Below are positions 1 through 64,000 of a DNA stretch of 64,000 bases, piece after piece. This DNA is from Thermanaerothrix daxensis (GTDB lineage Bacteria > Chloroflexota > Anaerolineae > Anaerolineales > Anaerolineaceae). The position numbers were made by a program, and so were the translations under genes. Every line of letters starts with the position of its first letter. Position 1 is the first letter of the stretch. The notes under the pieces are model-generated. The model saw only the letters and a list, made by a program, of their open reading frames with translations, ran no database searches and was not told the DNA's origin. The stretch covers positions 868,001-932,000 of the forward strand of contig NZ_LGKO01000002.1 in the NCBI RefSeq assembly GCF_001306145.1. The letters are read 5' to 3'.

Positions 1-1
1 G

Positions 2-538
2 GTTGGAACGATCCTTAGCGGGCACAATATTTTTACCTACCTGGCCTTCATTCTTACCTGGTTGGTTTCGGTGTACTTGTATCGTACGCCCCAGGGAGTG
101 CATTTACGAGCCGTGGGCGAAAATCCCGAAGCGGCGGCCTCGTTAGGGCTTAATGTACGGCGGATCCGGCTCGGCGCGCTTCTCCTGAGCGGGGTATTGG
201 CCTCTTTGGGAGGGTTGAATCTTTCCATGGCTTACTTGACCCTGTTTCAGCGCGAGATGACAGCCGGGCGAGGGTTTATTGCCCTAGCGGCGGTGTTCCT
301 GGGTGGGCGAACTCCATGGGGGACACTAATTGCCGCGATTTTGTTTGGGTTCTTTGATGCGCTTTCGAATCAGTTGGGTTCACTGGCTATTCCCTCACAG
401 TGGGTGCAGATGATCCCTTACGCGGCAACAGTGCTGGCGCTGGTGGTATATTCCGTACGTCAGCGGGCACAGGCAATTGAGCGAGCACGTCGTTTCCAGG
501 AGAAGCACTTAGCAGAAACCCATGCCGCAGGAGATTAA
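2..538 (+). CDS. ABC transporter permease, nucleoside/sugar type (5' truncated)
   Basis: C-terminal part of a membrane permease of the BMP/ribose-type ABC importer family. The frame is open from base 2, so the true start lies left of the window. Visible hallmarks are the cytoplasmic coupling segment with TPQGVHLRAVGENPEAA, followed by hydrophobic helices and the family motif AGRGFIALAAVFLGG. It ends in a basic, amphipathic tail. The next gene starts 2 bases after its stop, so it is co-transcribed with the nucleoside-catabolism genes that follow. The substrate is inferred from that context to be a nucleoside or a related riboside. It is the counterpart of the second permease of the complete importer at 42-47 kb but is a separate copy. 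Confidence 0.88.
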   Translation, partial: VGTILSGHNIFTYLAFILTWLVSVYLYRTPQGVHLRAVGENPEAAASLGLNVRRIRLGALLLSGVLASLGGLNLSMAYLTLFQREMTAGRGFIALAAVFLGGRTPWGTLIAAILFGFFDALSNQLGSLAIPSQWVQMIPYAATVLALVVYSVRQRAQAIERARRFQEKHLAETHAAGD

Positions 539-540
539 CC

Positions 541-1530
541 ATGCTAAACAGAATTTTGGGTGGGCTTTACGGGCAAGCGCTGGGGGATGCTTGGGGAATG
601 CCGGCTTTGTTAACCCCAGAGGCCACCTGGGAGCATTTTGGGGGCTGGGTGGAGACCTTTGTACCTGCACCAGAGGATCACCCGGTTCATGCGGGTTTAC
701 CGGCAGGGCGGGTCACGGATGATACGGAACAGGCTTTTGCCCTGGCTCAGGCTATTCTCTCAGATGGGTGTGTTAGTGCTGAGGGAGTGGCACGGGCATT
801 GATCGCGTGGTATGAGCGAATCGGTGGGGACCGCTCTCCGTATGTAGGTCCTTCTACCCGGCGGGCGATTCAAGCCCTGAAACGAGGCGAAGACCTTTAT
901 CAAGTGGGACGATTTGGGGATACCAATGGCGCGGCAATGCGTGTTTCTCCTGTGGGGTTGATCCATCCGGGCGACCCGAAGGGCGCGATCGCCGATGCAT
1001 ATCTATCCTGCATTCCCACGCATCATACCAATGTGGCGGTTTCGGGGGCTGCTGCCGTTGCGGCGGCAATTGCTACAGCCATGCGTCCGGAGGCTCACCT
1101 CGAGGATATTATTGCGGCAGCGAAAGATGCCGCCACCGTGGGACTGAAAATGGGGCATCTCTGGATGGGTGCCTCCATTGCCCGGCGCATTGACCTAGCA
1201 CTGGAAATCGTTCGAGGTCTGGGAAATGAGCGTGAGCGTCTGCAAGCGCTTTATGATGTAGTTGGGGCTGGTCTGGCGATTACCGAAGCGGTGCCGGCAG
1301 CCTTCGGGGTGTTGGTCATGGCTCAGGGAGATATCCGCCGCACGGCCATGTATGGTGCGGCGCTTTCCGGTGATGCTGATACTGTGACGGCCATTGCTTG
1401 TGCAATTGCCGGTGCGTGGAAGGGAATTGAAGCCTTCGATCCAAAATGGTTGGAGCAATTGCGGTTGGCCAATCCGGACCTGGATTTTGAAGCGGTTGCG
1501 GAGGGGTTGTATCAGTTGATAACTTGGTGA
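541..1530 (+). CDS. ADP-ribosylglycohydrolase family protein (DraG-like)
   Basis: A 329-residue, complete DraG/ARH-fold protein. It shows the family's dinuclear Mg-site motifs in order: GDAWG near residues 15-19, TDDTE at 59-63, TNGAAMR at 128-134, and SGDADT at 276-281 close to the C terminus. Family members hydrolyse the N- or O-glycosidic bond between ribose and a base, amino acid or phosphate. Here the gene lies between a transporter and a deaminase inside a nucleoside operon, 2 bases after the permease stop. A small-molecule riboside is therefore a more likely substrate than an ADP-ribosylated protein (inference). No signal peptide is seen, so it should be cytoplasmic. Confidence 0.88.
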   Translation: MLNRILGGLYGQALGDAWGMPALLTPEATWEHFGGWVETFVPAPEDHPVHAGLPAGRVTDDTEQAFALAQAILSDGCVSAEGVARALIAWYERIGGDRSPYVGPSTRRAIQALKRGEDLYQVGRFGDTNGAAMRVSPVGLIHPGDPKGAIADAYLSCIPTHHTNVAVSGAAAVAAAIATAMRPEAHLEDIIAAAKDAATVGLKMGHLWMGASIARRIDLALEIVRGLGNERERLQALYDVVGAGLAITEAVPAAFGVLVMAQGDIRRTAMYGAALSGDADTVTAIACAIAGAWKGIEAFDPKWLEQLRLANPDLDFEAVAEGLYQLITW

Positions 1531-1557
1531 GGCAATTGTTTTGGGGAGAAGATAGTC

Positions 1558-2886
1558 ATGCAGACTTTGCTGATTGAAGGTTGTGATCTTTTGACAGTTG
1601 AGAACGGGAATGTGCGTTTCTTGCCCCATCAGGATATCCTGATCGAGGGAACTTACATCAAGGCCATTGGACCGACTGGTAGCTTATCGGTCCCAAAGGA
1701 AGCCACGCGGCTTTCAGCGCAGGGATTATTGGCCATTCCAGGGTTGATCAACACTCATGCCCATGTTCCGATGGTGCTTTTTCGGGGTCTGGCGGAAGAT
1801 GTTACGATTGAGTCCTGGTTTAACGATTACATTTTTCCCCTTGAGTCCAATCTAACCCCTGAGGATGTTTATTGGGGAGCGCTTTTGGGGCTGGCGGAGA
1901 TGATTGAGGCCGGTATTACCTACGTGGCAGATCATTATTTCTTCATGGATGAGGTTGCCCAGGCTGTGAGTGAGGCGGGTCTCCGGGCCAACCTGGTTTG
2001 GGCGGTCTTTGGTCATGAGGGTGAGCAAAAACTGGCACGGACGGTTGAGTTTGTGAAACGCTGGCAGGGGACGGCTGAGGGGCGGATAACGACCTGGCTG
2101 GGTCCCCATGCGCCCTACACGACCACGCCCGACTTTTTACGCCTCTGTGCCCATTATGCTCGCGATCTGGATGTGGGCATCCACATTCATGTTTCAGAGA
2201 CAGCAGCCCAGGTTGCACACAGCCATCAACTCTATGGCATGTCGCCTGTGCGGGTTTTGTTGGAAAGTGGAGTTTTAGAGGTACCCACGCTTCTGGCTCA
2301 TTGTCTATATCCTGAGGAAGAGGACTATAAGATTCTGGCGGATCATCCTACCGGCATTGCTCATGCCCCCAAAACGTACTTGAAACTGGGGATGGGCACG
2401 GCACCAGTAAGTCGGTTCAGAAGCGTGGGTATTCCGGTGGGGCTGGCCACAGATGGTGCAGTCAGTAACAATACGTTGGATATTTTGGAGCAGATGCGTT
2501 TACTGGCGCTGACTCAGAAGGACGCAGCCCATGATTCGACAGTGATGCCGATTGCCGAAGTTTTGGCAATGGCATTTCTAGATGGTGCAAGGGTTGTGCG
2601 CCAAGATGGGGTGCTTGGTGCTCTGAAGCCTGGCTTCCTGGCCGATATTGCACTTCTGCGTCAGGATCGTTTGGCCATGTTCCCGCGCTATAATCCGGTC
2701 GCCAATCTTATCTATAGCGCTTCGGCACAGGATGTGGATACGGTGATTTGCAACGGGCAAGTGCTGATGCAAAATCGCCGTTTGCTCACGCTCGATAGGG
2801 AGAGGATCAAGGAAGAAGTTCAACGGCGTCTAGAACGACTGAATCAGCGTGTGCCTGGACGGCGGATCGCCACCTATCCGGTATGA
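1558..2886 (+). CDS. Amidohydrolase of the MtaD/SsnA aminohydrolase family
   Basis: A 442-residue metal-dependent deaminase of the COG0402 type. Metal ligands are visible: HAH at residues 67-69, His in HIHVSE at 209-214, LAHC with H248, and ATDGAVSNN with D299. The segment HVPMVLFRGLAED resembles methylthioadenosine/S-adenosylhomocysteine deaminases more than cytosine or 8-oxoguanine deaminases. The expected reaction is hydrolytic deamination of an adenosine-like nucleoside or a purine base in the cytoplasm. The ATG at 1558 follows a GGGGAGAAG ribosome site. It lies 27 bases after the DraG-like gene. The exact substrate is not decided by sequence; SsnA-type or chlorohydrolase-type activity is the alternative. 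Confidence 0.85.
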   Translation: MQTLLIEGCDLLTVENGNVRFLPHQDILIEGTYIKAIGPTGSLSVPKEATRLSAQGLLAIPGLINTHAHVPMVLFRGLAEDVTIESWFNDYIFPLESNLTPEDVYWGALLGLAEMIEAGITYVADHYFFMDEVAQAVSEAGLRANLVWAVFGHEGEQKLARTVEFVKRWQGTAEGRITTWLGPHAPYTTTPDFLRLCAHYARDLDVGIHIHVSETAAQVAHSHQLYGMSPVRVLLESGVLEVPTLLAHCLYPEEEDYKILADHPTGIAHAPKTYLKLGMGTAPVSRFRSVGIPVGLATDGAVSNNTLDILEQMRLLALTQKDAAHDSTVMPIAEVLAMAFLDGARVVRQDGVLGALKPGFLADIALLRQDRLAMFPRYNPVANLIYSASAQDVDTVICNGQVLMQNRRLLTLDRERIKEEVQRRLERLNQRVPGRRIATYPV

Positions 2887-2895
2887 GGAGGGGAG

Positions 2896-3579
2896 ATGAT
2901 CATTCAGATATATGCCTTTACCCGCCTCTCGGATGCTCTGGCGGCTGTGGATTTGGGGGTCAATCACATTGGGTTTGTAGCCGGGCGTTATGGTCTGGTG
3001 CATGGGGAGTTGGATTTTTCGGAAGCCCGTGCCCTGGTTGAGGGGTTGCCTGCACATGCTGTGAGCGTGGCCCTCACCATGGCAACTGAAGTAGATGAAA
3101 TTGTGCGCATGGCCCATGCGGTTAAGCCGCACATTGTCCATATTTCGACTGATCCGCTAGATGTGGATGAAGCGGCGATGCGGGCACTGAGGCAGCGCCT
3201 TCCCGATACGATTCGCCTGATGAAAGCCATTCCGGTTGGTGGAGAAGAGAGTCTGGAGTTGGCCCTTCGCTTTGCACCCTATTGTGATTTCCTCCTTTTG
3301 GATACCAAGGTGGTAGGATTCCCCGGCGTGGGCGCAACGGGTCACACTCATGATTGGCAACTTAGTCGTCGGATTGTTGAAGCTGTGAAGGTGCCCGTCA
3401 TTCTGGCAGGTGGTCTGAGCGCAGAAAACGTGGCTCAAGCCATCCATCAGGTTCGCCCTTATGGCGTAGATTCGAACACCCACACGAATCGCCCGGGGTC
3501 ACCTGTCGAAAAAGATTTACAACGTATCGCTGCATTTGTGCAGGCCGTACGCCGTGCGGTACAGGAGGAGGGAGGGTGA
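2896..3579 (+). CDS. Phosphoribosylanthranilate isomerase (TrpF)-like TIM barrel lacking the catalytic Cys
   Basis: A 227-residue beta/alpha barrel clearly related to TrpF. It keeps the central LLLDTK segment containing the TrpF general acid Asp, the HDW motif, VILAGGLSAENV and RPYGVDSNT. At the N terminus, where TrpF has KICGIT with the catalytic Cys, this protein reads QIYAFT, so the general base is absent. No other trp gene is present. Co-transcription with nucleoside hydrolases and sugar kinases suggests it binds a phosphoribosyl compound and performs a different isomerisation or cleavage (inference). The downstream kinase starts inside its last codons with GTGA, indicating translational coupling. 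Confidence 0.8.
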   Translation: MIIQIYAFTRLSDALAAVDLGVNHIGFVAGRYGLVHGELDFSEARALVEGLPAHAVSVALTMATEVDEIVRMAHAVKPHIVHISTDPLDVDEAAMRALRQRLPDTIRLMKAIPVGGEESLELALRFAPYCDFLLLDTKVVGFPGVGATGHTHDWQLSRRIVEAVKVPVILAGGLSAENVAQAIHQVRPYGVDSNTHTNRPGSPVEKDLQRIAAFVQAVRRAVQEEGG

Positions 3580-4607
3580 AGCGACCAACGATTGCCCTGC
3601 TGGGCGATCTCAACATTGACACTCTGCTGACGATCTCCCGTTTTCCTCAGCCCGGGTGGGATGGGCTGGCCGAATCGGCCACGGTGCAGGTCGGCGGTAC
3701 GGTGGTCAACACGGCAATTGTTCTCCGGCGGCTGGGGGTAAATTGCGCGCTACTTGGGAGCATCGGTCGTGATTTGTGGGGCGAATACCTGTATCGGGCT
3801 TTGCAGTCCTTGGGGATTGACCTCCAAGGAGTGGTGATGTTGCCAGAAAACATGACTGGTCTGACGTTTATTACGATTACGCCGGATGGGGAGCGAACCA
3901 TGTTCTCCTATCGCGGCGCGAACACTGCGTTTGCGCCACATCACCTGGGTGAGGGATTGCTGAACTCGATAGATTTGTTTCATCTCTCCGGCTATTCCTT
4001 GATGACATCCCCTCAGCGGGAAGCGGCACTTACCGCGTTGGCGCAGGCGGAAGCCGCTAATCTTCCCATTTGCCTGGATAGCGGGCTTCAGCCCGTCATG
4101 GATGCACCAGAGATTTTTGAAAGTGTTTTACCGCGGATATCCGTGGGCATTCTGGGAATGGCGGAAGCAGCCTATCTTAGCGGATACCAGCGGCCCGAAC
4201 AGATTCTGGATTGGCTACTGAGTTTGGGAATGCGCTGGGCCGCCATAAAGATGGGGGCTGAAGGTTGTTGGCTGGCTCATCATGAGCATCGCATTTATTT
4301 GCCCGCCTTTCCCGTAAAGGTTCGGGATACGACGGGGGCGGGTGATTCCTTCACTGCGGGGATTATTTGTGGGTATGTGTATGGATTGGGGCTTGTCCCG
4401 ACCGCAGTGTTAGCCAATGCTCTGGGGGCTTTGGCCACCACTGTTTATGGGGCCGGGCTGGCTTTACCCGCTCCTGAGGTTCTAGGTCCATTTCTGGAAG
4501 AAGTGGCCGAAATAACCGATTGGCACCCTTATGCGGAAGCCATTGATACCCTTAAGCACTTTCTCGCTTCTCTGGGTATCAGTTCAATGCTAACGCAACA
4601 GAGGTAA
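3576..4607 (+). CDS. PfkB/ribokinase-family sugar or nucleoside kinase (1 of 5)
   Basis: A 343-residue ribokinase-fold kinase. The N-terminal GDLNID strand, the VGGTVVNTA substrate-binding stretch and the C-terminal signature DTTGAGDSFTAG with the catalytic Asp are all intact. The GTG start at 3576 overlaps the stop of the TrpF-like gene by 4 bases and is preceded by GGAGGAGGG. PfkB enzymes phosphorylate ribose, nucleosides, fructose or related sugars with ATP. In this operon the likely substrates are sugars released by the nucleoside hydrolases, or nucleosides directly; sequence alone does not choose between them. Confidence 0.9.
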   Translation: MKRPTIALLGDLNIDTLLTISRFPQPGWDGLAESATVQVGGTVVNTAIVLRRLGVNCALLGSIGRDLWGEYLYRALQSLGIDLQGVVMLPENMTGLTFITITPDGERTMFSYRGANTAFAPHHLGEGLLNSIDLFHLSGYSLMTSPQREAALTALAQAEAANLPICLDSGLQPVMDAPEIFESVLPRISVGILGMAEAAYLSGYQRPEQILDWLLSLGMRWAAIKMGAEGCWLAHHEHRIYLPAFPVKVRDTTGAGDSFTAGIICGYVYGLGLVPTAVLANALGALATTVYGAGLALPAPEVLGPFLEEVAEITDWHPYAEAIDTLKHFLASLGISSMLTQQR

Positions 4608-4609
4608 GG

Positions 4610-5554
4610 ATGGGACTTCGAGTGGCATCGTTTGGCGATCTGGTGATGGATGTTGTAGCAGGGGTGCCTAGGTTGCCCATTGAGGCAGCCCGGGACCAGT
4701 TGTTAGACTACATTCGCATTGAGCCGGGAGGTGCGGGTAACTTCCTCATCACCGGGCAGCGCTTGGGTATGAGTATGTGTGCGGGTGGCGCTGTGGGGGA
4801 GGACACTTTCGGCTACTTGGTGCTGCAAATCCTCAGGGAAGAGGGGGTAGATGTCTCGGAAGTACACCACTTGCCCGGGGGAACTACGACCACTGTGTTC
4901 GTTCTGGTTGACCGACTTGGGGAGCATGTGTTTTTGGGGCGTAGCGGTGAGGGACCGGAATTGCTACCTGGCCCATGGATGGAAACCTTTCTCAAAGACG
5001 TTCAGGCTTTACAGGTTTGGGGCTATACCTTTATGGAAAAACCCCTGGTGGAGAGCATGCTCCGACTAGTTGAGATGGCTCACCAGCGTGGGATCCCGGT
5101 TTTCTTTGACCCTGGCCCCCAGTTACAGGCCACACCGGAGTGTTTGGAGCGTTTGCTGCGTTGTACCCGGGTTATCCTTCTGACTGAGGCCGAGGTACCA
5201 CTGGTGACGGGGGGGTGTATAGGCGCAGAGGGCATTGAGAGGCTTCTTGACCGTGGCCCCGGCTTGGTCGTGGTCAAACAAGGGGTCAAGGGGTGTACGG
5301 TGCACACCCGCACCGAAACAATTGTTGCGCCAGGGTTCCCGGTCCCTCTTCGTGATACCACAGGTGCAGGTGATGCATTTGCTGCTGCTTTTTTGTACGG
5401 TTATTTGCACGAATGGCCGTTGCATCAGGTGGCTACTTTTGCCAATGCGACCGGTGCGGCCAAGGTGCAGAAGATTGGCTCGGGACGGCAGGTGCCCACG
5501 GCGGATGAGGTTCGTCGGGTGCTGCGTGATTTTCGCGTGGACATTGATTTCTAA
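4610..5554 (+). CDS. PfkB/ribokinase-family kinase (2 of 5)
   Basis: A 314-residue ribokinase-fold kinase with N-terminal FGDLVMDVV, a PGGAGNFL substrate-binding glycine motif and the intact catalytic signature DTTGAGDAFAAAF near residue 250. It starts 2 bases after the preceding kinase stop, behind an AGAGGTAAGG ribosome site. It is clearly a different paralog from its neighbour, so the two probably act on different sugars or at different positions. Cytoplasmic ATP-dependent phosphorylation is expected from the family; the substrate is unknown. Confidence 0.88.
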   Translation: MGLRVASFGDLVMDVVAGVPRLPIEAARDQLLDYIRIEPGGAGNFLITGQRLGMSMCAGGAVGEDTFGYLVLQILREEGVDVSEVHHLPGGTTTTVFVLVDRLGEHVFLGRSGEGPELLPGPWMETFLKDVQALQVWGYTFMEKPLVESMLRLVEMAHQRGIPVFFDPGPQLQATPECLERLLRCTRVILLTEAEVPLVTGGCIGAEGIERLLDRGPGLVVVKQGVKGCTVHTRTETIVAPGFPVPLRDTTGAGDAFAAAFLYGYLHEWPLHQVATFANATGAAKVQKIGSGRQVPTADEVRRVLRDFRVDIDF

Positions 5555-5573
5555 ACGGAGGTCTTGGCAGAAT

Positions 5574-5987
5574 ATGTTTACAAAGGTACAGGTTGCGACA
5601 ACGTTTCGAGAAGGCTTGATCAATATTACCGAGTCAATTAGAGAGGTGGTGCGCACAAGTGGGATTAAAGAGGGGGTTTGTGTACTTTATGTTCCCCATA
5701 CCACAGCAGCCATTACTCTAAATTCTTGTCTGGACCCGGCCACACTCCAGGATTTGACCGAAGAACTCCATCGTTTAGTTCCTACGCGGGTGGATTTTCA
5801 TCATACGTATGATACTCCGGCAGATGCGGCGGGTCACATTAAGTCCACCCTGGTAGGACATAGTCTGATGCTTCTGATCACCCAGGGGGAGATAGCGCTG
5901 GGAGGATCGCAGAGCATCCTCTTCTTTGAATTCGACGGGCCGCGTCAACGCGAAGTGTGGGTGCGAGTGATTCGGGATACGGATTAG
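5574..5987 (+). CDS. YjbQ/UPF0047 family protein
   Basis: A 137-residue single-domain protein. The chosen ATG at 5574 lies just behind ACGGAGGTC; the same frame stays open far upstream, but that part overlaps the preceding kinase in another frame and is not coding. Family motifs visible are VPHTTAAITLNSC, HHTYDTPADAAGHIK and GGSQSILFFEFDGPR. YjbQ proteins have reported secondary thiamine-phosphate synthase activity, and the true role of most members is unsettled. Placement between sugar kinases and nucleoside hydrolases suggests a role with heterocycle-linked phosphates here (inference). Confidence 0.87.
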   Translation: MFTKVQVATTFREGLINITESIREVVRTSGIKEGVCVLYVPHTTAAITLNSCLDPATLQDLTEELHRLVPTRVDFHHTYDTPADAAGHIKSTLVGHSLMLLITQGEIALGGSQSILFFEFDGPRQREVWVRVIRDTD

Positions 5988-5999
5988 GGAGGAGCGCAC

Positions 6000-6971
6000 G
6001 TGGCTGAGAAGGTCATCATTGATACCGATCCGGGCATTGACGATGCCATGGCAATCTTGCTGGCACTCCGGTCGTCAGAACTGGACGTGATCGGTCTAAC
6101 CAGCGTTTTCGGCAATGCTACTACTGAAGTGACGACCCTGAATGCCTTGCGTCTGGTTGAACTGGAGGGCCATTACGGTATTCCAGTAGCGCGGGGATGT
6201 GAGCGGCCACTGGTACTGCCCCTTGGTGAACTGGGCACTTATGTCCATGGCGAGGATGGTTTGGGAAACACTTTCCCTCCACTTCCCAAAGGAAAGCCCC
6301 TTCCGCTTCACGCGGCTCAGTTTATTCTTGAGGCATTGCGGCGTTTCCCAGGTGAGGTCACCTTGCTGGCGCTGGGCCCCCTGACAAACCTGGCGCTGGC
6401 GGTGAGTCTGGATCCTGAGGCGGCCGCGCTGGCACGGCGTGTGGTGATTATGGGGGGAGCGGCTGAGACACGTGGCAATATATCGCCTGTGGCTGAAGCC
6501 AATATTTACAACGATCCCCATGCTGCGGCCATTGTCTTCAAGGCGAGTTGGCCGGTGACGATGGTGGGGCTTGATGTGACCACCCGCGTTATCATGACTC
6601 CGGAATATTGGGAGCGGTTGTATCAAGCAGGAAACCGGGCGACCGATTTTCTGCGCGCTATTACCCCTTTCTATCAACAGTTTCACGATCAATTTTATGG
6701 TATGGGGGGCGCCACCCATACCCATGACCCCACAGCTGTGGCTTACCTTCTGGTGCCCGAATGGTTTGAGGCGCCTGAATTACCGGTTTATGTGGAAACG
6801 CAGGGGCGGTGCATGGGGCAAACGGTAGTGGATTGGCATGGCCAGTGGGAGGGCTTGCCCCGGGTCAAGGTTTGCCTGGGAGTCAACGCCGAGGCTGTGC
6901 TTGATCTAATTTATGAGCGTTTGGCGAAACCAATGGAGAGCGATGAGGAAAATGAAACGGCTGTGGATTGA
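6000..6971 (+). CDS. Inosine/uridine-preferring nucleoside hydrolase (1 of 2)
   Basis: A 323-residue nucleoside hydrolase. The N-terminal calcium-binding signature DTDPGIDDAMA is canonical, and the family block LALGPLTNLALA and the MGGAAETRGN region follow. A C-terminal His in HTHDPTAVA fits the usual leaving-group or ribose-contacting position. The GTG start at 6000 follows GGGAGGAGCG. The enzyme cleaves the N-glycosidic bond of nucleosides to give free base and ribose, in the cytoplasm. It lies 12 bases after yjbQ and overlaps the second hydrolase gene by about 20 bases. Confidence 0.92.
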   Translation: MAEKVIIDTDPGIDDAMAILLALRSSELDVIGLTSVFGNATTEVTTLNALRLVELEGHYGIPVARGCERPLVLPLGELGTYVHGEDGLGNTFPPLPKGKPLPLHAAQFILEALRRFPGEVTLLALGPLTNLALAVSLDPEAAALARRVVIMGGAAETRGNISPVAEANIYNDPHAAAIVFKASWPVTMVGLDVTTRVIMTPEYWERLYQAGNRATDFLRAITPFYQQFHDQFYGMGGATHTHDPTAVAYLLVPEWFEAPELPVYVETQGRCMGQTVVDWHGQWEGLPRVKVCLGVNAEAVLDLIYERLAKPMESDEENETAVD

Positions 6972-7884
6972 TTCTGATACCGCTTCCGATGATGCTGTTG
7001 CCATTCTAATGGCTTTACGTTGGCCCGGGGTGCATGTAGAAGGTGTCAGCATCGTGGCAGGTAATGTGCCAGTACCCCTGGGTAGTCGCAATGCGCGTTA
7101 CACAATCGAATTGTGTGGTGCAGACGCGCCGGTCTATGAGGGTGCTTCTCGCCCCTTAATGCGAGAGCCTGTCTGGGCTTATTTCTTCCACGGTGCGGAC
7201 GGTATGGGGGAAATGAATTATCCGGAGCCCAAGCGAGGCCCGGCTTCGCTCCATGGGGTTCTGGCGATGATTGAAGCCTTGCGGCGGTTTCCAGGCGAGA
7301 TAACGTTAGTAACCCTGGGCCCTCTGACCAACCTTGCATTGGCATTGCGTCTAGCACCCGACATCGTATCGTTAGTTTCCCACTGTTACATCATGGGAGG
7401 AGCGGCTGCCACCCTTGGGAATATTACGCCGGCGGCTGAGTACAACATCTGGGTGGACCCAGAAGCGGCCAGGATAGTGTTTCATTCCGGCCTGCCCATG
7501 ACCATGGTGGGATGGGAACTTTGCCGAGGGGAGGCCAATCTTAATGATGCGGAGATGGCGGAGATTCGTGCTTTGAACCACCCGCTAGCAGATTTTGTGT
7601 TGGACTGTAATCGCCAGGCCATCCGGGTAAATCGCGAATGGCTGCATGAACCCGGATTACCTTTGCCTGATCCTGTGGCCATGGCGGTGGCGTTAGATCC
7701 GGATGTGGTCACCCGAGCCTCTTCCCATTACGTGACAGTGGAAGTGTCCAGTGATCTGACACGTGGGATGACGGTTGTGGATGAGCGCGGTGTGCTCAAT
7801 CAACCACCCAACCTGCGGGTGGTGTGGGAAATTGACGTGCGGCGCTGGAAACAGGATTTGCTTGACGTGCTCCGTGAGTCATGA
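6952..7884 (+). CDS. Nucleoside hydrolase family protein (2 of 2), divergent
   Basis: A 310-residue paralog of the upstream hydrolase. The start was placed at ATG 6952, preceded by GATGAGGAAA within the end of the previous gene; ATG 6943 is an alternative. The active-site loop reads DSDTASDDAVA instead of DTDPGIDDA, keeping the metal-binding Asp pattern DxDxxxDD but changing the flanking residues. The blocks LVTLGPLTNLALA, MGGAAATLGN and a late LPDPVAMA are present. The C-terminal region lacks the HTHDPT His found in paralog 1 (it reads LPLPDPVAM), so base specificity probably differs. Its stop overlaps the next start as ATGA. Confidence 0.88.
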   Translation: MKRLWIDSDTASDDAVAILMALRWPGVHVEGVSIVAGNVPVPLGSRNARYTIELCGADAPVYEGASRPLMREPVWAYFFHGADGMGEMNYPEPKRGPASLHGVLAMIEALRRFPGEITLVTLGPLTNLALALRLAPDIVSLVSHCYIMGGAAATLGNITPAAEYNIWVDPEAARIVFHSGLPMTMVGWELCRGEANLNDAEMAEIRALNHPLADFVLDCNRQAIRVNREWLHEPGLPLPDPVAMAVALDPDVVTRASSHYVTVEVSSDLTRGMTVVDERGVLNQPPNLRVVWEIDVRRWKQDLLDVLRES

Positions 7885-8804
7885 ACCAGCCTGTTCACTA
7901 TGACATATTCTGCCTGGGCGGCGCAGCCGTGGATTGGATACTGCGCGTGCCCCGCTTGCCCTGGCCGGATGAGAAACTGGTGGTTGACTTCGTGAGTCGG
8001 GTAGCGGGGGGATTGGTAGCCAATACTGCCTGTGCGGCGGCACGCCTGGGCTTGCGGGTGGCATGGAGCGGCCTTTTGGGCAAGGACGAGGGGGGTGAAA
8101 TTTTACGGCGTGGTTTCGAAGAGTTTGGGGTTGAAGTCGTGTTTCCGAATACTTCTCCGCCGGCTTTGAGCGATTTTACGGTTGTTCTTCTGGAGCCATC
8201 GGGCTGTCGAACCATCCTGGTGGTAAGCCCAGAACGGCGTCTGCCCCCCCTCAACAATGAAGTCATTAACGCTCTGGCGCAAGCACGTCTTGTTTACACC
8301 GTGCCTTGGACCGTTGGCTGGATCAGAGAAGTTGCTCAAATTTGTGAGCGAATTGGCATTCCGCTGGTCCTTGATGTTGAAGCAGGCAATCTTGGAAATC
8401 TCTTGGATCAGAAGGGTGTCCTTTCGGTGGTGCGTTTGCTCTTTTGCCCCCAAGAGACCATTCGAGGCCTTTCTGGTCGAGAGGAAGTGGCTCAAGATCT
8501 GATTGAAGCCGGAGTGGAGCAGGTGGTGATCACGAAAGGAGCAGAGGGGGCCATTGTCCTGACGCGGGATGGTAGGTTTGCTGCACCTGCCTATAGGGTG
8601 CCAGTCGTAGACACAACCGGTGCCGGAGACTGCTTTCATGCCGCCTATCTGGCAGCCTGGTTGTGGGGTTGGTTGCCTCCTCGGGCTGTGCGGTTTGCCA
8701 ATGCCTCGGCCGCTCTTTCCGTTCAGCATTTGGGAGCACGGGGTGGTTTCCCTACCCGCGAGGAGGTCTTGAAATTCCTTTCCGAGCAGGGGGAGGCCTT
8801 GTGA
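7881..8804 (+). CDS. PfkB/ribokinase-family kinase (3 of 5)
   Basis: A 307-residue ribokinase-fold kinase starting in an ATGA overlap with the nucleoside hydrolase. It shows FCLGGAAVDWI at the N terminus, a GGLVANTACAAARLG sugar-binding stretch, and the intact catalytic motif DTTGAGDCFHAAYLAAW. Immediate coupling to the nucleoside hydrolase suggests it phosphorylates the released pentose, that is, acts as a ribokinase (inference). The next gene overlaps its stop by 4 bases (GTGA). Confidence 0.9.
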   Translation: MNQPVHYDIFCLGGAAVDWILRVPRLPWPDEKLVVDFVSRVAGGLVANTACAAARLGLRVAWSGLLGKDEGGEILRRGFEEFGVEVVFPNTSPPALSDFTVVLLEPSGCRTILVVSPERRLPPLNNEVINALAQARLVYTVPWTVGWIREVAQICERIGIPLVLDVEAGNLGNLLDQKGVLSVVRLLFCPQETIRGLSGREEVAQDLIEAGVEQVVITKGAEGAIVLTRDGRFAAPAYRVPVVDTTGAGDCFHAAYLAAWLWGWLPPRAVRFANASAALSVQHLGARGGFPTREEVLKFLSEQGEAL

Positions 8805-9727
8805 TAGATTTTGTGGCCTTTAACCTCATTCTGGATGATATTGTCCTTCCGGATGGACGTACTGCAATGGCGGAACTAGGTGGCGGAGGGGCGCAGACGG
8901 CGTTTGGAATGCGGTTGTGGTCAGATTCGGTGGGGTTGGTGGCGAGTGTGGGGCCCGACTTTCCCCAGGTGTGGTGGCAGTGGTTGGAGGCGTGGGGCAT
9001 TGATTTGCAGGGTGTAAGGCAGACAGAGCAGCCCTCCTTGCGAGCGTGGCAGTTGTTAGAGTATGACGGGCGTCGCACACAAATCTGGCGCGTTCCCCCA
9101 GAGGCCTTGATGGCTCATTTGAGCCGCCGCATTGAATGGCTGCCAGTTGCCTACCGTCAGGCACGGGGATTCCATTTAGGAGTTCATCCTCTGGAGGGGG
9201 GAGGCGAGTTTGTGCAGAATCTGGGCAAACTCGGGGGTGTAATCAGCTTGGAGCCCTTTAAGCCCGCTGAGTGCTTGCCCGCCCAAGAAACAGTGCGGCA
9301 TTTGGTTTCGCAGGCAACGATCTTCTCGCCCAATCTGGAGGAAGCCGTCTCCTTGTTTGGACCGGCATCGCCGCCAGTCCTGTTGCGCCAATTCTTAGAA
9401 GCGGGGGCAACAGCGGTGGCGCTGCGGTTAGGTGCACAAGGGGCCTTACTTGCCCAACAGGGACGGAATGAACTGGTTCACGTTCCTCCGGTTGAGGTGG
9501 AGGTAGTGGATCCCATTGGGGCGGGAAATGCGTTTTGCGGTGGCTTCCTGGTGGGCTGGGTGGAAACCGGGGATCTTGTTGAGGCCGGTCTGCGTGGGGC
9601 GGTCTCGGCGTCGTTTCTGGTTACTCAGGTGGGTATGCCCCGAGTTCCAATCACCACGGCTCGCGAGATGGCGAATGAACGCTTGAAGCAGTTACGAGAC
9701 CGTGTGACCACCTTGTCGTTCGGGTAA
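8801..9727 (+). CDS. PfkB-like protein with GAGN in place of GAGD (4 of 5)
   Basis: A 308-residue ribokinase-fold protein. GTG 8801 was chosen because it overlaps the previous stop as GTGA and leaves a full N-terminal strand; the frame is open further upstream but that is the previous gene. The usual catalytic signature D-T-x-GAGD is replaced by DPIGAGNAFCGGFLVGW, so the residue normally acting as base is Asn. The N-terminal block LILDDIVLPDGRT is shared with the paralog at 11759. This form resembles the yeast MAK32 branch. Either it uses another base or it is a non-catalytic or regulatory member. Confidence 0.85.
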   Translation: MIDFVAFNLILDDIVLPDGRTAMAELGGGGAQTAFGMRLWSDSVGLVASVGPDFPQVWWQWLEAWGIDLQGVRQTEQPSLRAWQLLEYDGRRTQIWRVPPEALMAHLSRRIEWLPVAYRQARGFHLGVHPLEGGGEFVQNLGKLGGVISLEPFKPAECLPAQETVRHLVSQATIFSPNLEEAVSLFGPASPPVLLRQFLEAGATAVALRLGAQGALLAQQGRNELVHVPPVEVEVVDPIGAGNAFCGGFLVGWVETGDLVEAGLRGAVSASFLVTQVGMPRVPITTAREMANERLKQLRDRVTTLSFG

Positions 9728-9757
9728 GAGACAATTTTTTCTTTCACGGAGGTTTTC

Positions 9758-10906
9758 ATGAACACGATGTTGGCTCAAATATTCAGTTTGCCGGCTTTGG
9801 TCGGCGAGGTCTTCCCGAGTTTGGATGAGACCGTACGCAAGGTGTTGGATCATGAATTGTGCCTTTCGGTCAAGCGCCTTTTTCTGGTTGGGTGTGGGGA
9901 CTCGCACCATGTGGCATTGAATACGGAATATGCTTTCGAGGCACTGGCGGGTGTTCCTGTGGAGCCCATGACGGCTTTACAGTACGCTCGCTATGCTGCC
10001 GGGTACATGCCATCTATTGGACCGTTGACCAACCTTGTCATTGGCGTTTCTGTCTCCGGTGCTGTGGCGCGGACGGCTGAGGCTCTGGCGATGGGACGGC
10101 AGTTTGGTGCTGTGACCATTGCACTGACCGCTACGCCGGGCAGTCGAGTTACTCAGGTGGCCGAACGTACGTTTCTGGCTGCAGCGCCGCCTTTTGATGA
10201 ACCACCAGGCACGGCAACCCCAGGGGTGCGCTCATTCTTCGTCAACCAACTGGCCTTATTATTGAGCGCTGTTCGTTTGGGGGAGGTGCGTGGACGTCTG
10301 ACATTGGGTGAGGCTGATGCCTGGCGGGCGCGCATTCGCGGTCTGGGCGAAGCCGTTGCCTGGACGCTGGAACACGCCGAACCTCGGGCGCGTGAACTGG
10401 CACAAGCCTGGAAAGATGCCAGTGAGTTTGTCTTCGTTGGTGGTGGGCCTAATTTTGGTACGGCGCTTTTTTCAGCAGCCAAGATTCTAGAGGCATCAGG
10501 CGATTCTGCGCTGGGTCAGGATACTGAGGAGTGGGGGCACTTGCAGTACTTTGCCCGGGCGGTGGAGACGCCCACTTTCTTCATTACCGCGGTGGGGCGA
10601 GAATATTCGCGTACGGTAGAGGCTGCCACTGCGGCGAAAACCATTGGTCGGCGTGTGGTGGCCATCGCACCAGATGAGGCCACCGCTTTGGTGGAACTGG
10701 CCGACAGCCATCTTCCCATTGCCAGCGTACCGGAGGTGCTCTCCCCAGTGGTGGCGGCGATCCCAGGAGAACTTTTTGCTGCTTACCGCGCTGAAGTGAT
10801 TGGCGAGACATTCTTCAGGGGATTTAGTGGCGGCCGAAGCATTGAAGGTGGTGGGGGGATCAGCCGCATTCGCACCAGCGAGACTTGGGAGGCGTGGCAA
10901 CCATGA
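9758..10906 (+). CDS. Double-SIS-domain sugar-phosphate isomerase/deaminase-like protein
   Basis: A 382-residue protein with two sugar-isomerase (SIS) domains. The first begins with LFLVGCGDSHH near residue 42, the second with FVFVGGGPNFGTAL near residue 230. The layout matches the isomerase half of glucosamine-6-phosphate synthase and the AgaS/FrlB-type deaminases, without the glutaminase domain. An ACGGAGG ribosome site precedes ATG 9758. It overlaps the BtpA-like gene as ATGA. The likely role is isomerisation or deamination of a phosphosugar made by one of the kinases; the substrate is unknown. Confidence 0.85.
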   Translation: MNTMLAQIFSLPALVGEVFPSLDETVRKVLDHELCLSVKRLFLVGCGDSHHVALNTEYAFEALAGVPVEPMTALQYARYAAGYMPSIGPLTNLVIGVSVSGAVARTAEALAMGRQFGAVTIALTATPGSRVTQVAERTFLAAAPPFDEPPGTATPGVRSFFVNQLALLLSAVRLGEVRGRLTLGEADAWRARIRGLGEAVAWTLEHAEPRARELAQAWKDASEFVFVGGGPNFGTALFSAAKILEASGDSALGQDTEEWGHLQYFARAVETPTFFITAVGREYSRTVEAATAAKTIGRRVVAIAPDEATALVELADSHLPIASVPEVLSPVVAAIPGELFAAYRAEVIGETFFRGFSGGRSIEGGGGISRIRTSETWEAWQP

Positions 10907-11727
10907 AGGGCTTGCAGGTTTCGGGGTTCAGCGCACTGCGTGTGATTGCGGCGCTGCATCTGCCTCCACATCCCGCCTCGCGCCATCCCGCCGCACAGCC
11001 CATGCGTCAGATTGTGGACTACGCCTTGCGTAATGCTGAGCGCGCCGTTAGAGCCGGAATCCCGGCGCTGTATATTCAGGATGTAGCCGATACCCCGGTT
11101 GCGTCGTCCGTACAGCCCCACACGGTGGCTTCTTTGTCTGTCGTGGGGGCAGCCTTACGGCAGGCTTTCCCCGACCTGATTTTAGGGGTCTGCCTGATGA
11201 GCCATGGAGCGCGGGAGCCACTGGCTATTGCGCAGGCGGTGGAGGCTCAGTTTGTGCGCCTCAAGGTTTATGTGGGCGCGATGGTTAAGGCGGAGGGAAT
11301 TCTCCAGGGGTGTGCTTATGAAGCCGTTCAATACCGCGCTCAGTTGGGAGCGGAGAATATTGCGATTCTGGCCGATGTTTATGATCGCACTGGCGAACCT
11401 CTGGGCCGTTTACCGCTGGTTGAGGAGGCGCGTCAGGCGGCTGTTTTTGGGCGGGCAGATGGGCTGGTGTTGACGGGACTTTCGTTTGCAGAGTCTTTGG
11501 AGATGTTAGGCCAAGTGCGTGCGGCAGCTCTGGGCGTACCCTTGTTCCTGGGGGGTGGTGCCAATGCCGGTAACGTGGCACAGGCCTTGCAAGTAGCAGA
11601 TGGGGTGATTGTTAGTAGTACCTTCAAGTCCCGCCAGGGCTGGACGCGAGAGGCCCTCCTAGATGAATGGGAAATAGAGCGAATTCAAGTGTTCATGGAA
11701 GCGGTTCAAAGGGCTCTTCAATCATGA
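10903..11727 (+). CDS. BtpA/SgcQ family TIM-barrel protein
   Basis: A 274-residue barrel protein. The start at ATG 10903 sits in an ATGA overlap with the SIS gene; the frame is open slightly upstream but that part belongs to the SIS gene. Family features include HLPPHPASRHP near the N terminus, GIPALYIQDVADTP, IAILADVYDRTGEP, DGLVLTGLSF and the terminal phosphate-binding type loop LFLGGGANAGNV plus DGVIVSSTFK. BtpA was named for photosystem I biogenesis in cyanobacteria, while SgcQ lies in an E. coli sugar operon. The operon placement here favours a sugar-phosphate enzyme. No reaction is established. Confidence 0.85.
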   Translation: MKGLQVSGFSALRVIAALHLPPHPASRHPAAQPMRQIVDYALRNAERAVRAGIPALYIQDVADTPVASSVQPHTVASLSVVGAALRQAFPDLILGVCLMSHGAREPLAIAQAVEAQFVRLKVYVGAMVKAEGILQGCAYEAVQYRAQLGAENIAILADVYDRTGEPLGRLPLVEEARQAAVFGRADGLVLTGLSFAESLEMLGQVRAAALGVPLFLGGGANAGNVAQALQVADGVIVSSTFKSRQGWTREALLDEWEIERIQVFMEAVQRALQS

Positions 11728-11758
11728 TAAGTTGTGAGAATTATGGGAGCGCACGAGT

Positions 11759-12649
11759 GTGTTCGTCTCCATTGGTGTGGTGATCCTGGATGATATTGTC
11801 TTGCCCAATGGCAGGACTCAGATGGGCGTGCTTGGGGGTGGTGCAACTCATGCGGCCATGGGAATGCGCCTGTGGGAGGATCGGGTTGGCCTTCTGGTAA
11901 CCCTGGGGAACGACTTCCCTCCCGACCTGGAGGCTCAGTTGAGGCATGCTTTCCTGCCTGAAGGCTTGCTTCACCGGTCGTACCCTGTATTACGAGCCTG
12001 GCAGGTATTTGAGGCGGATGGCACCCGTCATGAGGTTTTCCGCGTGGATTCCAGTTGGGTAGAGCAGAGCGTACCCGCCCCTGAGGACTGGCCGAGTGCA
12101 TTTCAAGATGTGCAGGGAGTTCATTTGCATTGTGCCCCTTGGGAAGTGCCGCGTTGGGCCACCTTTTTGCGTGGCCAGGGGGTTTCCACTCTTCTCTGGG
12201 AGCCATGGGATGCCTTTTGCGTACCTCAGAATCGAGAGCGGTTTGCTGAGTATCTGGGGTGGGTGGATATTGTCTCACCTAACTTGGGTGAGGGGCAAGC
12301 CCTGACCGGTCGGCAGTCTCCGCACGAGGTAATGAGCGCTCTACTGGCCATGGGGGCAAAAGTGGTAGCCCTGCGGATGGGCGCTCAGGGCAGTTTGGTG
12401 GGGAAGGTTGGAGAGGAATTTATTGCAATTCCACCTGTTTCTCCTGCTTGTATTGTAGATGTCACCGGCGCCGGCAATGCTTATTGTGGGGGATTTCTGG
12501 TGGGATGGGTGCAGCAGCGCAACTTGCGTTGGGCTGGATACCTGGGGGCCGTTTCGGCTTCAATGGCGCTGGAGCAGTTCGGTGCTTTGTACGATTGGGA
12601 GGAGGCTCGTCCACGCGCACTTGAACGCTTGCGGCAACTTACCTTTTGA
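11759..12649 (+). CDS. PfkB-like protein with GAGN in place of GAGD (5 of 5)
   Basis: A 296-residue close paralog of the gene at 8801, sharing ILDDIVLPNGRT, LGGGATHAAMGMRLW and the altered signature DVTGAGNAYCGGFLVGW, again with Asn where PfkB kinases have the catalytic Asp. The start is GTG 11759, about 10 bases after GGGAG; no ATG is available near the N-terminal strand. The two GAGN proteins bracket the SIS and BtpA genes, forming a four-gene unit at the operon end. A terminator hairpin follows. Confidence 0.83.
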   Translation: MFVSIGVVILDDIVLPNGRTQMGVLGGGATHAAMGMRLWEDRVGLLVTLGNDFPPDLEAQLRHAFLPEGLLHRSYPVLRAWQVFEADGTRHEVFRVDSSWVEQSVPAPEDWPSAFQDVQGVHLHCAPWEVPRWATFLRGQGVSTLLWEPWDAFCVPQNRERFAEYLGWVDIVSPNLGEGQALTGRQSPHEVMSALLAMGAKVVALRMGAQGSLVGKVGEEFIAIPPVSPACIVDVTGAGNAYCGGFLVGWVQQRNLRWAGYLGAVSASMALEQFGALYDWEEARPRALERLRQLTF

Positions 12650-12665
12650 ATGAATCTCGAAAAAA

Positions 12666-12707
12666 ACGGGCTCAGAGCCCCAATTTTCTGGGCGTTTCTG
12701 AGCCCGT
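12666..12707. terminator. Bidirectional terminator between the nucleoside operon and the OsmC gene
   Basis: An 11-bp perfect inverted repeat (12666-12676 with 12697-12707) lies between two convergent genes. On the minus strand it is followed by a run of six T, so it is a good intrinsic terminator for the OsmC gene. On the plus strand the T-tract is weaker (TCGGTTTGCGTT). Confidence 0.82.
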
Positions 12708-12726
12708 CGGTTTGCGTTAGGTGATT

Positions 12727-13155
12727 TCAGGCCTGGGCTTCGTGTAGCGTGATTTTACGGGAGAAAGTGACGCACCCGCGCATGGTGGCAATGGCTGAGC
12801 AATATTTGGTTTCCGAGAGCTCGACGGCCCGTTCCACTGCCGCCGGATCAATATTTCGTCCGGTGACGATATACTCAATCTCAACCTCGGTAATCCGCTT
12901 GGGATGCTCGGGGGCGCGCTGGGCGGTTACTTTGACCTCAAAAGCCGTCACGTCCTGACGCTTCTTCTGTAAAATGGATATCACGTCCATTGCAGTACAG
13001 CCCGCAATGCCAATAGCCACTAATTCCATTGGCCGCAGTCCCGAATCACTCCCTCCCACAGCAACGTCGCTGTCCAGATCTACCGTAAAACCCGAATTAG
13101 CTGAGCCGGTAAAAGCCAACCCGCTTTTCCAGACAACTTTAGCGTCCAGGGTCAT
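12727..13155 (-). CDS. OsmC family peroxiredoxin-like protein
   Basis: A 142-residue OsmC/Ohr-fold protein. The two redox-active Cys of the family are visible in GIAGCTAMDV and ETKYCSAIATM. It has the strand GSDSGLRPMELV before the first Cys helix. OsmC/Ohr proteins reduce organic hydroperoxides using thiols. A GGAGGAGATT ribosome site precedes its ATG. It lies downstream of the disulfide oxidoreductase gene on the same strand, which could supply reducing power (inference). Confidence 0.9.
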   Translation of the reverse strand: MTLDAKVVWKSGLAFTGSANSGFTVDLDSDVAVGGSDSGLRPMELVAIGIAGCTAMDVISILQKKRQDVTAFEVKVTAQRAPEHPKRITEVEIEYIVTGRNIDPAAVERAVELSETKYCSAIATMRGCVTFSRKITLHEAQA

Positions 13156-13190
13156 AAATAATCTCCTCCGTTGAGATAGGCTGAGATGGG

Positions 13191-13883
13191 TTATGCCGGA
13201 TTAGCCGCTGCTAATATGGCCTCAAGCAGGTTCTTTTCAGGCACAGCACCTACGACTTCTTCAAATCCTCTTTGGCCGTTCGATTTTTGCACATTAATGA
13301 CGGTATGAGGTACGCCAGAGACCCCATATTCATCTGCTAGTTTGGGAAATTCTAATGCTTCGACCATCTCGGCCTCAATGAGCGGACTTTCAATGGCCAT
13401 CTGGTGTGCTAGGATGACGGCACGTGGGCAGTATGGGCAGGAGGGGGTCACAAAGACCTGGATGGATACGGGATCATGGAGTTTGGTGAGTCCTTCCCGA
13501 GTCTCTTTCTTAAGGCCCGAATCCTGCCGTGAGACGTTGATGATGTCGTTAATGAGTGAAGTGAATTCATGCCCCGCGGGGATTCCAGCATAACGCACAC
13601 CATAATCCAGGATTTCATTTCCTCTCATGCCCAGGATAACAAATCCTGGTGCTCTCTCGACCCGGTATTTCTTTGCCAGTTCGGGATTGCCTTTTAGATC
13701 GTAGGTTTCCAGGTGAATCTTGTCAAGGGCGAGGTCGGCTACTTCGGTCAGCAGTTGGCGGGTGTCCTCGCAGTATTCGCAATTTTCGGCCTCATCTCCA
13801 AAAAAGACGATTTTTACCGGATGCTTGAGGTCGGCAAAAACCTCACGCAACTGGGCACGAATGTTTTCATCAAGTAAAGTCAT
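13191..13883 (-). CDS. Glutaredoxin-like protein disulfide oxidoreductase (two thioredoxin folds)
   Basis: A 230-residue protein with two thioredoxin-type domains and two CxxC sites: CEYC in the first half and CPYC in the second (PSCPYCPRAV). This is the layout of the protein disulfide oxidoreductase (PDO) family known from thermophiles. The start at 13883 is fixed by a strong GGAGGAG site; the frame is open upstream but has no such site. Cis-Pro motifs follow both domains (RAPGFVI and SGVPHTVI). It probably passes electrons from a thioredoxin reductase to peroxidases such as the OsmC protein next door (inference). Confidence 0.9.
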   Translation of the reverse strand: MTLLDENIRAQLREVFADLKHPVKIVFFGDEAENCEYCEDTRQLLTEVADLALDKIHLETYDLKGNPELAKKYRVERAPGFVILGMRGNEILDYGVRYAGIPAGHEFTSLINDIINVSRQDSGLKKETREGLTKLHDPVSIQVFVTPSCPYCPRAVILAHQMAIESPLIEAEMVEALEFPKLADEYGVSGVPHTVINVQKSNGQRGFEEVVGAVPEKNLLEAILAAANPA

Positions 13884-13951
13884 GGATAAACTCCTCCAAA
13901 AGTTTTGTAAATTCCAGGACGGGGCCCCACCGGGGCGTGGCGATTGTTCTA

Positions 13952-14164
13952 TCAGGTACAGCCGCCCCCTTCTACGTAGTGACAGACGGGGCAGACCAGG
14001 TTGAGCAGACCATCGTAGTCCATAATCCCCTGGTGACAACGGGGGCAGGGTTGACCCGGCTGTGCAGCCTTGGGAGACGCCAAATTCTCATCCTGGGCGA
14101 GGTGAAGCCATAAGGTCTCGTCCATGGCGTTGCTCTGATTAGGAGAAGGGGACTCCGTTTCCAT
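13952..14164 (-). CDS. Small zinc-ribbon protein
   Basis: About 70 residues ending in a zinc ribbon with CPRC and CPVC pairs, followed by a short YVEGGGCT tail. The start is uncertain: 14164 is preferred, 14125 is possible, and neither has a strong ribosome site. It lies between the anti-sigma factor and the disulfide oxidoreductase genes on the same strand. Function is unknown; a metal-binding or redox-sensing role is only a guess. Confidence 0.55.
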   Translation of the reverse strand: METESPSPNQSNAMDETLWLHLAQDENLASPKAAQPGQPCPRCHQGIMDYDGLLNLVCPVCHYVEGGGCT

Positions 14165-14204
14165 CTTTGCTTTTAGATGCGTGGGGGCGGAAAAAGTGAC
14201 AGTT

Positions 14205-14468
14205 TTAGGGGCGTTTCTTGAGATACTCGCTGAGATCGAGGCGATAAAAAAGGCGCTCACGCACCTCGTTGGGTATGGCTTGAGATTCGCCGACGGTGCG
14301 GTAAAGATCAATTGTTTTACGCATGGTGTTAAGGACCACGCGACAATCTTCGCAGGTTTTCAGATGGCGCTCAAGCACCTTACACAGGCGTGGATCCAGG
14401 GTTCCATCCACATATTCAGAGAGTTGTGAAAGCAAGGCTTTGCATTTTTTAGTTGGCATCTTCTTCAC
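14205..14468 (-). CDS. Zinc-finger anti-sigma factor
   Basis: An 87-residue protein of the zf-HC2 type, with the His-x3-Cys-x2-Cys signature in RHLKTCEDCRVV and a preceding Cys-containing helix. It overlaps the 3' end of the ECF sigma gene by 20 bases, the classic arrangement of a sigma factor and its cognate anti-sigma factor. There is no transmembrane segment, so it is a soluble anti-sigma factor, perhaps releasing sigma on thiol oxidation. The nearby OsmC and disulfide oxidoreductase genes fit such a redox regulon (inference). Confidence 0.82.
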   Translation of the reverse strand: MKKMPTKKCKALLSQLSEYVDGTLDPRLCKVLERHLKTCEDCRVVLNTMRKTIDLYRTVGESQAIPNEVRERLFYRLDLSEYLKKRP

Positions 14469-15069
14469 GCCTCACTTCCATGCGTTCGCGGTAATAATCG
14501 GAGAGCAGTTCGCGAAGTCGCAGGCGCGCTCGCAAGAGGCGAGTTTTCACGTTGGTCTCGCTGAGCCCCAATGCCTCTGCGGTTTCTTTAATAGACAGGC
14601 CTTCAACATCTCTTAGCCAGAACACCAGGCGCAGATTTTCTGGTAATTGGGCAATGGCGTGATCCAAAAACTGCCGTGCTTCTTCGGAGAGCAATTCTTC
14701 CTCGGGCAGGCAACACCAGTCTATCAGGTAGGTGCTTTCGCCATTGCCGCTTTCTTCATCTCCCCCATCATTTTCAGTCAGCAAGGTTTCGGGCTTGCGG
14801 CGGCGTAGCATCATCAGCGCTTCGTTGACGGCGATGCGGTACAGCCAGGTTGAGAGGCTGGAGCGCCCTTCGAACGTGGGCAAGGCCGAAAGCGCCTTGA
14901 TAAAAGTTTCCTGCAAAATATCCTCCGCGTCTTGTGGGTCCCCCAGGATTTTGAGGGCTAAGCGGTAAATAGGCGTTGAGAAAGTGTCAACCAGCCGTGC
15001 GAATTCTTTGCGGTCTCCGTTGCGCAGAGCCTCCAAAGAAAAAGTGGGGGACGAAACCGATTCACTCAT
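14449..15069 (-). CDS. ECF-type RNA polymerase sigma factor
   Basis: A 206-residue sigma-70 family member. Region 2 is seen in LQETFIKALSAL, FEGRSSLSTWLYRIAVNEA and MMLRRRK; region 4 in LPENLRLVFWLRDVEGLS and GLSETNVKTRLLRAR. Regions 1 and 3 are absent, as expected for ECF factors. A short acidic linker separates regions 2 and 4. Its ATG overlaps the tsaD stop as ATGA, so its translation is coupled to tsaD. The anti-sigma factor is encoded directly downstream. Confidence 0.92.
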   Translation of the reverse strand: MSESVSSPTFSLEALRNGDRKEFARLVDTFSTPIYRLALKILGDPQDAEDILQETFIKALSALPTFEGRSSLSTWLYRIAVNEALMMLRRRKPETLLTENDGGDEESGNGESTYLIDWCCLPEEELLSEEARQFLDHAIAQLPENLRLVFWLRDVEGLSIKETAEALGLSETNVKTRLLRARLRLRELLSDYYRERMEVRREEDAN

Positions 15070-16148
15070 TTAGATGCAGAGGGGGCAGATAAGGTTTCAG
15101 TTGTCAGGAGTGGCCAGGTGGGTAAAACATCAATATCTAAACCATCTTGGTGTCCAGCGAGGTAATGGAAGTAGCCGGCGGCCGCGATCATGGCTGCGTT
15201 GTCCGTGCAAAGGGAGGGTGGGGGAAAGTGAACTGGAAATTCCCGTTGCTCCTGAAAGGCCCGTCGCAAAGCCAGGTTAGCCGAAACGCCCCCGGCTACC
15301 AGAATCTCACGCACGCGAAAGGTTCGTGCGGCATGCAGGGTTTTGCTCACCAGCGTGTCTACAACTGCTGCCTGAAAACTGGCTGCCAAGTCGGCCAGCG
15401 GCATCCCTCGCCCACTTTTCTGAAGGTCCTGTACCGTGCGAAGTACGGCGGTTTTCAGCCCGCTGAAGGAAAAATCCCATGTGCCTTCCAAGCGAGCGCG
15501 GGGAAAGTGAAAGGCGGTTTCGTCGCCATTGCGAGCCGCTTCTTGAATCGCCGGTCCGCCGGGGTACGCGAGGCCGAGCAAGCGTCCAACCTTGTCAAAG
15601 GCTTCACCTGCTGCATCATCCAGGGTGGCGCCAAGCCGCTGATAAACCAGGTGATCGGTCATAAGAATAAGTTCAGTATGTCCGCCTGAAACCAACAAAG
15701 CAAGTAGCGGAAACTGAGGGGGATGGTGGTCGCCGGGCTCCTGGGATGCCAACCAGGCAGAGTAAATGTGCCCCTCTAAATGATTGATCCCAATGAGCGG
15801 CTTGTGCGAAGCCAGTGCCAAGCCCTTGGCCATGTTCAGGCCTACGACCAGAGAGCCGGGAAGGCCCGGCCCGCGAGTTACTGCAATCGCATCAATCTCC
15901 TCTAAACTGAGGTGAGCCTGTTCCAAGGCTTCATTAACAACTGCGTAAATGGTGCGAATGTGCTGACGAGAGGCAACTTCAGGAAACACCCCACCGTATT
16001 GGGCATGGACTGCGATCTGTGAAGCCACCACATTAGAAAGGGGGAAATGTCCATCTTCGACAACGGCGGCAGCCGTTTCGTCACAGGAGGTTTCAATGCC
16101 CAGGATGCGGATGCGAGGTGAATCTGGCGACGGACTGGTCGTGTGCAT
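15066..16148 (-). CDS. tsaD: tRNA N6-threonylcarbamoyladenosine transferase TsaD
   Basis: A 360-residue TsaD/Kae1 protein, the ATPase-fold subunit that transfers threonylcarbamoyl to A37 of ANN-decoding tRNAs. It shows LGIETSCDETAAA, HAQYGGVFPEVASRQH, the metal-site NHLEGHIYSAW, LVSGGHTEL and the late VAGGVSANLALR. The start ATG at 16148 lies six bases after a TATAAA box on the same strand, with no room for a ribosome site, so the transcript may be leaderless. The stop overlaps the sigma factor start. Confidence 0.97.
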   Translation of the reverse strand: MHTTSPSPDSPRIRILGIETSCDETAAAVVEDGHFPLSNVVASQIAVHAQYGGVFPEVASRQHIRTIYAVVNEALEQAHLSLEEIDAIAVTRGPGLPGSLVVGLNMAKGLALASHKPLIGINHLEGHIYSAWLASQEPGDHHPPQFPLLALLVSGGHTELILMTDHLVYQRLGATLDDAAGEAFDKVGRLLGLAYPGGPAIQEAARNGDETAFHFPRARLEGTWDFSFSGLKTAVLRTVQDLQKSGRGMPLADLAASFQAAVVDTLVSKTLHAARTFRVREILVAGGVSANLALRRAFQEQREFPVHFPPPSLCTDNAAMIAAAGYFHYLAGHQDGLDIDVLPTWPLLTTETLSAPSASK

Positions 16149-16154
16149 GCCTTT

Positions 16155-16163
16155 TTTATACCA
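16155..16163 (-). promoter_or_regulatory. Extended -10 promoter in front of tsaD
   Basis: The minus strand reads TGGTATAAA, an extended -10 element, with no matching -35. The distance to the tsaD ATG is only six bases, so transcription should begin at or next to the start codon. Confidence 0.5.
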
Positions 16164-16186
16164 TGTTTTTAGGCTTCCATGGGGGC

Positions 16187-17884
16187 CTAGCGAATTGGCT
16201 GCAGCACATCCGTTTGTTCACTGGCAATGCGAACGGGTTCATTAGGAATGCTTTGAGCAAAACCCATGAAGGTTTGGGCCTCGGGGGTTTTTAATGACGA
16301 AAATTTCTGCATCCAGCGAAAGCCAATTGACTGGTAATAAAGGGAAGCCTCAACCGTGAGCGGATAGGCGGGTGAAGGGACTAGGGCAATTCGGTAGTGG
16401 ATGGTGTCACCGCCCGCGGTGAAATCCGGATCCTGGGCGGCTTCTCCGTGAACCGCGATCTCGCGAGGGGCGTTATTTTTATCAAAGCCGGCAGGCAGTA
16501 AGCGATTGTCCTTAATAATAATATAATGCTGGGCGCGAAGGAGACTGGTGGTGATCTGACCGTTAGGATCACCGATGATCGGCTCGTAGATCTGTACCTG
16601 ATCTGGCTGAGTGATCACCTGATAGTGAGGTTCATAACGCGTTTCATCCTCGTCGTTGTCGTTTCCGATGATGCTCCCATCCGGGCGCCAGGCCCCCGAT
16701 TCGAAGAGCACTTGTCCATTAGCATCGCGCACTACCAGATGTACCCATGCCCGGCGAGAGGGAAAACTGGTGGGGAATTTATGGCCGGTCAGCGTTTCGA
16801 TGCGTATACTTACATCCAAAACCTCCTCTTTTGTCTCCGCGCTAATTTGAATACGGGCCGTTTTCGTTTGTAGTTGCTCAGAGGTTCGGGAGAGGGTTTG
16901 ATCGAACTGCAAGTCTTCTGCTGAGACCTTGAGAGCCTCCCCATGGGTTTTTAGCAACTGAAGCATCCATTGGTTGCCCCCTACAAAATAGTGCTGGTGG
17001 TAGGGATCGCGGGCAGGGCTCCCAGTATTGGCAACCGGGACGGCCTCGCCTGCTGCTGGCATGTGGCAATCCTGGCAGGATTGAGCCACAGCGTAGGAAG
17101 AGTGCAACCATTCCGTATAGGGGGTTTGTTCTGGAAAGAGCTCGGTGCTGAGAGCGCCGCCATTATCCACATAGGGGGTAAACAGATTGTGGCAAACCGC
17201 GCAAAATTCGGATTGGGTTAGATGATTGCTGGTTTGAGGAATGAACCCGGAGGCGCTTTGCATCACGGTGACCATGGCGGGTTCAACATTAAAGCGCCCA
17301 AAAACAACGCGACTCCCGGCGGGGGTGGTGGCGTCTATGCTAAATCCGCCACTGAAACTCTCGGGCTGTCCCAACCCACCAGGTTGAATCTGGTGGCAAA
17401 GGGTACAGGAAACCCCATCCAGGGCTAGCAGGTAGTGCGGATTCTGGGAATTGAGCAATCCCTCTTTCCCCAGAATGGCAATCTCTTGCTGAGAGAAATT
17501 GGCCGAGAAGGAGGCCATCCCAATGTGACAGGTGGCGCATTTGGCCTCGATAGTAGCCCGATGCTGGGGGTGGAGGTCTACCTCTTCGGCTACGTGGGCT
17601 AGATAATATGGGTCACGTCCGGCATTAGCCATCAGCGTGCTTCGCCAATCATCCTGGATCGAGTAGGTACTACTGCTGGCCGATTTCAGAGCGGTATGAC
17701 AGTAGCCACATTCCCCTGCCGTGGAAAAGAGATCGCCACGAAAGCGAATCAGGACGCCCGTAGCAGGGTGTGTGGAGGTGGGTGTGGGCACGGGTTGAGG
17801 CGTACTTGGAGTGCAAGCAACCAACAACCCCATCCAGATCCCCAATAACAGGCCCATCCATGGTTTGGTTTGCCCTGGTCTCAT
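16187..17884 (-). CDS. Five-haem c-type cytochrome lipoprotein
   Basis: A 565-residue exported lipoprotein: hydrophobic signal then lipobox LLVAC with the modified Cys at residue 24, and a short Pro/Thr linker. Five CxxCH haem-attachment motifs are visible: CGYCH, CATCH, CTLCH, CAVCH and CQDCH, all in the first half. The C-terminal half has beta-rich segments without haem motifs. It is likely an extracytoplasmic electron carrier or oxidoreductase of the multihaem type. No cognate reductase lies beside it, so partner and substrate are unknown. Confidence 0.88.
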   Translation of the reverse strand: MRPGQTKPWMGLLLGIWMGLLVACTPSTPQPVPTPTSTHPATGVLIRFRGDLFSTAGECGYCHTALKSASSSTYSIQDDWRSTLMANAGRDPYYLAHVAEEVDLHPQHRATIEAKCATCHIGMASFSANFSQQEIAILGKEGLLNSQNPHYLLALDGVSCTLCHQIQPGGLGQPESFSGGFSIDATTPAGSRVVFGRFNVEPAMVTVMQSASGFIPQTSNHLTQSEFCAVCHNLFTPYVDNGGALSTELFPEQTPYTEWLHSSYAVAQSCQDCHMPAAGEAVPVANTGSPARDPYHQHYFVGGNQWMLQLLKTHGEALKVSAEDLQFDQTLSRTSEQLQTKTARIQISAETKEEVLDVSIRIETLTGHKFPTSFPSRRAWVHLVVRDANGQVLFESGAWRPDGSIIGNDNDEDETRYEPHYQVITQPDQVQIYEPIIGDPNGQITTSLLRAQHYIIIKDNRLLPAGFDKNNAPREIAVHGEAAQDPDFTAGGDTIHYRIALVPSPAYPLTVEASLYYQSIGFRWMQKFSSLKTPEAQTFMGFAQSIPNEPVRIASEQTDVLQPIR

Positions 17885-17950
17885 TGCTCCCCTCCCCAGA
17901 TAATTGGCTTCTGTGCTATGTAGGATGAGTGATAATGAGATTGAGACAGC

Positions 17951-18295
17951 CTATTGGAGGCGTACCAGCACTTTGGCTTGGCTCCACAAATCTTCTAGAC
18001 GATAATAGTTCCGCCGTTCAGGCGAAAAAAGGTGAACCACTACATCCCCCAAGTCAACGACAACCCATCCGGCACTGGCAAAGCCCTCCAGGCGTGCAAT
18101 CAGGCTGAATTGTTGCTTGGCGCTTTCGCAAACTGCATCGGCCAGCGCATTTAGCATGCGCTCACTGGTTCCAGAGCATAGGACAAAGTAATCGGCAAAA
18201 TTGGCGAGTTCGTGGATATCAAGGAGCAGGATATTCTCTCCCTTTTTCTCTTCCAATGTGTCAACAATACGGCGGGCAACTTCAAGAGCGTTCAG
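17951..18295 (-). CDS. rsfS: Ribosomal silencing factor RsfS, apparent CTG start
   Basis: RsfS/Iojap protein of 114 residues if it starts at CTG 18295. The body is diagnostic: LEEKKGENILLLDIHELA, ADYFVLCSGTSERM, GWVVVDLGDVVVHLF and RRNYYRLEDLW. The frame is closed by TGA at 18301. Between there and the core the only start candidates are CTG 18295, ATT 18268 and TTG 18256. The conserved first helix (LNALEVARRIVDTLEE) lies upstream of the TTG, and GAGGTG sits four bases before the CTG. RsfS binds L14 on the large subunit and blocks subunit joining under starvation. Confidence 0.88.
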   Translation of the reverse strand: MNALEVARRIVDTLEEKKGENILLLDIHELANFADYFVLCSGTSERMLNALADAVCESAKQQFSLIARLEGFASAGWVVVDLGDVVVHLFSPERRNYYRLEDLWSQAKVLVRLQ

Positions 18296-18344
18296 AGTTC
18301 ACCTCGGAGCAAAAGGATTTCATTTGATTGTTGGAGCTGCTTAA

Positions 18345-18353
18345 ATTCTAGCA
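18345..18353 (-). promoter_or_regulatory. Extended -10 promoter for rsfS
   Basis: The minus strand reads TGCTAGAAT about 50 bases upstream of the rsfS start, matching an extended -10 element. No convincing -35 is seen. Confidence 0.35.
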
Positions 18354-18383
18354 CATTCTGCAGTGACCCCTGATGAGCAAAGC

Positions 18384-18974
18384 CTACTTTTCTCTGCCTC
18401 TGAGCAGAGGGGCTTGCAGCAGCAGGGTATAACGTGCGCCATCGGGGAGCAGGTCGGAACGGAAAAGACACACCCGATCCACATTTAGCGAGGCGTGAAA
18501 GTTTAAGGCCGGGTTTTGGAGCTGAGTCTCTAAAAGTGTTTGGTCGCGAAGACTGAAATCTGGGCGCATACGTCCCAGAGTAATGTGCGGTGTGAAGGGA
18601 CGATCTTCAGGGGGGATGCCCAGGCGGTGAGCCAGTGTTTCTACTTCGCGTTGCAGGTCGAAAAGGGCTTGCGGGGCTTCGACGCCCACCCACAGGACGC
18701 GAGGATGGCGTAAGCCCGGAAACACCCCCAAACCCTGAAGGCGTAGGGTGAATGGTGAAGCGGTCTGAGCCAGGTCGGGTAAATGGGTAATGAAACCTTG
18801 CAAGACGTCAGGGGGAATTTCCCCCAGAAACTTTAGGGTAAGGTGAATATTTTCAGGTGGTACCCATCGAATGCCGCTTAAGCCTGCGGTGCGAAGATTC
18901 TGAGACAGAGCACTTAATTGGTGCTGAAGATCTTGGGGAAATTCAATGGCAATGAAAGCACGCACACGTTTCAT
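18384..18974 (-). CDS. thpR: RNA 2',3'-cyclic phosphodiesterase (2H family)
   Basis: A 196-residue 2H phosphoesterase. Both HxTx catalytic motifs are present: HLTL in PPENIHLTLKFLGEI and HITL in RPFTPHITLGRMR, about 85 residues apart as in ThpR/LigT. It hydrolyses 2',3'-cyclic phosphodiester ends and was first described as a 2'-5' RNA ligase. Start at ATG 18974. It is upstream of rsfS on the same strand with an 88-base gap. Confidence 0.92.
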   Translation of the reverse strand: MKRVRAFIAIEFPQDLQHQLSALSQNLRTAGLSGIRWVPPENIHLTLKFLGEIPPDVLQGFITHLPDLAQTASPFTLRLQGLGVFPGLRHPRVLWVGVEAPQALFDLQREVETLAHRLGIPPEDRPFTPHITLGRMRPDFSLRDQTLLETQLQNPALNFHASLNVDRVCLFRSDLLPDGARYTLLLQAPLLRGREK

Positions 18975-19113
18975 TTTTTAGAAAGTAGGGTCAGAGTGGG
19001 TTTTCGTCCAGTATACTCAGGCTGAAGCATTCCGTCAATCTGGGGGCTTGTCTGTACAAATCTTTTTGCTCTTGACAAAAAGTCTCTGGTATCTACCCGT
19101 TTGAAAAAAATTG

Positions 19114-19122
19114 TGGTATAAA
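19114..19122 (+). promoter_or_regulatory. Extended -10 promoter of the 6S-like RNA
   Basis: TGGTATAAA, an extended -10 identical to the one before tsaD. It places the transcription start near G19129, exactly where the long paired RNA structure begins. Confidence 0.55.
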
Positions 19123-19128
19123 AAAATT

Positions 19129-19306
19129 GCCCTGCTGTGCACGTGATGCCGCACGACCGGTTTTGAGCCAACACCTATCACGAGGGTTCCGACTCATCCT
19201 TGCGAAACGCGATAGGCTGCGGCCAAGGCGGATCCAAGGTGGAGGGACCCAAATCCTGCGAGAGCAGGTTCAAAACTACGCAGCACACGGCACGGCGGGG
19301 TCTTTT
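19129..19306 (+). ncRNA. ssrS: 6S-like structured RNA
   Basis: About 178 bases with no protein gene, inside a 435-base gap. The ends pair: 19130-19140 (CCCTGCTGTGC) with GCACGGCGGGG ending at 19300 gives an 11-bp closing stem with G-U pairs. Further in, GTTTTGAGCC pairs perfectly with GGTTCAAAAC, then comes a large open region, then an inner hairpin (GCGAAACGC and flanking CCTTG/CAAGG). This rod with a central bubble, the TGAGCC motif at the bubble edge and the length match 6S RNA, the regulator that binds the housekeeping RNA polymerase. It ends in TCTTTT. SRP RNA is excluded because its GGAAG loop motif is absent. Confidence 0.62.
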
Positions 19307-19340
19307 AATCCGGTCCCATCATTCATTCGCCGCAATTTAT

Positions 19341-19369
19341 TTGACAGGGATCCTCGCCCTTGCTAAACT
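19341..19369 (+). promoter_or_regulatory. Sigma-70 promoter for the FHA gene
   Basis: TTGACA at 19341-19346, a 17-base spacer, and TAAACT at 19364-19369 preceded by TG-C (extended -10). Start of transcription would be near 19376, giving a leader of about 34 bases before ATG 19410. Confidence 0.6.
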
Positions 19370-19409
19370 GAGCTTATATAGTAACGTGTGAATCCTGGCG
19401 AGGTGACGC

Positions 19410-20042
19410 ATGAGCACTTCTTTTCAACTCTATATGCGTTCTGGGCCAACCCCAGGCGAACGATTCTCCTTGGAAAAAGAGGAAGTCTGGCTAGGGCGTG
19501 ACCCTTCTAACGATATCGTCATTGCTGATCCGGAGGTTTCCCGCCGTCATGCGCGTTTTCTTCTCCGTGGAAGCACCTACGCGATTGAAGACATGGGCTC
19601 AACCAATGGTACCCTGGTGAATGGTGAGATGATCACTGCTCTCAAACCACTGGCTCATGGGGATGTCATTGAACTGGGAGAACACACCAGTCTGGTTTTT
19701 GAAGTGACCCGGACGGGGATTGATGAAACGGTGGCAGTTTTCCGATCTACTGAGGGCGAGAGTCAACATCTTGAATCAGAGCCGGTTTCAATCAAAGCAT
19801 CCCCTCCTGCCGCCTCTCTGGTTGAGGACCAACCGCCAACACTGGTAGAAATTCCTACTTCGTTTCCTGAGTCTCGGCCTGCTCGGCGGCGTTTACCGAT
19901 GTGGGCCTGGATCCTGATCATTCTAGGCGGGGGCGTCTTGATCTGCGGGGCAGTGACATTGTTTATTATTGATGCCCTGAATTTGTATTGTGTGCTTTTA
20001 CCGGGGATAACAAACTTCTTCTTTCCCGGTGCGTGTCCATAG
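19410..20042 (+). CDS. FHA-domain membrane-anchored protein
   Basis: A 210-residue protein with an N-terminal forkhead-associated domain (residues about 5-95): LGRDPSND, SRRHARF and GSTNGTLVNG are the phosphothreonine-binding motifs. A Pro/Ser-rich linker follows, then a single C-terminal transmembrane segment (MWAWILIILGGGVLICGAV) and a short outside tail. A GAGGTGA site precedes ATG 19410. It likely docks phosphorylated proteins at the membrane as part of Ser/Thr kinase signalling; no kinase gene is in the window. Confidence 0.88.
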   Translation: MSTSFQLYMRSGPTPGERFSLEKEEVWLGRDPSNDIVIADPEVSRRHARFLLRGSTYAIEDMGSTNGTLVNGEMITALKPLAHGDVIELGEHTSLVFEVTRTGIDETVAVFRSTEGESQHLESEPVSIKASPPAASLVEDQPPTLVEIPTSFPESRPARRRLPMWAWILIILGGGVLICGAVTLFIIDALNLYCVLLPGITNFFFPGACP

Positions 20043-20097
20043 GAATCTCTCCCTACCGTTTTACAGGTTAGCAGAGACGTAGAAGTTGGTATCGTCC

Positions 20098-21318
20098 ATG
20101 CTCTCATCTCCTCCTTCCTCACCGCGCTGGAGCAGTACGACAAAACTGGTGGTGGCTTTAACGCTGGTGGCAACCCTGGCGGGATTGTTAATGCGTTTTC
20201 GCCAGGTTATCGGTCCATTGTTAATGGCCTTTTTGATCGCTTATTTGCTTTACCCCGTGGTGCGGTTCTTGAATCAGCGTTTGCGTCTGCCCTGGCGGTT
20301 AGCCAGCACCTTGTTGTTTTTGTTTATTCTGGTTTTACTGCTGGGGTTATTAACACTGGGTGGGTTGGCCATCCTTGAACAGGTTCAAAGCCTGATCAAT
20401 TTTTTGCAGGCTCAGGTGCGAACACTGCCCCAGTTTCTAGAAAACCTCACCGATCACCCGTTTGAAATCGGCCCCTTCCGTTTTGACTTAAGTACGATGG
20501 CGGTGGGGGATTTTGCCAACCAATTGCTCGGCATTGTGCAACCTCTACTGACCCGATTGGGTAACCTGGTAGGTGCGCTGGCGGCTGGAGCGGCCACTGT
20601 AATTGGTTGGACCTTTTTTTCTCTCCTGGTTGCCTATTTTATCCTGGCAGATGCTGAACAGGCGCGGCAACAGTTGCTCAATCTTGAAATTCCAGGATAT
20701 GCCGAAGATCTACGGCGGCTGAATACGGAGTTGGGACGTATCTGGAACGCATTTTTACGTGGTCAACTGGTTATTTTCACGCTGACCGTGGTCGTTTATA
20801 TGGTCATTTTGGGCCTCTTGGGGGTGAAGTTTTATTTTGGGTTAGCGCTTCTGGCAGGGCTGGCGCGCTTCATTCCCTACGTGGGGCCGGCAGTTGCATG
20901 GATCACTTATGGGTTGGTAGCGTTTCTGCAGGGCTCGACGATTTTTAACTTGTTGCCCATTTCCTATGCGCTTCTGGTGGTTGGAGTTGCTTGGGTGACC
21001 GATGTTATCATGGATAACATGGTGGTACCGCGTGTGATGGGCGAAGCGTTGCGGGTTCATCCGGCGGCTGTGATGGTGGCAGCCATTATTTCAGCCAATC
21101 TTTTCGGCATTATTGGGGTGGTTCTGGCGGCACCGGTACTTGCGTCGCTTAAGTTATTGCTCACATACGCCTTGCGTAAGTTGTTTGATCTGGACCCCTG
21201 GGAGGGTCTGGAAGTGGTTCCCCCTCCACGTCGGCAACCCTTGAATTTTGTGTGGGGTATTCGAGATTTCCTTCAGCACACGTGGAAACAATTGGTGCAG
21301 GGATTGCGGCGCACCTGA
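20098..21318 (+). CDS. AI-2E family (PerM-like) transporter
   Basis: A polytopic membrane protein of about 406 residues. The typical N-terminal helix pair (LLMAFLIAYLLYPVV), a long amphipathic region, and the C-terminal family block RFIPYVGPAVAWITYG and VVLAAPVLASLK are visible. ATG 20098 was chosen; a TTG 12 bases upstream is possible and neither has a strong ribosome site. Family members export autoinducer-2 or act as Na+/H+ antiporters, so the substrate is not decided. It converges on queG with a 6-base gap. Confidence 0.88.
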   Translation: MLSSPPSSPRWSSTTKLVVALTLVATLAGLLMRFRQVIGPLLMAFLIAYLLYPVVRFLNQRLRLPWRLASTLLFLFILVLLLGLLTLGGLAILEQVQSLINFLQAQVRTLPQFLENLTDHPFEIGPFRFDLSTMAVGDFANQLLGIVQPLLTRLGNLVGALAAGAATVIGWTFFSLLVAYFILADAEQARQQLLNLEIPGYAEDLRRLNTELGRIWNAFLRGQLVIFTLTVVVYMVILGLLGVKFYFGLALLAGLARFIPYVGPAVAWITYGLVAFLQGSTIFNLLPISYALLVVGVAWVTDVIMDNMVVPRVMGEALRVHPAAVMVAAIISANLFGIIGVVLAAPVLASLKLLLTYALRKLFDLDPWEGLEVVPPPRRQPLNFVWGIRDFLQHTWKQLVQGLRRT

Positions 21319-21324
21319 AATAAC

Positions 21325-22482
21325 TCAAGGGGTCTCTTCCAAGGCGGCATTTATTTCCATTTGCACTTCTGGGATGGGTTCGCTCTTGCGGGCCTTCTCC
21401 AGCACGTATCGGGCAGCACGAGTCTGGATTCGTCCGAGTGCCCAGGCGGCGTGACTGCGTATCAGGGGTTCAGGTTCTTCCTGAAGAACCTGCCCGAGCG
21501 TGGGGACGGTAGACGGATCGGCAGCGTTGCCCAGGGCGACGGCCAGGTTGCGTAAAAACCCTCGTCGTCGGGCGCGAATCACAGGAGTCTTGCCATACCG
21601 TTCCTTAAACGCCTCGGGAGTGAGTCGTAATTCACGCCTCAGGTCCGGATAGGCAATTTCGGGGTACATTTCAAAGGCTGGACTACCATCGGCTTTGGCA
21701 AAGCGTAAGTTCCATGGGCAGACCATCTGACAGATATCACATCCGAACACCCAGTTGCCCATGCGAGGGCGTAAGGCACGGGGAATTGCCCCCTTGTTTT
21801 CAATGGTGAGGTAAGAGATACATCGCCCAGCATCTATGGTGCGGTTGGGGAGGATGCACTGAGTAGGGCAGGCTTCAATACAGCGTCGACAGGTGCCACA
21901 ATGGTCGGTAGAAAAGGCGGGGGTAGGGGGAAGGGGGGCACCAATAAATGCCTCCCCAAGAAAGAAGTAAGAGCCTTTGCGGGGGTGGATCAGACAGGTG
22001 TTTTTGCCAATCCATCCCAGCCCCGCCTGTTGAGCAAAATCACGTTCGAGCACCGGTCCAGTGTCGCAGTACAGACGCGATGGTATGGGATGTCCCAAGT
22101 ATTCTTCTGCCACCTTTAGCAGTTCCTGGAGCAAGGCTGGGAGGGTTAAGTGGTAATCTTTGCCCCATGCATAAGAGGCAATGCGTCCCACCGGGTGTGA
22201 GGAAGGTGGGGGCAGGGCATGAGGCGCAGGGTAACGCATTCCCACCACCAGCAACGCCTGCGCCTCGGGCAGGATGGCTTCCGGGTGAGTGCGCAAGAAA
22301 CGGTTACGCTCAGAGGCCATATAAGCCATGCCGGCGTGATGCCCTTGGGCAATCCAGCCCAGGTAGGTGGACAGATGAGGGGGAGCAACCGGGACAGTGA
22401 TGCCCAAAAGTTCAAGGCCGAGTTGCTCGGCCTTGAAGTGCAGGATTTCGATCAAAGAGTTTGTGTTGGACGAACCGCTCAT
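21325..22482 (-). CDS. queG: Epoxyqueuosine reductase QueG
   Basis: A 385-residue QueG: cobalamin-dependent reductase domain first, then two [4Fe-4S] clusters seen in CGTCRRCIEACPTQCI and CDICQMVCPWN, then a HEAT-like C-terminal repeat (AAWALGRIQTRAARYVLEK). It performs the last step of queuosine synthesis in tRNA. The N-terminal ARYPAP-like block reads VVGMRYPAP. It lies 27 bases downstream of the lipoprotein gene on the same strand. Confidence 0.95.
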   Translation of the reverse strand: MSGSSNTNSLIEILHFKAEQLGLELLGITVPVAPPHLSTYLGWIAQGHHAGMAYMASERNRFLRTHPEAILPEAQALLVVGMRYPAPHALPPPSSHPVGRIASYAWGKDYHLTLPALLQELLKVAEEYLGHPIPSRLYCDTGPVLERDFAQQAGLGWIGKNTCLIHPRKGSYFFLGEAFIGAPLPPTPAFSTDHCGTCRRCIEACPTQCILPNRTIDAGRCISYLTIENKGAIPRALRPRMGNWVFGCDICQMVCPWNLRFAKADGSPAFEMYPEIAYPDLRRELRLTPEAFKERYGKTPVIRARRRGFLRNLAVALGNAADPSTVPTLGQVLQEEPEPLIRSHAAWALGRIQTRAARYVLEKARKSEPIPEVQMEINAALEETP

Positions 22483-22509
22483 AGCGGCGTAGGGTTAAAT
22501 TGACCCAAT

Positions 22510-23205
22510 CTATGGAGTAGGGGTTTCTACAGTTGGAGTAGCCGTAGGGGCTGTTGTGCTGGTTGCTGTGTAAGTGGCTGTCGCTCCAGTGACTTTTATG
22601 GTGATGAAAACTGTGTAGAAGTTCTGCCCATTTGCATTCGTCAGCACCCACACGCTGGTGTAGTCTCCGGGGGTAGTGGGGGCTTTCATGTTGAGGCTCA
22701 AATCTACAGTCTCGCCCTTCTTAACTTCCTTGGGAAATTTGATGTCCGAAGCCCCAAGGCGCAGGGCCTGGTTGGCGAGGTAGAAACGCAACTGGTAGGC
22801 TGTGGTCCAGGTGGTGTCTCCAATGTTGCGAATCGTCCAGGTCATTGTAAATTCCTGGCCGGGCAGGAAGACGGTGCCATCTGCTGGTGATTGGCTAACC
22901 CACTCGGCCCGGTCAGGAAGATTGGCGCCTGGACGCGTTGGGCTGGCAGCCGGGGTGGCAGTCTCGGAAAGCGCCGGTGGAGTAACTTCCGGTGTCGGTG
23001 TGGCTGTTGCAGTGGGCGGCGGCGTGATGGTGGGAGTTGCGGTCGGCATGGCTGCGGCTGTTTGGGTCAGACCCGCCTGAACCGTCTGCGCAACCTCAGT
23101 GTAGATTTGAGCCGGATCGGGAGTGGGGGTGCGTGATGCTGAGGATGCACACGCTGAGAGGATCACAATCATCAGGCTTAGAGCCAGAATTTTTCGAAGA
23201 GTCAT
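22510..23205 (-). CDS. NBR1-type Ig-domain lipoprotein
   Basis: A 231-residue lipoprotein: ATG 23205 follows GGAGGAATTAGG, and a lipobox ILSAC puts the acylated Cys at residue 19. A Thr/Pro-rich spacer leads to an Ig-like domain of the NBR1 central-domain type, with FLPGQEFTMTWTIRNIG, TTWTTAYQLRF and TPGDYTSVWVLTNANG. It ends in a second short Thr/Pro-rich tail. Such lipoproteins are common in Chloroflexota, and the Ig domain probably mediates binding outside the cell. No partner is known. Confidence 0.82.
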   Translation of the reverse strand: MTLRKILALSLMIVILSACASSASRTPTPDPAQIYTEVAQTVQAGLTQTAAAMPTATPTITPPPTATATPTPEVTPPALSETATPAASPTRPGANLPDRAEWVSQSPADGTVFLPGQEFTMTWTIRNIGDTTWTTAYQLRFYLANQALRLGASDIKFPKEVKKGETVDLSLNMKAPTTPGDYTSVWVLTNANGQNFYTVFITIKVTGATATYTATSTTAPTATPTVETPTP

Positions 23206-23329
23206 ATTCCTAATTCCTCCATTTTCATGAAGCAAGAAAATTGATCCCTGGGTAGGGAGATGCTGCCCTATTTTGTAACCGGAAGCCCGAATTGTCAAGG
23301 GCTGGCAACTTTATTGGATTACCAGAGAC

Positions 23330-24448
23330 CTAGGGCTGAAGCGTGGGCACATCTGTTGGGACTGACGTGGGCAGGGATGGGGCTGGCAGGTCGGTAGAAA
23401 ACCCCTGACCTTCGCGGAAAGTGAAATAGCGCACCATCCCGGGGGTAACATCGGTTTCCAAACGATAGCGTGTTCCTTTGTAGTCGAAGGAGATGCAGTA
23501 CTTGCCGGCTGGTAAATCGCTCAGCACCATATTCTCGCGGTAATAATCATCGCTGTTCACGCTATGGGGGGCATAAGTGCGTACCTGCCACACCTGTCCC
23601 ATATCGAGTGACTGAACGTTTATGGTCAAACGTTCAATTGGCTGTCCCGTGGTTTTCAACACTCTCCCGGCCAGAACTCCCCACCCCTGAGGGGGGACCA
23701 ACCAGAGTTCTGGATTGCGGGTGACGAAAAATGAATTTTGTTCAATGCGCACCTCAAAATGAAGATGAGGGCCGGTGGTAAAGCCGGTGCTTCCAACATA
23801 TCCCAGAACATCACCCGGGGCAACTTGCTGACCACTCGCAACTACAATCTGATCCATGTGGGCGTAAACGGTATATAGTTTACGGCCCTGGTACCCAAAA
23901 TCATGCAAAATAACCACAGCCAGGCCGTAAGGATCATCGGGACGGTTTCGGCCTGCATAAAGGCCGTACCCGGCCCAAACCACCTCGCCGCTTCCGGCTG
24001 CGAGGACGGGGGTGCCGCGAGGGGCATCAATATCTATCCCGGTGTGAACAATGTCGGTACCTGTAAAGTAATCACCATAGCGATATTCTGGCAATGGCCA
24101 GTTAACCTCATCGGCTGCAATTGGCCGGGAGAAGAGAAAATGATCATAGGGAGTTAGTGCCAATGGGGGATCATAGAGCGGGGGACGCCAGATTGAAACA
24201 GGCGGTGGTGCGGGCGTGGGTAGGGCAAAGCGCAGCGGGGGCTCTGAGGAAAGTGACCATGGAATGGCAGAGGTGGGAGCAGGTTGGGTGGAGGGGGTTG
24301 GCGAGGGGGGTATGGGAGTAACTGCGCCCGGATGGCTGGCGGCTTCGACCTCCGAGCCCGCTAATGCCGTTGCGGTACAGCCACTCTGGAAGAGCACCAG
24401 GAGGGTCAAGAGCAGACCAAGGGAGGAAGAGAGGCGTCTTGTTCTCAT
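23330..24448 (-). CDS. M23 family metallopeptidase lipoprotein
   Basis: A 372-residue lipoprotein (lipobox FQSGC, Cys at residue 24) with a Pro/Thr linker and a LytM-type peptidase domain. Zinc-site motifs HTGIDIDAPRGTPV and the later GPHLHFEVR are intact. The 100-residue C-terminal region is beta-rich and unassigned. It should cleave peptidoglycan cross-bridges or act as an amidase activator at the cell surface. Its start overlaps the stop of the beta-propeller gene by 4 bases. Confidence 0.9.
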   Translation of the reverse strand: MRTRRLSSSLGLLLTLLVLFQSGCTATALAGSEVEAASHPGAVTPIPPSPTPSTQPAPTSAIPWSLSSEPPLRFALPTPAPPPVSIWRPPLYDPPLALTPYDHFLFSRPIAADEVNWPLPEYRYGDYFTGTDIVHTGIDIDAPRGTPVLAAGSGEVVWAGYGLYAGRNRPDDPYGLAVVILHDFGYQGRKLYTVYAHMDQIVVASGQQVAPGDVLGYVGSTGFTTGPHLHFEVRIEQNSFFVTRNPELWLVPPQGWGVLAGRVLKTTGQPIERLTINVQSLDMGQVWQVRTYAPHSVNSDDYYRENMVLSDLPAGKYCISFDYKGTRYRLETDVTPGMVRYFTFREGQGFSTDLPAPSLPTSVPTDVPTLQP

Positions 24449-26331
24449 GGGCCACGAGTGTGGGGCGGGGGTGTCCGGGTGGGTCGGGGGACCACCGGGG
24501 CGAGGGGAGTTGCAGCAAGAGTTGGTGAAGGGCTTGTGTAGATGCGAGGGGTGGAAGTTGGTGATGGGGTAACCGTCCAGGTCGGGAAGGGGGTCGGGGG
24601 ATTGAGGACTTCGGGGGGGTAGACCTGACTCATTGCCTCATCCCATTCCAGGCCATTACGCCATGCGAATTGGTTGAAGCGGGCGGCCGGGTAGTAACTC
24701 CGCCAGTTCGAAAGAGCGGGCAGACGTTCCCATCCCCAGCGCTGTGCCAGTTCGGTAAAGTCCACCCAATATCCTTCAGGAGGGGCTTCGGTACTGCCAC
24801 CCTGCTCATAGGCTTGGGGATTGCCGTTGAAACGAGCCTCTATATTCCATACGGGAAGTGTGAGTGGCACCCCTTGCGAGCCATCCTGATAACGAGTACG
24901 CAGCCAGACACGCCAGTAAGTCTCGCCATGATAATCTTCGCGGGTAAGCACTATCCATTTGGCTTGAAGGAGCAGGGGATTGAAGGCAAATGCACGTCCG
25001 GTGACAAGCCAGTCATCTACGTGGCCGGCTCCACTAGGTTCACTGATGGGCATAAAAGCACTTTGGAGATTCCCCAGCAAATCCCAGCCAGCCTGGCGTG
25101 CGACTTCCTGGCGCAGAAGATCAAACGCTGGTGCCGCCTCCTCTAGGAGGTAGGGGTAAGGGGCTTCAACATCTTCCAGGCGAGTCAATCGGGGTCGGGT
25201 TGTGCTGGTGGCTGTTGAGGTAGAAAATAGGCTGGCAAATTGACTGGGACCGGGGAGAAAATAAGGCTTAAGGGCCTCGAGGGCATTGAGAGGCCCCCAT
25301 GTGAGGCCATGAACCTGGCCGGATAATGGCTGGGGAGGCACCCAAAGTGTATCCTGGTCGTAATTGTAGCCCACCCAAAAAAGTTGGTTGGGGGTCGAGA
25401 GCACACCCATAAGATAGTCCCCTTGTGGCGACCAGACTGGGCTTTCTCCGCTAATCAAGCGCTGGGGAGCCTGGTTGGGATTCAGTCCGTCCCACACCCA
25501 AATGGAACGTTCCCCTTCATCACAACCACTCCACGCCACATAACGCCCATCCGGGGACCACGCGGGATCGCGCTCGGCACAGCCAGGCGTCTGCGAAAGG
25601 TTCACAAAACGGCCCTCAACCAGATCGAGGCGGGCCAGCCAGATATCCTCTTTGCCCGAGCGGGTGGAGACGAAGAGAATTTCTCGACCGTGGGGTGACC
25701 ATTGAGGTGAAAAATCCAGGGCCGGATCCTCGGTGAGACGAATGGGAGCCTGGGAGGGATCAAGCGCTGATTTGACCAGAATCTCAAGATTCCCATCGAC
25801 AAGGGCTTCATACGCAAGCCACTGAGCATCGGGAGACCAGGTTGGGTGGCCTTTGTACTCGGGTGTATTGGTGATTTGCGTTAGTTTGCCATCCGGCAGA
25901 GAAAGCACGTAAAGATTCCAAAAGCCATTGCGCCGGGATATGAAAGCCAGTCTTTGACCATCTGGGCTGAGCGCAGGATGAACGTCATCCCAGGGATTAT
26001 CCGTTAGACGGGTCAGTGGAAGGGCATAAGGATGATAAGCAAATAAGTGAATGAAGGGACCATCGCTCAGTGCCAGCACAATCACCCCAGGCGCCTGAGG
26101 AGAGATAGAAAGCGGTGGGGAAGGGAGGGAGGTTGGAGTGGCGGTTGGAACGAGTATTTCGGGTGTAGCAGAGGGCGGGGTTGGGGGTTGAGGAGCGCTT
26201 CCACTAACCGTTGTTGGTACAGGGCCCAAAGTGGCGCGGAGAATGCCGAGCCCCAGGATCAGACATAACAACAGGCTTGCAATGATAAGGCCGTAGCGAA
26301 AGGAGAGGAAAGATGGTTTTATCCCAGCCAT
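24445..26331 (-). CDS. Membrane-anchored TolB-like beta-propeller protein
   Basis: About 628 residues. An N-terminal hydrophobic segment (IIASLLLCLILGLGI) anchors or exports it, then a Pro/Ser-rich linker. At least five PD40/TolB-type repeats follow, each with a W-S-P-D-G-like turn: LSPDGQRLAFIS, WSPDAQWLAYEA, WSPHGREILFVS, WSPDGRYVAWSG and WSPQGDYLMG. The C-terminal 250 residues form a separate unassigned domain and a Thr/Pro tail. ATG 26331 was preferred over the upstream 26388. It probably binds proteins or glycans outside the cell. Confidence 0.8.
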   Translation of the reverse strand: MAGIKPSFLSFRYGLIIASLLLCLILGLGILRATLGPVPTTVSGSAPQPPTPPSATPEILVPTATPTSLPSPPLSISPQAPGVIVLALSDGPFIHLFAYHPYALPLTRLTDNPWDDVHPALSPDGQRLAFISRRNGFWNLYVLSLPDGKLTQITNTPEYKGHPTWSPDAQWLAYEALVDGNLEILVKSALDPSQAPIRLTEDPALDFSPQWSPHGREILFVSTRSGKEDIWLARLDLVEGRFVNLSQTPGCAERDPAWSPDGRYVAWSGCDEGERSIWVWDGLNPNQAPQRLISGESPVWSPQGDYLMGVLSTPNQLFWVGYNYDQDTLWVPPQPLSGQVHGLTWGPLNALEALKPYFLPGPSQFASLFSTSTATSTTRPRLTRLEDVEAPYPYLLEEAAPAFDLLRQEVARQAGWDLLGNLQSAFMPISEPSGAGHVDDWLVTGRAFAFNPLLLQAKWIVLTREDYHGETYWRVWLRTRYQDGSQGVPLTLPVWNIEARFNGNPQAYEQGGSTEAPPEGYWVDFTELAQRWGWERLPALSNWRSYYPAARFNQFAWRNGLEWDEAMSQVYPPEVLNPPTPFPTWTVTPSPTSTPRIYTSPSPTLAATPLAPVVPRPTRTPPPHTRGP

Positions 26332-26450
26332 GGGAGAGCTGATCCTTGCCACAATTGTAGCATTGCCCCGCGTTGTAGTAACTTGCAATAATGTAAGGTC
26401 ATCGGTGCAAGAACTGCGCCAGGTTAGCGGGGTGGGGGTTGGGGGAGCCC

Positions 26451-26810
26451 TTAAGCCTCAGGAGGCGGGAGCAGTTCGAAAATCAGGCTCTGTTCGTCTA
26501 CCGCACCCACATCGGGATAGATCATTCGAACAATCAAACGGTATTGTGTTTGCGGAACGATTTTTCGCAAGTGTAGGGTTATGACCAGGCGATAGTCTAC
26601 GTTCTCGATAATGTGGGCTGAGGTGATTTCATGGCCTTCGAGATCGGTTATGGTGACTTCAATATTCGGCGGCTGCTGGAATGGGGTGATATCCATTAAG
26701 ACGCGTACTTTGCGCCCCTCTGGCCACGGCTCTACTTTCACGGATTTGAAGCGCACTTGGGAGGGAGGCAGTGCGTCGGGGTCAGGTTGCAGTGGGTGGT
26801 AGCGTAGCAT
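26451..26810 (-). CDS. Hypothetical protein, probable beta-sandwich
   Basis: A 119-residue protein I do not recognise. It is rich in alternating hydrophobic residues typical of beta strands (FKSVKVEPWP, NIEVTITDLEGHEI, YRLIVRMIYPDVGAVDE), lacks Cys, and has no signal or membrane segment. It lies 15 bases after the UMF1 transporter gene on the same strand, so it is probably co-transcribed with it. Function unknown. Confidence 0.65.
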   Translation of the reverse strand: MLRYHPLQPDPDALPPSQVRFKSVKVEPWPEGRKVRVLMDITPFQQPPNIEVTITDLEGHEITSAHIIENVDYRLVITLHLRKIVPQTQYRLIVRMIYPDVGAVDEQSLIFELLPPPEA

Positions 26811-26825
26811 AAGTGCCTCTAAGGT

Positions 26826-28190
26826 TTATGCGCCAGGAACAGGCGCCTGTGCCAGAAAGGTTTGTTCTTCGGCCTCGGCGACCCGAATGCCTTCGTGCTC
26901 ATTAACCCGAGTGAGCAGTAGCATGCCCAGGACGAAGAAGATGATTAGTGAGATGATACTGAAACGGCTTCCCCCCATCAGTCGGCTTACGATCCCAAAG
27001 ACCAGAGGGCCCACCGTCCCGGCGATTTTCTCGCTTACCCCAAAGAACGAATAAAATTCAGCAGACTGGCTCTTTGGTACCATGCGCCCAAAGAGCGAGC
27101 GGCTCAATGCCTGACTTCCTCCCTGAACAGTGGCTACAGCAAAGCCCAGCAAAAAGAAGTGCAAAGGCGTGCGCAAGAAGTATCCTCCAATGGCAATAGC
27201 GGTGTAAATGGCCAGACTCAACAGGATGGCAGGTTTGGTGCCCATCTTTTTTGCCAGCCAGCCAAAGAGGATGGCAAAGGGGATGGCGACAAACTGTACC
27301 ATCAACAGTGTACCGACCGTGGTCTCAATGCCGAAGCCCAGTTCGGTGCCATAAATAGTAGCCATGTAAATAATCGTGCCGATCCCGTTATTGTAGAGCC
27401 AAAAAGCCACGATGAATTTCATTAATTCACCGTACTGGCGAATATTACGAAAAGTGCTGGCCAGACGGGTAAAACTGGCTTTTATGGGATTGAAGCCTGT
27501 CTCATTGCTAAGAATGCGCCGGGGTGGTTCAGGAACAAAACGCCATAGGGGAATGGTGAAGGAGAACCACCACACTGCCACGGTAACGAAGGCAAGACGG
27601 GTCATCACGGTGGTCAAAGTGGCTTGATCGAGAGCTAGACCGGGGAGTAAAGAGGGAAGAACTTTGGGCCCAAAGAGAATCATGGCCATATTGATTGCTA
27701 GTAGAATACCTCCCCCTGCATAGCCCATGGCATAACCCCGCGAAGAGACCTGATCAATTTCATCTGGCGTGGCAACATGAGGGAGCAGGGAATCGTAAAA
27801 GACATTCGCCCCCGAAAACCCGATGCTGCCCAAGATGTAAAAGAGCGAAGCCATTATCCAGTCGCCGCGCTGAACAAAATAGAGCAATGCGGTGCCCAAG
27901 ATGCCCATCAGAGCAAATGTGGTTAGAAAGCGTTTTTTGGCACCGCTGAAATCGGCCATGGCTCCCAGGATGGGGCCTAAGACCGCTACCAGCACCAGGG
28001 CGATGGTCGTGGTGAATGCCCAATTCGAGGTTGCCTCATTAGGAGGCAGATCTGCTGCGGCAACAGAGGCGTAATACACGGGAAGGACGGCGGCCATGAT
28101 GGTGGTGGCAAAGGCTGAATTGGCCCAATCGTACATCGTCCATGCCCAAATTGCGCGACGATGTTGTTGTGCTTCTTCCATGAGTGGCAC
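26826..28190 (-). CDS. MFS transporter, UMF1/Atg22-like
   Basis: A 454-residue polytopic transporter with about 12 hydrophobic segments. The N terminus has WTMYDWANSAFATTIMAA, the diagnostic opening of the UMF1 (Atg22-like) branch of the major facilitator superfamily. Later helices contain GGSQALSRSLFGRMVPKSQS and EFYSFFGVSEK, also typical. Atg22 exports amino acids from yeast vacuoles; bacterial substrates are unknown. It is divergent from uvrA. Confidence 0.92.
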   Translation of the reverse strand: MPLMEEAQQHRRAIWAWTMYDWANSAFATTIMAAVLPVYYASVAAADLPPNEATSNWAFTTTIALVLVAVLGPILGAMADFSGAKKRFLTTFALMGILGTALLYFVQRGDWIMASLFYILGSIGFSGANVFYDSLLPHVATPDEIDQVSSRGYAMGYAGGGILLAINMAMILFGPKVLPSLLPGLALDQATLTTVMTRLAFVTVAVWWFSFTIPLWRFVPEPPRRILSNETGFNPIKASFTRLASTFRNIRQYGELMKFIVAFWLYNNGIGTIIYMATIYGTELGFGIETTVGTLLMVQFVAIPFAILFGWLAKKMGTKPAILLSLAIYTAIAIGGYFLRTPLHFFLLGFAVATVQGGSQALSRSLFGRMVPKSQSAEFYSFFGVSEKIAGTVGPLVFGIVSRLMGGSRFSIISLIIFFVLGMLLLTRVNEHEGIRVAEAEEQTFLAQAPVPGA

Positions 28191-28384
28191 CTCTTAATGG
28201 GGGTTATAGAGAGTATTATACGTCCCAACAGTTTTCTGTGGGATTAACCCGGGTTAAGAGATCTTAAAGTTTTTACGGAGTTGCGAGAGTACCCTCAGGA
28301 GAGGTTAATGGGATTAGAATTAAAGGTCTAGGTTGAATATATGGATAATAGTTCCTGATCAGGTAATCGGGTTGAGGTATCGGT

Positions 28385-31297
28385 ATGACACAGAATAAAA
28401 TTCGGGTGGTCGGTGCACGTGAGCACAATCTGAAAAACATCACGGTTGAAATTCCGCGCGATAAACTGGTGGTAATCACCGGTCTGTCGGGTTCGGGCAA
28501 GTCCTCATTGGCGTTTGACACGATTTTTGCCGAGGGACAGCGACGCTACGTAGAATCACTCTCGGCATATGCTCGCCAGTTTTTGGGGCAAATGGAGAAG
28601 CCAGATGTGGATTACATCGAAGGGCTTTCTCCCGCAGTTTCGATTGACCAGAAAGCTACCTCTCACAATCCGCGTTCAACGGTTGGAACGGTAACCGAGA
28701 TTTACGATTATTTACGTCTACTCTTTGCACGGGTGGGTATCCCGCACTGCCCGGTTTGTGGACGGGAAGTTGTGCGCCAATCTGCTCAGGAGATTGTGGA
28801 TGCTTTGCTAGCGTTGCCCGAAGGCACGCGCCTCATCTTATTAGCGCCAGTGGTGCGTGGACGCAAAGGTACATACCAGGCGGTGTTTGAAGAGATCCGT
28901 AAAGCCGGCTTTGTGCGGGTGCGCGTGGATGGCAAAATCTACAGCCTGGATGATGAGATCACCCTGGATCGTTACAAGATTCACAACATTGAGGCGGTGG
29001 TAGATCGGTTGGTTATCCGACGCGAAGGGGATGGGGAAGAACAACGCACATTTCTCTCGCGGCTCACCGACTCGGTTGAAACAGCGTTGAAAGTGGGTGA
29101 AGGGTACCTGATTGTGCAAAATGTCTCGGTAGATCCACCCCAGGATCTGTTTTTCTCAGAGCACCTGGCTTGCCCAGAACATGGGGTCAGCCTTCCTGAG
29201 ATTGAACCGCGTACCTTCTCTTTCAATACTCCGCATGGAGCCTGCCCGGATTGTCAGGGTCTGGGGAGTCGTCTGGAAATTGACCCCGATTTGATCATCC
29301 CCGATAAGGATCGTTCGCTTAATGATGGTGCCATTGTTGCTCTGGAATGGAATGGTCCTCGCGAACAAGGGGGGTATTACTGGCAGATGGTTGAAGCGGT
29401 AGCGAAAGCCTATGATATAGACCTTGACGCTCCTGTATCTAGCATTCCGGCCGAAAAACTGAACAAGATTCTTTATGGCACAGGGCGGGAAGAGGTTCGG
29501 GTACACCTGCATGGGCGCAACGATCGCCACGCCAGTTATGTAACCGCTTTTGAGGGAGTTATACCCAACCTGGAGCGGCGTTATCGGGAAACCAATTCCG
29601 AGTATATCCGCGCCCGGATTGCCGAGTTTATGACTGATCAGCCTTGCCCCACATGTAAGGGTACCCGTTTGCGCCCTGAGGCGCTGGCGGTTACAGTAGA
29701 TGGGCATAACATTGTAGAGGTCACCGATTGGCCGGTTAATCAGACTCTGGCCTGGATTGAGCGATTGATGGGTGAGGATTCCCCGCTGAGTGAACGTCAA
29801 CGGGCTATTGCTGATCGTGTGCTTAAGGAGATTAGGGCCCGGTTAGGATTCTTGGTGGATGTGGGACTGGATTATCTTACCTTGCGTCGGTCAGCTAATA
29901 CGCTTTCGGGGGGTGAAGCCCAGCGCATTCGTCTGGCAACCCAGGTCGGCTCACGATTGATGGGGGTTTTATATGTGCTGGATGAGCCTTCCATTGGATT
30001 ACACCCGCGTGATAATGCGCGCTTGCTGGCTACTTTGAAAGGCTTGCGTGATTTGGGAAATACCGTCCTGGTAGTGGAGCACGATGAAGAGACCATTCGA
30101 TCTGCGGATTGGGTGATTGATCTGGGGCCTGGGGCCGGGGAGCATGGAGGATACGTCATTGCCGAAGGACCGGTGGAGGTCATTCTCAATCACCCTCAAT
30201 CGCTCACAGGCGCATATCTCTCCGGGCGGATGCAGGTACCCATGCCGATCCAGCGGCGGAAGGGTAATGGCAAATGGCTCACAATTGTGGGAGCACGGGC
30301 GAACAACCTCAAGAATCTGACAGTACGTATTCCGCTGGGACGTCTGGTATGCATCACGGGTGTTTCCGGCTCGGGCAAGTCCACCTTGATGATTGACGTG
30401 CTTTACAAAGCCCTGGCAAAGGAACTGCATGGTGCGCGCACTCAGCCAGGTGAATACGATCGAATTGAAGGAATTGAACACATTGATAAAGTGATCAACA
30501 TTGATCAATCCCCGATTGGCCGCACTCCACGTTCAAATCCGGGGACCTACACAGGGCTGTTTGATGAGATCCGCAAGTTATTTGCCGAGTTGCCCGAAAG
30601 CCGTATGCGCGGTTACAAGGCGGGCCGTTTTTCCTTCAACGTTCACGGAGGGCGCTGTGAAGCTTGTCAGGGGCAGGGGCAGTTACGCATTGAAATGCAG
30701 TTCCTGCCAGATGTGTATGTACCCTGTGATGTGTGCCATGGAGCCCGTTTCAATCGCGAGACGTTACAGGTGCGTTACAAGGGATTGAATATAGCGGAGG
30801 TGCTGGATACCACGGTCAGCGAGGCGATTGATCTATTTGCTGCCTTCCCCTCGATTGTTAACAAATTACGCACCCTGGAAGATGTGGGTCTTGGGTATAT
30901 TCGTATTGGCCAGCCGGCTCCTACGCTATCGGGAGGGGAGGCACAACGAGTAAAACTGGCGAGGGAACTTTCGCGCCGTGCAACGGGGCGCACCTTGTAC
31001 GTGCTGGATGAGCCGTCGGTGGGACTCCACGCCGCCGATGTTCACAAGCTGATTGAGGTGTTGCAGCGGTTGGTGGATGCGGGCAATACTGTTTTGATCA
31101 TCGAACACAATCTGGATATTGTCAAGGTAGCCGATTACATCATTGATCTGGGTCCCGAAGGCGGTGACCGAGGGGGGCGGTTGGTGGCTGCCGGTACCCC
31201 TGAGGAAATTTGCCGGGTGCCCGACTCCTACACTGGCCAGTACTTAAAGCGTTATTTGGAAGAACATCGTTTATTTACGCCGTCTTACTCGGTTTGA
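28385..31297 (+). CDS. uvrA: Excinuclease ABC subunit UvrA
   Basis: A 970-residue UvrA with two ATPase modules. Walker A motifs [11 protein letters not shown] and [12 protein letters not shown] signatures [12 protein letters not shown] and [12 protein letters not shown], and zinc-binding Cys pairs ([20 protein letters not shown] with CDVC) are present. It finds bulky DNA lesions and loads UvrB in nucleotide excision repair. The start ATG 28385 follows GGGTTGAGG. uvrB and uvrC are not adjacent. It converges on the epimerase gene with only 7 bases between stops. Confidence 0.98.
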
Positions 31298-31304
31298 GAT
31301 GCAT

Positions 31305-32228
31305 TCAAAGCGCCTCTCGCCACGCATTAACAAGCGCAGGCAGGTGCTCAAGGGCGTCCTCGGGAGGGTGGAGGTTTAGAAGGGTCCGCATGCGATCTAC
31401 CCGGGGTTCGTAGCGCACCACCTCGGCGGCGCGAGGAGGTTGAAGCACGAGTTGCGAGGTGGAATTTGTCAATTCCAGAATGTGCTTGGCCAGTTCCAGA
31501 ATGGGAACACCTTTGCCGTGGCCAATGTTGATGGGTTCACTCGAATTGGGCAGGGAAGTTGCTCGCAGCAGAGCCTCTACGACCTGCTCTACCCACACCC
31601 AGTCAATCACCTGTTCTCCCCCGAAGACGATAAGGTCTTTGCCGCGGAGGGCGTTGCGAATCCAAACCGGAATGACCCGTTCTGTATCACGCGGACCATA
31701 AACGTGAGACAGGCGGAGGACCGATATGGGCAGATGATAAACTTCCTGGAAAACCTGACAGTAGACCTCGGCGGCCACTTTGCTGGCACCGTAGGGATTT
31801 TTACTGCGCAAGGGATGGGATTCATCCACTGGCAAGTGGCGAGGTTCGCCGTATACTTCACCCGAGGATGTAAAAACGACTCTGGGGACTTCAAGGTGGT
31901 GAGCGGCTTTAAGTACGTTGAAGGTGCCGATTACGTTGGTTTCAAAACAAGCGTCCACTCGTGCCACGCTTCCCATGATTCGGGTCTGTGCCGCCAGGTG
32001 GTAAACCAGTTGACAGCCCCGCATGGCATCTAGCACGTCGCCGTAGCGGCGTACGTCGCCGTGGACAAAAGAAACGCGTGGGTTGTGGCGATGGTGGGCA
32101 ATGTTTTCCAACCGCCCCCGCAGTAGGTTGTCTAGAATGATGAGTTCATATTGGGGATGCTGGACTAAACGATCTACCAAGTGGCTCCCGATAAAACCTG
32201 CTCCGCCAGTGATTAGCACTTTCATCAC
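31305..32228 (-). CDS. NAD-dependent nucleotide-sugar epimerase/dehydratase
   Basis: A 307-residue extended SDR enzyme. The NAD-binding motif GGAGFIGSHL opens the protein; the catalytic triad is seen as Ser/Thr in FTSSGEVYG and Tyr-x3-Lys in NPYGASKVAAE. It is most like UDP-glucose 4-epimerase or UDP-glucuronate decarboxylase-type enzymes. It lies downstream of UDP-glucose dehydrogenase, suggesting action on UDP-glucuronate (inference). A terminator-like hairpin separates the two genes. Confidence 0.88.
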   Translation of the reverse strand: MMKVLITGGAGFIGSHLVDRLVQHPQYELIILDNLLRGRLENIAHHRHNPRVSFVHGDVRRYGDVLDAMRGCQLVYHLAAQTRIMGSVARVDACFETNVIGTFNVLKAAHHLEVPRVVFTSSGEVYGEPRHLPVDESHPLRSKNPYGASKVAAEVYCQVFQEVYHLPISVLRLSHVYGPRDTERVIPVWIRNALRGKDLIVFGGEQVIDWVWVEQVVEALLRATSLPNSSEPINIGHGKGVPILELAKHILELTNSTSQLVLQPPRAAEVVRYEPRVDRMRTLLNLHPPEDALEHLPALVNAWREAL

Positions 32229-32251
32229 ATCCCTCGCTTATTCAAAAAATT

Positions 32252-32278
32252 GGGCCCACCCAAATTTGGGGTGGGCCC
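32252..32278 (-). terminator. Hairpin between UDP-glucose dehydrogenase and the epimerase
   Basis: A 10-bp GC-rich stem (GGGCCCACCC with GGGTGGGCCC) around an A/T loop, followed on the minus strand by AATTTTTTG. It is a good intrinsic terminator or attenuator after the dehydrogenase gene, reducing read-through into the epimerase. Confidence 0.75.
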
Positions 32279-32289
32279 GGAAGAGGGGT

Positions 32290-33609
32290 TCAGCCATTGA
32301 CAATACCGTTGGTTGCGCGCCCAATGCCGAAATAGGTGAAACCGAGGCTTCGTAAATGCTCGGGATCCCACAGATTGCGGCCGTCCATGATCAATGGGTT
32401 GCGCATCAGATGGTAAATGCGTTCAAAATCCAGTTGTTTGAATTCATTCCACTCAGTTGCTAAGACCAGCGCATCCGCGCCTTCGGCGACTTCGTAGGGG
32501 CTGGCACATAAAATGGCTTTGGGCAACAGGGGACGCGCGTTTTCCATGGCCTGGGGGTCATAAGCCCGGATTAACGCGCCTTCATTCTCCATCAAGTGGA
32601 TCAGTTCTAGTGCGGGGGCTTCACGAATATCATCGGTGTTTGGCTTGAAGGAGAGGCCAAGCACGCCGATTACCTTTTCATTAAGGGTGCCCAATGCCTT
32701 GCGCAGGCGCATAACAACCCGGCGACGCATGTTGCGGTTGATCTCCATGACGGCCTGAAGGAGTTGGGGGTTAGATCCATGGAGCACTGCCATGTGCGCC
32801 AGGGCTTTGACATCCTTGGGAAAACAACTACCACCCCAGCCTAATCCGGCGTCCAGGAAGGCAGGCCCGATGCGCTTATCCAGGCCCATGCCAATGGCGA
32901 CCTGACGCACATCTGCCCCTAGTTCCTCGCAGATAGTTGCGATTTCATTTATGAAGGAGATGCGTGTAGCCAGAAAAGCGTTGGAGGCATATTTGATCAT
33001 CTCAGCAGTGCGCAAGTCAGTGATCAGAATGGGGCAACGCAAAGTAAGATACAACTGGGCTACTTTGGAAGCCGCTTCGCGATCCAGCGATCCCAGTACC
33101 ACCCGGTCGGGGTTCATGAAGTCGTGGATGGCTGAGCCCTCGCGCAGGAATTCTGGGTTGGAGACAACCGAGAATTGCAGCGGACGCCCTGCCCGGCGCT
33201 TGCGGATAATGTCGGCTACCCAGTCTCCGGTCCCGACCGGGACGGTAGATTTATTGACCACAATAATGGGGTGATCCACATGATCCGCAATGGCTTCAGC
33301 AACCGCACGCACATATTGCAAATCGGCTTCACCATCCACTCCTGAGGGGGTACCCACGGCAATGAAGGCAAATTCGGCGTCTTTGAGGGCTTCGGGGTAA
33401 CTGGTCGTAAAGGAGAGGCGGCCGGCTCGAACGTTCTGGGCGACCAGTTGCTCCAGTCCTGGTTCGTAGATGGGCATGATGCCCTGTTTGAGTTTTTCAA
33501 TGCGATTTTCATCAATATCCAAACACACAACTTTGTTACCAAGATCGGCGAAGCAGGTACCCGTGACGAGTCCTACATAACCGGTACCAATGACGCAGAT
33601 GTTGCTCAT
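32290..33609 (-). CDS. ugd: UDP-glucose 6-dehydrogenase
   Basis: A 439-residue UDP-glucose/GDP-mannose dehydrogenase family enzyme. The Rossmann motif [17 protein letters not shown] follows the chosen ATG 33609; the frame extends upstream but the [13 protein letters not shown] start is the family norm. The catalytic Cys lies in GGSCFPKD, and the C-terminal domain shows [17 protein letters not shown]. It oxidises UDP-glucose to UDP-glucuronate with two NAD+, feeding cell-surface polysaccharides. Confidence 0.95.
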
Positions 33610-33661
33610 GGTTGTATGACCTCCTGACAAAATTATAGCCGAAACCGAGTGAATGTTTGGC

Positions 33662-33696
33662 ATGGATGCAAGACTATGGATGCAAGACTATGGATG
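33662..33696. repeat. 14-bp tandem repeat, 2.5 copies
   Basis: ATGGATGCAAGACT occurs at 33662-33675 and 33676-33689, followed by a partial ATGGATG. It lies between the divergent ugd and folD genes, where their promoters should be. Confidence 0.85.
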
Positions 33697-33842
33697 TTTG
33701 TCATATGGGTTGGTGAGGGGTTTCGGATGCTTTAACTTGTAAACTGATGTAAAATGTCAGAGAACTTAAGAGGGGATTTTCAAAGTTCGTTTTGATTTGA
33801 AATGTATATGGATGTTTTGGCCAAAGAAAGGAGAATGAGCCT

Positions 33843-34721
33843 ATGCCTGCAGAAATCATTGATGGAAAAGCGGTGGCGGAGCAGATCCGAGCCGAGGTCA
33901 AACAGGCGGTTGCAGAGCGTGTGGCCGCAGGCAAGACAGTGCCGGGTCTGGCGACGGTGCTGGTGGGGGATAACCCCGCCTCTCAGGTTTATGTGCGCAG
34001 CAAGCGCAAAGCCTGTGAGGAAGTGGGTATCCAATCCTTTGGGTTTGAACTACCGGCAACAGCGACCCAAGACCAGGTGGAAGGATTGGTTAGGGAATTA
34101 AATCAAGACCCCCGCATTCACGGCATTTTGGTGCAATTGCCACTGCCTGATGGGTTGGATGAGGAGCGGGTTTTGGGAGCGATTAGCATCCAGAAGGACG
34201 TGGATGGTTTTCATCCTCTCAATATCGGACGACTGGCACAAAAGGGACGGGAGCCGCTCTTTGTTCCCTGCACCCCGGCTGGCTGTCTCTATCTCATCGA
34301 ACGCGTTGTGCCCTCCTTGCGTGGGTTGAATGCAGTGGTGCTGGGCCGTTCAAACATTGTTGGAATGCCCATGGCGTTGCTCTTGGTACGAGCGGATGCC
34401 ACGGTTACGATATGCCACTCACGCACACGCGACTTACCCGCTGTAACCCGCCAGGCGGATGTGCTGGTGGCAGCAGTGGGACGTGCCGAGATGGTACGTG
34501 CGGATTGGGTCAAACCGGGAGCCGTGGTGATTGATGTTGGCATCAATCGCATTGAAGATCCCACTCATCCCAAAGGGCAGCGCCTGGTCGGTGACGTGGC
34601 ATTTGAGGAGGTGCGTCAAGTGGCGGGTTATATTACCCCGGTGCCGGGTGGCGTGGGGCCTATGACCATTGCCATGCTGCTGAAAAACACCTTAAGGGCC
34701 GCGGAACTGGCAGAAATGTGA
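33843..34721 (+). CDS. folD: Methylenetetrahydrofolate dehydrogenase/cyclohydrolase FolD
   Basis: A 292-residue bifunctional folate enzyme. Hallmarks are [20 protein letters not shown] (catalytic Tyr and Lys), [22 protein letters not shown], and [15 protein letters not shown] of the NADP-binding domain, ending in [15 protein letters not shown]. It interconverts methylene-, methenyl- and formyl-tetrahydrofolate. Formyl groups from purine degradation could enter here (inference). It lies upstream of the nucleobase-catabolism locus but is separated from it by a promoter. Confidence 0.97.
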
Positions 34722-34731
34722 CAAAAATCAT

Positions 34732-34744
34732 ATTGTCAGACAAT
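34732..34744. promoter_or_regulatory. Palindromic operator candidate ATTGTC-A-GACAAT
   Basis: A perfect 6-bp inverted repeat with a one-base centre, abutting the -35 hexamer of the promoter in front of the 8-oxoguanine deaminase gene. The core TTGTCAGACAA fits the GntR-type pattern TNGTNNNACNA, and TTGTCA is also inversely repeated at 34745-34750 (TGACAA). The GntR-family regulator at 38102 is the obvious candidate to bind it. Confidence 0.5.
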
Positions 34745-34772
34745 TGACAAAATGACAACTTTCGGTTAATCT
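34744..34772 (+). promoter_or_regulatory. Promoter for the nucleobase-catabolism locus
   Basis: TTGACA at 34744-34749, 17-base spacer, TAATCT at 34767-34772. The -35 is consensus, the -10 is weak, and it touches the palindromic operator candidate. Confidence 0.45.
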
Positions 34773-34850
34773 ATAAGCGTCCAGGTGATCAACAGGGCAA
34801 GCCGTGACCAAATCTCCTTTCTTCCTCCTTCCTGAGTGGTTGGCGTAACC

Positions 34851-36236
34851 ATGTCCACCCTCCTTGTCAAGCATGCCGCGCTTCTTATCACTATGGATGA
34901 CCTCCGTCGGGAGATTCCCGAGGGAGGTCTTTTTGTCCGTGACGGGTTTATTGAGCAGGTGGGTCCCACGGCTGAATTGCCGGCAACTGCCGATGAGGTG
35001 TTAGATCTTCGCGGGCACATTGTGATCCCGGGATTGATCAATACTCATCATCACTTTTACCAGACTTTGACCAGGGCGGTGCCGGCAGCGCAGAATGCCA
35101 ACCTGTTCAACTGGCTTAAGACGTTGTACCCCATTTGGGCGCGCATGACCCCCGAGGATATCTACATCTCCACGCAAACGGCGCTGGCCGAATTGGCGCT
35201 TTCGGGGTGCACCACGGCGTCAGATCATCTCTATCTTTTTCCAAATGGCTCGCGCCTGGATGATGAGATTGCCGCAGCGCGTGAGGTAGGGGTACGTCTA
35301 CATGCCTCGCGTGGTTCGATGAGTTTGGGGGAGAGCCAGGGAGGATTGCCTCCGGACAGCGTGGTAGACAGCGAGGAACATATCCTCCGCGACAGCCAAC
35401 GCCTTATTGAGACCTACCACGATCCCAAACCGGGGGCCATGGTTCAAATCGTGTTGGCGCCGTGTTCACCGTTCAGTGTGACCGGGGACCTGATGCGAGA
35501 GAGCGCACGCCTGGCGCGGCATTATGGCGTTCACCTGCATACCCATCTGGCCGAAACGCAGGATGAGGAGGTTTTCTGCCTGCAGAAGTTTGGCTATCGT
35601 CCGGTGGCTTACATGGAAAGCCTGGAATGGGTGGGAGAGGATGTCTGGTTTGCTCACGCCGTGCACGTCAACGCGATGGAGATCCAGGTGTTTGCTCGCA
35701 CCGGATGTGGGGTGGCGCACTGTCCGGGTTCCAACATGCGCTTGGCCTCGGGGATTGCCCCGGTGATGCGCTACCTGGCTCATGGGGTCAAAGTTGGGCT
35801 GGGGGTGGATGGTTCGGCCAGTAACGATAGTTCGCATTTATTGGGTGAAGCACGGCAGGCCATGTTGCTGGCACGTCTGGGTGCGGCGCTGGAGGGGGCT
35901 TCGCTCTCCAGCGAGGATGCACCGCCACTGATGACTGCCCGTCAAGCGCTGGAACTGGCGACACGTGGTGGGGCGGCTGTGCTGGGGCGCACCGACATAG
36001 GGTCGCTGGAACCGGGTAAGTGTGCCGACTTTGTGGCTTTTGATCTGAATGCGCTGGATTATGCAGGTGCACTCCACGATCCGGTAGCGGCGTTAGTCTT
36101 CTGTCAGCCCCAGCGAGCGAGTTATACCGTGGTACATGGCCGTATTGTTGTCAAAAACGGGGTATTGCAAACCCTGGACTTGCCGCGTCTTATTGAGCGG
36201 CACAATCGTGCTTCCCGGCGTTTATTGCAAGGCTAG
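34851..36236 (+). CDS. 8-oxoguanine deaminase-like aminohydrolase
   Basis: A 461-residue COG0402 amidohydrolase. Metal ligands are intact: HHH in INTHHHFYQTLTRAVP, HLHTHLAE, WFAHAVH and GLGVDGSASND. The segment QNANLFNWLKTLYPIWA is characteristic of the 8-oxoguanine deaminase and hydroxyatrazine hydrolase branch. It should hydrolytically deaminate an oxidised purine such as 8-oxoguanine to urate. ATG 34851 is used; an upstream GTG at 34836 is possible and neither has a clear ribosome site. It is the first gene of the locus, followed by adenine deaminase. Confidence 0.85.
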   Translation: MSTLLVKHAALLITMDDLRREIPEGGLFVRDGFIEQVGPTAELPATADEVLDLRGHIVIPGLINTHHHFYQTLTRAVPAAQNANLFNWLKTLYPIWARMTPEDIYISTQTALAELALSGCTTASDHLYLFPNGSRLDDEIAAAREVGVRLHASRGSMSLGESQGGLPPDSVVDSEEHILRDSQRLIETYHDPKPGAMVQIVLAPCSPFSVTGDLMRESARLARHYGVHLHTHLAETQDEEVFCLQKFGYRPVAYMESLEWVGEDVWFAHAVHVNAMEIQVFARTGCGVAHCPGSNMRLASGIAPVMRYLAHGVKVGLGVDGSASNDSSHLLGEARQAMLLARLGAALEGASLSSEDAPPLMTARQALELATRGGAAVLGRTDIGSLEPGKCADFVAFDLNALDYAGALHDPVAALVFCQPQRASYTVVHGRIVVKNGVLQTLDLPRLIERHNRASRRLLQG

Positions 36237-36303
36237 TTTACAGTTGAACTTCTTGTAGGTTGTTCATTGCGCTCTTGTCAGGGCCTTTTACCAGGAGGAG
36301 ACC

Positions 36304-38100
36304 ATGTCCAAGTCTATTACCCCTGAAATGACCCGTCGTCTGGTTGATTGTGCCATGGGGCGCTTGCCCGCTGATAAGGTTATTCGTAATGGCCGTTGGG
36401 TATCTGTGCAGACCGGAGAAGTCATTCCCCACACTGATGTGGCCATTTTGGGTGAGCGTATTGCCTTTGTGGGGCCGGATGCGAGTCATACCATCGGCGA
36501 GAAGACCGAGGTTGTGGATGCCCAGGAGGCGTATCTCGTACCTGGTCTGTTGGATGCCCACATGCATGTCGAGTCGGGCATGTTAACGGTGACGGAGTTT
36601 GTACGCGCTGTGGGCCCGCATGGCACAACGGGGATGTTCATTGACCCGCATGAGATCGCTAACGTGTTCGGGTTGAAAGGCGTGCGGTTAATGGTGGATG
36701 AGGCTATTGTGCAACCCATTCACGTGTTTGTGCAAGTGCCTTCTTGTGTCCCCTCAGCACCGGGTTTGGAGACTCCGGGTGCAACCATTGGTCCAGAGGA
36801 AGTAGCCGAGGCAATGACCTGGCCGGGGATCATCGGTCTGGGTGAGATGATGGATTTCCCGGGGGTTTTCCAGAGCCGTGAAAAACCCCACGCTGAAATG
36901 GCTATCGCACGCAATGCAGGTAAAACCATTGGCGGTCATTATGCTTCTCCGGACCTGGGGTTGCCCTTCCATGGGTATGTGGCCGGGGGTGCCGAAGACG
37001 ACCATGAGGGAACGCGGTTAGAAGATGCAGTAGCCCGCGCTCGTCAGGGAATGCGGGTGATGATGCGCTACGGTTCGGCTTGGCATGATGTGGCGACCCA
37101 GGTGCGCGCCGTGACTGAGATGGGACTAGATCCGCGCCGGTTCCTGCTTTGTACGGATGACAGCCATTCCGCAACCCTTGTGCAGGAAGGGCACATGGAT
37201 CGGGTGATTCGTCATGCCATTGCTCAGGGCCTGCGGCCTATTACGGCTATCCAGATGGCTACGATCAATACGGCTGAGCATTTTGGCGTAAGCCGAGATT
37301 TGGGGATGATTGCCCCAGGGCGTTATGCCGACATCCTTCTGGTTCCCGATTTGGTAGATTTTCGTCCGGCGGCAGTCATGGCCAAGGGCCGGTGGATTGC
37401 CCGTGAGGGACACTGGTTGATTGAGTTGCCGAGCATCACTTATCCGGAATGGGCATTGCACTCGGTGCACCTCAAACGCCCATTGACTGCTGAGGATTTC
37501 CGCCTCAGCGTTCCGGATGTGCAGCAGGGGCAGGTAACGGCCCACGTTATCGGCGTCATTGAAAATCAGGCTCCTACCCGGCATCTGCGAATGTCGGTGA
37601 TGGTAACAAATGGGGAGATCAAACCTGATCCGGAGCGCGATTTGGCTAAAATTGCGCTGGTTGAACGGCATCGTGCCACCGGGATTGTCCAGGTTGGATT
37701 GGTGCACGGGTTTGGTTTGACCGCGCGATGTGGTATTGCCACAACGGTGGCTCATGATAGCCATCATCTCATCGTTGTTGGTACCGATGAGGCGTGCATG
37801 GCGCAGGCTGTCAATGCCCTGGCAGAGTGCGGGGGTGGCCAGGTGGTTGTGAAAGATGGTGAGATTATTGGAAAAGTTGAGTTGCCCATTGCCGGCTTGA
37901 TGTCGAATCAACGTGCCGAAGTGGTGGCGGCTCAAGCCGAGAGCGTTCTGGAAGGTTTTCGGGCCTGTGGATGCAAATTAAATAATCCTAATATGCAATT
38001 GAGCCTGCTGGCCCTGGTGGTCATTCCCGAGCTACGTATTTCTGATCTGGGCCTGGTGGATGTAACACAGTTTAAATTCATCCCGGTTGTAGAGAGGTGA
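36304..38100 (+). CDS. ade: Adenine deaminase
   Basis: A 598-residue adenine deaminase of the Ade/COG1001 family. Visible motifs are PGLLDAHMHVESGM, GTTGMFIDPHEIANVFG, IGLGEMMDFPGV, the ligand His in GGHYASPDL, and LLCTDDSHSATLV. It deaminates adenine to hypoxanthine in the cytoplasm using two metals. A CAGGAGGAGACC ribosome site precedes ATG 36304. The GntR regulator starts one base after its stop. Hypoxanthine phosphoribosyltransferase is also encoded in this window. Confidence 0.95.
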   Translation: MSKSITPEMTRRLVDCAMGRLPADKVIRNGRWVSVQTGEVIPHTDVAILGERIAFVGPDASHTIGEKTEVVDAQEAYLVPGLLDAHMHVESGMLTVTEFVRAVGPHGTTGMFIDPHEIANVFGLKGVRLMVDEAIVQPIHVFVQVPSCVPSAPGLETPGATIGPEEVAEAMTWPGIIGLGEMMDFPGVFQSREKPHAEMAIARNAGKTIGGHYASPDLGLPFHGYVAGGAEDDHEGTRLEDAVARARQGMRVMMRYGSAWHDVATQVRAVTEMGLDPRRFLLCTDDSHSATLVQEGHMDRVIRHAIAQGLRPITAIQMATINTAEHFGVSRDLGMIAPGRYADILLVPDLVDFRPAAVMAKGRWIAREGHWLIELPSITYPEWALHSVHLKRPLTAEDFRLSVPDVQQGQVTAHVIGVIENQAPTRHLRMSVMVTNGEIKPDPERDLAKIALVERHRATGIVQVGLVHGFGLTARCGIATTVAHDSHHLIVVGTDEACMAQAVNALAECGGGQVVVKDGEIIGKVELPIAGLMSNQRAEVVAAQAESVLEGFRACGCKLNNPNMQLSLLALVVIPELRISDLGLVDVTQFKFIPVVER

Positions 38101-38101
38101 G

Positions 38102-38875
38102 ATGGAGAATCAACATCCTTACCAGCGTTTGCAAGTACAGCTGGCCGAATTGATCGCCAATACACCGCCAGGTCAGCGGTTACCCTCAGAGCCCCAATTG
38201 GCAAAAGATCTGGGCGTTTCGCGCGCCACTTTACGCGAGGCCATGCGCTCCTTTGAAGGGCAGGGACTCATTCGCCGCCGCCAGGGGAAGGGCACGTTTG
38301 TTGTTCAACACCCCCGGGTCATTGAGTCGGGGTTGGAGGTGCTGGAGAGTCTGGAGACTCTGGCGCAACGTATAGGGCTGGAAGTGCATATGGGTGAGTG
38401 TACTATCACCCGCTTAAATGCGGATGCGCTGGTGGCCGAAGGTTTGCGCGTTGAGCCGGGAACCGTGGTTGTGCGGGTGGAGCGCGTTATTCATGCAGAT
38501 AGTCGCCCGGTGGCTTTTCTCATTGATATCCTGCCAGAGGATATCCTGACGCCCGAAGAACTCAATGAGGGTTTCACAGGTTCCGTGCTGGACTTCCTTT
38601 TACACCGTGGTGTGCCTCAACTTGCAGACTCCTTTACTGAAATTCGAGCGGTGGCGGCGCCCTCAGATATTGCGCGGCGTCTGGAGATCCAGCGCGGGGA
38701 TGTGCTACTAATGTTCCAGGCTCAGCTTTTCGATGCCGGTGGGCGGGTGGTAGATTTTTCCCAAAGTTATTTCCTGCCGGGCTATTTCCGTTTCCACGTC
38801 GTGCGTCGGGTGGGAATACCCGTTAGCTCGCTTGAGTTTGAAGCGCAAGGAGGAGGTGCCAAGCCGGTTGGATAA
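38102..38875 (+). CDS. GntR-family transcriptional regulator (HutC/UTRA type)
   Basis: A 257-residue regulator. Residues about 5-70 form the GntR winged helix (LPSEPQLAKDLGVSRATLRE and GKGTFV). The rest is a UTRA effector-binding domain with VVRVERVIHADSRPVAF and LFDAGGRVVDFSQSYF. UTRA domains bind small metabolites, here probably a purine-derived compound (inference). It starts one base after ade and is followed by a new promoter region, so it can control both ade and the carbamoyltransferase genes. Confidence 0.92.
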   Translation: MENQHPYQRLQVQLAELIANTPPGQRLPSEPQLAKDLGVSRATLREAMRSFEGQGLIRRRQGKGTFVVQHPRVIESGLEVLESLETLAQRIGLEVHMGECTITRLNADALVAEGLRVEPGTVVVRVERVIHADSRPVAFLIDILPEDILTPEELNEGFTGSVLDFLLHRGVPQLADSFTEIRAVAAPSDIARRLEIQRGDVLLMFQAQLFDAGGRVVDFSQSYFLPGYFRFHVVRRVGIPVSSLEFEAQGGGAKPVG

Positions 38876-38911
38876 AGGCTAAAAATGTGTCAAATTGCTG
38901 TGCCTTACAGC

Positions 38912-38922
38912 GTGTATCACAA
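38912..38922. promoter_or_regulatory. GntR-like operator candidate before the carbamoyltransferase genes
   Basis: GTGTATCACAA, one mismatch from TNGTNNNACNA, lying just upstream of a TATAAC -10-like box (38925-38930). It would be the second site of the local GntR regulator. Weak evidence on its own. Confidence 0.3.
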
Positions 38923-38964
38923 CTTATAACAACACCTATTCTAAAACATTCGGAGGTTTAAGCC

Positions 38965-39918
38965 ATGCGTAGTTTTCTCGGTCGTGACATTCTCTCTTTG
39001 AAAGATTTTGAACGTGAAGAGTTCTTCCGCATCTTTGAGGTGGCTGAGCAAATGGAACCCATTGCTCGTAGTCGCCGCAACAGCAATTTGCTGGCCCATA
39101 AGACGCTGGTCACGGCTTTCTATCAACCCAGCACCCGCACCCGCCTGGCGCACGAGGCGGCAATGCATCGCTTGGGTGGTCACGTGACTGGTTTTGCGGA
39201 TGCCAAAATGACCCGCGCAGGCGACTGGTATCAGGAGTCCATTAAAGATACCGTCAAAATGCTGGAGTTCTACGGTGATGTGATTGTGATGCGTCACTTC
39301 CAGCAGGGTGCTCCTCATGAGGCGGCCAAGTGGGCCAGTGTGCCGGTGATTAATGCCGGAGATGGTTGGGGTGAACACCCAACTCAGATTCTCACCGACC
39401 TTTACACCGTACTGCGCGAGAAGGGCCGCATTGATGGCTTGAAGTGGCTGGCGGTGGGTGATATGCGCATGCGCACCATGCACTCTCTGGCTTATGCGCT
39501 GACTCAGTTCGACTGCCCGGTGACTTTCGTGGCTCCGCCTGAAATGTCGTTGACTGAGGAGTTCAAGGCTGAGCTGCGCCAGTACAGCCTTAACTTCAAG
39601 GAAGCTGAGCACGTCGAGCAGGTGATCCACGAGGCAGATGTCATCCTGGTTGAGCCGGTGGTGCAGCCCGATTACACCAAGGCCCGTGATGAGCGCAAGG
39701 GTGACGTTGGGCAGACTCCTGCGAATTACAAGATCACCCGTGAATTGCTAGAGCGCAAGGCCAAGGAAGGGGCTATCCTGCTGCACTCCCTGCCGCGCAT
39801 GGATGAAATCCCGACCGATGTGGATATTACCCGCTGGTCGCGCTACTGGCAGGAAGCCTTCTACGGTGTCGTGGTCCGCATGGCCATCCTGGCGCTGGTT
39901 CTGGGCGCAATGGAGTAG
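38965..39918 (+). CDS. Aspartate-carbamoyltransferase-like protein, altered second-substrate site
   Basis: A 317-residue PyrB-like protein. The carbamoyl-phosphate site is intact: STRTR at residues 56-60, MRH at 109-111, NAGDG at 130-134 and HPTQ at 138-141, with LHSLPRMDEI late. Where ATCase has the 80s loop with Lys84 (GKKGET), this reads TRAGDWYQES. The TRVQ aspartate-binding loop reads VEPVVQ, losing Arg229. It therefore should bind carbamoyl phosphate but not aspartate. A CGGAGG site precedes ATG 38965. YgeW and carbamate kinase follow, so a catabolic, phosphorolytic role on a ureido compound is likely. Confidence 0.85.
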   Translation: MRSFLGRDILSLKDFEREEFFRIFEVAEQMEPIARSRRNSNLLAHKTLVTAFYQPSTRTRLAHEAAMHRLGGHVTGFADAKMTRAGDWYQESIKDTVKMLEFYGDVIVMRHFQQGAPHEAAKWASVPVINAGDGWGEHPTQILTDLYTVLREKGRIDGLKWLAVGDMRMRTMHSLAYALTQFDCPVTFVAPPEMSLTEEFKAELRQYSLNFKEAEHVEQVIHEADVILVEPVVQPDYTKARDERKGDVGQTPANYKITRELLERKAKEGAILLHSLPRMDEIPTDVDITRWSRYWQEAFYGVVVRMAILALVLGAME

Positions 39919-39930
39919 TTTGAATGATGC

Positions 39931-39965
39931 GGCTCTGAGAGTCGGGTTTGTAGACTCTCAGAGCC
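39931..39965 (+). terminator. Strong hairpin between the two carbamoyltransferase genes
   Basis: A perfect 13-bp stem (GGCTCTGAGAGTC with its complement) and a 9-base loop, followed by ACATTTTGG. The T-tract is short, so it may act as an attenuator or an RNA-processing or stabilising element rather than a full terminator. Confidence 0.6.
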
Positions 39966-39993
39966 ACATTTTGGATGAGAAAGGAGAGTAAAG

Positions 39994-40974
39994 ATGCAAA
40001 CCTATTTACGTGGACGTGATCTAATCGGTGATCTGGACTTTTCGAAAGAAGAAGTTGAAACTGTGCTGGAGGTGGCTTTTGACCTGAAGCGCAAGCGCGC
40101 TTTGGGTGAGCCCACCCCCTACTTGCGGGATAAAGTTCTGGCCATGCTGTTCTTCTTCAGCAGCACCCGTACTCGCGGTTCTTTCGAGGCAGGCATGGCT
40201 CATCTGGGTGGTCACGCCGCTTTCATCGAGAGCCGCACAACCCAGATTGCCCATGGCGACACGCCGAAAGAGATTGGTGAGATCTTTGGGCGCTATTACG
40301 ATGGCATTGCCATCCGCCATGTAGACTGGGGGGTAGGGAACAAGTACATCACCGAGGTGGCGAAGTACTCGCGTGTGCCGGTGCTGAACATGCAATGTGA
40401 TATTTACCACCCCTTCCAGTGTCTGGCTGACCTAATGACTATCTTTGAGAAGAAGGGGCGTGACTTGCGCCGCAAGAAGATGGTGGTTTCCTGGGCTTAT
40501 GCGGCTTCCTACCAGAAGCCCATCTCGGTACCGCAATCCCTCATCCTACAGATGCCGCGCTTTGGGCTGGATATTGTCCTTGCGCATCCACCCGAGTTCC
40601 GCCTGATGCCAGAGATCATGGATATGGCGCGGGAACAGGCGCGCAAATACGGCACCGGCTTTGAGGTCGTGGATGACATGGACGAGGCCTTCAAGGATGC
40701 CGATATCATCTATGCTAAGTCCTGGGGTGCACTGGTCCACACCACCGATACTGAAGAGGGTGCGCGGTTGCTTCAGAAGTACTCGAATTGGATTACCGAT
40801 GAGCGTCGCATGGCGCTGGCCAAGCCAGATGCCATCTATATGCACCCGCTGCCGGCTGATCGCAATATTGAGGTAACGGATGGCGTCATGGATGGGCCGC
40901 AGTCAGTGGTGTACGATGAGGCCGAGAATCGTATGCACGCTCAGATGGCCGTCATGGCTCTGACCATGGCCTGA
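39994..40974 (+). CDS. ygeW: YgeW-type knotted carbamoyltransferase
   Basis: A 326-residue member of the YgeW branch of transcarbamylases. STRTR is at residues 57-61, QIAHGDT at 84-90, NMQCDIYHP at 132-140, then WAYAASYQKPISVPQ, AFKDADIIYAKSWG and MHPLPADRNIEV. These blocks match E. coli YgeW (SQIAHGET, WAYSPSYGKPLSVPQ). YgeW belongs to the anaerobic purine-degradation cluster, where it is thought to release carbamoyl phosphate from a ureido intermediate. It is shorter than the E. coli protein (about 396 residues) at the C-terminal insert. An AAAGGAGAG site precedes the ATG. Confidence 0.88.
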   Translation: MQTYLRGRDLIGDLDFSKEEVETVLEVAFDLKRKRALGEPTPYLRDKVLAMLFFFSSTRTRGSFEAGMAHLGGHAAFIESRTTQIAHGDTPKEIGEIFGRYYDGIAIRHVDWGVGNKYITEVAKYSRVPVLNMQCDIYHPFQCLADLMTIFEKKGRDLRRKKMVVSWAYAASYQKPISVPQSLILQMPRFGLDIVLAHPPEFRLMPEIMDMAREQARKYGTGFEVVDDMDEAFKDADIIYAKSWGALVHTTDTEEGARLLQKYSNWITDERRMALAKPDAIYMHPLPADRNIEVTDGVMDGPQSVVYDEAENRMHAQMAVMALTMA

Positions 40975-41008
40975 TGATAAAGATTCCTTAAAAACAGAGG
41001 TGAACGGC

Positions 41009-41956
41009 ATGGAACGTAAAGGTGTAGCGGTAGTTGCAGTAGGTGGAAATTCACTCATTAAGGATGCCCAGCACCAAACGGTGAAGGATCAGTACGAGGC
41101 GGGTGCCGAGTCTATGCACCACATTGCCGGTATGATCGCCGAAGGCTGGGATGTGGTCATCACGCACGGGAACGGTCCCCAGGTAGGTTTTGTATTGCGC
41201 CGCTCGGAGTTGGCTCGCCACGAGTTGCACGAAGTACCCCTGGATGTGTGCGGCGCGGATACACAGGGCGCTATTGGCTATATGTTCACCCAGGCGCTTT
41301 ATAACGAGTTTCTGCGCCGCGGGATGAATAAAAAGGCTGTGGCTGTGGTGACCCAGACTGTGGTAGATCGCAATGACCCGGCCTTCAAGAACCCCACCAA
41401 GCCGATTGGTTCATTCATGGATGAGAAAACCGCCAAAGAGCGTGCCGAGAAAGAAGGCTGGGTTGTGGTGGAGGATGCCGGACGTGGTTGGCGGCGTGTG
41501 GTGCCTTCGCCCATCCCGGTTGAAATTGTGGAAGCCCCTGCCATCCGCACCCTGATTGATGCTGGCTTTGTGGTAGTTGGTGTGGGCGGTGGTGGTATTC
41601 CTGTGGTGCGCACCGAAACCGGTGAACTGGTAGGCGTAGAGGCGGTCATTGACAAGGACTTCGGTTCGTCACTGTTAGCCACCATGATCAAGGCAGATGT
41701 CTTTATCATCAGCACTGCTGTGGAGAAGGTGGCGCTGAACTACAACAAGCCCAACCAGGTCTGGCTGGATAAGATGACGGTTGCCGAGGCCAAGGCCTAC
41801 ATGGCTGAGGGACACTTCGCCAAGGGCTCCATGCTGCCCAAGATTCAGGCCTGCATCCGCTTCCTCGAGAGCGGTGGGAAGGCGGCTCTCATCACCAACC
41901 CGGAGAATCTCACACGGGCCCTGCATGGTGAAACCGGCACCTGGATTGTGCCCTAA
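41009..41956 (+). CDS. arcC: Carbamate kinase
   Basis: A 315-residue amino-acid-kinase-fold enzyme. VVAVGGNSLIKD, THGNGPQVGFVLRRSE, NPTKPIGSFMD, GVGGGGIPVV and VIDKDFGSSLLA are typical of carbamate kinases. It converts carbamoyl phosphate and ADP to ATP and carbamate, giving the energy yield of the pathway. ATG 41009 follows AGAGGTGAACGG. It is 34 bases after ygeW, the same order of function as ygeW and yqeA in E. coli. Confidence 0.96.
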   Translation: MERKGVAVVAVGGNSLIKDAQHQTVKDQYEAGAESMHHIAGMIAEGWDVVITHGNGPQVGFVLRRSELARHELHEVPLDVCGADTQGAIGYMFTQALYNEFLRRGMNKKAVAVVTQTVVDRNDPAFKNPTKPIGSFMDEKTAKERAEKEGWVVVEDAGRGWRRVVPSPIPVEIVEAPAIRTLIDAGFVVVGVGGGGIPVVRTETGELVGVEAVIDKDFGSSLLATMIKADVFIISTAVEKVALNYNKPNQVWLDKMTVAEAKAYMAEGHFAKGSMLPKIQACIRFLESGGKAALITNPENLTRALHGETGTWIVP

Positions 41957-41973
41957 TTCGTAGGGTGTTGGAG

Positions 41974-42001
41974 GGGAAGGGTGAGTCTTTTCACCCTTCC
42001 C
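41974..42001 (+). terminator. Hairpin after carbamate kinase
   Basis: An 11-bp stem (GGGAAGGGTGA with its complement) with loop GTCTTT, 17 bases after the carbamate kinase stop. No T-tract follows, so termination may be partial. Confidence 0.55.
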
Positions 42002-42036
42002 TGCAAAAAGTGAGTTTTAGAAATTCCTTTATCGGT

Positions 42037-42042
42037 TAAAAT
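42037..42042 (+). promoter_or_regulatory. Possible -10 box for the BMP transporter operon
   Basis: TAAAAT in the 268-base gap before the lipoprotein gene, with no good -35. It would give a leader of about 175 bases that contains the 16S-complementary stretch at 42101. No known purine riboswitch consensus was recognised in the leader. Confidence 0.3.
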
Positions 42043-42100
42043 ACGAGCAATTAGTGTCTTTAGGGGTGGAGTGAATATAAAAAAATGAACCATCAATTTC

Positions 42101-42115
42101 AGAAAGGAGGTGATC
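42101..42115 (+). other. 15-base perfect complement of the 16S rRNA 3' end without a start codon
   Basis: AGAAAGGAGGTGATC is exactly complementary to the conserved 3' terminus of bacterial 16S rRNA, far longer than a normal ribosome site. No ATG, GTG or TTG lies at the usual distance behind it. It is inside a possible 18-codon reading frame (42085-42141, ATG to TAA) and 110 bases upstream of the lipoprotein start. Confidence 0.7.
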
Positions 42116-42224
42116 TTCGAACAGAAAACTGCATAGTGTAATTTCAACCCAATCTGTTGGTCCCAATCACTGTGATACCCATTCCCAGACTCTGATTGCT
42201 CAATTGTAAGGAGGAGGAAGAACT

Positions 42225-43514
42225 ATGAAACGCACGTGGTTTGTCCTGAGTGTTCTGTTGGTATTGGCCATGTTGCTGGCGGCTTGTCAGCCTGCTGCAA
42301 CGCCTGCGCCAACCACAGCACCGACCCAGCCGCCGGCTGAGCCTACCAAGCCGGCGGCAGAGCCAACCCAGGCGCCCGAAGTCACTGAGCCAGTGCAACC
42401 ACAGGAGTTCGTATTTGGGATGCTGCTGGTAGGTCCTTATAATGACCGCGGCTGGAGCCAAGCCCATTACGAAGCAGGTCTCTATGTTGAGGAGAAGGTG
42501 CCGGGCGCAAAGATGATCTACATTGATAAGGTTAACCCAGCTGATCGTCCTGGTACCACGCCCGAGCAGTTGGCAGAAGACCTGGTCTCTAAAGGCGCTA
42601 AACTGGTGATCTTCAACTCGGATGACATGAAAGATGGTGCTGAGGCCTTTGCCAAGGCACGTCCCGACATTATCGTAATCCACGCTTCGGGTGATGGTGC
42701 CTGGAAGGAGGGCAAGAATTACCGTGATCTGCCCAATCTCGGCAATGTGATGGGGCGCATGGAGTACGGCAAGATGATTGCCGGTTGTGCTGCCGCACTC
42801 ACCACCAAGACGGGGCAGATTGGCTATTTGGGTCCGCTCATCAATGACGAAACCCGCCGCTTGGCGGCCGCAGCCTACCTGGGCGCTCGCTACTGCTGGA
42901 CGGAGTACCTGGGGAAAGATCCAGCGCAACTTAAGTTCAAAGTCACCTGGATCGGTTTTTGGTTCAACATTCCGGGTGTGACTGCCGACCCGACCCAAGT
43001 TGCGGATGACTTCTTCAACAGCAACTACGATGTGGTGATCTCCGGCATTGACACCACCGAGGCGCTGGTTGAGGCAAAGAAGTTCCGTGGCCAGGGCAAA
43101 GAGGTCTGGGCCGTTCCGTACGATTATATCGAAGCCTGCAAAGAAGCTGAGGAGGTCTGCCTCGGCGTCCCGTACTTCAACTGGGGGCCGATGTATGCTA
43201 AATACATCCAGGAGGCAATTGCAGGTACCTGGAAACCCTCGTGGGATTGGGTTGGTCCAGACTGGAACGACATCAACAATCCGGATACCAGCCATGTGGG
43301 CTTTGTGAAAGGCGCGGCACTCTCTGCCGATGCTTCTGCCCAGGTGGATAAGTTCATTTCCGAGTTGGCTGCTGGCTTGAATCTGTGGAAAGGTCCGCTC
43401 AACTTCCAGGATGGCACGCCCTTCCTGAAGGAAGGTGAAGTGGCGACCGACCTGCAGGTCTGGTACTTGCCGCAACTACTGGAAGGCATGGAGGGCCAGA
43501 GCGTTAGCGAGTAA
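42225..43514 (+). CDS. BMP-family substrate-binding lipoprotein
   Basis: A 429-residue solute-binding lipoprotein: signal ending LAMLLAAC with the acylated Cys at residue 21, a long Pro/Ala/Thr linker, then a BMP (BmpA/PnrA) domain beginning FVFGMLLVGPYNDRGWSQ. Family members bind purine nucleosides. The linker and the LGPLINDETRR and DVVISGIDTTEAL segments fit the fold. GGAGGAGGAAG precedes ATG 42225. It is the first gene of a four-gene importer operon, and a hairpin after it probably lets it be made in excess. A nucleoside or nucleobase substrate is inferred from family and neighbours. Confidence 0.92.
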   Translation: MKRTWFVLSVLLVLAMLLAACQPAATPAPTTAPTQPPAEPTKPAAEPTQAPEVTEPVQPQEFVFGMLLVGPYNDRGWSQAHYEAGLYVEEKVPGAKMIYIDKVNPADRPGTTPEQLAEDLVSKGAKLVIFNSDDMKDGAEAFAKARPDIIVIHASGDGAWKEGKNYRDLPNLGNVMGRMEYGKMIAGCAAALTTKTGQIGYLGPLINDETRRLAAAAYLGARYCWTEYLGKDPAQLKFKVTWIGFWFNIPGVTADPTQVADDFFNSNYDVVISGIDTTEALVEAKKFRGQGKEVWAVPYDYIEACKEAEEVCLGVPYFNWGPMYAKYIQEAIAGTWKPSWDWVGPDWNDINNPDTSHVGFVKGAALSADASAQVDKFISELAAGLNLWKGPLNFQDGTPFLKEGEVATDLQVWYLPQLLEGMEGQSVSE

Positions 43515-43525
43515 TAGGATAACAA

Positions 43526-43551
43526 GGGGGAAGGCAGGATTGCCTTCCCCC
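43526..43551 (+). terminator. Attenuator-type hairpin after the binding-protein gene
   Basis: An 11-bp perfect stem (GGGGGAAGGCA with its complement) and 4-base loop in the 61-base gap before the ATPase gene, followed by CATTTGTAAA. Such hairpins usually raise the level of the binding protein over the membrane subunits. Confidence 0.65.
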
Positions 43552-43575
43552 CATTTGTAAATAGCCGGGTGAGAT

Positions 43576-45039
43576 ATGAACGTTGAGCTGATCAACATCC
43601 ACAAGTGGTTCGGTCCGGTGCATGCCAACGATGGGATCACGCTGAAAATCCCCAGCGGTGTGATCCAGGGGTTACTGGGTGAAAACGGCGCCGGAAAAAG
43701 CACATTGATGAAAATTCTCTCAGGGTTTTACCAGGCCGACGAAGGTGAGATCCATCTGGATGGCAAGCCGGTTAAGATCGAATCCCCCGCGGATGCGATC
43801 CGTCATGGGGTGGGAATGTTGCATCAAGATCCGTTGGATTTCCCGCCCATGCGCGTGGTAGATAATTTGCTCATTGGCCATCAGGGTGGATTATTCCCTA
43901 ACCGTGCCGAGGCCATACGAGCCATGCAAGACTTGCAGGCGCGGTTCGGTTTCAATATTGATCCATATGCCTATGTAGACTCTTTAACGGTTGGTGAGCG
44001 TCAACAGTTAGAAATCATGCGTTTGCTCTGGTTGGGGGCTCGTGTGCTCATTTTGGATGAACCCACAACAGGGATTAGTGCGAATCAGAAAGAAAAACTT
44101 TTTGCTACCCTGCGAGCGTTGGCTGAGCAGGGCATGACCGTCATCTTTGTCTCGCATAAACTTGAAGAAGTTGAGGAATTGTGTCATCGGGTGGCAGTGT
44201 TGCGCCAGGGAAAACTGGTAGGGGAAACGACGCCACCTTACCGTACCGAGGAATTGGTTAAGATGATGTTCGGGAAAGTGGTGCTTCCCGAAGACAAGAC
44301 CCACTTCAGTTCCAGTGATCCTCTCCTACGTTTGGAAAACCTCAGTATTGAGGATTATCGGCTGCAGATTCAGAATGTCACCCTGACGTTGCATCGCGGC
44401 GAGGTGATTGGCCTGGCAGGCATGGAAGGTTCGGGGCAACGCCAGTTCCTGCAAGCGTGTGCTGGAATCATTCGCCCGGTAGCGGGCGAGATTTACTTGG
44501 GGGAAAAACGCCTGACCGGGCGGCCCTACCGCGAGTTTCTCGAGGCGGGGATCACCTACGTACCCGCGGCGCGTCTGGAAGAGGGGCTGATCCCGGGGCT
44601 GACACTGACCGAGCATTTCGTGCTGGCGGAGCCCCAAAACGGGCTGGTTGTCAATCGTCAGAAAGCGGCAGCGCTCACTGCTCAGCGCATTGCGGATTTC
44701 TCGATCAAGGGGATGCCAGCCAGTACGGTTGAATCGCTTTCGGGTGGCAATCAACAACGGGCGCTTCTGGCTATGTTGCGTCAACCCCTGAATGTGCTCT
44801 TGTTGGAACACCCCACCCGCGGCCTGGATATCGAGTCAGCCATCTGGATATGGGGAAAATTGAAGGAGCGCTGTCGTCAGGGCACGGGTATTATCTTCAC
44901 CTCGGCGGATTTGGAAGAAATTTTGCACTATAGTGATCGCATTCTGGTTTTCTTCGGTGGCAAGGTTTCACAGCCTATCGAAGCAACAAAGACCAGTGTT
45001 GAGGAATTGGGCCAGTTAATCGGTGGCAAGGGATTCTAG
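43576..45039 (+). CDS. ABC transporter ATP-binding protein, two fused ATPase domains
   Basis: A 487-residue double ATPase of the sugar/nucleoside importer type. Domain 1 has Walker A GENGAGKST, signature LTVGERQQLEI, and Walker B ILILDEPTTGIS. Domain 2 has the degenerate Walker A GMEGSGQRQ and signature LSGGNQQRAL, with LLLEHPTRGLDIES. This asymmetry is normal for the family. It powers the importer formed with the binding protein and the two permeases downstream. Its stop lies 16 bases before the first permease start. Confidence 0.96.
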   Translation: MNVELINIHKWFGPVHANDGITLKIPSGVIQGLLGENGAGKSTLMKILSGFYQADEGEIHLDGKPVKIESPADAIRHGVGMLHQDPLDFPPMRVVDNLLIGHQGGLFPNRAEAIRAMQDLQARFGFNIDPYAYVDSLTVGERQQLEIMRLLWLGARVLILDEPTTGISANQKEKLFATLRALAEQGMTVIFVSHKLEEVEELCHRVAVLRQGKLVGETTPPYRTEELVKMMFGKVVLPEDKTHFSSSDPLLRLENLSIEDYRLQIQNVTLTLHRGEVIGLAGMEGSGQRQFLQACAGIIRPVAGEIYLGEKRLTGRPYREFLEAGITYVPAARLEEGLIPGLTLTEHFVLAEPQNGLVVNRQKAAALTAQRIADFSIKGMPASTVESLSGGNQQRALLAMLRQPLNVLLLEHPTRGLDIESAIWIWGKLKERCRQGTGIIFTSADLEEILHYSDRILVFFGGKVSQPIEATKTSVEELGQLIGGKGF

Positions 45040-45055
45040 GACGAATGGAGCAGCC

Positions 45056-46099
45056 ATGGTAAAGACCTCATCAAGGTGGACCAATCTTGCCTTTCAACTT
45101 CTGGCCATTATTCTGGCGCTTGGGTTTACCTCGCTGGTGATGGTGCTGGCGAAGGCAGATCCTTTAGAGGCCTATCGTAATATTGTGATGGGATCGGTTG
45201 GATCCTTAAATAAATTCAGTGACGTGCTGGTGGCGTGGGTCCCTCTGTTACTGGCAACCTCTGGTTTGTTGGTGACCTACACGGCAGGATTGTGGAACAT
45301 TGGCGTGGAGGGCCAGATCACGTTAGGAGCGATTTTCACAACCTGGGCTTTGCGTGTGCTGCAGGATAGTGCGCTCTCCCCAGCGTTGATTATTTTGATT
45401 GGATTTATAAGCGGAGCGCTGGGGGGCATGCTTTGGGCAAGCGTGGTGGCTTTCCTAAAGATTTATGGCGGCGTTAATGAGATCTTTGGCGGTTTGGGAA
45501 TGAACTTCGTTGCAACGGCGTTGACCATCTGGCTGATATTTGGTCCGTGGAAGCGCCCGGGAATCGGTTCGATGAGCGGCACCGAGCCTTTTAAAGAGGC
45601 ACTTTGGCTGCCCACATTTCCGGGCTTGCGCATTAGTCCCTGGTCGGTGGTAGTAGGGATTGTGGGTATTGTGGTCATTTACTTACTTCTGCAAGGTACC
45701 TACTTTGGCTTGAAGTTGAAGGCAGTTGGACGTAACCGGCGGGCGGCTTTTCTGTTGGGGATTCCCACAACCCAGTATATGTGGATGGCTTTTTTGCTAT
45801 GCGGGCTTTTCGCCGGTCTGGCGGGAGCGGTGCAGGTCTTGGGAGTTTATCATCGCCTGATTCCTTCCATTTCTTCGGGATATGGTTTCCTGGGCATGTT
45901 GGTAGCAATGTTGATCAACTATCAACCTACCTGGGCTGCCCCAGTAGCGTTGTTCTTTGCGGCGCTGAATATCGGTAGTATTCAATTGCCAATAGTAATG
46001 AAACTCGACTCGACCCTTTCGGGGGTGCTCCAGGGAGCATTGGTCCTTTCAGTTCTGCTGATGGATGGTGTCCGTCAGCGCTTGATGCAGCGACGATGA
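45056..46099 (+). CDS. ABC transporter permease 1, BMP/nucleoside type
   Basis: A 347-residue membrane permease. ATG 45056 is preceded by ATGGAGCAGCC; the frame is open upstream inside the ATPase gene tail. Typical motifs are GLWNIGVEGQITLGAIF, YGGVNEIFGGLGMNFVA and KLKAVGRNRRAAFLLGI. It pairs with the second permease to form the channel. Confidence 0.93.
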   Translation: MVKTSSRWTNLAFQLLAIILALGFTSLVMVLAKADPLEAYRNIVMGSVGSLNKFSDVLVAWVPLLLATSGLLVTYTAGLWNIGVEGQITLGAIFTTWALRVLQDSALSPALIILIGFISGALGGMLWASVVAFLKIYGGVNEIFGGLGMNFVATALTIWLIFGPWKRPGIGSMSGTEPFKEALWLPTFPGLRISPWSVVVGIVGIVVIYLLLQGTYFGLKLKAVGRNRRAAFLLGIPTTQYMWMAFLLCGLFAGLAGAVQVLGVYHRLIPSISSGYGFLGMLVAMLINYQPTWAAPVALFFAALNIGSIQLPIVMKLDSTLSGVLQGALVLSVLLMDGVRQRLMQRR

Positions 46100-46109
46100 A
46101 GGAGGGCGC

Positions 46110-47105
46110 ATGGATACCACATTGATTATTGGAATTGCAGGTATTCTGGCCTCAGCGGGGCCAATAGTCTTTGCGGCTATTGGCGAAACCATCATTGAAC
46201 GTGCTGGTGTAATCAACCTATCGGTCAATGGCGCCATCCTTTTGACGGCTATGGCGGGGTTTGCGGTTGGGGTTTCTACCGGGAGTGTGTTATTGGGCAT
46301 GCTGGCGGGAGCGCTGATTGGCGCGCTGGTGGCTTTGATTGTGGCTTTTGCCAGTATTACACTTAAACAATCTCAGGTTGCGGTGGGTTTTGTTTTGGCG
46401 CTTCTATGTCGTGACCTGGCTTACTTCCTCGGTAATCCTTATATGGGACTTTCGGGCCCGCGATTGCCCCACCTACCTATTCCGGGTCTGGCCGATATTC
46501 CGGTGCTGGGAACCATCTTCTTCCAGCACGACTTGATGACGTACATGAGTTTTGTGCTGATCGTTCTGGCGTATGTGTACATTTTCCGCACGCGGCCGGG
46601 ATTGATGTTGCAGGGCATTGGAGAGCGTCCGGCGGCGGCTTATGTGCGTGGTGCGAATGTTAATCTGTTGCGTTACGTATATACGGTAATTGGTGGAGCC
46701 CTGATTGGCCTTGCAGGTCCTATGTATTCGCTCAGCGTGAAAGCGGGTTGGAAGGGGACGATTTCGGGATTGGATGGTATTGGTTGGATTGCCTTGGCGC
46801 TTACTATTTTCGGAGGCTGGAATCCGCTTCGGGCAGCGCTAGGGGCTTACTTCTTCGCCTTTTTACAGTGGTTGGGACTGGTGCTTCAACCCAGCCTTCC
46901 GAATATCCCTTCACAGGTGCTCCAAGTTGCCCCATTCCCGCTGATGATCTTAACCCTGTTGCTGGTTAACATTGGTAATGCCGAGTGGGTGGATCGCACC
47001 CTGGCGGGATTGCCCGAAAGAACTCGTCATGCCCTAGCGCGCGTGTTGCGGGCAATGCGAACTTCGCCCCCTGCGGCTCTGGGGATGCCATTTGAAAAAG
47101 AATAA
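46110..47105 (+). CDS. ABC transporter permease 2, BMP/nucleoside type
   Basis: A 331-residue membrane permease starting 10 bases after permease 1, with a GAAGGAGGGCGC ribosome site. Motifs are AAIGETIIERAGVINLSVNG, LQGIGERPAAAYVRGANVN and DGIGWIALALTIFGGWNPL. It is the second membrane subunit of the importer and a distant relative of the truncated permease at base 2. Confidence 0.93.
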   Translation: MDTTLIIGIAGILASAGPIVFAAIGETIIERAGVINLSVNGAILLTAMAGFAVGVSTGSVLLGMLAGALIGALVALIVAFASITLKQSQVAVGFVLALLCRDLAYFLGNPYMGLSGPRLPHLPIPGLADIPVLGTIFFQHDLMTYMSFVLIVLAYVYIFRTRPGLMLQGIGERPAAAYVRGANVNLLRYVYTVIGGALIGLAGPMYSLSVKAGWKGTISGLDGIGWIALALTIFGGWNPLRAALGAYFFAFLQWLGLVLQPSLPNIPSQVLQVAPFPLMILTLLLVNIGNAEWVDRTLAGLPERTRHALARVLRAMRTSPPAALGMPFEKE

Positions 47106-47135
47106 TCCAATCCATCTGGTTGAGGAGAGAGGCTC

Positions 47136-48389
47136 ATGGGTGATTTCGTGGGTTATCGCTGTTCGTTGTGTGGCACCGAATATCAAGCGGATCAGGTAAC
47201 GTATACCTGTCCAAAAGATGGGGGTAACTTGGATGTGGTTCTTGATTATGCTGGGATCAAGAGTCACTTTCAGATCAATGATATTACCACCCGTAAGGAT
47301 TATTCCATCTGGCGCTATTTGCCTTTGCTGCCGGTGCAAGATCCCGGAGGCGAAGGGACACCCTTACGGATGGTGGGATGGACCCCGGTGTATTCTCCGC
47401 AACGTCTGGCTCAGGAGTTGAACCTGAAGACTCTGTGGGTCAAGGATGAGGGGCGTAACCCCACGGCTTCCTTCAAGGACCGTGCCAGTGCAGTAGTGGT
47501 AGCACGGGCGCGGCAGATTCGGGCCGAAGTGGTGGTAACTGCCTCAACGGGTAATGCAGGCGCTGCGTTGGCGGGAATGGCGGCGGCGATTGGCCAGAAG
47601 GCGGTCATTTTTGCACCCAAGACCGCACCTCCAGCCAAAGTAGCGCAATTGCTTGTTTTTGGCGCGCAGGTTATTCTGGTGGATGGCAATTATGATCAAG
47701 CGTTTGATCTAACCATCCAGGCCAGCCAGGAGTTTGGATGGTACTGCCGTAACACGGGTTATAATCCCTTTACCGCTGAGGGCAAAAAGACGGCGGCGCT
47801 GGAAATCTGGGAGCAGGTCATTTTGAACATGCGCCCTGGTTATCGTCCGCTGTGCGTTTTTGTTTCGGTGGGAGATGGGAACATCATCTCAGGGCTTCAT
47901 AAAGGCTTCAAGGACCTGGCGGCGCTCGGGTGGCTGGAACAGATGCCGCGCATCTTTGGCGTTCAATCTGAGGGCTCTGCTGCGGTGGCAAATGCCTACT
48001 TTAAGGGCACCGAGGTAATTGAGCCGGTAGTGGCTCAGACCATAGCAGATAGCATTTCAGTAGATCTGCCTCGTGATGGTGTGCGGGCTGTACGTGCAGC
48101 CCGTCAAACCAATGGGGCGTATATCACTGTTCCGGATAGCGATATTTTGAAGGCCATTGCCGATTTGGGACGGGTGGGCATCTTTGCCGAGCCAGCGGGC
48201 GCTACGGCATATGCCGGGCTGAAAAAGGCTTTACGAGAGGGGTTGATAACCCCTGACGATCCTGTGCTGGTGTTGAATACCGGCAGTGGGCTCAAAGATG
48301 TCCGGGCCGCCATGCAGGCAGTCAAGGAAGCACCTGTGATCGAACCCACCCTTTCGGCGCTCAAGGCCCACTTGGATCAATCGGCGTGA
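47136..48389 (+). CDS. Threonine-synthase-like PLP enzyme
   Basis: A 417-residue fold-type II PLP enzyme. A partial N-terminal zinc ribbon (CSLC, then CPKDGG) is followed by [14 protein letters not shown] with the PLP Lys at residue 114, [15 protein letters not shown], and a late NTGSGLKDV. These are threonine-synthase family motifs. It has no hom or thrB neighbour; it sits behind a nucleoside importer and near YgeW. True threonine synthase and an ammonia-lyase acting on an amino acid from ureide breakdown are both possible. The start ATG follows GAGGAGAGG. Confidence 0.85.
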
Positions 48390-49351
48390 GGGTTATGGAA
48401 ACACCTACCTTTTCCATTGTGGTGCCGGTTTACAACGAGGAAGGATGCCTGGAGGAACTATACCGCCGGGTTAAAGCAGTGATGGAAAGCACAGGCGAGC
48501 CCTGGGAACTGGTGCTAGTGGATGATGGCTCACGGGATCGCTCCACTGAGATCATCAAACACCTTGCAGAGCAGGACCGACGGGTGCGCCCCATCATCTT
48601 TGCTCGAAACTTCGGCCACCAGATTGCGGTGACCGCGGGGCTAGATTATAGTCGTGGTCAGGCTATGGTGATCATTGATGCAGATTTACAGGACCCACCC
48701 GAGGTGATCCTTGATCTCATTAGCAAGTGGCGGGAAGGGTATGAAGTGGTTTATGCCGTCCGTACCGAGCGCGAGGGTGAGACCTGGTTCAAGAAGGCCA
48801 CAGCAGCGGCTTTTTACCGCCTGATTTACCGCATCACCGATGTCAAAATCCCGGTAGATACGGGCGACTTTCGCCTGATGGATCGCAAAGTGGTGGATGT
48901 ATTAAACCGCATGCGGGAACATCATCGTTTTTTGCGCGGGATGTCAGCGTGGGTGGGTTTTCGTCAGATTGGAGTGCCTTATAAACGTGCGCCTCGCTTT
49001 GCAGGGGAGACCAAGTATCCCCTGCGTAAGATGCTGCGCCTGGCACTGAATGCTATTACCAGTTTTTCTTACTTCCCGTTGCAACTGGCCACCTATATGG
49101 GTTTTATCGCCGCGGGTTTGGCGATCCTGGCTATACCCTTTGTAATTGTCCTGCGTGCTCTCCAGCCCCAGGCCTTTTTTGGTCAGGCATCTACCCTGAT
49201 CGCAGTTTTGTTCCTGGGTGGTGTACAACTCATCTCGTTGGGCATTCTTGGGGAGTACGTAGGCCGTATTTACGATGAAGTCAAAGGGCGTCCTCTTTAC
49301 GTGGTGCGTGAGGCGCCCTCTGATGATCAAACCAACCTATCAATAAAATAA
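48386..49351 (+). CDS. GT2-family glycosyltransferase (DPM1/polyisoprenyl-phosphate type)
   Basis: A 321-residue glycosyltransferase. The GT-A domain has [29 protein letters not shown] and [12 protein letters not shown] (metal-binding DxD), and the C-terminal part has two membrane helices. The group transfers sugars to undecaprenyl phosphate. The GTG at 48386 overlaps the previous stop as GTGA; ATG 48395 is an alternative start. It looks unrelated in function to its neighbours but shares their strand. Confidence 0.9.
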
Positions 49352-49367
49352 AAGAGGAGTGTTTAAG

Positions 49368-50846
49368 ATGGCAAAGATTGACTTAACGGTCATCCCCGAA
49401 CGGCGTGAGCGGACCATTCAACGGGTTCGTGAACGCAATATCATTATCCCTACCTTTGCTCAAATGAAAAACCCTGATTTGATCCCCGCTGCGATCAAAG
49501 AGGAACTTCGCAACATTGGGTTGTGGGATGTTCATCCGCGTAACCTTTTCCGAATTACCTGGAAGAATGAACCAGTTCCCTTTGGCGGTGGTTTTGGCCC
49601 GGTTAATATCCTTGAGTTTCCTAGCAGCCTGACCGGCGTTCCGGCGCGCATCATTGGTCTGGTAGGGAAGTGGTTCCCAACCGGAGCGCACAAAGTTGGC
49701 GCGGCGTTTGGATGTTTGGTGCCACGCTTGGTCACTGGGCAATTTGATCCGACTACTCAAAAAGCAGTGTGGCCTTCGACCGGTAATTATTGCCGCGGTG
49801 GCGCTTACGATTCCGCGCTACTCGCTTGCGACTCGATTGCCATCCTGCCCGAGGGCATGAGCAAGGAGCGCTTTGAGTGGCTTTCGAAGATCGCCAGCGA
49901 AGTGATTGCGACCCCGGGAAGCGAGTCCAACGTTAAAGAGATTTTCGATAAGTGTTGGGAACTGCGTCGCTCTGGGCAGGATCTGATGATCTTCAACCAG
50001 TTTGAGGAATTTGGCAACTACCTGTGGCATTATGATGTCACGGGTCACGCGATGGAAGAGGTTCTCAAGCGTGTCATGGGGCCCAAGGACGAATTCCGCG
50101 GTGTTGCGATTACGACTGGGTCTGCGGGGACCATTGCTTGTGGTGACTATCTCAAACAGATCTTCCCCAACAGCAAGATTGTGGCTGGCGAGGCCTTGCA
50201 GTGCCCCACACTCTTTGAGAATGGTTTTGGTGCCCATCGCATTGAAGGTATCGGTGACAAGCATGTACCGTGGATCCACAACGTCAAGAACACCGATCTG
50301 GTGGCCGCCATTGATGACAATGATGTGGTAGCGGTGATGCGCCTGTTCAATGAACCGACTGGCCGGGAGTACCTGATCCGCAAGGGTGTTCCTGAAGAGG
50401 TGGTATCCAAATTGGACCTGCTGGGCTTTTCGGGCATTGCTAACCTGCTCACGGCGATCAAGACCGCCAAATATTATGAAATGGGCGAGAACGATATTAT
50501 GCTCATTGTGCTGACCGATTCGATGGAACTTTACGGCAGCCGTATCCAGGAATACCGCGATCAATTTGGCGAGTTTACGCCCTATCATGCGGCCGAGGCA
50601 TATGCGCGCAGTTTGCAGGGACAGAGCGTGGATTACTTGCTTGAACTGCGTTACGCGGATCGCCGACGCGTGCATAACTTGAAGTACTACACCTGGGTGG
50701 AGCAGCAGGGTAAAACCTACGAGGAAATTTTGGCCCAGTGGTACGACCGCAATTACTGGACCGAGTTGCAAAGCCAGGTGGAAGAGATTGATTCGCTCAT
50801 AACGGAGTTCAACGAACGCGTTGGTTTGATCAAGAAATATCAGTAG
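49368..50846 (+). CDS. TrpB-like PLP-dependent enzyme of unknown function
   Basis: A 492-residue fold-type II PLP enzyme. The PLP Lys is K109 in PTGAHKVGAAFG, the same TGAHK motif as in tryptophan synthase beta; PSTGNYCRGGAYDSAL is the phosphate-side loop, and TTGSAGTIACGDYL follows. It is longer than TrpB and lacks its indole-channel partner gene trpA. GAGGAGTG precedes ATG 49368. A terminator follows the stop. Its presence close to YgeW and carbamate kinase suggests it degrades an amino acid freed from a ureide; this is unproven. Confidence 0.82.
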   Translation: MAKIDLTVIPERRERTIQRVRERNIIIPTFAQMKNPDLIPAAIKEELRNIGLWDVHPRNLFRITWKNEPVPFGGGFGPVNILEFPSSLTGVPARIIGLVGKWFPTGAHKVGAAFGCLVPRLVTGQFDPTTQKAVWPSTGNYCRGGAYDSALLACDSIAILPEGMSKERFEWLSKIASEVIATPGSESNVKEIFDKCWELRRSGQDLMIFNQFEEFGNYLWHYDVTGHAMEEVLKRVMGPKDEFRGVAITTGSAGTIACGDYLKQIFPNSKIVAGEALQCPTLFENGFGAHRIEGIGDKHVPWIHNVKNTDLVAAIDDNDVVAVMRLFNEPTGREYLIRKGVPEEVVSKLDLLGFSGIANLLTAIKTAKYYEMGENDIMLIVLTDSMELYGSRIQEYRDQFGEFTPYHAAEAYARSLQGQSVDYLLELRYADRRRVHNLKYYTWVEQQGKTYEEILAQWYDRNYWTELQSQVEEIDSLITEFNERVGLIKKYQ

Positions 50847-50866
50847 TGGTAGCGAGATGATCGAAT

Positions 50867-50896
50867 CCGCCCCATCTCCTTATGGAGATGGGGCGG
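50867..50896 (+). terminator. Intrinsic terminator after the PLP enzyme gene
   Basis: A perfect 13-bp GC-rich stem (CCGCCCCATCTCC with its complement) and TTAT loop, followed by TGTTCTTATAG. It ends the 16-kb plus-strand run. Confidence 0.8.
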
Positions 50897-50958
50897 TGTT
50901 CTTATAGTAAAATAATACCCGGTGAGAACCCCGATTTTTCAGGGAGGTAGTAGGTCTT

Positions 50959-51255
50959 ATGCAAACATGCTCGCGTTGCCAAACCCAATCCCCCGATACC
51001 GTTACGCTTTGTCCAACCTGTGGGGCGGATCTGCGTGAATTTTCGATGACCATGGTGGCGCTCAGGAAAATGCAGGCGAATCCACGGGTTAGTATGATTC
51101 GCTTGGCCGTGGCTGCTGATGCGTGTCCGGCATGTCGTAAAATGCATGGTACCTATCCAAAGGATCAGGTGCCGCTTTTACCCACCGCGGGCTGTTCCAA
51201 TGGTCTGGGATGCCGGTGTTTTTATGAACCGGTTCTGACGGAAATTTATCCTTGA
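50959..51255 (+). CDS. Small zinc-ribbon protein
   Basis: A 98-residue protein with an N-terminal zinc ribbon (CSRC then CPTCG) and a second Cys-rich half (ACPACRKMHG and GCSNGLGCRCFY). CAGGGAGGTAG precedes ATG 50959, and TAAAAT about 50 bases upstream could be its -10. The last 10 bases overlap the 3' end of the convergent hydrolase gene. Function unknown. Confidence 0.7.
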   Translation: MQTCSRCQTQSPDTVTLCPTCGADLREFSMTMVALRKMQANPRVSMIRLAVAADACPACRKMHGTYPKDQVPLLPTAGCSNGLGCRCFYEPVLTEIYP

Positions 51256-52016
51256 ATCTGGCGTATCCAGTTGAGGAGAACCCCTGCCAGTTCGGCGGGA
51301 ACTTCAAGCATGGGCATATGACCCACCCCAGGTAGTTCAACCCAGGTGGCTGTGGGCAATGATTCCAGCATGGTCTGAATGCGGGTGGGATCAATCAATG
51401 GATCAGTCGAGCCGGTGACGACAAGGACGGGAACCCTTATTTCGCGTAGCCATGGATTGGCGTCTTCGCGTTCGGCCATTCCCAATAGGGCTTGAATGGC
51501 TGTCTGGGGCGAGCAGGATTGAATGAATAAACGCACTTTTTCTTGCACAGCAGGAGAAGGGGTCAGGCGCTGTGGCATTTCCTCAAGCAGGGGTTGGATG
51601 CCTTGCTTTTGGATCTGAGCGACAGTGTGATATCGTGATTCGCGGCGTGCAGGCGAGTCAGGATCAGCGTGTGAGGCAATTAATGCCAGACCGGCCAGAC
51701 GTTGTGGATATTGATGCGCAAAGGTGAGCGCAATATACCCCCCCATGGAATGGCCGACCAAAATTGCCTGAGGTAGATTTAAGTGATCCATAAGATGGCA
51801 CACGTCATCGGCTAGGAGGGACATGGTAAAGACATCTGTGCTGGTGGGGGACTCTCCGAAGCCTCGTAAATCCGGTAGTATCATGCGGGCATGAGGGGAT
51901 ATAAAGGGGATGAGTTCATCCCATAGGTGGCGATTGAAGGGAAATCCGTGTAAGAAGATGACGGGTGAGCCGTCCCCATGAATCTCGTAGGTTAGCAGGA
52001 CGGGTTTGGGATTCAT
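51246..52016 (-). CDS. Alpha/beta hydrolase
   Basis: A 256-residue alpha/beta-hydrolase-fold enzyme. The oxyanion-hole block VIFLHGFPFNRHLWD, the nucleophile elbow GHSMGG, the acid in VVTGSTDPLIDP and the late His in LPGVGHMPMLE are all present. It is likely an esterase or C-C hydrolase; no substrate can be named. Its start overlaps the nucleotidyltransferase stop as ATGA. Confidence 0.9.
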   Translation of the reverse strand: MNPKPVLLTYEIHGDGSPVIFLHGFPFNRHLWDELIPFISPHARMILPDLRGFGESPTSTDVFTMSLLADDVCHLMDHLNLPQAILVGHSMGGYIALTFAHQYPQRLAGLALIASHADPDSPARRESRYHTVAQIQKQGIQPLLEEMPQRLTPSPAVQEKVRLFIQSCSPQTAIQALLGMAEREDANPWLREIRVPVLVVTGSTDPLIDPTRIQTMLESLPTATWVELPGVGHMPMLEVPAELAGVLLNWIRQIQG

Positions 52017-53542
52017 GCTTGACCTCCGTCTAGAGCAGATTTATCCCAGGTAGAAAGCAGATTTTGGGCAAGTTGCAACGCCTCCTCAGGTGTGCTGATC
52101 TCGCCGCTGGCCTGGGCTTCTCGAATGGCCTCGAGGAGTCTACCGATCAGAGGACCTGGTCGGAGCCCCAGTGCAGTCATCAGTTCATTCCCTCTCAAGA
52201 GGGCAGGGGGGTGAATGGTGCTGTCTTGCTGGTACCACCAGGCTTCTAGGAGTTGCTGACAGATGCTCAATTCCCGTTTCCATACTTCTTGGGGCAATGT
52301 CGTGTGGTAAGTAGCCAGCGTATCGGCGAGCGAGAGCAAGCAGATCTCTACACCTGCCAATCCAGTATCACGGAAGAAACGGTAGATCGCTCGGCGACTG
52401 AGCGTTTCTTGCCCATTGGCCAGGTAATGAATGCGCATATGATGCCGAACCACTTTTGCGCCATGTTCAATCTCATCGTTGCTAAGGGCCAGAGCGCGAG
52501 TGCGTTCTTCAAAATATGTCTGGCTTATGCGCTCATGACCAATAAAACTTAAGCGGCCGTTGGGATGAGCCCCCGCACTTTCGGGCTTGCCACTATCGTG
52601 GTAGGCCGCCGCCAGAAACAGCAGTCCCCTTAGGCTGCGATTAGGGTTCAGACGAGCATTAAAGTGGGAGATCAGGTGAGATCGGAAGCGTCCAAGGTAC
52701 AATGTGGCGCTGCCCATTGTGAGAGAGGCGGCTTTCTCTTCGTTGTAATCAGCAACGAGCACAGCAAAGAGACGCTCAAGATAATCAAGCGTGGCCAGGG
52801 TGTGTTCCCAAACATCGAACACGTGAGGCGAAGGTTGGGGTACTCCTTTGAGGGGGGATAATTCGGGAAGGAGGTAGGGAAGAATCCCTAAGCGATCCAT
52901 CAGTTGGAAAGCGGTTTTTATATCCTCGCCTTCAAGAACGCGAAAAAGTTCATCCCGTTTTCGCTCGGCGGAGACCCGATCCAGCAACGGCACGGCTTGG
53001 CGAAGTTGAGTAACGGTTTCAGGGAGGAGATGAAATTTCAAGGCGTTGGCCAGGCGCACTCCACGCACCACACGCAGGGGGTCATCTACAAAGGTGCTCT
53101 CCGAACAAGCGCGCAAGCGTTTTTCGCGCAGATCATAGGCCCCTTTGAGAGGATCAATGAGCACATTGGGCTGGCTCACATCTACGGCCATAGCGTTGAT
53201 GGTAAAATCACGCGCGCGGAGGTCCTGCTCAATCCTTAATCCCCTCAAGCGTGAGAAGTCCAGCGTATAGGTTTGTCCGCTCTCATTCCGTCCCAGGATG
53301 CGGTAGGTCTCATGTTCCTCATCCATGGTGTAGAGAGCAGCCCCCAGGGCATTGGCGACGGTACGAGCAACGGTATGTACCTCGTGACTGACCGCAAAAT
53401 CCAGGTCGTGACTGGATTTTCCCAGCAAAGCATCTCGCAGAGCACCACCTACAAGAAAGATACGCCGATTGGCATGACACAATCGGCGCAACAAGGGGTA
53501 TAGGGAGGGCGTGGGGAACAATTCCTCAAAAACGATCAGCAT
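52013..53542 (-). CDS. CCA-adding/poly(A) polymerase-type nucleotidyltransferase with HD domain
   Basis: A 509-residue class II tRNA nucleotidyltransferase-like protein. The head domain has FLVGGALRDALLG and DLDFAV, then RDFTINAMAVD and the arm motif DPLRVVRGVRLA. A C-terminal HD phosphohydrolase domain follows (AAYHDSGKPESAG, FIGHERIS). Repair or addition of the tRNA 3' CCA end is the probable role; the HD part may give phosphatase activity. It overlaps the hpt stop by 7 bases. Confidence 0.88.
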   Translation of the reverse strand: MLIVFEELFPTPSLYPLLRRLCHANRRIFLVGGALRDALLGKSSHDLDFAVSHEVHTVARTVANALGAALYTMDEEHETYRILGRNESGQTYTLDFSRLRGLRIEQDLRARDFTINAMAVDVSQPNVLIDPLKGAYDLREKRLRACSESTFVDDPLRVVRGVRLANALKFHLLPETVTQLRQAVPLLDRVSAERKRDELFRVLEGEDIKTAFQLMDRLGILPYLLPELSPLKGVPQPSPHVFDVWEHTLATLDYLERLFAVLVADYNEEKAASLTMGSATLYLGRFRSHLISHFNARLNPNRSLRGLLFLAAAYHDSGKPESAGAHPNGRLSFIGHERISQTYFEERTRALALSNDEIEHGAKVVRHHMRIHYLANGQETLSRRAIYRFFRDTGLAGVEICLLSLADTLATYHTTLPQEVWKRELSICQQLLEAWWYQQDSTIHPPALLRGNELMTALGLRPGPLIGRLLEAIREAQASGEISTPEEALQLAQNLLSTWDKSALDGGQA

Positions 53543-54114
53543 TCGTGTCGCATCCGGCTTTGTTGATATTTTTCCTCATTGACGACACCGATGAACGGCA
53601 AATTGCGGTAGAGTTCATCCAAATCCAGTCCATAGCCGAACACAAATTTGTTGGGAATGGTGAAACCGACGTAACGCAGGGGCACCTCCACTTCGCGCCG
53701 CTCGGCTTTATCCAGGAGCGTGCATACGGCTAGACTGCGGGGTTTGCGGGCCGAAAGTAGGTTGATCACCGAGGCAAGGGTACGACCACTGTCTATGATA
53801 TCTTCAACGATCAACACATCGCAATTTTCAATGCTGGTATTGAGGTCAAGGGTGATACGTACCTGACCAGTGGATTGGCGACTCCCAGCACCGTAAGAGG
53901 AGACGGCCATAAAATCCACCATGTGAGGGATAGTAACGTGGCGAATGAGATCCGTCAGAAACATGACCCCACCGCGCAAGATGCACAGTAGGATCAGTTT
54001 TTCTGATTCCTTATAATCGCGACTGATTTGGGCACCCAATTCGGCAACTCGCTGTTGCAGAATCTCTTCCGGAATTAGAACCTCTTCCAAAAATTCCTCA
54101 TAGTCATGGCACAT
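53536..54114 (-). CDS. hpt: Hypoxanthine phosphoribosyltransferase
   Basis: A 192-residue purine phosphoribosyltransferase. LLCILRGGVMFLTDL, the PRPP-binding signature VLIVEDIIDSGRTLA, and the C-terminal KFVFGYGLDLDE are visible. ATG 54114 is supported by AAGGAG upstream; the frame is open further but without such a site. It salvages hypoxanthine or guanine to IMP or GMP, and could act on hypoxanthine made by the adenine deaminase in this window. Confidence 0.95.
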   Translation of the reverse strand: MCHDYEEFLEEVLIPEEILQQRVAELGAQISRDYKESEKLILLCILRGGVMFLTDLIRHVTIPHMVDFMAVSSYGAGSRQSTGQVRITLDLNTSIENCDVLIVEDIIDSGRTLASVINLLSARKPRSLAVCTLLDKAERREVEVPLRYVGFTIPNKFVFGYGLDLDELYRNLPFIGVVNEEKYQQSRMRHEC

Positions 54115-54140
54115 TGGACATAACTCCTTGAGGGAAAGGC

Positions 54141-54713
54141 TCAGTCTCGGGGTACAATGTGGTGCTTGCGGCAACGGGCTTCATAAAGCTCGGAAGCGCC
54201 CACAATGATGACTGGATCATTGTAGTGTGCAGGTTTGCCGTTGACCAGGCGTTGCGTGCGGCAGGCGGGTTCTCCGCACACCATACAAATGGCTTGTAGT
54301 TTATCCACTCGTTCGGCTTGTGCCATTAGGAGGGGCATAAACCCGAAAGGTTCTCCCCGAAAGTCAGTATCCAAACCAGCCACGATAACTCGAACGCCGC
54401 GGTTAGCTAGGTCTTGGACTAAGGTCACAATTTCTTCATCAAAAAATTGGGCTTCATCAATCCCCACCACGGTCGTCTCTGGATCAAGATATTGGAGGAT
54501 ATCTCTGGCTTTTTGGATAGGTATGGCATCGAAAGCCGTCCCGGCGTGGGAAGTGACCTGTTCGTTGCCATAGCGTTGGTCAATGACGGGTTTGAAGACC
54601 TGCACTTTCTGGCGAGCGATGGTAGCCCGACGCAACCGTCGAATTAATTCATCCGTTTTTCCGCTAAACATGGAGCCAGTAATCACTTCTACTGAGCCAA
54701 CCTCATGTTTCAT
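54141..54713 (-). CDS. tdk: Thymidine kinase
   Basis: A 190-residue type II thymidine kinase. Walker A is [14 protein letters not shown], the [10 protein letters not shown] strand carries the Mg-binding Asp and Glu, and the zinc-binding Cys pairs are CMVCGEPAC and a late CRKH. It phosphorylates thymidine to dTMP. It is upstream of hpt in the same run, forming a nucleoside-salvage pair. Confidence 0.96.
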
Positions 54714-54798
54714 GCAGAGCTCCTTGGGTAGGGGGTAGTTGCCGTTGCATTGATTTTAACCCAATCCGCGGACGTTCTAGGGGCAAAGCAAGTAAAAA

Positions 54799-54832
54799 AA
54801 TCAGGCAGACGCTGAATTCCGTCTGCCTGATT
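54799..54832 (-). terminator. Intrinsic terminator of the L21-L27-L31 operon
   Basis: A 13-bp perfect stem (AATCAGGCAGACG with its complement), 8-base loop, followed on the minus strand by TTTTTTTAC. It lies 19 bases after the L31 fusion gene stop. Confidence 0.88.
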
Positions 54833-54850
54833 GGAGAGTTCTGTCTGGAC

Positions 54851-55327
54851 CTAAACGGTAATCTCTTCGGCGGCAGAGGGCAGGGAATAACCCAGCTGGC
54901 GCAGACGCTTCTTGAGGTTAATAAGAGATTGACGACCGAATCCTTCAATAGCGAGGAGCGCTGCTTCCCCTTCGGCCAGTTTTTCGAGCACCTGACCCAC
55001 AGTGGTCAGCCCTGCCTTCTCCAAGGCTTCGGTTGGGCGGGTACCAAGATTTAGATCGGCAATGGGCCGGTTGGGTGAGGTGCGCTCCTGCTCGCGTGCC
55101 TTTTGGCTCTCAACATACTCCTGACGGGCTTGCAAGCGCTTGTAGAAGCGGTCTACCTGCCCTTCAATATCCAGAATGCGCTGTTGCTGTCCGGTGAAAA
55201 ACGGATGGCACTTTGAGCACACTTCGGTGTGGATTTCCTTTTTCGTTGAACCCGTCACCCAGGTGTTGCCACAGGCACAAATCACACGGGCGTCGGGGTA
55301 AAATGTCGGATGGATGTCTTTTTTCAT
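54851..55327 (-). CDS. rpmE: Ribosomal protein bL31 fused to an RNA polymerase alpha-CTD-like domain
   Basis: A 158-residue fusion. Residues 1-68 are a zinc-binding bL31: C17, C19, C37 and C40 in CACGNTW and CSKCHPFFTG. A helical linker (about 60-85) leads to residues 88-147, which read as an alpha-CTD helix-hairpin-helix domain: PIADLNLGTRPTEALEKAG, TVGQVLEKL and GFGRQSLINLKKRLRQLG. Canonical bL31 has about 70-90 residues. The reading frame is continuous with no start codon signal for a separate gene. It is third in an operon with L21 and L27. Confidence 0.88.
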   Translation of the reverse strand: MKKDIHPTFYPDARVICACGNTWVTGSTKKEIHTEVCSKCHPFFTGQQQRILDIEGQVDRFYKRLQARQEYVESQKAREQERTSPNRPIADLNLGTRPTEALEKAGLTTVGQVLEKLAEGEAALLAIEGFGRQSLINLKKRLRQLGYSLPSAAEEITV

Positions 55328-55383
55328 AGTTTGCCTTCCTGTCTTGCAGAGTAGGGGGCCGCTGTCCTGAGGTCAATGCCTGC

Positions 55384-55650
55384 TCAGGCTTCGGCTACAA
55401 CCGGGATCACGCTGACGCGTTTGCGCCCTCCCGGTAACGTTTCGAATACCACTACGCCGTCAGCGGTTGCAAAGAGGGTATCGTCCTTGCCAATATCAAC
55501 GTTCAGGCCGGGCTTAATTCGGGTGCCGCGTTGCCGGACAAGGATGTTTCCTGCCAACACATATTGACCAGCAAAGCGCTTCACGCCCAGGCGTTGGGAA
55601 TTGCTATCACGACCGTTTCGGCTGGAACCGCCACCTTTTTTGTGTGCCAT
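55384..55650 (-). CDS. rpmA: 50S ribosomal protein L27
   Basis: An 88-residue bL27 beginning [16 protein letters not shown], with [20 protein letters not shown]. The N-terminal tail reaches the peptidyl-transferase centre. It begins 4 bases after the L21 stop, as in most bacteria. Confidence 0.98.
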
Positions 55651-55654
55651 AGGA

Positions 55655-55975
55655 CTACTCCACCACAATAGAATTCACTAAAAGGCGTGTATATTGCTGG
55701 CGATGCCCCGTCTTAACGCGGTAGCGCTTCTTGGGACGATACTTGAAGACAATGATCTTGGGGCCCTTGAAGTGCTCCTGGATGGTTGCTTTAACCTGGG
55801 CACCGGGTACGGTTGGTGTGCCAACCCGCACCTGACCTTCTTCGGCCACCAGTAAGACCTGGTCAAGAACAACCTGGTCGCCAACCTCGCCGGCAAGTCG
55901 GTCGACCTCAAGGGTCGCTCCCTCTGCAACTTTATATTGCTTGCCACCACTCTCTACGATTGCGTACTTCACCAT
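55655..55975 (-). CDS. rplU: 50S ribosomal protein L21
   Basis: A 106-residue bL21 with [16 protein letters not shown] at the N terminus and [20 protein letters not shown] at the C terminus. GGAGATGAGAA precedes the ATG. It is first of the rplU-rpmA-rpmE operon, behind a strong promoter and a leader of about 120 bases. Confidence 0.98.
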
Positions 55976-56095
55976 TTCTCATCTCCAATCTTCACTTCGC
56001 CGAGTGACACGCGCTTGATAGAACGCCTGTGCCCGGGGAAGTTGGGGATATTATGACACGCGCAAGCCCCAGCGGCAATGCCGGGGCATCGGCAG
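55976..56095 (-). promoter_or_regulatory. Structured 5' leader of rplU
   Basis: The transcribed leader has a bulged hairpin at 56066-56087 (GCCCC/GGGGC outer stem, GGC/GCC inner stem) and two exact copies of TGACACGCGC (plus-strand sense) at 56005-56014 and 56054-56063. It may be an L21 autoregulatory leader; I cannot match it to a described leader family from sequence alone. Confidence 0.45.
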
Positions 56096-56101
56096 AAGAA
56101 C

Positions 56102-56131
56102 ATTATACCTGAGAGGGTCTTACTCTGTCAA
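56102..56131 (-). promoter_or_regulatory. Near-consensus sigma-70 promoter for rplU-rpmA-rpmE
   Basis: On the minus strand: TTGACA (56126-56131), 18-base spacer, TATAAT (56102-56107). Both hexamers are perfect. The -35 lies within the last codons of selB. Confidence 0.85.
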
Positions 56132-58048
56132 CATTTGCGCGACTAGTTTTTCGCCGTGGGGGGTAAGAATGCGCACATCCTCGTTGCGTTGGGTGATGCC
56201 AAGGGCATCCAAGTGCTCTAGAAATGCCAGCGCAAAGCGGCGGGAGGTTTGAAAATGGTCCCGAAATTGTGCCACGCTGAGCGTAGGGTGAGATTTTAAG
56301 TGGGTGACTACAAACTGGATCATAGTCTGATAATCTGCTTTTCGGAAAACTACCTGGTCAGAGACACTAACAAACGTGCCGTTTTCGATCAAGTGGTTGA
56401 CGACCTCATCACCTACTGCTTCGGCGCATTCTCTGGTGGTTGGGGGTGAAAAAGGGTGTTCAGCAAAACGTTTTAGGAGCACTTCTACCTGGGCGACTTG
56501 CTGGGGGGTTAGTTGCGCGCGATGATGAGGTAGGGCGATCATTTGCTTGGATTCACATAAGACTCCTGTGGTTAACCAGCGAGCCAGAGCCGCCTGGAAT
56601 AACGCGGGAGAGAGTTGCAAGCGACTGCGTAGAGCCTCGCGTGGGATGCCCGGTCGTAAGGGATATTGATGATGATAATGTTGCACTTCGTCCAGGGCTT
56701 TCTTTTGCAGGGTTTCCCATTGAGCCACGGTCAGGAGGAACGTCTCATCGTTGGGTGGAGTGATTGGCTCAAGCACAATAAGACGCGCCTTTACCTCAGG
56801 CATTTGAAGGAGGGATTGAATTGTCTTGGTGTCGAGGCCGGTGCGCTTCGTTGCCTCGGATAAAGGCAATGGACCAGCAGTATGAAGTGTGTGTAGCAGT
56901 AATTCGCTTGGGGTTCCGCGACTCAATGCATCAAGGCGCTCCAGGACTTGGGAGTCAAAGCGACGATAGCGGTGTTGAGGATGAGGGTCGAGCACAATGC
57001 CCCCTCCGATGGTTTCACCTGGTGAAGGTCGGCGCAGGATAAAGCGATCTCCGCGCACGGCGACGATTGGAGAATGAGGTTCCAGTTGGATCCAGCCTAC
57101 ATCTCCGGGTTGAAGAGCCTCGGTGCCCAGCACACGAACGCGAGCCAGCACCTCACTGGTTCCAAGAAATAACTTAACCTCACTGTTGTGTTGAAGTGGC
57201 ATACGGGAGTCGGAAATCAGGCGACACCGGGCATCCAGGCGTTGCGTGGGATGATACAATCCGGGAAAGGTGAGCACATCGCCGCGTTGGATCTGTCCCA
57301 CTTCAATTCCGGTGATGTTGACGGCGGTGCGACTGCCCGGAAGAGCCCGCTGGGTTTTTTGCTTGTGAGTTTGCAACCCGCGGATGCGTCCTCTTAGCCC
57401 GGCAGGGAGGATCTCGACTTCATCCCCCAGACTCAAACTTCCGTCCAGAAGCGTTCCTGTGACAACTGTACCGAATCCGACGATGGAGAAAACTCGATCT
57501 ATCGGTAAACGTGGCTTTCCCAGGTCGGGTCGAGAGGGGGTGTCTTCCAGAACACGGCTGAGTGTTGCGACTAATACATCTAGTCCGGCACGGGTATGAG
57601 CCGATACTCGCACCATTGGGGCATTTTGGAGGGCTGTCCCCCTGACGATGTCGCGCAGATCACTTTCGACCAACTCAAGCCATTCGGGATCATCTACCAG
57701 GTCAATTTTGGTCACAACAATGATGCCACGCTCAACACCAAGCAAATCCAGAATGGTTAGATGCTCACGGGTTTGGGGCATCACGCCTTCGTCAGCAGCG
57801 ACGACCAGTAGAGCCGCGTCAATGCCACCTACACCAGCCAGCATATTTTCAATAAAATCGCGGTGGCCCGGTACGTCAACAATGCCAACACGCTCTCCAT
57901 TAGGAAGGGTAAGCCAGGCAAAGCCCAAGTCAATAGTCATCTCCCGTTCCCGCTCTTCCTTGAGGCGGTCGGGGTGAATGCCCGTCAGGGCTGCTACCAG
58001 GGTTGATTTTCCGTGGTCTACATGACCAGCAGTACCAATAACATGCAT
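56120..58048 (-). CDS. selB: Selenocysteine-specific elongation factor SelB
   Basis: A 642-residue SelB. G motifs: GTAGHVDHGKST, DVPGH, and TKID; the G1-to-G2 stretch with LTGIHPDRLKEEREREMTID is SelB-specific. EF-Tu-like domains 2 and 3 follow, then four winged-helix segments at the C terminus that bind the SECIS hairpin. It delivers Sec-tRNA to in-frame UGA. selA, selD and tRNA-Sec are not in this window, and no selenoprotein gene was recognised here. Confidence 0.97.
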   Translation of the reverse strand: MHVIGTAGHVDHGKSTLVAALTGIHPDRLKEEREREMTIDLGFAWLTLPNGERVGIVDVPGHRDFIENMLAGVGGIDAALLVVAADEGVMPQTREHLTILDLLGVERGIIVVTKIDLVDDPEWLELVESDLRDIVRGTALQNAPMVRVSAHTRAGLDVLVATLSRVLEDTPSRPDLGKPRLPIDRVFSIVGFGTVVTGTLLDGSLSLGDEVEILPAGLRGRIRGLQTHKQKTQRALPGSRTAVNITGIEVGQIQRGDVLTFPGLYHPTQRLDARCRLISDSRMPLQHNSEVKLFLGTSEVLARVRVLGTEALQPGDVGWIQLEPHSPIVAVRGDRFILRRPSPGETIGGGIVLDPHPQHRYRRFDSQVLERLDALSRGTPSELLLHTLHTAGPLPLSEATKRTGLDTKTIQSLLQMPEVKARLIVLEPITPPNDETFLLTVAQWETLQKKALDEVQHYHHQYPLRPGIPREALRSRLQLSPALFQAALARWLTTGVLCESKQMIALPHHRAQLTPQQVAQVEVLLKRFAEHPFSPPTTRECAEAVGDEVVNHLIENGTFVSVSDQVVFRKADYQTMIQFVVTHLKSHPTLSVAQFRDHFQTSRRFALAFLEHLDALGITQRNEDVRILTPHGEKLVAQMLTE

Positions 58049-58060
58049 GGCAATAACGAT

Positions 58061-59239
58061 CTAGGGGGTCTTCCCCAATAATTGTTCATACGTCTCGAGC
58101 AGTTCACGGGAGAAAGCTAGCAACTTTTGCAATCGCTTGTGGGTTTCCTCTCTAAATATGGCCAAAGAGTCCTGCAACTCCTGTGAGAGATCTTCCATGG
58201 CCGTGAGACGCTCCCCTAATTGATTTATTAGACGAGTTAAATCCCGATTTTGTTCTTCTTGCACCAGCAGGTAGTTGGTCCATCGTTTTTGGTCATCGGC
58301 TTTGAAGCTTGCCCACTCCTGACGGAAGCGATCCTCGACCAGGCGCTGCATCTCGGTAATTTCATTAATACGGCGCTCAAAACGAGCCGTAATTTCTTCA
58401 AAAGCCTCCTGAGCACGCTTAAGTGAGCGGTGAGTGGCTTCCAGGGATTGAATTTGAGCATCCAGGTTAGCGGCTGTGGATTCTATTTCTTCGAAGCGTG
58501 TTTGCCATTCTTTCCAGACCCGTTCGCGTTCGAGGGCTAACATGTTCTGTTTATCCATGAACGCGATTTGGCTCTGCTTTCGTTCGTTCTCGGCGGCGAG
58601 TAGTTCGGCAATGCGTGCTTCCAATTTGCGTTGGGCGTCTCCGATCACATCCATTTTGCCCCGTTGCTCATCCAGGCGCTTGCGTATGGCAGTCACCTCA
58701 CCCTGCAGGTCAATCACCCTTTTGGCGTCCTGGCGTTGACTTTCTTCCAACAACTTCTGCTGGCGCCGGAACTCCTCATCGGCGCGCTGGTACTGGCTAA
58801 CTTGTTGTTCTAGTGCATCTATTAGCCTGCTTAGGCGATTCTCTTCTTCAATGCGAGCCTGAAGGTTTTTGCGGAGTTCAGGAATTGCATCTAAGCCTTT
58901 ACGCACCTCTGCGATGGCTTTATTTAGGGCTTCCAGGTCGGCCAGACGGATACGATCTACTTCACGATCACGCTCAGCGCGTTGCTTTTCCATGTCCTGG
59001 ATCATACGCGTCAGTTCGACACGCACCTGGGCAATGGCTGTTTCCAGTTGATCAAAGCGACTCAGGTTCGCACTCAATCGTGCCAGTTCGCCTTCCAGCA
59101 CGGTAATCTGTTGCAGTGAACGCGGGAATCCTTCTTCCAGATCCGCTATACGCTCTTGAAGGGTGGCAATAAGTACTTTGTCTTTGCGGCGTTCCTCTTC
59201 AAGCCAGTCCAAGCGCTTAATGAGTTGTTCAAGATCCAT
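58061..59239 (-). CDS. Long coiled-coil protein
   Basis: A 392-residue, highly charged protein that is almost entirely alpha-helical coiled coil with heptad Leu/Ile spacing (LEQLIKRLDWLEEERRK, LNKAIAEVRKGLDAIPEL, LTRLINQLGERLTAME). No signal, membrane segment or Cys. It begins with MDLEQL and ends before selB with a 12-base gap. The function is unknown; a structural or scaffold role is possible. Confidence 0.75.
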   Translation of the reverse strand: MDLEQLIKRLDWLEEERRKDKVLIATLQERIADLEEGFPRSLQQITVLEGELARLSANLSRFDQLETAIAQVRVELTRMIQDMEKQRAERDREVDRIRLADLEALNKAIAEVRKGLDAIPELRKNLQARIEEENRLSRLIDALEQQVSQYQRADEEFRRQQKLLEESQRQDAKRVIDLQGEVTAIRKRLDEQRGKMDVIGDAQRKLEARIAELLAAENERKQSQIAFMDKQNMLALERERVWKEWQTRFEEIESTAANLDAQIQSLEATHRSLKRAQEAFEEITARFERRINEITEMQRLVEDRFRQEWASFKADDQKRWTNYLLVQEEQNRDLTRLINQLGERLTAMEDLSQELQDSLAIFREETHKRLQKLLAFSRELLETYEQLLGKTP

Positions 59240-59326
59240 GGGGGTCCTTTCCGGAAGCCATCATTGGGATAATTTATTTGCGGGGCTATCCAATTATAGC
59301 CAGATTTTAACCACGGTTTTCTAGAA

Positions 59327-60730
59327 TTAGCGTGCCAGATTGAGAAAGCCCTGGGCGGCATACAGCGCGGGTTGAAGGAAAACACCAGGCAACAAACCCA
59401 GGCCAATTAACCCGATTATGGCGAGCGGGATTAACCACCCATCAAGTGTTTTTAGACTCTCATCTGGAGGCGCCATGGTTCCATCTCGGGGTTGCATGAG
59501 GTAATTGAACAGGCGGATACCATTGAGTAGAAAAAGAAGATTGCCCACGAGCGCGCTGATCAGGGCGGGCAATGACTGTTGGGCCAGAGCAAAGAGGATG
59601 CCCTGACGTGCTGGAAAACTAGCTAATAAGGGCAATCCACCTAGGGAGAAGTAACTCGTCAGAACTCCTATGGAGGCCCAAGTTGGCGGTGCCAGCCGAT
59701 GGAGAGAGATTGGCAGTGCCTCGTTTGGCGTGTGCTGCAAATAAGAGAGACAGTGGGTGATTAAAAATAGCCCTAGAATACGGGCCGGAAGGGTTTCCAG
59801 GAACAAGGTAACGCCCTGGGGTGTTCCTAGGGAAAGGGCGATGAGCCCAAAGCCCGTGTCAAAGATCAGGCTTAATCCCAACACCCGCCTCAGGTCAGTC
59901 ATAAAAAGTGACCACAAACCTGCTAGCAGGAGCATTAGCCATCCGACCAGTTGTAAGCCAGCACCAATAGGGAGAATAGATCGGATCCATGGGAAGCTAT
60001 TGAAGAAATCTAGCATCACCAGGAACGAAGCGGTGGAGATCAGGCTGAGGAAAAAGCCGCTAGGAAAGATAGGGGTGTCCTGGGGGAGCATAATTACCCA
60101 GGTGTGGAATGGGAAAATGGCTAACCACAGGGCAAACCCTACCCCTACCATCAAAACGGCAGGCAGAACGGTCTCAGTCTGCTGAGGGACGCCTTCAATT
60201 TGCCCCAACATCCATCCTCCGGTGAGAAGGAGTGGAAGAGCCAAGGTTTGAAGCGTTATAAACCGTAGGATAGCCCGAAATGAAGTCTGGCCTGGGGGGA
60301 TCAGGGCGGGGATACTGATCAGGACTGCAAGTTCGATGAGAGGGGCTGAGTAAATAAAAGGCTCTACTGCGAACGCTGCAATCATTAAAGCCAGTGCAGC
60401 AAGCCCATGGGGGACGAAGAAAGGGGAAAGATGACGGCGTGCTGAGCCCAGGAACCACAAGGTACCCAGACCGTAGAAAAGTACCAAAAGGGGGCGATCA
60501 GCGTCTGTCAGGCGTAATTGTCGTCCCAGTACTGTCAGCGCAGGCGCTAATTCAAACGTCCACCCTCCCAGGCGTAATGTATTCCCCAGGGGCAGTATCG
60601 CGGCGGCTAGAGTCAGAAAAATGCACAACCCTGAAGATATGCCAAGCGACAGGCGCTGGTGATGACGCAAGAACCACAATCCAAAAGCGCTAACCAGTGG
60701 CAGAATGATCCAGAGCCATGCGGTGCTCAT
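59327..60730 (-). CDS. Proton-conducting transporter-like membrane protein (NuoM/NuoN family)
   Basis: A 467-residue protein with about 14 hydrophobic segments. WLAIFPFHTWVIMLPQDTP matches the conserved stretch of complex I antiporter-like subunits. The following helix, which normally has His and the pumping Lys (SALLH...MVKAG), reads SGFFLSLISTASFL, so both are replaced. It overlaps the next gene upstream as ATGA. No other nuo genes are in the window. It could belong to an unusual membrane complex or be a degenerate paralog. Confidence 0.8.
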   Translation of the reverse strand: MSTAWLWIILPLVSAFGLWFLRHHQRLSLGISSGLCIFLTLAAAILPLGNTLRLGGWTFELAPALTVLGRQLRLTDADRPLLVLFYGLGTLWFLGSARRHLSPFFVPHGLAALALMIAAFAVEPFIYSAPLIELAVLISIPALIPPGQTSFRAILRFITLQTLALPLLLTGGWMLGQIEGVPQQTETVLPAVLMVGVGFALWLAIFPFHTWVIMLPQDTPIFPSGFFLSLISTASFLVMLDFFNSFPWIRSILPIGAGLQLVGWLMLLLAGLWSLFMTDLRRVLGLSLIFDTGFGLIALSLGTPQGVTLFLETLPARILGLFLITHCLSYLQHTPNEALPISLHRLAPPTWASIGVLTSYFSLGGLPLLASFPARQGILFALAQQSLPALISALVGNLLFLLNGIRLFNYLMQPRDGTMAPPDESLKTLDGWLIPLAIIGLIGLGLLPGVFLQPALYAAQGFLNLAR

Positions 60731-61308
60731 CTCTGACCCTCCGGTAGGGAGTTGAGGAAGGTCAGGTAAGCACCGATGCCCGCAAGCCCCAGTGTAACCA
60801 GCGCTAACATGCCGGTCATCAAGACCGAATCAACCAAAAAGGCGTAAATGAGTTCGAAGCCCGATAAGACCTCTAACAAACCGAGTATGGCCATCGAAGG
60901 ATGGCGTGAAAATCCATTCATGAGCAGACCACACCCTGCCAGAGTAATTCCTGAGCGCAAATAGAGCATTTCCACAGGTAGCCAGGTGGATGGGGATGAA
61001 GAGAATGAAAAAGACAATCCTATGATCATTCCACCGCTAAGGAGACGAAACACTTGTTGCGACCAGGAAAAAGAGGCGGGGCGGATTCTGGATGCGTTCC
61101 AGAGGGAAGCACCCAGAAGCGCAATGGCTGTCCATCCCACGATAAGTTTTACTAAAGCCAGTCCCAGGCTTAGTGAGGTGCTGACCACCCAGAAAAGAAC
61201 GGCATATTGAATTGCTATGGCCACCAGACGAAATCGCGGGTCAGTTTCCAATAGGGCAAAAAGGGCGGTAAGAGAGAATAGTGCCAGATGAATCCAGGCT
61301 AGGTTCAC
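60727..61308 (-). CDS. Membrane protein, complex-I-like accessory subunit
   Basis: A 193-residue protein with about six hydrophobic segments. GTG 61308 was chosen: it overlaps the upstream stop as GTGA and has GGAG eight bases earlier; the frame is open further upstream but inside that gene. The small size and its place between two NuoM/N-like genes suggest a NuoK/NuoJ- or HyfE-type accessory subunit. Sequence similarity is too weak to prove it. Confidence 0.68.
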   Translation of the reverse strand: MNLAWIHLALFSLTALFALLETDPRFRLVAIAIQYAVLFWVVSTSLSLGLALVKLIVGWTAIALLGASLWNASRIRPASFSWSQQVFRLLSGGMIIGLSFSFSSSPSTWLPVEMLYLRSGITLAGCGLLMNGFSRHPSMAILGLLEVLSGFELIYAFLVDSVLMTGMLALVTLGLAGIGAYLTFLNSLPEGQR

Positions 61309-62882
61309 GGGATGGCTCCACTTGTTCCGAGAATGGAGAATAACAAGGCCAGCAGCACCAACGCCCAAAGGATGCCGCTTTCATCTTCGAGGGTGGCTTC
61401 CAGAAGTTGCATGATAGATTTAGTTTGTTTCTGGATAAAAGCAAGCAGATCGAACAGCCAATCAAATGAGAGTACTTGTGCCAGCCAATGTTGGGTCTGC
61501 TCGAGCAAGGTGGCTAACCACCTCAGTGAAGCAGGCAACCAGGTTGGCCAGTAAACCAGCCAGAGGATGCCGATCAGTGCTACAAGGGTGGTCAGGCCTG
61601 CCATCAGCCAACCCCGGGTGTGGATAGTCGGGTTCAATGCCCACTGCACCCATGCGCCCAGGGGGAGAAGAAAGAGACCCAGACTGTAAACCACAGATAT
61701 CCAGCGTTCTGAGGTTACCAGAGGGTTGCTGATGTTCTGCGTGTGGCGAAACCATCCAGCGATCAATATGGCCAGAATAAGAGGCCATATCCAAATGCTA
61801 GGAAGGTCGGAAAGCCCTTGCCATCCCCCCGCTAGTGGAGTGAAGGGAAGTGTGGAAAAGGTTAATAAGGAGACATAACCAATCCATTGCTTCATGGGGG
61901 ATGCATAGAGCATAAGCAGTGGCATGGCCCCCATTAGTACGATCATCATTGCCCAGGGGGTAGGGGAAGCCTCCGGGACGAGGACACAAGTGAGGGCCAG
62001 GCTACTATACACGCCTATCCAAAAAGGGAGACCTTGTTGGGCATCAGGGCTACGAATCCAAAGCAGCGCACACAGTCCCCCCCACAGTGCAAGGAGAAAG
62101 GAAGGGCCTGTAGTATTTATGGATGCGGCCAGGCCGCGATTGGTGATTTGGGTCAGAAGGCTCATACCCAGGATAGGTCCCTGAAAGCTCAATAACGTCC
62201 AAACGCCACGTCGCTCACGAAAAGGACGTTGAGAGGAAGAACCCAGCGGGATCAACCCCATGCGTAGTCCTATTGCCAGGAGGAAAAGTAGAGCCGTGGA
62301 TTGCGTCCAGGATTGGGGGGAGAGTTGGGGGGCGGGCGGAGCCTGATTCAGGGCTACCCAAAGAATGAGGAATGTGCTGGCCAGGCGGCTTAGCCATTGA
62401 ACGGTGTTCTGCCGCGCACTCGTTTTCAGTATCAGATGGGAGATAAGTAAAGCCATACCGTCCAGAATTGTCCAGGTCAGGGCGATGGCAATGGCGTCAT
62501 TGGCGGAGAGCGCCAGGATCAACAACCCAATTCCAAGTAAATTAATGGCCCAATTCGTAGGATAGCTTTGTAAGGTAAGACGGGATGGCGCCGTCAAAAA
62601 AATCGCTAACCCCAAGGTCAGGGTGATGAGAACATAGGGCCAGCGATTGAGATCCAGGGTGAAGGAGAGTAGGGCCGGAAGGGGAATACCGTGAGGAAGC
62701 CAGGGAAGTTGTACCTCAAGCAGTGTCCCTCTCCAGGTATTTACCAGGCTCAGCCCCCAGGCGATCAGCGAAGTGAAAAAGCCTAACAGCCATGCCAGGC
62801 CAACGCCACGCTGCGACCGCTGAACCAGCCCTATCCCCGCTGCACCAAGAAGGGGGATACCTACGAGGAGTGCTAGACTCAT
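61305..62882 (-). CDS. Divergent proton-conducting transporter-like membrane protein
   Basis: A 525-residue protein with about 14 hydrophobic segments, start MSLALLVGIPLLGAAGIG, resembling NuoL/NuoM/NuoN-type subunits. The conserved W/FHTWLP region is degraded: the corresponding stretch reads LIPLGSSSQRPFRERRG. A basic and hydrophobic C-terminal region includes a long lateral-helix-like part. It lies 12 bases downstream of the dihydropyrimidinase gene, so the two may be co-transcribed. Confidence 0.72.
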   Translation of the reverse strand: MSLALLVGIPLLGAAGIGLVQRSQRGVGLAWLLGFFTSLIAWGLSLVNTWRGTLLEVQLPWLPHGIPLPALLSFTLDLNRWPYVLITLTLGLAIFLTAPSRLTLQSYPTNWAINLLGIGLLILALSANDAIAIALTWTILDGMALLISHLILKTSARQNTVQWLSRLASTFLILWVALNQAPPAPQLSPQSWTQSTALLFLLAIGLRMGLIPLGSSSQRPFRERRGVWTLLSFQGPILGMSLLTQITNRGLAASINTTGPSFLLALWGGLCALLWIRSPDAQQGLPFWIGVYSSLALTCVLVPEASPTPWAMMIVLMGAMPLLMLYASPMKQWIGYVSLLTFSTLPFTPLAGGWQGLSDLPSIWIWPLILAILIAGWFRHTQNISNPLVTSERWISVVYSLGLFLLPLGAWVQWALNPTIHTRGWLMAGLTTLVALIGILWLVYWPTWLPASLRWLATLLEQTQHWLAQVLSFDWLFDLLAFIQKQTKSIMQLLEATLEDESGILWALVLLALLFSILGTSGAIP

Positions 62883-62894
62883 GGGGGTTAGGGA

Positions 62895-64000
62895 TTAAAG
62901 AATTTCTGCAAAAGGCTTTCGGTGCAGGAAACGCCCCATACCGGGCCGACCTCGCCATTCTCGTCCATCTACAATCAAATTACCGCGTAGAAACACCTTT
63001 TCAGGGAAACCAGTGAGTTCCCAACCCTCAAATAGGTTATAGTCGGTTCGATGGTGGGCATAGGCGACGCCGTATTTCACCTGTTTATTGGGATCCCAGA
63101 TAACAATATCTGCATCGGCGCCAGGCATTAGGCTGCCCTTTCTGGGATAAAGGCCGAAGATTTTGGCGGGGTTTGTGCTGGTGAGGGCCACAAACTGGTT
63201 GGGTGTCATCTTGCCCGAAGAGACCGCTGCTGTCCAAAACACGGGCAGGCGATCGCCGACCACGGGTAACCCATTGGGTATCTTGGTGAAGTCATCTTTA
63301 CCCAACTCTTTGCCTGGAATCTGCACGGGTTGCCCCTCGTAGAGGATAGGTTGGGTACCATCGTAGAAAAATGGACAGTGATCCGTTGCCAGAACCTGAA
63401 TGGTTCCATCCAAAAGTCCTTCCCAGAGGCGTTGATTGTCTGCTAACGTGCGCATGGGAGGGGAGCAAATCCATTTGGCCCCATCAGGGCGCCTCAGATG
63501 CTCGATAGTAAAGAAAAGGTATTGGGGGCATGTTTCTCCCATAATCGGCAGCCCTTTGTCCCGCGCGTAGGCCAGTTGATCCACTTCTCCTGCTGCGTTC
63601 ATGTGGACGACGTATAGGGGCGCTTCAGCCTGAGCGGCAAGCGCTGCGCCGCGTAGAAGTGCCTCAACCGCGCCCCAAGCCGGGCGAGTAAGCGCATGCC
63701 ATTCGGGAGTGGTGTGACCAGCGGCTAGAGCCTCTGCAACCAGTATATCAATGACATCTCCATTCTCTGCATGCAGCATGGTCAACATCCCGTGTTTGCC
63801 AGCAATGCGCATAACTTGGAATATTTCTCCATCTTGGAGTCGTAGGCGATTGTTATAGGCGGTAAACACTTTTAAGGTAGTGATTCCCTCGTCAATCAGA
63901 AGGGGAATTTCAGCGGCTACCTGGGCATCGAAACGGGTGATGTTCATGTGGAAACTAAAGTCAATGGCGGCTTTTGAGTCGGCTTTGGCATGCCACGCCT
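62895..64000 (-). CDS. Dihydropyrimidinase/hydantoinase (5' truncated by window edge)
   Basis: The last 368 residues of a cyclic-amidohydrolase; the frame runs off the right edge, with KAAIDFSFHMNITRFD at the visible start. TLKVFTAYNNRLRL carries the metal-bridging Lys of the family, then HMNAAGEVDQL, GETCPQYLFFT, ATDHCPF and late TSTNPAKIFGLYPRKG. It opens dihydropyrimidine or hydantoin rings to ureido acids. HyuA of the E. coli ygeW cluster is the same family, so it may belong functionally with the carbamoyltransferases 22 kb away (inference). Its N-terminal metal site is outside the window. Confidence 0.93.
   Translation of the reverse strand, partial: AWHAKADSKAAIDFSFHMNITRFDAQVAAEIPLLIDEGITTLKVFTAYNNRLRLQDGEIFQVMRIAGKHGMLTMLHAENGDVIDILVAEALAAGHTTPEWHALTRPAWGAVEALLRGAALAAQAEAPLYVVHMNAAGEVDQLAYARDKGLPIMGETCPQYLFFTIEHLRRPDGAKWICSPPMRTLADNQRLWEGLLDGTIQVLATDHCPFFYDGTQPILYEGQPVQIPGKELGKDDFTKIPNGLPVVGDRLPVFWTAAVSSGKMTPNQFVALTSTNPAKIFGLYPRKGSLMPGADADIVIWDPNKQVKYGVAYAHHRTDYNLFEGWELTGFPEKVFLRGNLIVDGREWRGRPGMGRFLHRKPFAEIL

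Follow-up and report, generated by a model that had tools for sequence, protein, structure and literature searches.

A predicted operon for the uptake and use of nucleosides and related ribosides in Thermanaerothrix daxensis

A tightly packed run of genes in Thermanaerothrix daxensis probably forms one operon whose products take up nucleosides and related ribosides and use them as carbon sources, to judge from the protein families and motifs that it encodes. The initial annotation had proposed an undescribed pathway, and no account of this combination of genes was found in the literature searched. The isomerase and barrel steps that would follow the phosphorylation of pentoses or nucleosides are also undescribed in that literature. 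The five anciently distinct sugar-kinase-like proteins of the operon and several enzymes of uncharacterized role suggest a breakdown route that is still to be worked out.

Extent and layout of the operon

The window is the whole stretch of 64,000 nucleotides that was analyzed, and the operon genes below lie on its forward strand. The 14 genes of the initial annotation are all present in their places on one strand, each with a family match above the Pfam cut-off. They are tightly spaced: the gaps range from -20 to +31 bases and include several overlaps of 4 bases. The gene list itself was incomplete, as the operon begins upstream of the window. The window edge truncates the permease gene at 2-538, and upstream of it lie a third nucleoside hydrolase (NHc), the first permease, an ATPase, and a BMP binding protein. 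A TTGACA-18-TATAAT promoter (12/12 match to sigma-70) is located in front of NHc, and a terminator-like hairpin (12668-12680) lies between the operon and a convergent OsmC gene. From the upstream genes, the single promoter, and the hairpin, we infer a unit of 18 genes with three hydrolases at about 862.5-880.7 kb of the genome (C1). Better start positions were found for YJBQ (5574), NHb (6952), PFKB4 (8801, GTG), and BTPA (10903). The operon holds three of the four nucleoside hydrolases and five of the 14 PfkB proteins of the genome, both above chance.

Importer, hydrolases, and deaminase

The first gene in the window is the 3' part of ABC permease 2 of a BMP-type importer (2-538; PF02653, 1.4e-25); the complete gene starts upstream, and the complete ORF of 323 amino acids is found in locus L009. 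The importer set is complete, consisting of the binding protein (PF02608, 2e-68), two ABC_tran stretches forming a double ATPase, and PF02653 twice. Not all BMP-type importers carry nucleosides; this one appears, by prediction, to be of the nucleoside type.

ARH (541-1530; PF03747, 2.3e-56) is a hydrolase of the ADP-ribosylglycohydrolase family that has the family fold and the two metal motifs TDDT and DADT intact at residues 59 and 278, while its score of 63 bits is below the NCBIfam equivalog cut-off of 337 for DraG (ADP-ribosyl-dinitrogenase reductase hydrolase). DEAM (1558-2886; PF01979, 1.6e-63) is an amidohydrolase of the 5'-deoxyadenosine/MTA/SAH deaminase group, with a best NCBIfam score of 387 bits against a cut-off of 609. 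The nucleoside hydrolases NHa (6000-6971; PF01156, 7.8e-98; motif DTDPGIDD) and NHb (6952-7884; PF01156, 4.8e-94; motif DSDTASDD), together with NHc, all possess the PF01156 fold and the N-terminal DxDxxxDD calcium motif of IU-NH enzymes.

The five PfkB proteins

PFKB1 (3576-4607; PF00294, 4.2e-48), PFKB2 (4610-5554; 3.8e-46), and PFKB3 (7881-8804; 2.3e-41) are PfkB kinases with the catalytic Asp in their GAGD motif. PFKB4 (8801-9727; PF00294, 2.4e-31) and PFKB5 (11759-12649; 3.7e-21) are PfkB-fold proteins in which Asn replaces this Asp (GAGN), as it does in 58 of 63 readable relatives (11/11 of the PFKB4 type and 47/52 readable ones of the PFKB5 type). They may not be ordinary kinases. MAK32 was considered as a name for the GAGN group and set aside, as no paper that so names it was found. 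The closest solved structure to PFKB5 is the nucleoside kinase 3kd6 (TM 0.83). In the tree, the five proteins fall into five separate, old, and positionally conserved clades with no recent copies; PFKB1 groups with the Ensifer, Shinella, and Sinorhizobium partners of TRPFL (98/97), and PFKB2 (100/99) and PFKB3 (99/95) form clades of their own. None of the five reaches the ribokinase RbsK cut-off (TIGR02152, 299.65 bits), the best score being 130.6 bits. The initial annotation had read the extra kinases, together with the two barrels and the SIS protein, as a sign of several different or modified sugars; this is supported in part, in that five old and distinct subfamilies favor distinct jobs, and two of the five, PFKB4 and PFKB5, lack the catalytic Asp.

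Barrel enzymes, SIS protein, and YjbQ

TRPFL (2896-3579; PF00697, 1.3e-17) is a barrel protein resembling phosphoribosylanthranilate (PRA) isomerase, with a QIY motif. It lacks the catalytic Cys of that enzyme, which is Tyr in 16/16 sequences, while Q4 and Y6 are invariant in 16/16 and the Asp is kept. Its score of 109 bits is below the TrpF equivalog cut-off of 215, and a second PRA-isomerase-like frame is present elsewhere in the genome (C1:389016). The TRPFL of Rhizobiaceae is paired with a PFKB1 orthologue and also occurs with genes for a sugar ABC importer and for a PLP enzyme; Sinorhizobium medicae WSM419 is one carrier of TRPFL and its PfkB partner.

SIS (9758-10906; PF01380, 6.1e-18) is a double-SIS protein of 382 amino acids related to the isomerase domain of GlmS, with which it shares the catalytic Glu and His (E245 and H261, corresponding to GlmS Glu488 and His504; both invariant) and the SxS phosphate loop (S98 and S100, also invariant). 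It differs from GlmS in lacking a glutaminase domain and in having 'EEWxHLxYF' where GlmS has 'GELKHGP'; no counterpart of the C-terminal catalytic Lys of GlmS was seen, and the score of 101 bits is below the GlmS equivalog cut-off of 418. A role as a stand-in for a missing ribose-5-phosphate isomerase was ruled out because RpiB-family genes are present in the genome.

BTPA (10903-11727; PF03437, 2.6e-42) is a TIM barrel of the BtpA/SgcQ family, scoring 145.5 with PF03437 (cut-off 30) and 152.1 with TIGR00259 (cut-off 153.4). A search with its predicted model (pLDDT 89) returned only generic phosphate-binding barrels at TM of about 0.55-0.6, thiamin phosphate synthase among them. In the literature searched, the name 'BtpA' mostly turned up an unrelated protein of Brucella. 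YJBQ (5574-5987; PF01894, 1.8e-36) is a UPF0047/YjbQ protein that scores above the TIGR00149 cut-off (126.2 vs 67.75 bits).

Conservation in other genomes

The refuting condition named in the initial annotation, a lack of co-conservation elsewhere, did not hold: the genes are kept together in Chloroflexota, and sub-modules of the set recur in Alphaproteobacteria and a haloarchaeon. Both the set of genes and its arrangement are conserved across Anaerolineaceae, where relatives keep most genes in the same order (L096-L107, 40-95% identity); the cultured Levilinea saccharolytica has the operon in L100. Among 80 SIS-centered loci, nucleoside hydrolase genes occur in 50, PfkB genes in 63, and ARH in 21, whereas these families are absent from all 20 control loci centered on ordinary GlmS genes. 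Many reverse-strand ORFs of the loci were filtered out by their amino-acid make-up. Mesorhizobium has a GntR-PfkB-SIS-BtpA-BMP importer module; a Rhizobium plasmid combines SIS, YjbQ, a nucleoside phosphorylase, PfkB, and nucleoside hydrolase; and the salt-loving archaeon Halostella has TRPFL, PfkB, nucleoside hydrolase, ARH, and a BMP importer. PsuG (pseudouridine-5'-phosphate glycosidase) adjoins SIS-BtpA in several loci, and SIS-BtpA is common to variants with nucleoside hydrolase and variants with PsuG. PsuG takes the YjbQ slot in L155 and L071 only, and the sole PsuG of T. daxensis lies outside the operon beside a PfkB (C1:963453-964313). Elsewhere, BtpA is found with TenA and ABC importers and without nucleoside genes.

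Proposed pathway and alternative explanations

In the proposed pathway, the BMP-family importer would bring in nucleosides, the deaminase and hydrolases would free base and pentose, PFKB1-3 would phosphorylate pentoses or nucleosides, SIS would isomerize the phospho-pentose, and phosphorylated pentose or N-riboside intermediates would be the substrates of the BtpA and TrpF-like barrels on the way to central metabolism. As each kinase subfamily is conserved on its own, the operon would handle more than one kind of sugar or riboside; the handling of modified sugars is plausible. There are two portable kinase-plus-barrel modules, PFKB1-TRPFL and PFKB5-SIS-BtpA, besides the further kinases PFKB2 and PFKB3, PFKB4, and YjbQ. 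Both modules may serve sugar-like compounds other than nucleosides, because of the TenA and ABC-importer company of BtpA and the rhizobial neighbors of TRPFL.

Nucleoside hydrolase and ribokinase are a standard salvage pair, and the operon could be read as ordinary salvage with redundant paralogues, in which the hydrolases release ribose, one or more PfkB proteins are ribokinases, SIS adds a further ribose-5-phosphate isomerase, and the other genes are accessory. The sharing of SIS-BtpA by the nucleoside hydrolase and PsuG variants agrees with this, as their common product would be ribose 5-phosphate, but five old kinase subfamilies are kept in position with none at the ribokinase cut-off, and the genome already has two RpiB-family, five PNP-family, and three DeoC-family proteins besides PsuG, so this reading is unlikely. 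A route that consumes the breakdown products of NAD or ADP-ribose, in which ARH splits an ADP-ribosyl or ribosyl link and the hydrolases and kinases clear the ribose, would suit the intact metal motifs of ARH, its company with nucleoside hydrolase and a BMP importer in Halostella, and the transporter, ARH, and PfkB trio of E. coli yegTUV (PMC10819704). It is very unlikely, since NUDIX, NMN, and nicotinamide genes are absent among the 18 and many SIS-nucleoside hydrolase-PfkB clusters lack ARH.

The breakdown of glycated amines (Amadori compounds), with SIS as an FrlB-like deglycase, PfkB as an FrlD-like kinase, and TRPFL as an Amadori-type isomerase, is less credible still. The reaction of PRA isomerase is an Amadori rearrangement, a peptidase-like gene adjoins SIS in marine loci, and SIS is weakly similar to the fructose-amino-acid-6-phosphate deglycase 3eua (1.4e-13); it is, however, far more similar to the isomerase domain of GlmS (1.3e-30), its common neighbors are nucleoside hydrolases rather than amino-acid genes, and TRPFL has no catalytic Cys. 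The slimmest chance is given to vitamin-type salvage of thiamine or related heterocycles by BtpA, YjbQ, and TenA-like enzymes. It draws on BtpA adjoining TenA in Pantoea, Klebsiella, Rhizobium, and Sagittula plasmids, on YjbQ models named for a secondary thiamine-phosphate synthase activity, and on the thiamin phosphate synthase among the BtpA fold neighbors. Any phosphate-binding barrel would give such matches, TenA is absent among the 18 genes, and nucleosides are what the hydrolases and the BMP importer suggest.

A bolder reading is tentative, possible rather than probable: both modules would be novel routes for breaking down phosphorylated pentoses or N-ribosides that derive from modified nucleosides, with TRPFL performing a rearrangement or cleavage of a non-canonical kind, SIS-BtpA a GlmS-like isomerization and then a barrel step, and PFKB4 and PFKB5 either PfkB-fold chemistry with no need for the catalytic Asp or regulation; the TRPFL part would be common to bacteria and archaea.

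Comparison with known systems and significance

Standard nucleoside catabolism (BMP importer, hydrolase, and ribokinase) has the same importer parts, hydrolases, and PfkB in one operon, to which the present operon adds three hydrolases, five PfkB subfamilies, ARH, the TrpF-like and BtpA barrels, the double-SIS protein, and YjbQ. The yegTUV operon of E. coli, of unknown function, encodes a nucleoside-type transporter, an ADP-ribosylglycohydrolase, and a PfkB protein (PMC10819704); it shares this combination but has three genes, an MFS transporter, and no hydrolase, SIS, or barrels. The pseudouridine pair PsuK-PsuG has a PfkB kinase in common with the operon, and PsuG is linked to SIS-BtpA in several relatives, although the operon itself has no PsuG. 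The 2'-O-methylnucleoside clusters, which serve ribose-modified nucleosides, consist of a hydrolase, a DERA-like aldolase, and a ribokinase (PMC6278475) and likewise group a nucleoside hydrolase, a kinase, and a barrel enzyme, but the barrels of the operon are TrpF-like and BtpA, with no DERA-family aldolase.

Proteins of rhizobial plasmids labeled phosphoribosylanthranilate isomerase belong to a catabolic-looking family without the catalytic Cys of TrpF. The operon links to nucleoside use four families that are poorly understood, namely YjbQ, BtpA/SgcQ, TrpF-like barrels annotated as PRA isomerase, and Asp-less PfkB proteins, and its conserved gene order suffices to predict partners and offers testable substrates for these widespread families.

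Operon extent and architecture

All 14 one-strand genes of the families named in the initial annotation were confirmed in the first 12.65 kb of the window, each above its Pfam cut-off, and the close packing described there holds, with gaps of -20 to +31 bases and repeated 4-base stop-start overlaps. The operon is cut by the window edge, and its upstream part lies in the next 5.5 kb (L009), which encodes a third nucleoside hydrolase (NH; PF01156, 6.6e-75) and importer components, namely a BMP/PnrA binding protein (PF02608, 2e-68), a double ATPase, and the first permease, which fits with the permease at 2-538 of the window. A perfect promoter, TTGACA-18-TATAAT (L009:4528-4557), precedes the third NH, while a terminator-like hairpin (12668-12680) precedes a convergent OsmC gene. 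Spacing, promoter, and terminator patterns thus point to a transcription unit of 18 genes. Its importer, hydrolases, ADP-ribosylglycohydrolase-family hydrolase (ARH) with intact metal motifs, and deaminase-type amidohydrolase (DEAM) are established by sequence. The operon holds five of the 14 PfkB genes and three of the four NH genes of the genome.

Conservation in Chloroflexota

The double-SIS protein (SIS) served as the conservation marker, and orthology was assigned from sequence and position. Close SIS relatives (45-53% identity) occur in 14 of 150 genomes of the class. The best 80 SIS loci from a scan of ~85,000 genomes all belong to Chloroflexota and allied groups; since these best 80 of one scan were kept, the range outside Chloroflexota is known from plasmid records only. 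Around them, NH is found in 50 and PfkB in 63, counted by blast thresholds that miss diverged members; no member of any operon family was found in 20 loci centred on ordinary GlmS from that class.

The co-occurrence that the initial annotation proposed to look for in other genomes was found: the families are co-conserved, with modules beyond the phylum, and the order ARH-DEAM-TRPFL (TrpF-like barrel)-PFKB1-PFKB2-YJBQ-NHa-NHb-PFKB3-PFKB4-SIS-BTPA (BtpA/SgcQ-family barrel)-PFKB5 is kept in Thermanaerothrix sp. (L096), Anaerolinea (L097), Levilinea (L098, L100), and others (L101, L106, L107), varying by single losses or one added hydrolase. A reduced form comprises the importer, ARH, PFKB2, YjbQ, NH, SIS, and PFKB5 (L111, L112, L114, L123, L131, L137); in a marine form, the importer adjoins genes for NH, a peptidase-like protein, SIS, and PFKB5; and the Caldilineae form is NH, ARH, NH, NH, PFKB3, SIS. 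The peptidase-like (weak M20) gene lies between NH and SIS in ~20 marine Chloroflexota loci (L121, L130, and others; e.g., L121:8661-9749). PsuG adjoins SIS-BtpA in several loci. In L155/L071, the place between PFKB2 and NHa, which is that of YjbQ in the window, is taken by PsuG.

Occurrence beyond Chloroflexota

Mesorhizobium huakuii plasmid pMHb carries consecutive genes for GntR, PfkB, SIS, BtpA, BMP protein, ATPase, and two permeases. On a Rhizobium leguminosarum plasmid, SIS, YjbQ, and a nucleoside phosphorylase diverge from ABC importer genes accompanied by a PfkB gene, whose product carries Asn in place of the catalytic Asp, as PFKB4 and PFKB5 do. An NH near this SIS locus is split over two frames (L184:1070-2037), a pseudogene or sequencing error. 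The haloarchaeon Halostella pelagica groups TRPFL, PfkB, NH, and a BMP importer with an ARH gene on the opposite strand. The TRPFL genes of Ensifer, Shinella, and Sinorhizobium are transcribed divergently from those for a sugar ABC importer, a PLP enzyme, and a kinase that clusters with PFKB1 in the tree.

In four plasmid loci (L189-L192), BtpA/SgcQ adjoins TenA-family genes with ABC importer genes nearby, and in three of them also a PfkB/ribokinase gene; this is a second, unexplained BtpA context.

Enzyme families

The five PfkB subfamilies separate in the tree, each tied to its own operon position, so the five proteins are not recent copies. PFKB1, PFKB2, and PFKB3 have a GAGD motif and are probably active kinases. 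PFKB4 and PFKB5 have GAGN, which is shared by 58 of the 63 relatives whose motif could be read; the Asn aligns with the catalytic Asp of nucleoside kinase 3kd6, the closest solved fold to PFKB5 (TM 0.83). Asp is kept in the Mesorhizobium relative and in one Chloroflexota sister lineage.

In all 16 TRPFL members, Tyr replaces the catalytic Cys of PRA isomerase; the Asp is kept, and TRPFL has a VDSxTxTN loop. The positions of the catalytic Cys and Asp are established for TrpF. The TRPFL signature recurs in Halostella and Ensifer. Proteins annotated as phosphoribosylanthranilate isomerases in Rhizobiaceae plasmid loci L194-L196 are probably misannotated: they show QIY and VDSxTxTN but no catalytic Cys, and their genes neighbour those of a sugar ABC importer, a PLP enzyme, and PfkB. 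SIS keeps the SxS phosphate loop and equivalents of Glu488 and His504, the established catalytic residues of GlmS. The structural model of BtpA is a TIM barrel, and its fold singles out no particular enzyme as the closest. Neither PFKB1-5, SIS, nor DEAM reaches a named NCBIfam equivalog cut-off, and TRPFL is below every one.

Proposed pathway

The closest described cases are standard NH-ribokinase salvage, E. coli yegTUV, of unknown function (PMC10819704), and the 2'-O-methylnucleoside clusters of hydrolase, DERA-like aldolase, and ribokinase (PMC6278475); all lack this operon's set. In the proposed pathway, nucleosides would be imported and the hydrolases would free the base, with prior deamination where needed; the pentose or nucleoside would then be phosphorylated, and the product converted by SIS and the two barrels. 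Because SIS-BtpA is common to NH-bearing and PsuG-bearing clusters, it probably acts on a pentose phosphate, or on something closely derived from one, that both routes share; this makes an exotic modified sugar less likely. The Mesorhizobium module has no hydrolase, so its kinase may use the imported compound itself as substrate.

About 31 kb past the window end, PsuG directly adjoins a PfkB kinase (contig positions 963453-965260, L176), a probable separate pseudouridine catabolic pair. With RpiB, DeoC, PNP, and PsuG families present elsewhere in the genome, the extra enzymes of the operon would either go beyond standard salvage or repeat it under a control of their own.
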